32,960 bases of DNA from assembly GCA_020631045.1 (NCBI GenBank), contig JAHDHZ010000019.1, forward strand, positions 9,525 through 42,484, read 5' to 3'. The translations under genes and the position numbers were made by a program. The stretch is from Flavobacteriales bacterium (lineage in GTDB: Bacteria > Bacteroidota > Bacteroidia > Flavobacteriales_G > JALEGO01). This document shows, one piece after another, positions 1 through 32,960 of the stretch (the first letter of the stretch is position 1; each line of letters opens with the position of its first letter). Under the pieces are notes generated by a model. It ran no database searches and was not told the DNA's origin. It saw nothing but the letters and a program-made list of their open reading frames with translations.

Positions 1-385
1 ATTCACTCGCCGATAGTGATGAGATAAAAATACTTGGCTTGTACCTTGAATATTTCTTAGCCTTTGAAAGCTTTGTTTTAAAGGTTTGTATATCGATTGT
101 AAAGAGCTTACAAAATTTTGCAGTATCAAAATCGGCTTGAACCAATCTAGGCACTACCATCAAATCATACAACGGCTCATTGTAAACGATTTTTTCACCA
201 TAACGATCAAGCATCAAGCCCCTAGGAGCATACTTCTCAACCCTTCTTAACGATTGATTTTCAGCAGAAAGCACATAACTATCATCTATGACTTGTACAT
301 AAAAAAATCGCAAAAGATAAACTCCTGCAATGACATAGAAAAACAACAAAATAATTTGATCTCGGCCGTTTCGATGCGTTTGCAT
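1..385 (-). CDS. mrdA: Penicillin-binding protein 2 (peptidoglycan transpeptidase), N-terminal part, cut by window edge
   Basis: This is the start of the class B penicillin-binding protein that cross-links peptidoglycan with the SEDS polymerase RodA during cell elongation. Reading the minus strand from the ATG at 385 gives about 128 residues beginning MQTHRNGRDQIILLFFYV, a short cytoplasmic tail followed by one membrane anchor, then a segment with RRVEKYAPRGLMLDRYGEKI, the typical PBP2 motif (PRG.(I/L).DRNG) that opens the pedestal domain. The transpeptidase domain with its SxxK serine lies beyond the window. The start is six bases after the stop of mreD, and mreD-mrdA is a standard neighbour pair, which supports both calls. 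Identity is strong; the symbol mrdA rests on motif plus context. Confidence 0.9.
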   Translation of the reverse strand, partial: MQTHRNGRDQIILLFFYVIAGVYLLRFFYVQVIDDSYVLSAENQSLRRVEKYAPRGLMLDRYGEKIVYNEPLYDLMVVPRLVQADFDTAKFCKLFTIDIQTFKTKLSKAKKYSRYKPSIFISSLSASE

Positions 386-391
386 AATAGT

Positions 392-895
392 TTATTTCAA
401 GAAAATTCTAAACACGACACACATCATCAAACTTGCAAGTGAAGAAGCTACAATTTTTAGCAGTGTAAAATAGAGCTCTGATAAGCCCCCCTTTTCAAGA
501 AAAAACAAACAAATATGAAAAATCAGCACCAACAAAAAAGCATATTTTACAAACCATAAAAGCCCGTACTTTTCTGAAGAGGGCAAGTATTGAGAGTCGT
601 ATCCATCAATAGGCTCAACCAAGTCAAGCACGTAAGGGCGCGCAAAGGCTAAAACTAAACAAGAAAGGGCATGCATGCCCAATGAATGATAGAAAAAATC
701 AAATATTAACCCAACCAAAAAAGCCATAAACAAAAAAGCTGATCGATTAAATTTCACAGGAAACAAAAGCAAAAAAACGATGTACAACTGAGGATTAAAC
801 CAGCCTAAAACAAGTAAGTTTTTCAGCAAGACAACTTGCAAAACAAATAGCAAGAGAAACTGCCCCAATTTTTGAATTAAAAATTTACTGGTCAT
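392..895 (-). CDS. mreD: Rod shape-determining membrane protein MreD
   Basis: A 167-residue, very hydrophobic protein with about five membrane helices (roughly residues 10-30, 33-50, 52-72, 75-90, 105-130 and a final one near 140-165). The pattern of a first helix, then GWFNPQLYIVFLLLFPV, then a helix with GLIFDFFYHSLGMHALSC, is what Bacteroidota MreD proteins look like: the acidic residue within the third or fourth helix and the GxHA motif are conserved in the family. MreD is an inner-membrane part of the elongasome that links MreC, MreB, PBP2 and RodA. Its start overlaps the last 11 bases of lptD and its stop is six bases before mrdA, so the three are probably one transcript. The usual upstream partners mreB and mreC are absent here; the neighbour is lptD instead. 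Confidence 0.88.
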   Translation of the reverse strand: MTSKFLIQKLGQFLLLFVLQVVLLKNLLVLGWFNPQLYIVFLLLFPVKFNRSAFLFMAFLVGLIFDFFYHSLGMHALSCLVLAFARPYVLDLVEPIDGYDSQYLPSSEKYGLLWFVKYAFLLVLIFHICLFFLEKGGLSELYFTLLKIVASSLASLMMCVVFRIFLK

Positions 896-3527
896 ACCAT
901 TGTAAATTACGGTTAATTTTTAAATCTTGAAGTACTGGAGATTTCACATTTAAATTAAATTGAAAACTTTTGATTGTTCCTGACAAAATCGCTTTAAAGC
1001 CCATTTGCCAACAATGTAAATCTCTAAAAATATCGATTTCAGGCAAAGTCATTTTCTCAGCTTCAAGATCATAAGTAGTTCTAAAAGCTACCTTCCAATT
1101 GGGGGTTAAGTTTAAATCTCCGTTGAATGAAATGGTATGGGTCACTGACTTAATGTTAGCAGGCATTCGATAATTAAAGTTGTACCCAAGTGCTAATGAC
1201 CAAGGTATATTAAAATCTACATACGCTTGAGGGGTATTCTGTATGTGCTCTAGCTCTTCTTCAGAGCCTTTATCTGTGGTAGGCTGTCCAGTTTTTTTAC
1301 CTTGCAAACGGTAATTGGTCGAAATATTAATATCAGAAAGCCGAGCAATTTTCTTAAATGTATTGAAATCTGATATGAGCAAGGTATTTACTTTTCTATT
1401 TAATGTTGCATCATAAAAGTAAGGGTCAAAATTTCCTCTAAAGTTCACTCTCAATTTTTTACTAAAATTTAAAAATCCATTGAACTGAATTGGATTTAAA
1501 TTAAAAGAATCTGCGTTTAGAGCATAAGAAGAGCCTAGTCTAAAGTTTTCTAACACATTAAGTTTCTTGGTTTTCTCTCCTGTCGAATCAGACTTGTCTT
1601 TGATTTTTACCTGAAAATCATTGATGATTGAAAAGTTAATGTTTGAATTTGCTTGGCTGGTAGGCGATCCAAACAAACCTTGAAAAATAGAATATTGAAT
1701 GGTATCTACTTGGCCTGCATTGATCTGAGTATAGAAATCAAAATATCTTGAATTAGAATAATCTGGTGAATATTCATATCCAACACTCGGGGTAATAATG
1801 TGTCTGAGCGCCTTAATCTTTTTATTTGCTCCGAACTGATACATACCATAAATCTTTGTGGTTAAATCAGCATTGTAACGAAAGGTATGAAAATGATCAA
1901 ATCCTGCTAAAGTATCTGTAATTAAACGTTCTTGCACGTTATCATAAATTCTGTCGTAGGTTTCAAAATAAGCCCTTCCTGTGTAGGTAAATCTGTTATT
2001 TAAACTGAGAAACTTCAGTACTTTAGTGTTGTGATTGACAGGGATAACATGCTGCAGGCCATTCTGAAAATCATTCAAAGTTTGCCTTCTAAAAAACAAG
2101 GTATCGAGTTTTGAATCTAAACGACTCTTGTATGAAAAATCATATTGCAGAGTGATGTTCTCAAACCATTTATCTCCCACATTCTTAGTTGTTTTAAACG
2201 GAAAAAAACGATTGACATTAAATGTCAGATTCGGCGCATCAATCTTTATGGTACTGTCTCTCACATTTTGAGAATGTGAAGCATTGAGCACCAGAGAACC
2301 TGCTGTTTTTAACTTTGTGAAGGTTAACAAACGGGTCAAAGCTACGTTTGAAGCGAAGGTGTTTTGAACAAAACTCTGAGTATTTAAATTTAAATTGTTT
2401 CTGTTGTTGCCTGAAGACCCTGCATCTACAGTTGCTGAAAATTTATATTTTGGATTTGCCTTTGGGTCTTGCGTATGCGTCCATTTAATTGAAAAGTTAT
2501 TGACTTTTGAAAAATAAGGAAAGCCAATGCCAGCAGTATCATTTTGCAATTCTTTAAACCCTTGCTTAAAGACTGAATACTCTAAATTTAAACGCCCATC
2601 ATACTTATACCTTCTCTTGTAATTTGCATTGAGCCGAGTGGCCCAACTGCCCCTAAAATAAATGTCCCACAGGTTTTCTAAATCAAAATACTCACTGACC
2701 GCCCAGTAATAGCCTAGGTTGTTTAAAAACACTCCTTGGGTAGCTGTTGCCCCATAATTGTTGGGCAATAAAATTCCTGAGGTCTGACTCTGTTGATTGG
2801 GAAAGAATCCAAACGGAATCGCTAGAGGTGTTGGGGCATCATCTACCTTAAGGTTTGCCGCACCAGTAATGATTTTATCACTTTTAATCACTTTAAGCTT
2901 TTTTGCCCTAATGTAAAAATGAGGCGTATCTAAATTGCAGGTTGTATACTTTCCGTCTTGAACAAAGAGCACCTCTTTGTCAGCCATTTTAATTTGCCCT
3001 CCGTGCAAATACCCGTCACCTTCTTGTGTCTTTGCGCGATAGACCTTGCCCTTTTCAGTATCAAAACTGTACAACATAGAATCGCTCACAAAACTCTGAT
3101 CACCGTCTTTAAAGTCTGGCCGTTCAATGTATTTTTGAGATGAATCGCTTTGTTTGCCTTTTGCAAAAAGCACCTTGTCGGTCATGTCAATAGATATGTA
3201 ATCTGCTCTCAACTCAGTTGTCTGATAAGTCAATTCAGCCTTACCATGCAAGTGAATCTTATCATCAGAAAGATCAATCACAATAGAATCTTGAGCATTG
3301 TAATTTACCGGTGCATCTAAAAAGTTCTTACTCTTTTTAGGCACCTGTATGACAAGAGCCGAATCTAAGATAGAATCTGTTTGTTGTAAAGCATTTAAAG
3401 AATCAGCCACCACTTGAGCTTTCGCTTGAAAACAAGCAAAAACACTCAAAAAAACCAATACAACATAATAATCGAATTGCTTGCCCACCCCGTATTTTAT
3501 CTTATTTTTGTTTGTGTAGCTTAACAC
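885..3527 (-). CDS. lptD: LPS-assembly outer membrane protein LptD (OstA-like)
   Basis: An 880-residue outer-membrane protein of the Bacteroidota LptD type, which inserts lipopolysaccharide into the outer leaflet. A signal peptide (hydrophobic run near residues 20-33, cleavage after AKAQ near 38) is followed by a periplasmic OstA/LptA-like beta-jellyroll region (about 70-240, with repeats such as DKIHLHGKAELTYQ and YLHGGQIKMADKEVLF), then a long beta-barrel rich in aromatic and alternating residues. Length fits the family (about 850-900). The first in-frame start is GTG at 3527. A GTG at residue 14 (position 3488) would leave a cleaner signal peptide and would sit downstream of a promoter-like TAGCTTTG on the minus strand (3536-3529), so the true start may be 3488. 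It is divergent from the amidase gene and overlaps mreD by 11 bases. Confidence 0.9.
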   Translation of the reverse strand: MLSYTNKNKIKYGVGKQFDYYVVLVFLSVFACFQAKAQVVADSLNALQQTDSILDSALVIQVPKKSKNFLDAPVNYNAQDSIVIDLSDDKIHLHGKAELTYQTTELRADYISIDMTDKVLFAKGKQSDSSQKYIERPDFKDGDQSFVSDSMLYSFDTEKGKVYRAKTQEGDGYLHGGQIKMADKEVLFVQDGKYTTCNLDTPHFYIRAKKLKVIKSDKIITGAANLKVDDAPTPLAIPFGFFPNQQSQTSGILLPNNYGATATQGVFLNNLGYYWAVSEYFDLENLWDIYFRGSWATRLNANYKRRYKYDGRLNLEYSVFKQGFKELQNDTAGIGFPYFSKVNNFSIKWTHTQDPKANPKYKFSATVDAGSSGNNRNNLNLNTQSFVQNTFASNVALTRLLTFTKLKTAGSLVLNASHSQNVRDSTIKIDAPNLTFNVNRFFPFKTTKNVGDKWFENITLQYDFSYKSRLDSKLDTLFFRRQTLNDFQNGLQHVIPVNHNTKVLKFLSLNNRFTYTGRAYFETYDRIYDNVQERLITDTLAGFDHFHTFRYNADLTTKIYGMYQFGANKKIKALRHIITPSVGYEYSPDYSNSRYFDFYTQINAGQVDTIQYSIFQGLFGSPTSQANSNINFSIINDFQVKIKDKSDSTGEKTKKLNVLENFRLGSSYALNADSFNLNPIQFNGFLNFSKKLRVNFRGNFDPYFYDATLNRKVNTLLISDFNTFKKIARLSDINISTNYRLQGKKTGQPTTDKGSEEELEHIQNTPQAYVDFNIPWSLALGYNFNYRMPANIKSVTHTISFNGDLNLTPNWKVAFRTTYDLEAEKMTLPEIDIFRDLHCWQMGFKAILSGTIKSFQFNLNVKSPVLQDLKINRNLQWYDQ
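3481..3510 (+). promoter_or_regulatory. Candidate promoter for the amidase operon
   Basis: TTG at 3481-3483 and TATTTTTG at 3503-3510, separated by 19 bases, match the Bacteroidota consensus TTG-N17-23-TAnnTTTG recognised by their unusual primary sigma factor. The -7 box lies 36 bases upstream of the TTG start of the amidase gene, a normal leader length. The motif lies inside the 5' end of lptD as annotated, so transcription of the two divergent genes must be interlaced. This is a motif match only; no transcript data. Confidence 0.5.
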
Positions 3528-3528
3528 A

Positions 3529-3536
3529 CAAAGCTA
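3529..3536 (-). promoter_or_regulatory. Candidate -7 box for lptD
   Basis: On the minus strand 3536-3529 reads TAGCTTTG, an exact TAnnTTTG match. If used, transcription would begin around 3522, inside the first annotated codons of lptD, and the GTG at 3488 would become the start. No convincing TTG -33 box is seen at the right distance, so this is weaker than the plus-strand promoter. Confidence 0.35.
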
Positions 3537-3546
3537 AATATAAGTA

Positions 3547-4731
3547 TTGAGTTATAAACAGTTTCATATCTTACGAATTGTCTTTTGCTTGTTAATTAGT
3601 GTTAAGCTTAGTGGGCAAACCACCCAAACAAAGACCAATCAAGTTAAAAAAATTGTCATTGATGCGGGCCATGGCGGGCATGACCCTGGCTGTCATGGCG
3701 CGAGCAGCAAAGAAAAAGAAGTTTGCCTTTCTATGGCTTTAAAACTGGGTAAACTCATTGAAAAAAGATTGCCAGCAGTAGAAGTTGTATACACGAGAAA
3801 AACAGATGTTTTTGTTGATCTGAAAGAACGGGCTGCCATTGCAAACAAAAATGAAGCTGACCTGTTTATTTGCATACATGCCAATGCCAATGACAACAAA
3901 AGTGCTTTTGGGTCAGAAACCTATGTAATGGGGTTACACAAAACACAAGCCAACCTGAATGTTGCCAAACGAGAAAACTCTGTAATTCTTTTAGAAAATA
4001 ACTACAAAGCACATTATGAAGGCTTTGACCCTAACTCTGATGAAGACATGATTGCCTTAACACTCATGCAAAGCGTTTACCTTGAACAGAGCTTACATAT
4101 GGCCTCAAATGTGCAGCAAAACTTTGAAAAGTCAGGCAGAAAAAATAGAGGCGTAAAGCAAGCAGGATTCTTAGTTTTACATCAAACTGCTATGCCTAGC
4201 GTATTGATTGAAACAGGTTTTTTAACCAATCCTGAAGAAGAAAAATATTTGAGTAACCCTAAAACTCAAGATGAAATTGCAGAAAACATCTACAAAGCTT
4301 TTGTTGCATACAAAGCACACATCGAAAAAATCGATGAACGATCAGGCAGTGAAATTGAAATTACTGAAACGCAAAAACCCATCCACCCAAAAACAGAAGA
4401 AACAAAAACAGCAAAACAAGAAAAGCCTGAAGAAAAAGAAACTTTAACTAAAACACCCCGTACAGATGACCAAGTTATTTACCGCGTGCAAATTAAAACT
4501 TCTGCCCAACAACTAGAGATTACACCCAAAAACTTTTTTGGAATGTCAAATGTATTTGAATACAAAGTTGGCAATCTCTATAAATACACCGTCGGAGAGG
4601 GGCAAACTGTAAATGAATTGTTATTTTTGCAAAACAAAATGAGAGAGAAAGGTGCAAAAGGTGCTTTTATTGTAGCTTTTTTAAACGATCAACGCATTTC
4701 GATCTCTGAGGCCCGAAAACTTAATAAATGA
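3547..4731 (+). CDS. N-acetylmuramoyl-L-alanine amidase (Amidase_3) with C-terminal SPOR-like domain
   Basis: A zinc amidase that cuts the bond between N-acetylmuramic acid and the stem peptide of peptidoglycan. After a signal peptide (residues 1-24, ending LSGQ) the Amidase_3 domain spans about 34-255. It shows the zinc ligands H42 (IDAGHGGHDPG), E56 and H111 (CIHANAND), and the catalytic E222 (VLIETGFLTN). A Lys/Glu/Thr/Pro-rich linker (about 265-310) leads to a C-terminal domain beginning VIYRVQIKTSA and ending near AFIVAFLNDQRI, which resembles a SPOR peptidoglycan-binding domain. The start is a TTG: an in-frame TAA lies two codons upstream (3541-3543) and no ATG gives a signal peptide. 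First gene of a plus-strand operon; its stop overlaps the next start as ATGA. Likely acts in periplasmic wall turnover or daughter-cell separation. Confidence 0.92.
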   Translation: MSYKQFHILRIVFCLLISVKLSGQTTQTKTNQVKKIVIDAGHGGHDPGCHGASSKEKEVCLSMALKLGKLIEKRLPAVEVVYTRKTDVFVDLKERAAIANKNEADLFICIHANANDNKSAFGSETYVMGLHKTQANLNVAKRENSVILLENNYKAHYEGFDPNSDEDMIALTLMQSVYLEQSLHMASNVQQNFEKSGRKNRGVKQAGFLVLHQTAMPSVLIETGFLTNPEEEKYLSNPKTQDEIAENIYKAFVAYKAHIEKIDERSGSEIEITETQKPIHPKTEETKTAKQEKPEEKETLTKTPRTDDQVIYRVQIKTSAQQLEITPKNFFGMSNVFEYKVGNLYKYTVGEGQTVNELLFLQNKMREKGAKGAFIVAFLNDQRISISEARKLNK

Positions 4732-5714
4732 AGGCAGGAAAAGAAATAATTATTGGCATCACAGCGCTTGTAGCTTGTGCTATTCTGTATTACGGATTTG
4801 GGTTTCTCAAAGGCCAAGATGTATTTAGCTCAACAAAAACTTATTACGCGATTTACGATCATGTTGACGGATTGCTACCTTCAAGTGGTGTGCAATACAA
4901 TGGGTTTGAAGTAGGAAAAGTTCAAAATATTTATTTTCACCCCAACGGTTCAGGAAACTTGATTGTTGAGTTTAACATTTCTAACGGCGAGATTCAAATT
5001 CCGATCGGCTCTACTGCTCAAGTTGCTGCATTTGATCTTCTGGGTACTAAAGGCATCAAACTGATTATGAATTCGGCACAAACTGAAAGACATCAAAGTG
5101 GTGACACCATTAGTTCTGGCTATGAAAACTCTATGCAAGAGCAAGTCAATGAGCAAATATTGCCTTTAAAAAATAAAGTAGAAAGCCTGATTTCTCAATT
5201 TGATTCAGCCTTACAAATTGTACAAGGCGTATTCACCCCAGATTTTCAAGAAAGCATCTCAACAAAGTTTGGCAATACCATGAACTCCTTAGAGCACATG
5301 AGCCAAACCACAGACCGCATGCTAAGCAACAATTCGGCAAAATTCTCAAACATTATGTCGAACATTGAGTCTACTTCAGCGACAATCAACAATAGTTCAG
5401 AAGATCTGACTAAAATTATTAAGAACACTTCTAAAATATCAGATTCTTTGGCAGCAGTTGATATCGCTTCTACCTTTAAAAAAGTTGACCAGACTATGAC
5501 AGATGTATCGAACATGATTGCTAAAATTGAGAGTGGAGAAGGCACACTGGGCAAGTTGGTGAAAGATGAAAAACTTTACAACAACCTTGAACAAGCCTCA
5601 CTTGAGTTAGACAAATTGTTAGAAGACATTAGAGTGAATCCTCGACGTTATATTCGCTTTGGCAAAAAAGATAAAGGAAACGACAAACCAGAGAAAAAAA
5701 CCAGAAACGAGTAA
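4728..5714 (+). CDS. MCE (MlaD-type) lipid-transport protein
   Basis: A 328-residue protein of the mammalian-cell-entry family. One N-terminal membrane anchor (about residues 7-26) is followed by a single MCE domain (about 36-115; motifs such as VDGLLPSSGVQYNGFEVGKV and the hydrophobic FDLLGTKGIKL loop). The C-terminal half (about 130-310) is Ser/Asn/Thr-rich and probably coiled coil, ending in a basic tail. In the Mla system MlaD forms hexameric rings that shuttle phospholipids between inner and outer membrane; the family assignment is secure but the cargo here is inferred. No MlaE permease or MlaF ATPase is next to it, so those partners must lie elsewhere. It overlaps the amidase gene by ATGA, an arrangement I recall as common in Flavobacteriia. 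Confidence 0.9.
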   Translation: MKAGKEIIIGITALVACAILYYGFGFLKGQDVFSSTKTYYAIYDHVDGLLPSSGVQYNGFEVGKVQNIYFHPNGSGNLIVEFNISNGEIQIPIGSTAQVAAFDLLGTKGIKLIMNSAQTERHQSGDTISSGYENSMQEQVNEQILPLKNKVESLISQFDSALQIVQGVFTPDFQESISTKFGNTMNSLEHMSQTTDRMLSNNSAKFSNIMSNIESTSATINNSSEDLTKIIKNTSKISDSLAAVDIASTFKKVDQTMTDVSNMIAKIESGEGTLGKLVKDEKLYNNLEQASLELDKLLEDIRVNPRRYIRFGKKDKGNDKPEKKTRNE

Positions 5715-5720
5715 ACCATC

Positions 5721-7043
5721 ATGATACAACAAATACTCTTCTGCATTGCTTTAGGCATTGCGATCTTCATTTTTTCTAAAAATCTCAAATTCATCATTCG
5801 AAACATCAAACTGGGTAAAGACCTAGATGTTTCTGACAGAAAACCAGAACGTATCACGACCATGCTTAAAGTAGCATTCGGGCAAACCAAAATGGCTGCA
5901 AGACCGATTCCTGCGATTTTACACTTTATTGTCTATGCAGGGTTTATGATCATCAATATTGAAGTACTTGAAATTTTAATTGACGGCATCTTTGGTACAC
6001 ATAGAGTATTGTCTTTTTTAGGACCTGTATATGATTTTGCCATTGGGTTCTTTGAAGTTCTGGCGCTGCTCGTTTTGGTAAGCTGTGTAGTATTTTTAGT
6101 GCGTAGAAATGTACTGCGCATCAAACGCTTTTTCGGCAGAGAAATGACCAGCTGGCCAAAGGCTGATGCCAACTATATTTTAATTATTGAGGTGGTATTG
6201 ATGACTGCTTTATTGAAAATGAATGCGGCAGATTACTTATTACAACAGATGGATGCTGATCATTATGTGAAGGCGGGTAGTTTTCCGATTTCAAAAGCAC
6301 TTTTTGTGCCGTTTTTTGAAGGATTTTCAGCCGAGACTTTAATGCTGATTGAGCGCGTAGGATGGTGGTTTCACATCTTGGGCATTTTGGCATTTTTAAA
6401 TTACTTGCCTTTCTCAAAGCACTTTCACATTATCATGGCTTTTCCGAACACTTACTTTTCTAATCTGGATGCCAAAGGAAGGTTCACCAACATGCCTGAG
6501 GTAAAAAAAGAAGTTGAATTGATGATGGACCCTACAGCCGATCCTTTTGCTGTGCCTGCACCTGACACCAATGCCGAGCCTACACGTTTTGGCGCTAAAG
6601 ATGTCACTGATTTAAATTGGAGACAACTGATGAATGCCTATACCTGTACAGAATGTGGCCGATGTACCTCTGAATGCCCTGCCAATCAAACAGGTAAATT
6701 ACTCTCGCCTCGAGCCATTATGATGGCTACGCGTGATCGTTTAGATGAAGTAGGCAAAAATATTGACAAACATGGTGAGAAGCACGACGATGGCAAAGCA
6801 CTTTTAAGAGACTACATCTCAGAAGAAGAGCTGTGGGCCTGCACCTCTTGTAATGCCTGTGTAGAGGCTTGCCCTGTAAACATTGACCCCTTATCAATCA
6901 TTATGGATCTAAGAAGGTATTTGGTTTTAGAAGAATCAAAAGCACCTCAAGAATTAAATATGATGAGCACCAACATTGAAAACAACGGAGCACCTTGGCA
7001 GTTCAGTCAAGCCGATCGTTTAAAGTGGGCTCAAGAATCTTAA
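5721..7043 (+). CDS. Membrane-bound 4Fe-4S electron-transfer protein (heterodisulfide reductase/NarI-like)
   Basis: A 440-residue inner-membrane iron-sulfur protein. The N-terminal part carries about five membrane helices (near 2-20, 62-88, 103-128, 150-170, 205-230) with several membrane histidines (H68, H218, H234, H236) that could bind haem b, as in NarI/HdrE relatives. The soluble C-terminal part has two classical 4Fe-4S motifs: C309-x2-C312-x2-C315-x3-C319 (CTECGRCTSECP) and C374-x2-C377-x2-C380-x3-C384 (CTSCNACVEACP). It most likely passes electrons between the quinone pool and the next gene product, a CCG-domain protein. The true substrate is unknown. Six bases separate it from the MCE gene and 15 from the next gene. 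Confidence 0.88.
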   Translation: MIQQILFCIALGIAIFIFSKNLKFIIRNIKLGKDLDVSDRKPERITTMLKVAFGQTKMAARPIPAILHFIVYAGFMIINIEVLEILIDGIFGTHRVLSFLGPVYDFAIGFFEVLALLVLVSCVVFLVRRNVLRIKRFFGREMTSWPKADANYILIIEVVLMTALLKMNAADYLLQQMDADHYVKAGSFPISKALFVPFFEGFSAETLMLIERVGWWFHILGILAFLNYLPFSKHFHIIMAFPNTYFSNLDAKGRFTNMPEVKKEVELMMDPTADPFAVPAPDTNAEPTRFGAKDVTDLNWRQLMNAYTCTECGRCTSECPANQTGKLLSPRAIMMATRDRLDEVGKNIDKHGEKHDDGKALLRDYISEEELWACTSCNACVEACPVNIDPLSIIMDLRRYLVLEESKAPQELNMMSTNIENNGAPWQFSQADRLKWAQES

Positions 7044-7058
7044 AAAAATACTGAGAAT

Positions 7059-7844
7059 ATGTTAAATGTACCTACACTTGCACAAATGAAAGCTTCGGGA
7101 GATGCTCCTGACGTGTTGTTTTGGGTTGGATGTGCTGGCAGCTTTGATGACCGCGCTAAAAAAATCACAAAGGCTTTTGCAAAATTGTTAGAAAAAGCAG
7201 GCATTAAGTATGCCGTATTAGGCACTGAAGAGAGTTGCACGGGAGATCCTGCAAAGCGTGCTGGCAATGAATTTTTATTTCAAATGCAAGCCTTCGGAAA
7301 CATTCAAACGCTCAATGCATATGAAGTAAAAGACATTGTGACAACTTGCCCACATTGTTTTAACACACTTAAAAATGAGTATCCTGAATTGGGCGGAAAT
7401 TACACTGTAAAACACCATTCTCAGTACCTACAAGAACTGCTTAACGAGGGTAAATTATCGATTGAAGGCGGAGCTTTCAAAGGCAAAAAAATTACTTTTC
7501 ACGACCCTTGTTACTTGGGTAGAGCCAATGGAGTTTATGAAGCGCCGAGGGCTTTGATTGAAAAGTTAGATTCTGAAATGGTTGAGTTAAAACGCTCTAG
7601 GGCGAATGGATTGTGTTGTGGTGCGGGGGGCGCTCAGATGTTCAAAGAAGCCGAAAAGGGAGAGAAAGAAATAAACATTGAACGTACTGAAGAGGCTTTG
7701 CAGGCTAATCCAGACATCATTGCTGCAGGTTGTCCATTTTGTAACACGATGCTTACTGATGGAGTCAAGCACTTTGAAAAAGAAAGTAAAGTCAAAGTAT
7801 ATGACCTTGCAGAATTGGTCGCAAAAGCTGAAGATTTAATCTAA
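7059..7844 (+). CDS. CCG-domain (Fe-S)-binding protein, heterodisulfide reductase HdrB / GlpC / LutA-like
   Basis: A 261-residue soluble protein with the two cysteine-rich (CCG) domains typical of HdrB, GlpC and LutA. Visible motifs are FWVGCAGSFD (near 21-30), ESCTGDPAKRAGNE, TTCPHCFNTLKNEYPELG, then HDPCYLGR, GLCCGAGGAQMF and AGCPFCNTML in the second half. These cysteines bind non-cubane or cubane 4Fe-4S clusters and form the catalytic end of the complex. It pairs with the preceding membrane protein; together they resemble a two-subunit heterodisulfide-reductase-like module found widely in Bacteroidota, physiological substrate undetermined. Its TAA stop shares one base with the ATG of the next gene (TAATG), suggesting coupling. 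Confidence 0.88.
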   Translation: MLNVPTLAQMKASGDAPDVLFWVGCAGSFDDRAKKITKAFAKLLEKAGIKYAVLGTEESCTGDPAKRAGNEFLFQMQAFGNIQTLNAYEVKDIVTTCPHCFNTLKNEYPELGGNYTVKHHSQYLQELLNEGKLSIEGGAFKGKKITFHDPCYLGRANGVYEAPRALIEKLDSEMVELKRSRANGLCCGAGGAQMFKEAEKGEKEINIERTEEALQANPDIIAAGCPFCNTMLTDGVKHFEKESKVKVYDLAELVAKAEDLI

Positions 7845-8341
7845 TGCAAGCAGCTACAAAAAACGATTTAAGTGTCTTTAAACACTTCTCATTAGATTCT
7901 AAACTCTGGGTTTTTCAAGCCAATCAAACTCTAAATGATGAGCAATTCAATAGTCTTGAAACTACCTTATCTGATTTCTGTACCAGTTGGAGCTCTCACG
8001 GCGCAGCACTAAAGGCCGATTTTTGCATTTTAGAGCGCCTTTTTGTTCTTGTTAGTGTCGATTCTAGTGATAAAAATGCTTCTGGCTGTTCGATTGATAC
8101 GCTCACTAAAACGATGCTTGAATTAGAGAGAACATTATCTGTCAAATTCACAGATCGTCTATGCATTGCCACAGAACTTGAAGAGAATGTAACGCTTTGG
8201 GCTTATTCTGATTTGATCAAAGAGGTGCAATCTAAAAAGCTACCAGAACAAACGCTCATTTTCAATAATAGTATCGCATCACTGGGTCAACTTAAAGAGT
8301 GGAAGCAGCCTATCTATCATTCATGGATCTCAAATCAATGA
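7844..8341 (+). CDS. Conserved Bacteroidota protein of unknown function (often mislabelled 'ABC transporter ATPase')
   Basis: A 165-residue soluble protein without signal peptide or membrane helix. I recognise it as a small family found beside the Fe-S protein pair in many Flavobacteriia and carried in databases under the name ABC transporter ATPase. Conserved-looking blocks are KLWVFQANQTL (near 20-30), SWSSHGAALKADF (about 47-59), ASGCSID (about 80-86) and TLIFNNSIASL near 140. There is no Walker A, Walker B or ABC signature, so the ATPase name cannot be right. Genetic position (TAATG overlap with the CCG protein, ATGA overlap with the epimerase) suggests it is co-made with the Fe-S complex. 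Function unknown; a chaperone or assembly factor for that complex is only a guess. Confidence 0.8.
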   Translation: MQAATKNDLSVFKHFSLDSKLWVFQANQTLNDEQFNSLETTLSDFCTSWSSHGAALKADFCILERLFVLVSVDSSDKNASGCSIDTLTKTMLELERTLSVKFTDRLCIATELEENVTLWAYSDLIKEVQSKKLPEQTLIFNNSIASLGQLKEWKQPIYHSWISNQ

Positions 8342-9429
8342 AAAAAGTTCTAATTCTAGTGGGCACAAGGCCCAACTTCATTAAAGTCACTCAGTTTAAA
8401 AAAACCGCTGAACAATTCGAGAATCTAGAGATTAAAGTCGTGCATACTGGCCAGCACTATGATCAGAAAATGTCTGGGATTTTCTTTGATCAATTTGAGT
8501 TGAAACCCGACTTCTTTTTAGATGCCAGTGCAGCTTCAAGCGCAAGTCAATTTGCAAGCATCATTGAAAAGCTCTCTGAATTACTCAAAACCTACAAACC
8601 TGACTTACTTGTCGTTCCCGGAGATGTAAACTCAACACTTGCGGGGGCTCTAACCGCCAAACTTGAAGGTGTTAAAATTGCGCACCTAGAAAGTGGATTG
8701 CGCTCTTTTGATAGAGAGATGCCAGAAGAAATTAACCGTATTTTAACAGATGAAATTTCTGATTATTATTTCATCACAGAAGATGAAGGCCTTGAAAATC
8801 TTGAGAGAGAGCAAAAAGCCGGCAAAGCTTATTTTGTAGGCAATACCATGATTGACACCTTAGTTGCCTTTCAAGAAAAAATTGACGCTTCTGAAATCTT
8901 AAAAAATAATAAGATCAGTGCTCAATCGTATTTTTTGATGACCATGCACAGACCAAGTAATGTAGATCACAAAAAAGGGCTAGAGCAAATCACAACCCTA
9001 ATCTCCACACTAGCCACTCAAAAAACAGTAGTCATTCCGCTACATCCACGCACAAAAAATCGCTTAGATCAATTTGGTTTACTCGCTGAATTTATGAGCA
9101 TTAAAAACTGCATTTTCTTAGAACCCCTTGGCTATTTCGAATTTCAAAAACTTATTAAAAACGCCTACTGCATTGTTACTGACAGCGGAGGCATTCAAGA
9201 AGAATCAACCTATTATAAAGTACCTTGTCTAACCTACCGCGAAAATACCGAACGCCCCATTACAATTACCGTAGGCAGCAATACCCTAACTCCTAAAGTT
9301 GATCAAATCTTGCAACAAGTACAAGCACTTTCTGAAGGCTCTTATAAAAAAGGAGCTATCCCAAAACTTTGGGACGGCAAAGCCACTCAACGTATTGTTG
9401 AGATCATTGATCAGCAAATTTTGGCATGA
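8338..9429 (+). CDS. wecB: UDP-N-acetylglucosamine 2-epimerase (non-hydrolysing)
   Basis: The 363-residue enzyme interconverts UDP-GlcNAc and UDP-ManNAc, supplying ManNAc-type sugars for surface polysaccharide. Motifs of the family are plain: VLILVGTRPNFIKV at the start, HTGQHYDQKMSGIFF, VPGDVNSTLAG, AHLESGLRSFDREMPEE, MTMHRPSNVD and TDSGGIQEES, the last two forming the UDP and substrate site. I chose the ATG at 8338, directly before KKVLILVG, rather than an upstream in-frame ATG at 8299, because it aligns with the family and gives an ATGA overlap with the previous stop. The following gene also overlaps by ATGA. No ManNAc dehydrogenase (wecC) is adjacent, so the fate of the product is open. 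Confidence 0.92.
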   Translation: MKKVLILVGTRPNFIKVTQFKKTAEQFENLEIKVVHTGQHYDQKMSGIFFDQFELKPDFFLDASAASSASQFASIIEKLSELLKTYKPDLLVVPGDVNSTLAGALTAKLEGVKIAHLESGLRSFDREMPEEINRILTDEISDYYFITEDEGLENLEREQKAGKAYFVGNTMIDTLVAFQEKIDASEILKNNKISAQSYFLMTMHRPSNVDHKKGLEQITTLISTLATQKTVVIPLHPRTKNRLDQFGLLAEFMSIKNCIFLEPLGYFEFQKLIKNAYCIVTDSGGIQEESTYYKVPCLTYRENTERPITITVGSNTLTPKVDQILQQVQALSEGSYKKGAIPKLWDGKATQRIVEIIDQQILA

Positions 9430-10559
9430 GCCATTTGACCTACCTGACCTTCAACGATTGCTACTCTGGCATTTTTCAAAGTCAAGTCATTGATGTGGTC
9501 ACCACTTATAACAAAATACACCCTACTAGATTACTAAGTTTTGTACCCCTAAGACGTTACTTTAAAGAGCGCAAAACAATCAAAGCTAACGCTCCAAACG
9601 TTAGAGTTTGGCCTATGATTCCAGGGTCAAGGTATTGGCTGCTCAACAAATACTTACTTCAAGTTTACACCTTGCTTCACCCCTCAAAAGGCATTGTTGC
9701 CAGAGGCCCATTTGCAGCAAATTTGGCCTTGAGTCTTTCAAAAGCCAAGGTTTGCTACGATGGCAGAGGAGCCATTACAGCTGAATACAACGAATATGAG
9801 GTGAGTAGCTCTTCTTTTTTAAAACAGGCCATTTTTGGTATCGAACAAAAGGCTGTCTTAAACACCCAAGCACGCATTGCAGTGAGTCAACAGCTCATCG
9901 AATATTGGCAAGAGCAGTTTAACTATACATCAAACATTCATCAAGTTATTCCTTGTTGCATCAGCAAAGCCTACTCATCCAACCAAACAGACGAAAACCT
10001 GCTTCACCAAATTCAGCAATTCACAACAAACAAAACTGTCTTTATTTACTCAGGATCGGTTGCTAAATGGCAATCTTTTGAAGCACTATCTATCTTTTTT
10101 AAGCAAATACTGAGTGATCTAAATAACGTACTTTTATTTTTAAGCCCTGAAAGTAAACACATAGATGACTTGAACCTTCTATATGAAGGGCAAGTTAAAC
10201 GTTTGTGGGTTGACCCTAAACTAGTAAGTGAGATTCTTAAATTGGGGCATTTTGGCATTCTACTTCGATCTAAAAGCATTACAAACAAGGTGGCTTCTCC
10301 GACAAAGTTTGCAGAATACCTTGCTGCTGGTTTAAGGGTCATTATTTCTGATGAGATTGGCGATTATTCTAAAACAGTGCAAGAACATGACTTAGGTGTT
10401 GTGCTTGAAAATTTAGATCAGAAGATTGAAGTTTCTAGATTTGTACGTCCGTCAAAAGAGCAGCGCAAAAAAGCACAAGATTATGCACATGCTTATTTGT
10501 TTAAAGAAGCTGAGCAGATTCAGCAGCGCTATGAAAAGATTGTAGATTTGTTGTTATGA
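9426..10559 (+). CDS. GT4-type glycosyltransferase
   Basis: A 377-residue protein with the layout of a GT-B fold glycosyltransferase. The C-terminal half has VFIYSGSVAKWQSFEAL (about residues 205-221), where the donor-binding Rossmann domain begins, and the typical SPTKFAEYLAAGLRVI block (near 290-305), whose first residues replace the first glutamate of the canonical E-x7-E motif. No signal peptide or membrane helix, so it acts on the cytoplasmic side of the inner membrane. It sits between the UDP-GlcNAc 2-epimerase and another glycosyltransferase, with ATGA overlaps at both ends, so a role in LPS O-antigen or other surface polysaccharide is likely. Donor and acceptor cannot be told from sequence. 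Confidence 0.82.
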   Translation: MSHLTYLTFNDCYSGIFQSQVIDVVTTYNKIHPTRLLSFVPLRRYFKERKTIKANAPNVRVWPMIPGSRYWLLNKYLLQVYTLLHPSKGIVARGPFAANLALSLSKAKVCYDGRGAITAEYNEYEVSSSSFLKQAIFGIEQKAVLNTQARIAVSQQLIEYWQEQFNYTSNIHQVIPCCISKAYSSNQTDENLLHQIQQFTTNKTVFIYSGSVAKWQSFEALSIFFKQILSDLNNVLLFLSPESKHIDDLNLLYEGQVKRLWVDPKLVSEILKLGHFGILLRSKSITNKVASPTKFAEYLAAGLRVIISDEIGDYSKTVQEHDLGVVLENLDQKIEVSRFVRPSKEQRKKAQDYAHAYLFKEAEQIQQRYEKIVDLLL

Positions 10560-11695
10560 AAATTCTATTGATTACAGATGGCATCTATCCTTTTGTAATG
10601 GGCGGAATGCAAAAACACTCTTATTATCTGGCTAAAATCTTAGCTCAAAAACACCAACTCACTTTGGTGCACACTGCCTCTAAAAAAATTGAAGCAAAGC
10701 AAGTGCATCTGGCACTGGGTGCTCATTCTAAAAACCTTGAAGTTCTGTTTATAGAAAGCCAGACAAAAGACAATTTGCCTGGACATTATGTACGCAGCTC
10801 AAAAAAATATGCCCAAAAAGTCTATCAACATTTAAAAAAAGAACTCGAAGAAAATGAGTATGATCTTATTTATACGAAAGGACTCGCGGGCTTAAGTGTG
10901 CTAAAAAATAAAATGGGTAGCACTCCAATTATCTTCAATGCTCATGGTTATGAGATGTTTCAAAGAGCTATGGGAATTAAAAGTATCCTTGAGCAATTTT
11001 TACTTCGTCCTTTGTTCAGTAGACAACTCAAACAAGCCGATTATGTAGTCTCTTATGGAGCTAAAATCACCGATCTGTTGCTTAGTCTAAAACTCAAACC
11101 TTCTAAAATCATTGAACTTCCAGGAGCTATTGAGCAAAAAATCATCATTAAGCAAGCCTATCAAGCAAACAAACCAGTGCGTTTTGTATTCTTAGGACGT
11201 TATGAAAAACGCAAAGGCATCGACTTGCTCAACAAAGCCTTAAAGAGGTGTTTAAAAGAAGGTGTAAGGTTTCAATTTGATTTTATCGGACCGATTCCTA
11301 TCGAAAAACAACTGCAACATCAATGTATTCACTACCACGGAAAAATTTCTGATTTCAATAAAATTCAAACGCTGTTTACCCAATCTGATGTACTGGTGAC
11401 TCCAAGTCTTTCTGAAGGCATGCCCAATGTAATTATGGAAGCAATGGCCAGTGGACTGGCTGTGGTTTGCTCAAATGTTGGGGCTAGCGCACTGCTTGTA
11501 AATTCTGAAAATGGGGCCTTGATTGAACATGTTACTGCTGAAAGAGTTTACCAGCAAATCAAAGTGTTTACAAACATTGAGAACCACAAACTAGAGTCTA
11601 TGAAACAAGCCTCACTAAATAAAATCAAGCGCTTCACCTGGGAAAAAATTAAAACTAAAACCCTAAAGACTCTAGAGGGCTTGATCGATGGCTGA
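10556..11695 (+). CDS. GT4 family glycosyltransferase
   Basis: A 379-residue retaining glycosyltransferase with a clear GT4 signature. The N-terminus ITDGIYPFVMGGMQKHSYYL carries the glycine-rich acceptor-domain motif. The central FVFLGRYEKRKGIDLLNKAL opens the donor domain, and EGMPNVIMEAMASGLAVV gives the canonical E-x7-E that holds the nucleotide-sugar phosphate. It is the last gene of the plus-strand operon and starts inside the stop codon of the preceding transferase (ATGA). Its last 24 bases overlap the end of the convergent TlpA-like gene, leaving no room for a terminator between the two. Probable role is surface polysaccharide assembly; the linkage made is unknown. Confidence 0.87.
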   Translation: MKILLITDGIYPFVMGGMQKHSYYLAKILAQKHQLTLVHTASKKIEAKQVHLALGAHSKNLEVLFIESQTKDNLPGHYVRSSKKYAQKVYQHLKKELEENEYDLIYTKGLAGLSVLKNKMGSTPIIFNAHGYEMFQRAMGIKSILEQFLLRPLFSRQLKQADYVVSYGAKITDLLLSLKLKPSKIIELPGAIEQKIIIKQAYQANKPVRFVFLGRYEKRKGIDLLNKALKRCLKEGVRFQFDFIGPIPIEKQLQHQCIHYHGKISDFNKIQTLFTQSDVLVTPSLSEGMPNVIMEAMASGLAVVCSNVGASALLVNSENGALIEHVTAERVYQQIKVFTNIENHKLESMKQASLNKIKRFTWEKIKTKTLKTLEGLIDG

Positions 11696-12148
11696 GGCCA
11701 ATTGCTCTTGAATGTCATCAGGAGCTCCGTCAACAAACAAGACTACGTTTTGATTCTGATCAATCACATAATGCTTTGGTATGCTTGAGACCAATCCAGT
11801 TTGAAGTGTTTCAAAAAAAGTGTTGTTTGCAATTTGCTGGTAGGTAAATTGCTTTTTAGATAAAAAGCGCTGAATACGAGAAGTTTTTTCATTACTGATG
11901 GCTAAAAAAACAACTTTATCATTGTTTTGGTAGCGCTTTTCAAGAGCATTTAACGAATTGATTTCATGAACACAAGGTCCGCACCAAGTCGCCCAAAGAT
12001 TTATGACAACAACTTTTGAGTTTAGCTCTTGAACAGTGATCTGCTTGCCTTGAAGAGTTTGAAAATCTTGAAAAACAACTTTATCTTTTGCTCCACAAGA
12101 AAAAAGAACAGCTAGAAAAACAATACAAAATGGCTTAAGCCAACGCAT
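11672..12148 (-). CDS. TlpA-family thioredoxin-like lipoprotein
   Basis: A 158-residue periplasm-facing thiol protein. The N-terminus has a lipoprotein signal with lipobox LFSC (Cys18 lipidated). A thioredoxin fold follows, with active site WCGPC (W55, C56, C59) and the cis-proline loop near SSIPKHYVID. TlpA/ResA proteins reduce disulfides in the envelope, for instance in cytochrome c maturation; the substrate here is not known. Its start overlaps the end of the upstream epimerase gene by 14 bases, making it the last gene of a minus-strand operon. Its 3' end overlaps the convergent glycosyltransferase gene by 24 bases. Confidence 0.88.
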   Translation of the reverse strand: MRWLKPFCIVFLAVLFSCGAKDKVVFQDFQTLQGKQITVQELNSKVVVINLWATWCGPCVHEINSLNALEKRYQNNDKVVFLAISNEKTSRIQRFLSKKQFTYQQIANNTFFETLQTGLVSSIPKHYVIDQNQNVVLFVDGAPDDIQEQLASAIDQAL

Positions 12149-13076
12149 AATTTACTTTATAGATCTCAGTTAAACCGTCTTCAAGAGTTGTTGAAGGCTT
12201 GTAAGCAACAGCAGCATATAATTTTTCAGAGCTCCCTACCCTACGCTCAACTTCGTAATCATAACGCTTTTTAGGCGCTTTAATATATGTGATTTCTGAA
12301 TCAGAAGCACTGATCTTTTTAATGGCCACCGCTAAATCTTCAATACAACCTTCATTTTCGTTGGCTATATTGTAAATCTCACTGCCTTTCATTTTATCCA
12401 TCAATAAGATACATGCATAGATTGTATCGTCAATGAAGGTGAAGTCTCTGGTTTGTTTGCCGTTGCCAAACACAGTGATGGGTTTGTTTTGCGCAGCTTG
12501 TTCAAAGAATCTTGGCACGACCATTCTGTTATCTTGCTTAGGGCCATAAACATTGAAAAAGCGTAGGGCTACCGAGTGAATGCCTTTCTCTTCATAGAGT
12601 GCGGCTAGGTAGATTTCATTGTAGCGCTTTGCCATGGCATAGCTTGTGCGGGGATCAACGATGATTTTCTCATCTACTGCAGTCTCCATAGCTGAGTGCC
12701 CGTAAATACCACTTGTTGAAGCGTACAAAATCTTATTGATGCCATTTTCAATAGCCACATTGGCTACATTGCGCATGCCAATTGTTTCTACGTCCATGGT
12801 TTCAATCGGATTATCTGCTACAATGTCAACACCCAAAATTGCAGCGAAATGAAAAATCACATCACAACCTTTTGAACTTTTGAGCAACAAATCGTAATCT
12901 CTCACATCACCTTTCACAAACTCAATGGCATCCATGGCTTTTTTTGAAAGCTTATTACCTCTGAGTAAGTTGTCATAAACCACTACACTGTGGCCTTGTC
13001 TACACAACTCTTCACTTAAAGCACTGCCAATAAAGCCAGCACCTCCTGTCACCAGTACTTTTAGCTTATTCTTCAA
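12135..13076 (-). CDS. NAD-dependent nucleotide-sugar epimerase/dehydratase (extended SDR)
   Basis: A 313-residue extended short-chain dehydrogenase. The NAD-binding glycine motif is GGAGFIGS (residues 11-18), an acidic D60 region follows (GDVRDYD), and the catalytic set is the Ser/Thr cluster at 120-122 with Y146 and K150 (YAMAK). RFFNVYGP and the late GSEIYNIANE segment are typical of UDP-glucose 4-epimerase, UDP-glucuronate epimerase and related enzymes; which sugar it acts on cannot be decided. The start must be the TTG at 13076: an in-frame TAA lies two codons upstream and the next start codon would remove part of the Rossmann strand. It overlaps the end of the DUF1573 gene by 11 bases. 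Probably makes sugar precursors for LPS or glycoproteins. Confidence 0.88.
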   Translation of the reverse strand: MKNKLKVLVTGGAGFIGSALSEELCRQGHSVVVYDNLLRGNKLSKKAMDAIEFVKGDVRDYDLLLKSSKGCDVIFHFAAILGVDIVADNPIETMDVETIGMRNVANVAIENGINKILYASTSGIYGHSAMETAVDEKIIVDPRTSYAMAKRYNEIYLAALYEEKGIHSVALRFFNVYGPKQDNRMVVPRFFEQAAQNKPITVFGNGKQTRDFTFIDDTIYACILLMDKMKGSEIYNIANENEGCIEDLAVAIKKISASDSEITYIKAPKKRYDYEVERRVGSSEKLYAAVAYKPSTTLEDGLTEIYKVNYALA

Positions 13077-13566
13077 CTTTTAAAACGTTTGCTTTGATGG
13101 TTAATTTTGTTTGTTTAGGATCTGTATTTGCTGTAATAGTTACGTTCTTGGTTTGGGCACCTTCTTTTTTACCCGATGAAAAAACTACTTTAATTTCACC
13201 TTTTTCTCCTGGAGCAACAGGCTCTTTTGGATATTCAGGAACCGTGCATCCACAAGAGCCAACAGCATTTGAAATTACTAAAGGCTCTTCACCTGTATTG
13301 GTAAAAGTGAAGATGTGCTCATTTTTTGTGTCTTGATAAATATCACCATAATCATGCATATCTTGATCAAAACTTAATACCGTTGCAGGCAATTCAGGCT
13401 CAGCTGGTTTTAAATCATCGCCTTCAACTGCTTTAACTTGATTGTCATGTGCGTGTTCGTGACCACTATGGTCATGCCCATCATTTGATTTTTGATTGTC
13501 ATATACCAAGTATCCTACTCCTAAAAAAGCTAAAACTGCTAGTGCTAATGTTAAATTTTGTTTCAT
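13066..13566 (-). CDS. DUF1573 protein with histidine-rich segment
   Basis: A 166-residue exported or membrane-anchored protein. A hydrophobic N-terminal segment (about 4-22) is followed by a His/Asp-rich stretch DGHDHSGHEHAHD (near 29-41) that looks able to bind metal ions. The rest (about 68-165) is a DUF1573 domain, an immunoglobulin-like beta-sandwich recognised by HDYGDIYQDTKNEHIFTFTN, VGSCGCTVPEYPKEPVAPGE and the final strand TKLTIKANV. The family is abundant in Bacteroidota and has no agreed biochemical function; the SCGCT motif is a family hallmark. It is 34 bases downstream of the S41 protease gene and overlaps the epimerase gene, so it is probably co-transcribed with both. Confidence 0.88.
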   Translation of the reverse strand: MKQNLTLALAVLAFLGVGYLVYDNQKSNDGHDHSGHEHAHDNQVKAVEGDDLKPAEPELPATVLSFDQDMHDYGDIYQDTKNEHIFTFTNTGEEPLVISNAVGSCGCTVPEYPKEPVAPGEKGEIKVVFSSGKKEGAQTKNVTITANTDPKQTKLTIKANVLKVEE

Positions 13567-13600
13567 GGTTATTTATTTTTCATCAAATATAAGAAACTGT

Positions 13601-15178
13601 TTAATACCTCAAGGCTTCTTTTTCATATGTACCATCACTTAAAGACTTTACTGCTCTGTTAAAGGTCGGATTGATCTGATTCGAAATATAGTAAAATGCA
13701 TCAATACCCCATACACCCCTAGCCAAATAAGCTTTCAAATAAGTCTTTAACAACTTCTTTGAGCGCTTGATTTGCTCAAGGTTCTCTTCTACTCCTTTTT
13801 TTGTAGCGTATGCAATAAAATCATTGAACCTAACAGAATCAATCACATACTGCTGTGCAAAATTTTCAAAAGAGCCGTATTTAGTTTCAAATCGTTCTCT
13901 TTTGCCATCAATTTGTTTTAAACTGTAAGAGTTTAAAACCCCTTTTCTTAAAATGTTTCGGTAATACTTTGAATTAAGCGTAGTATCAACAGGTACAAAC
14001 ACGTCAGGAATAATTCCTCCACCCCCATATACTATTCTACCCTTATCTGTTTTAAATTTTAGAGAATCACTCACCTTAATGCTGTCTTCATGAAACAATT
14101 CTCCGCTTTCATAGCGCTGAGAATAATCACTTTTATAATCTTCATAAGGCTTTTGAATGCACCTTCCTGAAGGAGAATAATATCGTTGGATAGTCAAGCG
14201 CATAGCCGATGAATCAACAAAATCAAAAGGCTTTTGAACCAAACCTTTTCCGAAAGAACGTCTGCCAACAATCAAACCACGGTCATGGTCTTGTAAAGCA
14301 CCTGACACAATCTCAGAAGCAGAAGCAGAAGAAGCATCAATCATGACTACAACTTTCCCCTTTTCAAAAGCTCCTAAAGCAGATGCCTTGTTGTCTCTTC
14401 TTGAAAAGTACTTTCCTTTGGTGTAAACAATTAATTCACCTGAGCCTAAAAATTGGTCGGCTAACTGATTCGCTATATGCAAATATCCACCCGTATTGCC
14501 TGTCAGATCTAAAACCAAATTTTGCATTCCTTTACTTTTAAGCATCGTTAATTTTTCAGAAATCTCTTTCATCGTGGTCGCAGCAAATCGACTGAGCTTA
14601 ATATAACCTGAGGTCTGATCAATCATATAGGCTGCATCTACACTGTAAATGGGAATTTTATCTCTAGTTATGGTGTAAGGAATCAACTCTTTCTCGTCTC
14701 CTCTTTTAATTTCAACGGTCACCTTTGTTCCTTTCTTACCCCTTAGCTTATCGACAACATCTTTGTTTTTCAGACCTACTCCTGCCACGTTTTCTTTTTC
14801 AATAGTTAAGATTTTATCACCTGCCATGATGCCTAATTTCTCTGATGGCCCTCCAATGATCGGAGCAACCACAAGAAGCGTATCTTCATGAATGTTGAAT
14901 TGAATACCCACCCCTTCAAAGTTACCTTTCAAAGGCTCGTTCGCCGCCTGCACATCTTTTTTAGGAATATAAACCGAATGGGGGTCTAACTCTTTCAAAG
15001 CAGCTTTTACCATTACCTCTGTCAAATGCTCTACATTGACTGAATCAACATAAAACAAATCCATTGTACTCAACAATTGTTTTAATTTTCTCAATTGCTT
15101 TGAAACATCAGAAGACTGAGCATTTGCATTTGAAAACAATCCCAAAAAAAGCAATAAAATAATAGCTGATTTTTTCAT
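13601..15178 (-). CDS. S41 family carboxy-terminal processing protease (CtpA/Prc-like)
   Basis: A 525-residue secreted serine protease. A classic signal peptide (residues 1-21, ending ANAQ) leads to a helical segment, a PDZ domain (about 85-170, with NFEGVGIQFN and the GDKILTIEKENV loop) and the S41 catalytic core. The Ser-Lys dyad is visible as S286 in SSASASEI and K311 in RRSFGKGLVQ, 25 residues apart as in E. coli Prc. A Bacteroidota-typical C-terminal extension follows (about 370-525). Such enzymes cut exposed C-terminal tails of periplasmic proteins and can regulate peptidoglycan hydrolases. It is the first gene of a minus-strand operon with DUF1573, an epimerase and a TlpA-like protein, and is divergent from the TonB receptor. 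Confidence 0.92.
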   Translation of the reverse strand: MKKSAIILLLFLGLFSNANAQSSDVSKQLRKLKQLLSTMDLFYVDSVNVEHLTEVMVKAALKELDPHSVYIPKKDVQAANEPLKGNFEGVGIQFNIHEDTLLVVAPIIGGPSEKLGIMAGDKILTIEKENVAGVGLKNKDVVDKLRGKKGTKVTVEIKRGDEKELIPYTITRDKIPIYSVDAAYMIDQTSGYIKLSRFAATTMKEISEKLTMLKSKGMQNLVLDLTGNTGGYLHIANQLADQFLGSGELIVYTKGKYFSRRDNKASALGAFEKGKVVVMIDASSASASEIVSGALQDHDRGLIVGRRSFGKGLVQKPFDFVDSSAMRLTIQRYYSPSGRCIQKPYEDYKSDYSQRYESGELFHEDSIKVSDSLKFKTDKGRIVYGGGGIIPDVFVPVDTTLNSKYYRNILRKGVLNSYSLKQIDGKRERFETKYGSFENFAQQYVIDSVRFNDFIAYATKKGVEENLEQIKRSKKLLKTYLKAYLARGVWGIDAFYYISNQINPTFNRAVKSLSDGTYEKEALRY

Positions 15179-15241
15179 TTTTTTGATTTTCTTTTACGAA
15201 GATAACGCATCTAAAATTATTCTACTCATTTCTAGAAACTG

Positions 15242-15275
15242 TTTGAATTTTACTCAGAAAAATTCAATAAATTCG
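15242..15275 (+). promoter_or_regulatory. Possible promoter of the TonB receptor gene
   Basis: TTTG at 15242-15245 and TAAATTCG at 15268-15275, 22 bases apart, resemble the Bacteroidota TTTG/TAnnTTTG promoter with one mismatch in the second box. The ATG at 15293 would be about 10 bases downstream of the expected transcription start. The match is imperfect and this is a weak call. Confidence 0.28.
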
Positions 15276-15292
15276 TGAAAGTTTACAGCATT

Positions 15293-17620
15293 ATGAAAAC
15301 CATTCTCATTACACTTTTTACTGTGCTTGCCTTTTGTGGTTTGAGCCAAGAAAAATTCACCATCAGCGGACACATTAAAGATGCTTCAAATGGTGAAGAA
15401 TTGATAGGTGCAACGGTTCGCGTAAAAAACACTAGCAATGGAGTTGCTACAAACGTTTACGGATTTTATTCAATTACCCTTGAAAAAGGCAATTACGAAT
15501 TGATCTATTCTTTCATTGGCTTTGCAGACCAATCTATTTCTATTGAACTGAATCAAAGCATTAAAAAAGATATTGAATTGGGCAGTGCAGCTCAGACCCT
15601 CGAAGCTATTGAAGTCTCTGCAGATAGAAAAGACGAAAATGTCAACTCCACAGAGATGAGTACCGTTGATGTAAACATTGAAACCATTAAAAAGATTCCT
15701 GCCCTAATGGGTGAGGTAGATATCATAAGAGCCATTCAGCTTTTGCCAGGTGTTCAAACTGCAGGAGAAGGTTCTACAGGTTTTTTTGTTAGGGGTGGAG
15801 GAGCTGACCAAAACTTGATCTTGCTTGATGAAGCCACTGTATTTAACGCTTCTCATTTACTTGGTTTTTTCTCTGTATTCAATCAAGATGCCATTAAAGA
15901 CGCTAAGCTTTATAAGGGTGGAATACCTGCTCGCTACGGCGGCAGACTTTCATCAGTTTTAGATGTGCGCATGAAAGATGGAAATGCAAAACGTCTTTCT
16001 CTTTCGGGTGGAATCGGCTTAATCTCATCTCGATTAACAATTGAAGCACCTATTGTAAAAGATAAAGGGTCTTTTATTCTATCAGGACGAAGAACCTATG
16101 CTGATTTATTTCTAAAACTCAGCAAAAATGAAGATTTGAGAAATTCTCAACTTTACTTTTATGATTTTAACGGAAAGGCCAATTATAACATCAACGAGAA
16201 CAACAAACTTTACCTTTCTGGATATTTCGGAAGAGACATTCTTTCATTGGCTGGTGAATTCTTGATGGGATGGGGTAACACAACACTTACAGCTCGATGG
16301 AATCACTTATTTAATGACAAACTTTTTTCAAATCTCACACTGATAAGCTCTGACTTTGATTATAAATTAGGTGTTCCTGAAGGAGTAGATGCTTTTGAAT
16401 GGAACTCATCAATCAAAAATTATAGCTTGAAAAATGACTACACCTATTATGCCAACACAAGTAACACCCTAAGATTTGGGTTACAATCTACTTTTTTAGA
16501 TTTCAACCCAGCAGACTTTAAACCTTTAGACAACAATGCTTCATTCAATCCTTTGAAATTGCCTAAAAAATTTGCACTTGAGCATGGAATTTATGCAAGC
16601 AATGAGCAGCGATTTGGTGCCAACCTTACAATTGATTATGGATTGCGCTTTTCTGTATTTCAAAACTTAGGCAAAGACACAGTATACAACTTTGATCAAA
16701 ACTTTGACACCATTCCTGGCAATAGTTTTACAGCATATCAAAAGGGCATTTACAAAACCTCAACAGGACTTGAGCCAAGACTCTCTGTTAAATATAGCCT
16801 CACAGATCAAAGTTCTATTAAAGCCTCTTACAATCGAATGTATCAATACCTGCACCTTGCGAACAATTCAACAAGTGGCACTCCGATTGACATTTGGTTT
16901 CCTTCAGGTCAAAACATTGCTCCTAGGTGGTCAGACCAAGTTGCTTTGGGGTACTTTAGAAACTTCTTGAATGATAAAATAGAATCTTCTGTTGAAGTTT
17001 TTTATAAAACCACTGAAAACGCAATTGATTTTAAAGACAATGCTCAACTCATTTTCAATCGATTATTAGAAGGCGAGGTTAGAATTGGAGAAGCCAAAGC
17101 TTATGGTGCTGAGTTTTTTGTACGCAAGCGCACAGGCAAATTCACTGGATGGATCAGCTACACCTTATCAAAAACCCAAAGACGCATTGAGCAAATCAAC
17201 AACAATGAATGGTATAACTCAAACTACGACAAACCACACAACCTTTCAATTGTTGCGACTTATGAAATCAATAAATACTGGAACTTAGGAGCAACCTTTG
17301 TATACACTTCAGGCATTCCTCTGACTGCTCCGACCGGAAAGTTCAACTACCAAGGACAAACTGTTCCCATATACTCTGATCGTAACGGAGCTCGAATTCC
17401 TTCTTACAATAGAGCAGATTTTTCTGTCACACACGATCCTAAGAAAAATGAAAATAGAAAATGGAAAAGCTCTTGGAATCTATCTGTTTATAACCTATAC
17501 AATCAAAAGAATCCTTTTTCAATCACATTTAATGCCGATGAAAATACAGGTGAAACAACTGCTACAAAAACTTATCTTTTTGCTATTATCCCTACAATCA
17601 CTTACAATTTTAAATTTTAA
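15293..17620 (+). CDS. TonB-dependent outer membrane receptor with N-terminal carboxypeptidase-D regulatory-like domain
   Basis: A 775-residue outer-membrane importer driven by TonB/ExbBD. The signal peptide (MKTILITLFTVLAFCGLSQ) is followed by a CarboxypepD_reg-like beta-sandwich (about 22-105, FTISGHIKDASNGEELIGAT), a plug domain (about 115-220, with LLPGVQTAGEGSTGFFVRGG and GGIPARYGGRLSSVLDV) and a 22-strand type barrel to the C-terminus, which ends in an aromatic residue (YNFKF). I chose the ATG at 15293 because it begins the signal peptide; a GTG 18 bases upstream is in frame but only adds VYSI-like residues. The DUF4249 lipoprotein gene starts three bases after its stop. Substrate unknown. 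Confidence 0.93.
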   Translation: MKTILITLFTVLAFCGLSQEKFTISGHIKDASNGEELIGATVRVKNTSNGVATNVYGFYSITLEKGNYELIYSFIGFADQSISIELNQSIKKDIELGSAAQTLEAIEVSADRKDENVNSTEMSTVDVNIETIKKIPALMGEVDIIRAIQLLPGVQTAGEGSTGFFVRGGGADQNLILLDEATVFNASHLLGFFSVFNQDAIKDAKLYKGGIPARYGGRLSSVLDVRMKDGNAKRLSLSGGIGLISSRLTIEAPIVKDKGSFILSGRRTYADLFLKLSKNEDLRNSQLYFYDFNGKANYNINENNKLYLSGYFGRDILSLAGEFLMGWGNTTLTARWNHLFNDKLFSNLTLISSDFDYKLGVPEGVDAFEWNSSIKNYSLKNDYTYYANTSNTLRFGLQSTFLDFNPADFKPLDNNASFNPLKLPKKFALEHGIYASNEQRFGANLTIDYGLRFSVFQNLGKDTVYNFDQNFDTIPGNSFTAYQKGIYKTSTGLEPRLSVKYSLTDQSSIKASYNRMYQYLHLANNSTSGTPIDIWFPSGQNIAPRWSDQVALGYFRNFLNDKIESSVEVFYKTTENAIDFKDNAQLIFNRLLEGEVRIGEAKAYGAEFFVRKRTGKFTGWISYTLSKTQRRIEQINNNEWYNSNYDKPHNLSIVATYEINKYWNLGATFVYTSGIPLTAPTGKFNYQGQTVPIYSDRNGARIPSYNRADFSVTHDPKKNENRKWKSSWNLSVYNLYNQKNPFSITFNADENTGETTATKTYLFAIIPTITYNFKF

Positions 17621-17623
17621 ACT

Positions 17624-18454
17624 ATGCGCTTTTTATTTGCATGTTCTTTCATACTGTTTTTTTCTAGCTGCCGAGAAGAAATTGATTTTGACCTCAATGA
17701 ATCTAACCCAAGAATTGTAGTTGACGGATCAATCACCTCTCAAAATAAGAGACACGAAGTTCGAATTACAAAAAGTTCAAGCTATTATAATCAAGAAATG
17801 TCTCAACAAATTTCAGGAGCTACTGTAAGCATTAGCGATCAAAACAACGTATTCACTCTTACAGAAGTGACACCAGGCAGATACCTCACCGATACAATGG
17901 CAGGGCAAATTGGCAACACCTACACCCTTTCAATCAATTATGACAATCAAACTTACACAGCAACAAGTACTTTAGAGCCTGTTGCTCCGCTTGACAGCAT
18001 TATTGCCATTCAATTGTTTGACACTATTCCAATCATCAATGAAGTAGATTCTTCATATAGCCTTGGCATAGCCATCACAGAAACTCCCGGCCTTGGAGAT
18101 TACTACCTATTCAAGTATTACATCAACAATCAACTTGAATCTGATACTGTTGTTGAATATGCTTTTACCGATGACACATTCATTGATGGCATTCAATTTG
18201 ATTTTGACCCTATCATTCCTGTTTATCAAATTGATCATAGAATTGTGAGCCCAGGTGATTTAATTACCCTTAAAGTCTTTTCTATCTCAAAGCACTATTC
18301 AGATTATCTATTCACAGCTTTGTTGCAAACAGAGTTTCGTCAAGGCACCATTTTTGACGGTCCTGCAAGCAATATTTACGGCAATGTTTCAAACGGAGCA
18401 TTGGGTTATTTCTATGCCTCTGATGTTTCAAGTGCAAGTACAGTAATTGAATAA
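17624..18454 (+). CDS. DUF4249 lipoprotein, partner of the TonB receptor
   Basis: A 276-residue surface or periplasmic lipoprotein. The N-terminus ends in the lipobox FSSC (Cys17), followed by REEIDFDLNESNPRIVVDGSIT, the usual opening of DUF4249 proteins, and a series of beta-strands with the block ISGATVSISDQNNVF and the closing GALGYFYASDVSSAS. DUF4249 proteins are almost always encoded directly beside a TonB-dependent receptor of the type seen upstream, suggesting they cap or feed it as SusD does for SusC; this is an inference from neighbourhood, not shown for this pair. Length is complete for the family. The gene ends at a strong bidirectional terminator. Confidence 0.88.
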   Translation: MRFLFACSFILFFSSCREEIDFDLNESNPRIVVDGSITSQNKRHEVRITKSSSYYNQEMSQQISGATVSISDQNNVFTLTEVTPGRYLTDTMAGQIGNTYTLSINYDNQTYTATSTLEPVAPLDSIIAIQLFDTIPIINEVDSSYSLGIAITETPGLGDYYLFKYYINNQLESDTVVEYAFTDDTFIDGIQFDFDPIIPVYQIDHRIVSPGDLITLKVFSISKHYSDYLFTALLQTEFRQGTIFDGPASNIYGNVSNGALGYFYASDVSSASTVIE

Positions 18455-18457
18455 AGT

Positions 18458-18507
18458 GTTTAGAGATTTATTTTTCTCCGCTCATCAAAGAAAATAAATC
18501 TCTAAAC
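18458..18507. terminator. Bidirectional intrinsic terminator between convergent genes
   Basis: A perfect 17-base inverted repeat: the left arm 18458-18474 (GTTTAGAGATTTATTTT) and right arm 18491-18507 (AAAATAAATCTCTAAAC) flank a 16-base loop. It starts four bases after the DUF4249 stop and ends four bases before the end of the OmpA-family gene on the other strand, so it can end both transcripts. The A/T-rich inner stem supplies T-runs on either strand. It is the only clear terminator between genes in the window. Confidence 0.85.
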
Positions 18508-18510
18508 GCC

Positions 18511-20592
18511 TTACTCATCATAAAGAATCTCAGCCCCATTCTTATAAATGCCTACAACCCTGAATTCAGTACGTCTATTTTTCGCTCTACCCGAAGGGTT
18601 GTCTGTTCCATCAGAATAAGTATTGGGTGCAATAGGTCTACGCTCACCATATCCTTTAGCCCTTAGTCTTTTTGGTTCAATGCCCTTTCGAGTCAACAAA
18701 CGCACAATGGTTTCAGCTCTTTTTTGTGAAAGATTATCGTTGTATTTATCTGTCCCTAAATTATCTGTGTGTGAAGCTAATTCAATAATCAATTCAGGGT
18801 TTTCTTCTAATACTTTAAAAATAGTTGAATCTACACGTTTAGTAGATTCTCCAGTCAATTGATCAGAATCAAAAGGATAGTAAATGTCTTTAATCACAAT
18901 AGGATCTAAAGTCAACTCCAACACTCCTATATGCTCCTGTAACAAATGATCGCTTGCCTTTGAAGGATCTACTTTGTGATGTTTGTTGAAAAATCCATCT
19001 CTGTTTATCACTATCTTGTAATGATTGTTAGGGTCTAAATCAAATTCAAACCCTCCTTTTTCATCTGTAATTGTACTGGCAATTTTCACAGGGTTTTCAT
19101 TTCCTTTAAACTGATATAGATCAATTGATTGACCTACTAAAACATATTTCTCTTCCACTAACTTTCTTTGTTTTTCAAGCTCATCTTCCATTTCTAAAAT
19201 TTGATCAATTGCTGTAGTATTGTATAGTTTAGATGCATATTTTACTTTGCGGTGCTCATACATTTCAATATGATAGATGTCATCACAACAATTCTGATGC
19301 TTGAAATCAATTGATCCATCACGATTCGACACCAAAAATCCTTGAGTAGAATCTGAGGTGCTCTTGGTAAAATACAGATCATCAGCAGAAGAACAAATAG
19401 GGTAACTCAAGTTTTCAGGAAATCCCCACTGATGCTGTTCAAAACTACTTTTAAATACATCAAATCCACCAATACCCTCCCAGCCATTTGAACTAAAATA
19501 TAGTGTGTTGCGTACATTGTCAAAAAAAGGCGTTTGCTCATCTAAATTGGTATTGATTTTAGACCCTAAATTCTCAAGATCTGAATAAAGGTCTTCTTTA
19601 TGATTATAAGTCACCTTCCAAAGATCAAATCCACCCAATCCACCAGAGCGATTAGAAGAGAAAATAATTGCATCAATAGAATCATTGATGCTGTATACTG
19701 AAGGCTGGGTATTTGAACTTAAATCATCATTTACAATTTCTTTCAAAGGTTTGGGATCTGACCAAAGATCATCATCCATTTTAGTAAGATAAATTTTGCA
19801 AGCATATCCCTTTGTACTCTTTTTACATTTAGAAAAATATATGCGCTTTTGATCTTCTGAAATACTAGCATTACCTACATCTTGATCAGGGTCATTCAAA
19901 GGCCATTGAATTGATTTTGATCCTTCCCAATTATTGGCTACTTTCTTTGCTGTATAAAACTGGCGTTTTTTGGCGATGCTATCATGCGACTCATAATATT
20001 GTAGTTGCTGCTCATCAAAAGAAGCGTACAACATCGTTTCATCATCAATAAAAATGGGAGAAAAATCTATGTGAGCATGATTCACTGAATTATCTAGATG
20101 CGTAATAATTGTTGTTTCTTCTGCTTCTGGTTTATTTAAACTCATGGCCATATAACACCCTTGTTTTTCAATTATAGCCCACTGTTTTTCAATTGCAAGT
20201 TTTGGCCGCTCATTTACTAGATTTATAAATTGTTCAAAATATGTGACCGCTTGATCGTACCTGGCAGTCTGCTTTAACATTTGAGCCATTCTAAAAGTTG
20301 CCAAAGGGTACTTTTCAGAAGCTCTTTCACAAACAATAAAATACCACTCTCTTGCTTTGTGATAATCTCTAGAAAGCCTATAATTTTCAGCTAAGCGATA
20401 AGCCGCATCAATGTCAGATGGTTTTAAATTGCAATACTTAAAATAATAGTCAGAAGCTAAGTAGTAGTCTTGCGCATTTTCATAAAACTCAGCTGCTTTT
20501 TTCAGTTCAAAAATTTGAGCTTTAGAAAGCTGAGCAAAAAAGCACACTGGTAAAAATAAAAACAATATGATCAACACCTTACATTCTCTCAC
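18511..20592 (-). CDS. OmpA family protein with TPR, PD40 and peptidoglycan-binding domains (PorE-like)
   Basis: A 693-residue envelope protein with the layout of PorE, the T9SS-linked peptidoglycan anchor of Porphyromonas. Order: signal peptide (about 1-20), TPR repeats (about 25-140, AAEFYENAQDYYLASDYY), PD40/WD40-like beta-propeller (about 150-420, repeated IIFSSNRSGGLGGFDLW and LYFSSNGWEGIGGFDVF), a carboxypeptidase-D-like beta-sandwich (about 485-555) and an OmpA C-terminal domain (about 565-690) with ASHTDNLGTDKYNDNLSQKR and RAKGYGERRPI for binding peptidoglycan. PorE-like and PorP-like proteins are often encoded together. It starts with GTG at 20592, overlapping the PorP-like gene by 14 bases, and ends at a bidirectional terminator. 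Whether it serves the core T9SS or a dedicated paralogous set is not decided. Confidence 0.88.
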   Translation of the reverse strand: MRECKVLIILFLFLPVCFFAQLSKAQIFELKKAAEFYENAQDYYLASDYYFKYCNLKPSDIDAAYRLAENYRLSRDYHKAREWYFIVCERASEKYPLATFRMAQMLKQTARYDQAVTYFEQFINLVNERPKLAIEKQWAIIEKQGCYMAMSLNKPEAEETTIITHLDNSVNHAHIDFSPIFIDDETMLYASFDEQQLQYYESHDSIAKKRQFYTAKKVANNWEGSKSIQWPLNDPDQDVGNASISEDQKRIYFSKCKKSTKGYACKIYLTKMDDDLWSDPKPLKEIVNDDLSSNTQPSVYSINDSIDAIIFSSNRSGGLGGFDLWKVTYNHKEDLYSDLENLGSKINTNLDEQTPFFDNVRNTLYFSSNGWEGIGGFDVFKSSFEQHQWGFPENLSYPICSSADDLYFTKSTSDSTQGFLVSNRDGSIDFKHQNCCDDIYHIEMYEHRKVKYASKLYNTTAIDQILEMEDELEKQRKLVEEKYVLVGQSIDLYQFKGNENPVKIASTITDEKGGFEFDLDPNNHYKIVINRDGFFNKHHKVDPSKASDHLLQEHIGVLELTLDPIVIKDIYYPFDSDQLTGESTKRVDSTIFKVLEENPELIIELASHTDNLGTDKYNDNLSQKRAETIVRLLTRKGIEPKRLRAKGYGERRPIAPNTYSDGTDNPSGRAKNRRTEFRVVGIYKNGAEILYDE

Positions 20593-21625
20593 AAGTCGGG
20601 GTAGTTTTTCGTTCTATTTTGTAAAAGTTGGTATAGATCAAAGAAAGTTCAAAAGCCCCCCGCATTCCTGTGGCTTGCCTCAAAGAAGATAAATTTAAAT
20701 CATAAGCAATACCTAAATCAAAATTCTGAACTCCGAGTCCTGCACGCAAGATTAATGCATCAAAATTTCTAGCAAACCCTGAACGCATAAAAACTCCACC
20801 ATAGAGTTGTCTGAAACTTTCATGATCGAGCTTTTTTCCGAAGTTTACTCCACCGTTCAGCATAGAAGCCCTATTCATGTAATGATATTGAACTAAGGAC
20901 TGAACAAACAATTTTGAGGCAAATTCATGTAAAAATGAAGCATGAGGACTCAACCTTAAATGAGATACAGCATTAGAAGAAATAGTTAAAAATTGTAGTT
21001 CTGGCCTTAATAAATTGACCAACTGAGCACCTAAAACTAGTTTTTGTTGAGTGTTTTTATATACAAATACCAAGCCTGAATTTAAAGTCAATCGGTTTAC
21101 TTGATTGGCCGAAATAGTTTCTAAAGAGGGTAGATTCTCATTGAAAGATCCGCTTGAGATTTCCCACTGATTAGGGAAAGTATAACCAGCATTATCTAGA
21201 TTGTGCATAAACAACACTGGCTGAATGCCCAATGCTAAATTTGATTGATTTGAAAGCTTTACAGAATAAGATACAGGCAGTGAAATTTCTGTTCTTCTCA
21301 AAGCCAAATCACCTGTTCGATCATAATTAATTAACAAACCTGCCGAGACGAAGTTTTGATCAAAAGAAACACGTTTATCAAACGACAAAGCGTTCGTTAC
21401 ATAAGGTTTTGACAAAGCTGCCCATTGCGAACGATATGTATTGGCAATGCGAAAAGACCCTTCAGCATTGCCCGTTAAAGCAGCATTTAAATTCAAGGGT
21501 GACAAATCAACTTGAGAAAGGTGTATTGTTTGTGCACAAAACCGACCAAACACAAGCATAGAAACAAAAAACAAGACGCTCTTTGCAAGATGGCTTGAGC
21601 AGTAATATTTTTTATTTGAAAACAA
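20579..21625 (-). CDS. PorP/SprF family type IX secretion membrane protein
   Basis: A 348-residue outer-membrane beta-barrel of the PorP/SprF family. The mature part opens with IHLSQVDLSPLNLNAALTGN, and the next block includes FRIANTYRSQWAALSKPYVT, both family signatures (loss of water-of-assembly residues is not seen). PorP/SprF proteins anchor the T9SS substrates that carry type B C-terminal domains to the cell surface; SprF is specific to the adhesin SprB. The first in-frame start is TTG at 21625, giving a signal peptide with hydrophobic run SVLFFVSMLVFG. Divergent 42 bases away lies a 1400-residue PKD protein with such a C-terminus, the obvious candidate substrate, and the PorE-like gene overlaps its 3' end by 14 bases. 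Confidence 0.88.
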   Translation of the reverse strand: MFSNKKYYCSSHLAKSVLFFVSMLVFGRFCAQTIHLSQVDLSPLNLNAALTGNAEGSFRIANTYRSQWAALSKPYVTNALSFDKRVSFDQNFVSAGLLINYDRTGDLALRRTEISLPVSYSVKLSNQSNLALGIQPVLFMHNLDNAGYTFPNQWEISSGSFNENLPSLETISANQVNRLTLNSGLVFVYKNTQQKLVLGAQLVNLLRPELQFLTISSNAVSHLRLSPHASFLHEFASKLFVQSLVQYHYMNRASMLNGGVNFGKKLDHESFRQLYGGVFMRSGFARNFDALILRAGLGVQNFDLGIAYDLNLSSLRQATGMRGAFELSLIYTNFYKIERKTTPTCERM

Positions 21626-21667
21626 ATTGTATTTTTAAACTTTAAATTACAAGTTAAAAAAATTTTG

Positions 21668-24600
21668 ATGCACCAGCCTAAGGGCCCTATAGTTTTTAAA
21701 ACACTGATTTTATCAACCCTGCTTTTTCTAAGCTATACAAATGAGCTATCTGGTCAAGTGACTGCCTTGTTTTCATATGAAGACACCATCGGATGTGGCT
21801 CTATCAATACGCGTTTCATCATCGACAGAAGTGCTTCTACAGATAGTATTGTCTCGACCAAATGGTTTTTAGGTTTTGGTGCTGAAATCACAGATCAAGA
21901 TACAGTTGAACGTATTTTTGCCACAACAGGAAGCTACAACATTAGACTAATTGTTTTCAGCAATACAGATTCAGACACTTTAGAACTTGAAAATCTTATT
22001 GATGTTTTTGAAGCTCCTACAGCTAATTTCAGTTTAACAGACTCTGTTTTTTGCACACTGCCCGCTCAAGTAAACTTCAACAATTCTAGCTCTGTTGATG
22101 CCTCTAGCTTTGAGTGGAGTTTTAGCAACAACACCTCCTCATCGCTTGAGAATCCTCAAGCGATTTTTACTAGCAATGGGTCGTACTCTATTGGTTTAAA
22201 AGTTGAAAACGATGCTGGATGTAAAGACAGTATTTTCAAACCTGCTAAAATTTTAGTCGATGCTATTGAATCAAATGCTACAACTGACAAAGCAAATTAC
22301 TGCTCCTCAGAAATTGTATCGTTCAATCAAAGTGCTTCTAATGTTGATGTGTTTGATTGGTCTTTTTCTTGTTGTGGTAACTTCAATACCTCTAGCGGTG
22401 CCTTTACCCTACCTGATAATGTTTTTTCTACACAATCTTATACCTTCATAGCTTCAAACGCAAATGGCTGTACTGACACAGTAAGCGCATCTTTTTTTGT
22501 TGATACCATTAAAGCAAACCTAACAACTAATCAAACGCTCTTTTGTGAAGCTCCTTATACGCTTAGCTTTTCTGATGCTTCTAATGCATTGAGCAATGTT
22601 TCATCTTGGCAATGGGTACTCAACGGAGCAGACACCTCTCACCTAGAAAACCCTGCTTTTTTTGTTACCAACCAAGCCAACAATTCCATTGAGCTTACTG
22701 TAAATTCTAGCTTGGGTTGTAGTGATCAAATTACTCAATCAAATGTTGCGCGCTGGTTTAATTTAAAGCCTATTATTGACACTACTTCTTCTACAATCGG
22801 ATGCCCCGGCCAAACCATTGGGTTACAAATAAACAACACAGCTAACAGCTATGCTGATTCATTAGCTAACTCTAATTTTATAGAATGGTATGTCAATGGT
22901 AATTCAGTTGCTCAAAACACATTCTCTTTCCCTTTTTTACCTCCAGCTTTAAATCCTTTAAATAACCCAGGAGAACACACAGTTGTCTTAGAATCAAATT
23001 TCTCAAACGGTTGCACTCGATTTGACAGCATAAGGTACCTCATTGGCGATACTCCTGTAGCAAACTTCTCGATCAACAAGCTTGACGATTGTGCTTCTTC
23101 GCCAGTCGACTTTATTGACCAAAGCACTTCATCGACTCCCATCACAGAATGGTTTTGGAATTTTGGAGACAGTTCAACAAGCGCCCTACAAAATCCTACA
23201 CATTTATACACAGACACAGGCAGCATGAATGTGTCTTTAAAAGTGAGCAGCAATGGTTGTTCTGATTCTGTTTCAGTCAATGATCTTTTATACATCAGCG
23301 GACCTATTGTTGAACTTACCATTGACTCGGTTGATTGTGACAATCCACTTCAGCTTAACGCCTCCGTAAATATAAAAGGAGGTGACAGATGGGCATGGTA
23401 TTACGGAGACGATAATTTACCCAAAGATTCAAATGCTACAAGTATTTCTTATGACTATCTAAGTTCTGCAAGCTATACCGTTAGAGTTGAGGCCGTCAAT
23501 GACTCTTCACTTTGCATCAACGAGAGTAGTCAAAATGTTGTGATTTATGAAGATTCTCTTGGTTTGTACCTGCCTATTGATACTACGTGTGTTCAAACGC
23601 CATTTAACTACAGTGCTTTAGGGCAAAATCCAGCCGTTCAATACGACTGGTATTTGGGTAATGGAGATTCTATTATTGATGTGGGTGGATTTCAGTATCG
23701 CTATGACTCTGCTGGTTCATATGTTGCTACCTTGATTGCAGAATATCCCAATTCATGTAGAGATACAGTCACGCATCCTATTTATGTTGGAGCTTTTCAA
23801 GCCTTGTTCACACAAGATAACCTACAAGGATGTCTTCCTTTAAATGTGCAATTTACCGATCAATCAATCAGTGAATTTAACATCACTTCTTATGAGTGGA
23901 ATTTTGCAAATGGAGCTACAGACAGCATTCAAAATCCTAACTTTACGTTCACCTCTGACTCCATCCAACCTTCTGTAAGCTTAACCATTGAGAATGACCA
24001 AGGTTGCAGGGCTACTTTTACCAATCAGGTAACCAACTTATTTTTACCAAAAGCCAATTTTGAAATCTCATCCAACGCACTTTGCCTGGGAAATACTATA
24101 GATTTTTCAAATCTTTCAACCAATAATTCTTTTGGAGCAACCACCTACACTTTTGATTTCGGAGATGGATCTGACACCGCTACCCCAGCATCAGCTCAAC
24201 ACACTTATTCTGACACAGGACAATATGATGTCACACTCAGCATGCTTGATTTAACTTATGGATGCGCAGACACTTTAACTATTGAAAATGCTGTATACAT
24301 TCAAGACAAACCCACTGCCGGATTTACGGTCAACAACCAATTGATTGGATGTGCTTCAGAGCCCGCAATCTTTACCAACCTTAGCCTAAGCGACTTTCAA
24401 TTTGGTTCTTTTGAGTGGAATTTTGGAGACGCCATCGGCACAGATACTATTTCTAATCCACAATACAACTACACATATCCAGGAACATACTCCGTCTCTT
24501 TAATTGCCACTACTACTTCAGGATGCAGCGACACAATTGAATCTATTAATTTAATTGAAGTTCAAGGCCCTTATGTTGAATTGAGTTTATCTAAAGATTC

Positions 24601-25870
24601 AATTTGCAAAGGTGAGCAGGTTACTTTTTCAATTGACTCTAGCAATGCTACTATTGCCTATGAAATTGATTTCGGAGACGGAGATATTTCAGAGCTCACA
24701 AATATATCTACACCAACAGTTGAACATTCATATAGCCAAGGCACTGGATTCTACCCTATTGTTCTAAATATGTATTCTGATACTAGCACTGCCTCTGAGT
24801 GCAAAGTACCTATCCTTGACAGTTTATACGTTTATGAGGTTAAAGCAGATTTCAGCATTGATGATTCTACGTTATGTTCAAACAATACAGTAGTTAGTTT
24901 TTTAAACACTTCTAACCTTGCTGATTCACTGGTTTGGACTATTCAAGGCACCACCAACACGTTTACTAATGTTTCTAATTTCAACTATGATTTTTCTAGT
25001 GCTAATAACACTTATCAAATTAGCTTAGCTGTCTTCAACAATGCGTTCGGCTGCAGCGATACTGCTGTTAAAACCATTGAAGTTTCTGATCAAATTCTAG
25101 ATGCTCTTTTACCAGGTGACACATTTGTTTGTCAAGGTGACAGCATACAACTTTTCACCCAAGCAGATGCCCTAGATTCTGTCTCATGGCAAAGCTTAAC
25201 AGGCGCATTTATTGAAGATCCTAACGGTTTTTCAACCTTACTGTTTGATCAAAACACCTCTTTAAATACTGTGTTCTTACAAGATACCAATGGATGCACC
25301 CTAACAGACACCTTTGAGGTTTTTGCCATTCAACCTTTTACTCTTAATGCTTTAGACACCACCCAATCTTATACCATTTTACAAAACGATTCAGCTTTGT
25401 TTTCCATTGATTTGACTCCTCAAGAAAATCACTACACCTACAATTTTAATCCATCTACCGACTTGAATTGTATGAGTTGCCCTGCACCATATATTTATGG
25501 CCAAAACGATCAAAGCATTGAACTAATCATCTCTGATAGCTTAACGTGCAACACCCAAACTATTTTAATTGACATTACTGTTTTAAGAACTCCAAGCATT
25601 GCTTTACCAAGCTCTTTTACGCCTAACGGAGATTTAAACAACGATGTCATTTATGTCGGCTCGAACGGAATTACAGAATTACTTGAATTCAATATTTACA
25701 ACAGATGGGGCGAAAGAGTATATGAAAATCCTGGCGATCTTTCTCTGGGGTGGAACGGCTTTTACAAAGGCAAACTACAGCCCATCGATGCTTATGGAGT
25801 CACTGTGAAGGCCAAAGCTTTCACCGGAGAAATACTCGAATACAAAGGATACATCAACATCATTCAATAA
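21668..25870 (+). CDS. Giant PKD-repeat surface protein with CHU_C (gliding motility-associated) T9SS C-terminal domain
   Basis: A 1400-residue secreted protein. A signal peptide (about 1-31, hydrophobic TLILSTLLFLSY) is followed by roughly a dozen PKD-like immunoglobulin repeats, each with a W/F-x-FGDG or similar core: EWFWNFGDSSTSALQNPTHL (near residue 495), TYTFDFGDGSDTATPASAQH, FEWNFGDAIGTDT and YEIDFGDGDISEL. Cysteines recur as pairs in many repeats. The C-terminal 90 residues (PSSFTPNGDLNNDVIYV, then FNIYNRWGERVYENPGDLSL and GWNGFYKG) match the CHU_C type B sorting domain that routes proteins through the type IX secretion system. I chose ATG 21668 over the TTG one codon before. Its stop lies directly against the miaE start (zero spacing). 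Likely a surface adhesin or gliding-type fibre protein; the ligand is unknown. Confidence 0.88.
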   Translation: MHQPKGPIVFKTLILSTLLFLSYTNELSGQVTALFSYEDTIGCGSINTRFIIDRSASTDSIVSTKWFLGFGAEITDQDTVERIFATTGSYNIRLIVFSNTDSDTLELENLIDVFEAPTANFSLTDSVFCTLPAQVNFNNSSSVDASSFEWSFSNNTSSSLENPQAIFTSNGSYSIGLKVENDAGCKDSIFKPAKILVDAIESNATTDKANYCSSEIVSFNQSASNVDVFDWSFSCCGNFNTSSGAFTLPDNVFSTQSYTFIASNANGCTDTVSASFFVDTIKANLTTNQTLFCEAPYTLSFSDASNALSNVSSWQWVLNGADTSHLENPAFFVTNQANNSIELTVNSSLGCSDQITQSNVARWFNLKPIIDTTSSTIGCPGQTIGLQINNTANSYADSLANSNFIEWYVNGNSVAQNTFSFPFLPPALNPLNNPGEHTVVLESNFSNGCTRFDSIRYLIGDTPVANFSINKLDDCASSPVDFIDQSTSSTPITEWFWNFGDSSTSALQNPTHLYTDTGSMNVSLKVSSNGCSDSVSVNDLLYISGPIVELTIDSVDCDNPLQLNASVNIKGGDRWAWYYGDDNLPKDSNATSISYDYLSSASYTVRVEAVNDSSLCINESSQNVVIYEDSLGLYLPIDTTCVQTPFNYSALGQNPAVQYDWYLGNGDSIIDVGGFQYRYDSAGSYVATLIAEYPNSCRDTVTHPIYVGAFQALFTQDNLQGCLPLNVQFTDQSISEFNITSYEWNFANGATDSIQNPNFTFTSDSIQPSVSLTIENDQGCRATFTNQVTNLFLPKANFEISSNALCLGNTIDFSNLSTNNSFGATTYTFDFGDGSDTATPASAQHTYSDTGQYDVTLSMLDLTYGCADTLTIENAVYIQDKPTAGFTVNNQLIGCASEPAIFTNLSLSDFQFGSFEWNFGDAIGTDTISNPQYNYTYPGTYSVSLIATTTSGCSDTIESINLIEVQGPYVELSLSKDSICKGEQVTFSIDSSNATIAYEIDFGDGDISELTNISTPTVEHSYSQGTGFYPIVLNMYSDTSTASECKVPILDSLYVYEVKADFSIDDSTLCSNNTVVSFLNTSNLADSLVWTIQGTTNTFTNVSNFNYDFSSANNTYQISLAVFNNAFGCSDTAVKTIEVSDQILDALLPGDTFVCQGDSIQLFTQADALDSVSWQSLTGAFIEDPNGFSTLLFDQNTSLNTVFLQDTNGCTLTDTFEVFAIQPFTLNALDTTQSYTILQNDSALFSIDLTPQENHYTYNFNPSTDLNCMSCPAPYIYGQNDQSIELIISDSLTCNTQTILIDITVLRTPSIALPSSFTPNGDLNNDVIYVGSNGITELLEFNIYNRWGERVYENPGDLSLGWNGFYKGKLQPIDAYGVTVKAKAFTGEILEYKGYINIIQ

Positions 25871-26458
25871 ATGCTTAAGTTAAAACTTGCCACAGACCCC
25901 AGGTGGGTCAACATTGCTGAGAAAAACATCGAAGAAATTCTCACCGACCATGCTTTTTGTGAGCAAAAAGCTGCTTCATCTGCCATTTCAATTGTGGTAC
26001 ATTACCCTTCAGAAAGTGATTTGGTTACCAAACTACTTGATGTTGCTCAAGAAGAATTAGAACACTTTCAAATGGTGCATGACATTATTGTAAAACGTGG
26101 ATTTGTCTTAGGCAAAGAGCGCAAAGACCCCTACATTCATGATTTACGCAAATTTTTTGCTGGTGGAGGCTCTAAAGAGCAATCTCTGATCAACAAATTA
26201 TTACTCAGCGCAATGATTGAAGCCAGAAGTTGCGAGCGTTTCAAAGTACTCTCTGAGCACATCAAAGATGAAGAACTCTCAAAATTCTACCATGAACTTA
26301 TGATCAGTGAAGCAGGGCATTACACTCTGTTTTTAGGCTTTGCAAGAAAGTACGGAGAGCAATACAAAATTGATGTTGATGCCCAATGGCAAAAATTCTT
26401 AGATTACGAGGCCACTGTTATTCAATCTTACGGTACCAAAGAGCACATTCACGGATAA
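25871..26458 (+). CDS. miaE: tRNA 2-methylthio-N6-isopentenyladenosine-37 hydroxylase (MiaE-like)
   Basis: A 195-residue non-haem diiron hydroxylase of the ferritin-like MiaE family, which hydroxylates ms2i6A at position 37 of tRNAs reading UNN codons. Candidate iron ligands fit the diiron pattern: E31 (FCEQKAAS), E62 and H65 (QEELEHF), E117 (IEARSCERF) and E147 with H150 (SEAGHY). The first ATG abuts the stop of the PKD gene and the gene ends three bases before rodA, so the three look co-transcribed. I see no miaA or miaB nearby; presence of MiaB elsewhere in the genome would be needed for the substrate to exist. Confidence 0.9.
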   Translation: MLKLKLATDPRWVNIAEKNIEEILTDHAFCEQKAASSAISIVVHYPSESDLVTKLLDVAQEELEHFQMVHDIIVKRGFVLGKERKDPYIHDLRKFFAGGGSKEQSLINKLLLSAMIEARSCERFKVLSEHIKDEELSKFYHELMISEAGHYTLFLGFARKYGEQYKIDVDAQWQKFLDYEATVIQSYGTKEHIHG

Positions 26459-26461
26459 CTG

Positions 26462-27757
26462 ATGAGACGCACACGTTCGGTCTTTGGGCAAATTGATCTA
26501 AGTATTCTGCTACTTTATTTCATTTTAGTGGGCCTAGGGCTGATGAACATCTACGCCGCTACTTTTACTGAAACTGTCGATTTTACCAGCTATGAAAAAC
26601 AGTTGATGTGGATTGGTCTTTCTTCTGTTTTAGGCTTAAGCATATTGATTGTCGATGCCAAGTTTTTTGAAGGATTTGCTTACCCTATCTACGGGTTTTT
26701 CATGTTGTTACTTACCTGCGTACTTATTTTTGGTTCTGTACATAAAGGGGCCAGGTCTTGGTTTAATTTAGGCCCCTTCGCTTTACAACCCACAGAATTC
26801 GCAAAATTTGCCACAGCACTTGCTCTTTCTAAATTTTTCTCAGAATACCATCAAAAGAAATTCACCTCAACAGCCTATTTCAAAGCTTTTTCAATCATTT
26901 TTTTACCTATCGTTCTCATTGCCCTGCAGCCTGACTTGGGCTCTTGCGTGGTATTTTTAGCATTTTATTTTGCCCTTTACCGCATTGGCTTCCCTTCTTG
27001 GATTATGATTTTAGGGTTTTTCACCTTGTTCTTATTTTTAGTTACCATTTATCTTCAGCAATACTCATGGCCTTTGACAAGTGCATTGATTATTGATGGA
27101 TCTCATGTTTTAATGCTCTTGCTTTGCCTGATTGCCTTTTTGGCTTATCGCTTTTCAAAGCGTCAAAAATTAAAAATCCCGAAAACCTTATTTTTTTTGT
27201 TTTTGATTCCTTCATTAATTTTCACAATGACAGTGAATTACACCTTTAACAACCTTCTTGAAAATCGACATCGAGACCGTATTCATGAGCTGCTGGGCAT
27301 CTCTCACGACCCATTAGGCGTAGGATACAACGTTCATCAATCAAAAGTTGCTATTGGTTCGGGTGAATTTTTGGGCAAAGGATTTTTACAAGGCACTCAA
27401 ACTAAATACAATTTTGTACCTGAACAGCGCACCGATTTCATTTTCTGTACCATTGGTGAAGAGTGGGGATTTATTGGCAGTTTTGTTGTCATTGCACTAT
27501 TTGTCACTTTACTCACCTTGATTATTCAATCTGCTGAACGACAAAAATCAGTCTTTAGTAAGTTCTACGGTTATTCTGTTGCAAGTATCTTATTCTTTCA
27601 CTTTACCATCAACGTAGGCATGACTGTCGGATTGGTTCCTGTTATTGGCATTCCTCTGCCTTTTTTTAGCTATGGTGGATCGTCTCTTTGGGCCTTTACA
27701 ATTCTGCTATTTATCTATTTAAAATTAGACAGCGAACAGAAATTTATCCTTGGCTAG
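26462..27757 (+). CDS. rodA: Rod shape-determining SEDS glycosyltransferase RodA
   Basis: A 431-residue SEDS-family peptidoglycan polymerase with about ten membrane helices. Family landmarks are clear: [19 protein letters not shown] in the first half, and in the second half [38 protein letters not shown] with the essential aspartate D325, and the late [15 protein letters not shown]. RodA makes glycan strands for the elongasome using lipid II, paired with PBP2 (mrdA at the left edge of the window). Here rodA is separated from mreD and mrdA by about 26 kb and sits beside miaE. A second copy near mrdA outside the window cannot be excluded. Its stop shares the palindrome CTAG with the stop of thymidine kinase on the other strand. 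Confidence 0.92.
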
Positions 27758-28368
27758 TCTGCCTGCCTAGAAGCTTCTATATTCTGAAAAGCTTTTTCTT
27801 GATTGGCTCTTGTGTAGCAAGCTCTACAAAGAGGTTCGTATTCGTTTTTCTCACCAACCAAGACTTGAGTTTTTTCTTGAATCTTTCTGTGTGAATAAAG
27901 CGCTAAATCTCCACAAGACAAACAAACTGCCTTTACTTTGGTCACTTGATCTGCAATGGCCATTAATTTAGGCATAGGACCAAAAGGCACTCCTTTAAAA
28001 TCCATATCAAGCCCTGCCACAATCACGCGCGTACCCATACTTGCCAGTTGATTACATACCTCTACCAAATGATCATCAAAAAACTGTGCTTCATCAATAC
28101 CTACTACATCGATCTCTTCAGATAAGACCAAGATGTTTGCAGAACTGATCACTGGTGTTGAAGCAATCGAATTGGCATCATGAGAAACCACATCAGAATC
28201 GTGGTAGCGGTTGTCTGTTTTAGGCTTAAAAATCTCTACTTTTTGTCTTGCAATTTTTGATCTTCGCAATCTTCTGAGCAATTCTTCAGTCTTACCTGAA
28301 AACATAGATCCACAAATAACCTCGATACTTCCTCTTTTCTTTGTGGCGAATGACTGCTCAATAAACAT
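27754..28368 (-). CDS. tdk: Thymidine kinase (type II)
   Basis: A 204-residue salvage enzyme that phosphorylates thymidine. The P-loop GSMFSGKT (residues 20-27), the VGIDEAQFF segment with its catalytic glutamate (near 93-101) and a zinc-binding pair of CxxC motifs (CLSCGD and PLCRACY) mark a type II thymidine kinase. I chose the ATG at 28368 because the preceding in-frame codons (back to 28419) are not conserved in the family and would run into the promoter area of the divergent gene. It converges on rodA with the stop codons overlapping (CTAG at 27754-27757), and is divergent from the unknown protein to the right. Confidence 0.93.
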
Positions 28369-28378
28369 AGATGTGATT

Positions 28379-28408
28379 TTTGTTAAATATAAAAGAATCC
28401 TATCTTTA
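28379..28408 (+). promoter_or_regulatory. Candidate promoter for the unknown protein/dsbD operon
   Basis: TTTG at 28379-28382 and TATCTTTA at 28401-28408, 18 bases apart, resemble the Bacteroidota promoter with one mismatch in the last position of the second box. The ATG at 28428 lies about 20 bases downstream. The spacing is right but the match is imperfect. Confidence 0.32.
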
Positions 28409-28427
28409 AAGAAACACACTTCAATAA

Positions 28428-29210
28428 ATGAGCATATTTTCTAAGCACATAAATGAGTTAAATAATTGTTTTTCAGAGATCAACAAGTTATCAACAAACA
28501 ATAATTTTGAACAAAAAGAAGCTTTTTTTAAACTTAAATCAAAACTAAACGAAGCTCAAAAAACCCTCTTAGATCTGCAATTATCAATCGACGAAGAACT
28601 TTTAACATTTTTTAATGACAACAAGGATAGTCAAGCTAGTGTTGTAAATTTAGCACCACCTCAGATTAGTGAACAGGCCGAAAATTCAAGTGCTTCCGGC
28701 GCATTAAGTGAAGACACCTTCACTGAAACTACAGATGCTATTGCAGAACCAAAAAAAGAAAGCGCTCCTGCAAAACCAATAATAGAAAGTACTGAGCAAA
28801 CCTTTTCTAAAATCACAAAAGATATTTCTAAGACAACTCCTATAATTCAAGAAGAGCCTGTTCAAATAAACGACCCCATCCAACCAACAAATACTTCTGA
28901 ACCTATTCAAGAAAACATCAACGAAAAATTAGCGCAAAGCACTACAAACATTAACCAGCAACTCAGTCAAAACAAAGAGGGGCTAGCACATTTTAATTTT
29001 GATGTAAACGATCGTGTATTTTTTCAAAAAGAATTATTCGATGCCGACCCTTATCAGTTTCATGTTTCTTTTAAAAAGATTCAGAAATGCACCTCTCAAG
29101 ATGAGCTGAAAACCTTATTTGATCAAGAGTTTGCAACTCAATTTGATTGGAGTGAAAAACAAGCAGCTGTCACTAAACTTTTTGATCTATTATCTGAACA
29201 ATTATCATGA
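28428..29210 (+). CDS. Bacteroidota-specific protein of unknown function with C-terminal conserved domain
   Basis: A 260-residue protein without signal peptide or clear membrane helix. Three parts are visible: an N-terminal helical segment (about 1-62), a long Glu/Pro/Thr/Ser/Gln-rich, probably disordered linker (about 63-185), and a compact C-terminal domain (about 190-260) beginning [20 protein letters not shown], continuing with [16 protein letters not shown] and ending in [21 protein letters not shown] recognise this last pattern (NDR..F..ELF, then a 'D/W' helix pair) from uncharacterised Bacteroidota proteins; I know of no assigned function. The start ATG is 59 bases from thymidine kinase, and the stop overlaps the dsbD start by ATGA, so the two are probably translated together. 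Confidence 0.75.
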
Positions 29211-31399
29211 ATAACTTCTTTAAATCTTTCTTACTTGTACTGAGTATACTTTTTTCAAGTATTGGCCACGCTCAGATTTTCACCCCAGTCACCTGGAGTT
29301 TTTCTTCTGAAAAAATTCAAGACAACACCTATGAGCTTCAATTAAAAGCAAGTATTGAAAAAGGCTGGCATTTATATGCGCAAAATATCGAAGAGGGTGG
29401 GCCCATTCCGACGACTTTTACTTTTAAAGAAAATCCAAACACCAAACTTATAGGCAACGTCTTAGAACCAAAAGGGCACACAGAATACGACCCAAACTTT
29501 GACATGCAGCTCACTTGGTTTGAAAACAATGTCATTTTTACTCAAAAAGTAAGTGCATTAAACGATACCAAACTAGAAGGAGAAGTAGAATTCATGGTCT
29601 GCGATGATGAAAAATGCTTGCCTCCTGAATACGTTGAATTTTCTTTTGACTTAAAAGCCCACCCCACAACCCCCGCTCCCAACACCTCAACAACAGAGTC
29701 ACCTGCATCTTCCACTAAAAACCCTTCACCCCCAGCAACCCCCACTACATCCAACCAAAACAACACTACTAACAACACCCCCAACCCAAATCAAGACCCC
29801 CTAAAAACAACCTCTTCTTCGACTCCTACTACATCAGAAAGCAGACATAGCGCTACAGAAGCCCCCTCAACCCTTAAAACTGACACCAAAGCACCCTCCT
29901 CCACCCAAAATACCTTTGAATACAACAAAGTCAGTGTCAACCTAGAGGCCCCTCTAGCCGATTGCGCCATTAAATCTGCCAACGTACAAAAAGCCTCGAT
30001 CTGGGGCATTTTCATCTTAGGATTCTTGGGCGGACTACTTGCTTTATTGACTCCATGTGTGTTTCCAATGATTCCGCTCACGGTGAGTTTTTTCACCAAA
30101 GACTCAAAGGCAAAAGGCTTGAGCAACGCCTTTTTATACGGCTTTTTTATTTTAGCGGTATACTTGTTGTTGAGCATTCCTTTTCACTTGTTAGACAGCA
30201 TTGACCCTAACATTTTAAATACCATTTCGACTAACATTTATTTGAACCTTGCCTTTTTTGTGATTTTTATCTTTTTCTCCTTTTCGTTTTTTGGTTATTA
30301 TGAAATCACTTTACCCTCATGGCTTTCAAACAGGGCTGACAGTGCATCTTCTTCAGGTGGCGTAATTGGCATCTTTTTTATGGCCATTACTTTAGCATTA
30401 GTTTCTTTTTCATGTACAGGGCCTATTTTAGGCTCGCTCTTAGCAGGCTCTTTAAGTTCTAATGGAGGTGCCTGGCAATTAACCTCTGGCATGGCAGGAT
30501 TTGGCCTTGCTCTAGCCCTACCCTTTGCTTTGTTTGCGGCATTTCCATCATGGCTCAACAACTTGCCTAAATCGGGTGGATGGCTCTCTGATGTCAAAGT
30601 CTTATTGGGTTTTATTGAAGTGGCTTTGGCTTTCAAGTTTTTGTCAAATGCAGACTTGGTTAAGCATTGGAAAATACTGCCCTACGAACTCTTTTTAGCC
30701 ATTTGGATTTTAGTATGCATTGGTGTGTTGCTTTATTTGTTTAATATCTTAAAATTTCCGCATTCTTCACCCTTTAAAAAGTGGGGATTCGCCCGAGTTT
30801 TACTGGTTATATTTTTTGGATGTTCTACCCTGTATTTATTCAGCGGATACAAATACGAAGACTCAACCAAAACCTTCAGCTCTCTCCCTCTTTTAAGTGG
30901 ATTAGCCCCTCCTGCTGGATACAGTTATATACACCCCAACCACTGCCCTTTAAACTTGAATTGCTTTCACGATTACAATGAAGGCTTGGCTTATGCCAAA
31001 AAAGTAGACAAACCCATCATGCTTGATTTTACAGGATGGGCATGTGTGAATTGCAGAAAAATGGAAGAAAACGTTTGGAAAGACCCAGCCGTTTTTAAAC
31101 TTATCAATGAAGAGTATGTATTGATCTCTTTATACGTTGATGATAGAGAAAAATTACCACAAGAGCTTCAGCATACTTACACAACCAAACAAGGCAAGAA
31201 AAAGAAAATTAGAACCGTAGGTGATCAATGGGCTACTTTTCAAACCGAGACCTTTAACAACAACTCTCAGCCTTGGTATCCTCTTTTAAGCCCAGATGAG
31301 CAGCTCTTAATTTCTCCGGTTGGAAACACTCCTGAAATTGAAAAATTTAAAGCATATTTGCAGTGTGGACTTACGGCCACCAAGAAAGAAAATAACTAA
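29207..31399 (+). CDS. dsbD: Thiol:disulfide interchange protein DsbD (cytochrome c biogenesis transmembrane thiol reductase)
   Basis: A 730-residue inner-membrane protein that moves electrons from cytoplasmic thioredoxin to periplasmic thiol proteins. It has a signal peptide, an N-terminal DsbD-alpha-like domain (about 25-148, cysteines C132 and C137 in [10 protein letters not shown]), a polytopic membrane domain (about 260-560, redox cysteines C284 in LTPCVFPM and C403 in FSCTGP) and a C-terminal thioredoxin domain with ACVNC (C613 and C616). Between the first two parts lies an unusual Pro/Thr/Ser/Asn-rich linker of about 100 residues (150-248), longer than the short linker of E. coli DsbD. 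Overlaps the preceding gene by ATGA; efp follows two bases after its stop. Candidate recipient of its electrons in this window is the TlpA-like lipoprotein. Confidence 0.92.
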
Positions 31400-31401
31400 T
31401 T

Positions 31402-31965
31402 ATGGGAAGTACTACTGATATTAAAAATGGGGTTTGCATGCGCTTCAATAACGGCATTTGGACCGTAGTTGAATTCTTACACGTAAAACCAGGAAAAGGG
31501 CCTGCTTTTGTAAGAACAAAGCTTAAGAATTTAGAGTCAGGTAAAGTTGTAGACAACACCTTTCCTTCAGGGGCTAAAATTGATGTAATTCGCGTCGAGC
31601 GTAGAAAATATCAATTCTTGTACAAAGAAGGTGACACTTATCACATGATGGACACTTCGAACTACGAGCAAATCACCATTGAGAAAAACCGCATCAATGC
31701 CGCTGACTTTTTAAAAGAAGAAGATACTGTAGAAATGTTGTTCAACACTGCTGATGATTCTATTTTAACTTGTGAGTTAAGAGCACATGTTGAACTAGAA
31801 GTTACTTACACTGAACCAGGATTAAAGGGCGATACTGCTACCAATGCTCTAAAGCCTGCAAAAGTAGAAACAGGTGCTGAAGTAAAGGTGCCTTTATTCA
31901 TCAGCATCGGAGATCGCGTGAAAATAGACACCAAAAAAGGTGCATATATGGAAAGGGTAAAATAA
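31402..31965 (+). CDS. efp: Translation elongation factor P
   Basis: A 187-residue factor that rescues ribosomes stalled at polyproline stretches. It shows the KOW-like first domain with the tip loop VKPGKGPAFVR, in which K32 corresponds to the lysine modified in E. coli EF-P, then VERRKYQFLYKEGDTYHMMD and the C-terminal OB-like domain ending GDRVKIDTKKGAYMERV. Full length and canonical. I see no modification enzyme beside it. It follows dsbD by two bases and is followed by the LpxD-type gene after three, a grouping of efp with lipid A genes that is common in Bacteroidota. Confidence 0.95.
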   Translation: MGSTTDIKNGVCMRFNNGIWTVVEFLHVKPGKGPAFVRTKLKNLESGKVVDNTFPSGAKIDVIRVERRKYQFLYKEGDTYHMMDTSNYEQITIEKNRINAADFLKEEDTVEMLFNTADDSILTCELRAHVELEVTYTEPGLKGDTATNALKPAKVETGAEVKVPLFISIGDRVKIDTKKGAYMERVK

Positions 31966-31968
31966 CCC

Positions 31969-32886
31969 ATGAAATTTGACCATCCACTTTCTACCCAAGA
32001 AATTATTGAGCTTACGGGAGCTCAGATCATTTATGATGCTAAACAACCTATACTTGGGGCAAATGAGCTAAATGTAGCCGAAGACTCAGACTTAGTATTT
32101 GTTGATCATCCTAAGTATTTTCAAAAGGCTTTAGATTCAGCGGCAAGCTGTGTAATCTTAAATGAAAAAATTGAGTACTCTGGCTCAAAAACCATACTGT
32201 TTCACACAGACCCTTTTTCAGCATTCACAAGTGTTTTAAACCAATACAGAAGCACTACTCGTACCAAAGTCTTTAACAATTCAGCTGGCAATATTGATGC
32301 CTCTTCTATCATTCAACCAGGTGTTTTTATTGATGAACATGTGCAGATTGGTAAAAACTGTCTAATTCACTCAGGAGTAGTAATTTACGATCACGTGCAC
32401 ATCGGCGATAACGTAATTATTCATGCCAATACGGTAGTGGGCAGTGATGCTTTTTATTACAATAAAAAGTCGTCTTATAGAAAATTTACCTCTGCAGGCA
32501 CTGTAATCATTGAAGACAATGTTGAGATTGGTGCTTTGTGCACCATAGATAAAGGCGCCACCGGGCTTACCAAAATTGGCAAAGGCACAAAAATTGACAA
32601 TCAAGTACACATTGGGCACGATACAATTATTGGCGAGCATTGTTTGTTTGCCTCTGGGGTTGGCATCGCTGGAGTGTGCAGCATTGGCAATAACGTTACC
32701 CTTTGGGGGCAAGTAGGTGTAAGCAGTAAAATTTCTATCGAAGATAATGTGACCGTGTTGGCTCAATCAGGCGTAAGTAAAACCTTAAAAAAGGGCGGCA
32801 CTTACTTTGGATCTCCGGCTGTTGAAGCACGCCAAAAAATGAAGGAAATGGCTACATTGAGATCTATCAGCAAATCAAAGCCTTAA
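31969..32886 (+). CDS. LpxD-like UDP-3-O-acyl-glucosamine N-acyltransferase (hexapeptide repeat)
   Basis: A 305-residue acyltransferase of the LpxD family, which adds the second 3-hydroxyacyl chain to UDP-3-O-acyl-glucosamine in lipid A synthesis. The N-terminal domain (about 1-100) is the UDP-binding part and the rest is a left-handed beta-helix of hexapeptide repeats (about 105-275: GVFIDEHVQIGKNCLIHSGV, then NQVHIGHDTIIG with candidate catalytic H217). It is shorter than the classical LpxD (about 340). In many Bacteroidota a shorter lpxD-like gene sits next to efp in addition to the main lpxD of the lpxD-lpxC/fabZ-lpxA cluster, so this may be that second copy, possibly not the main lipid A enzyme. 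I therefore leave the symbol empty. Confidence 0.85.
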   Translation: MKFDHPLSTQEIIELTGAQIIYDAKQPILGANELNVAEDSDLVFVDHPKYFQKALDSAASCVILNEKIEYSGSKTILFHTDPFSAFTSVLNQYRSTTRTKVFNNSAGNIDASSIIQPGVFIDEHVQIGKNCLIHSGVVIYDHVHIGDNVIIHANTVVGSDAFYYNKKSSYRKFTSAGTVIIEDNVEIGALCTIDKGATGLTKIGKGTKIDNQVHIGHDTIIGEHCLFASGVGIAGVCSIGNNVTLWGQVGVSSKISIEDNVTVLAQSGVSKTLKKGGTYFGSPAVEARQKMKEMATLRSISKSKP

Positions 32887-32960
32887 AATTTTAACTCACC
32901 CCAAGAACCCTATTTTAAGAGCTCTGCGGAGTTTCTTTTGGGGGCGGTCAAAGACAAGCT

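Follow-up and report, generated by a model that had tools for sequence, protein, structure and literature searches.

T9SS biology has yet to explain what directs a type B protein to a moving or to a static fate, and a locus in which a type B substrate gene lies beside genes for a PorP/SprF-type barrel and a PorE-like OmpA protein raises the question in concrete form: do the three genes make up a dedicated set, and would the substrate be held in place or carried along the cell surface? The window (the whole 32,960-nucleotide stretch of DNA analysed) comes from a Flavobacteriales assembly of 2.34 Mb in 86 contigs that is 98.6% complete. All three open reading frames were found at the coordinates given in an earlier note on this DNA, and the distance it had counted between the two divergent starts is correct given the start codons in Table 1. 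On the minus strand porP is read first and the PorE-like gene second; their overlap, on which the same note was silent, was seen again at 14 bases in 36 of 97 module pairs, and translational coupling is its probable meaning. The MiaE-family gene behind the PKD gene, a synteny marker retained in related genomes, probably stands outside the mechanism.

Table 1. Features of the locus, in window coordinates.
Feature	Position	Strand	Description
PorE-like anchor (putative)	18511..20592	-	693 aa; signal peptide, TPR, beta-propeller, CRD-like, OmpA; C435-C436 pair and C256/C265
Overlap of porP end and GTG start of PorE-like gene	20579..20592	-	14 bases
PorP/SprF-type outer-membrane beta-barrel carrier (putative)	20579..21625	-	348 aa; 14 strands; disordered C-tail with C345
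Divergent intergenic region, PorP TTG (21625) to PKD ATG (21668)	21626..21667	.	42 bases
Type B T9SS substrate (PKD protein)	21665..25870	+	1,401 aa; 14 disulfide-type PKD/Ig-like domains in tandem, then CHU_C/TIGR04131 signal
MiaE-family gene	25871..26458	+	starts right behind PKD stop, zero gap

The PorP/SprF identity proposed for the barrel was confirmed in profile searches by two families above their curated cut-offs (PF11751, 103.4 bits vs 22.3; TIGR03519, 112.2 bits vs 90.55). Its AlphaFold model (mean pLDDT 90.5) has 14 long strands arranged as a barrel and a tail that is disordered from mature residue 303; no PDB relative was found by sequence search, and structure comparison showed a resemblance (TM ~0.6) to the T9SS translocon chains 8gl6_F and 6h3i_F, both of which we take to be PorV. 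The type B assignment of the substrate was likewise borne out: the PKD protein scored 239 bits with PKD_4, and its C-terminus (residues ~1313–1399) exceeded the cut-offs of both CHU_C (32.2 bits, cut-off 27) and TIGR04131 (37.1, cut-off 35). For the third protein, the AlphaFold model (mean pLDDT >90) is a chain of TPR, propeller, CRD-like and OmpA parts, the last of which (65.5 bits as an OmpA domain) is 36% identical to 6top, a crystal structure of the C-terminal domain of PorE; model secondary structure and the 6top match together place all four domains in order, in agreement with the TPR-PD40-OmpA architecture suggested earlier. The OmpA-domain residues D610 and R625, the classic meso-DAP (peptidoglycan) contacts in OmpA, were invariant in an alignment of PorE-like relatives. 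The N-terminus (LPVC) has no standard lipobox, and orthologues mostly have SPase I-like ...AQ ends, as judged from the sequences directly.

The OmpA protein as core PorE is ruled out by profile score and tree position. It reached 288 bits with NCBIfam T9SS_PorE (NF052230) and 287 bits with CHU_0125_OmpA, far under the respective cut-offs of 600 and 620, and no protein of the genome exceeded 600 bits with NF052230. In both the PorP and the PorE-like trees the window proteins grouped first with those of two relatives (G001 and G002), next with module proteins of other families, apart from the genome's three other operon copies; window PorP also stood apart from the genome's core PorP beside GldK. 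A grouping of PorP and OmpA proteins with the core copies, named beforehand as a possible refutation of a dedicated set, is thus not what the trees show, and on these sequence comparisons the OmpA protein is a paralogue and PorP likewise lies outside the core T9SS.

That core is encoded elsewhere in the genome (SprA at 2364 bits, GldK at 576 bits, GldL, GldM, GldN and PorU): GldK has its own PorP ahead of it and GldL, GldM and GldN behind it, and PorU shares a contig with a GldJ-like gene. The GldM that was found is short. Three further classic colinear operons of type B, PorP and PorE-like genes lie on contigs 13, 28 and 36, which makes the window locus one carrier/anchor set among several. 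The earlier note had called it self-contained; the term is too strong because export needs the shared SprA/GldKLMN machine. The genome-wide count that it had named as a check gave nine PorP/SprF genes, with window PorP among the two most divergent by Pfam score, PorE-type propeller regions in about 15 proteins, and 37 type B signal matches (E up to 0.01), of which 31 lie above the cut-off.

We assessed conservation in 100 relatives searched with PorP, about 30 neighbourhoods of which were inspected. PorP, PorE-like and PKD genes lay together in 20 or more loci, including those of a same-genus relative (G001, proteins 37–47% identical), a same-family relative (G002), genomes of the same taxonomic order and other families of the class. 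In a further genome of the same family (G003), which was counted as one record with JALEGO010000122 ('Flavobacteriales bacterium') because hit coordinates were identical, the contig is too short to reach the PKD gene. The PKD gene is followed by MiaE and RodA in G001 and G002, and MiaE adjoins it in G064. An OmpA-alignment scan of named genomes found at least 571 relatives, the nearest being Flavobacteriales MAGs; a CCDD pattern was used, so that CC-bearing proteins are enriched by design. The best 80 of these loci belonged to Flavobacteriales, Bacteroidales, Chitinophagales, Cytophagales and Sphingobacteriales, with an adjacent PorP in nearly all, a PKD gene in many and the three-gene neighbourhood in most, and a scan of named-genome contigs with the PorP protein alone gave zero matches. 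Where complete, the PKD gene was divergent in 39 loci, upstream on the same strand in 10 and downstream in 4. A PorE-like orthologue (E up to 1e-70) occurred in 38 of 198 evenly sampled genomes of the class, nearly always as a single copy, and the module is widespread yet patchy. Given its recurrence in many genera and families, the gene arrangement is far beyond chance, and the three genes form a conserved, co-inherited unit across Bacteroidia that is usually divergent.

The three-part set itself is already known. In Porphyromonas gingivalis, PorP interacts with PorE as well as with its type B protein in a PorE-PorP-PG1035 complex, for which surface anchoring was proposed (PMC9143113). The window encodes the same kinds of parts (type B substrate, PorP barrel, TPR-propeller-CRD-OmpA anchor), but as dedicated paralogues in one locus, whereas PorP and PorE of P. 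gingivalis are single core T9SS copies, and unlike the P. gingivalis PorE lipoprotein, the window PorE-like protein has no evident lipobox. In Flavobacterium johnsoniae, type B/shuttle pairing is cognate and the shuttle is needed for secretion, and static PorE-linked anchoring has been proposed for Fjoh_3952 (PMC12618676). The Fjoh_3950-3952 genes resemble the window set in content and in the proposed static, wall-anchored display via a cognate shuttle, and differ from it in that the window substrate gene is divergent and encodes a PKD rod of near-fixed length (14–15 domains). The earlier note had drawn an analogy to SprB-SprF. Its dedicated set of carrier, anchor and substrate is supported by orthologues of all three travelling together, but SprB-SprF was not upheld as the best comparison: it likewise has a PorP/SprF carrier whose periplasmic C-tail holds a conserved cysteine, and its type B substrate is also large and repetitive, but it is the weaker analogy because it lacks a PorE-like partner, SprF having no adjacent PorE-like gene where window porP overlaps one. 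The model that fits best is a static anchor like those proposed for PorE-PorP-PG1035 and for the PorE/SprF/type B operons of F. johnsoniae.

By analogy with these systems, the locus is likely to be a dedicated cell-surface anchoring triad for static display of the PKD rod. The rod would cross the outer membrane via the shared T9SS translocon, after which its own PorP-like barrel, as shown for relatives, would take over the type B signal and retain the rod on the surface. Published relatives suggest that the TPR/propeller part of the PorE-like protein would hold the barrel from below while its OmpA domain grips peptidoglycan, so that the rod would be fixed and not carried along gliding tracks. 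Some observations count against such a triad: the PKD gene is downstream or was not found at a few module loci (short contigs account for some), the PorE-like N-terminus lacks a clear lipobox, and with nine PorP genes for about 37 type B signals, several substrates may share a carrier. The excess of signals over carriers, about 4 to 1, also speaks for a reading in which the genes have no dedicated link, another PorP paralogue carrying the PKD protein while porP and the PorE-like gene serve other substrates. Separate, divergent transcription permits such independent use, and in F. johnsoniae the orphan shuttle Fjoh_1677 handles three orphan substrates that are not linked to it (PMC12618676). 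We regard this as very improbable, as the orthologous PKD gene stays by the PorP/PorE-like pair in many families despite changed strand order.

Carrier and anchor, which we continue to read as parts of a static triad, also show a shared cysteine pattern. Past its predicted signal peptide the window PorP has a single cysteine, C345, four residues from the end (tail ...TPTCERM), where about 0.013 cysteines are expected in a 12-residue tail at the background rate. The PorE-like C435-C436 pair (CC) is invariant in the alignment and sits ahead of the last propeller strand, in a loop that by the alignment is lengthened by ~7 residues; alignments A2 and A3 were pre-filtered for CC and tail cysteine. 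Across 130 adjacent PorP/PorE-like pairs, tail cysteine and CC were both present in 105, neither was present in 25 and mixed pairs numbered zero, where any 'CC' at residues 300–650 was scored, not an aligned column, and the PorP cysteine was not a selection criterion. Retention of the tail cysteine merely through gene overlap was ruled out, since it is present where the genes do not overlap (L120, L108). Carriers of a PorP/PorE-like pair with these cysteines include the cultured Edaphocola flava and Taibaiella (L203-L205). The window set has this pairing, which may set it apart from Fjoh_3950-3952.

We tentatively propose, while stopping short of calling it probable, that one family of surface rods, spread across the class, is covalently fixed to the wall by a disulfide between the PorP C-tail cysteine and the PorE-like CC (C345 with C435/C436), which may reinforce the carrier-anchor link. 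Such a bond would be the mirror image of that between SprF and GldK, in which a Cys-X-Cys of the SprF C-tail is bonded to C343 of GldK, so that SprB is tied to the moving track (PMC12635249). The bonds of SprF and of PorG with GldK were first reported in 2025, and permanent inter-protein disulfides in the periplasm have been described as almost unknown (PMC12635249); a PorP-PorE disulfide was not found in open-access text.

The resemblance to the cysteine tail of the moving SprF could instead argue for track linkage, in which case C345 would bond GldK as SprF does, the rod would be dragged on the gliding track, and the PorE-like protein would act as a regulator or brake. The genome has a GldK with a cysteine within its GLYCMAGNV motif as well as the GldJ-like protein, and 23 PorP proteins whose genes have no PorE-like neighbour also carry a tail cysteine, so it is not specific to PorE pairs. 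We nevertheless consider a mobile adhesin unlikely: SprF has a Cys-X-Cys twin bonded to GldK, whereas in the window set the carrier has one cysteine and the wall anchor a CC pair; F. johnsoniae mobile-substrate operons have no PorE-like gene (PMC12618676); and GldK binding leaves the absolute match of tail cysteine and CC in the 130 pairs unexplained.

A further possibility, compatible with the anchoring triad and touching the disulfide step only, is that the cysteines are markers of two co-inherited subfamilies, C435-C436 being a local vicinal disulfide or metal site and C345 a free thiol; this is plausible, though we would not call it the expected outcome. On the trees each trait changed just two or three times, in every case along with the other (L209, L280/L283 and L265), and with so few independent changes the co-change was not significant (sign test, median p 0.5 and 1). 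Subfamily markers are harder to reconcile with the tail cysteine being the sole cysteine after residue 40 in 82 of the 105 such PorPs, which therefore offer it no internal partner, or with L209, which lies within the CC clade and has neither tail cysteine nor CC. The mostly conserved C256 and C265, probably a pair of their own, are both missing in L100 and L122 while CC is kept there; CC is thus probably not their partner. If the proposed disulfide is real, cysteine placement would separate static anchors from moving ones, and the locus gives the simple prediction that C345 pairs with C435/C436.

The locus also defines a class-wide rod family whose length hardly varies (median 1,470 aa, interquartile 1,464–1,498, n = 53), and no description of a class-wide module combining such a PKD rod with concerted cysteines of carrier and anchor turned up in the literature searched. 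In the window rod, 30 cysteine columns are invariant or nearly so (20–22 of 22 orthologous sequences), spaced mostly 56–60 residues inside a domain and 25–29 between domains, which suggests that each PKD domain has one disulfide. When the domains were compared singly, 108 of 223 cases matched at the same position; a simple estimate for 14 equal positions would give ~16. The rod is large and multi-domain and bears a type B signal, as in SprB-type repetitive adhesins, but the number of its domains and their order are kept throughout the class, and to judge from its sequence, it is unlike freely expanding repeat adhesins. It may be an adhesin; a conserved structural rod would account no less well for the near-fixed length and domain order. 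The usual rod has 15 domains, and the window copy has 14, without the second domain that is kept in the other 21 rows of the alignment. C44 in domain 1 has no partner at the expected place in most orthologues.

In the genome carrying the window, nine PorP carriers were detected genome-wide versus about 37 type B signal matches, and carriers must therefore be common to several substrates. The GldM of this genome (locus L113) is short, at 302 aa, and scored 127 bits, below the 180-bit cut-off, which may reflect truncation, divergence or an assembly fault.

At L095 and L096, a single PorP/PorE-like pair was adjoined by two large PKD proteins in tandem, and a second PorE-like gene of the type encoding a vicinal cysteine pair lay directly downstream of the first at L144, L160, L167, L171 and L177. 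At L209, nested inside the clade of PorE-like proteins with this pair, the pair is absent and the PorP lacks its C-terminal tail cysteine, so that the two features were possibly lost together. The PorP-like protein at L116 ends in ISCPSF; SCPSF-type tails also occur at L247, L249, L251 and L271, with related tails at L245 and L272, and could represent a second class of cysteine-tailed PorP.

The PKD protein of the window lacks the whole second PKD domain, which is present in 21 orthologous sequences, and the flanking domains are intact. In PKD domain 1, C44 is invariant and its usual partner cysteine is absent in most orthologues; C44 may make a tip-to-tip contact, or a contact of another kind. 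Gene order downstream of the PKD gene is the same in a relative from the same genus (G001) and one from the same family (G002).

Coordinates of the features discussed
Feature	Location	Remark
PKD gene	window 21665-25870	
miaE, then rodA	within window 25871-31399	miaE abuts PKD gene, no gap
DsbD-like gene	window 29207-31399	near miaE/rodA
PorU, PorP-like and GldJ-like genes	L116 (G000, the window genome, contig 58, 1-13000)	clustered
GldM gene	L113:4602-5510
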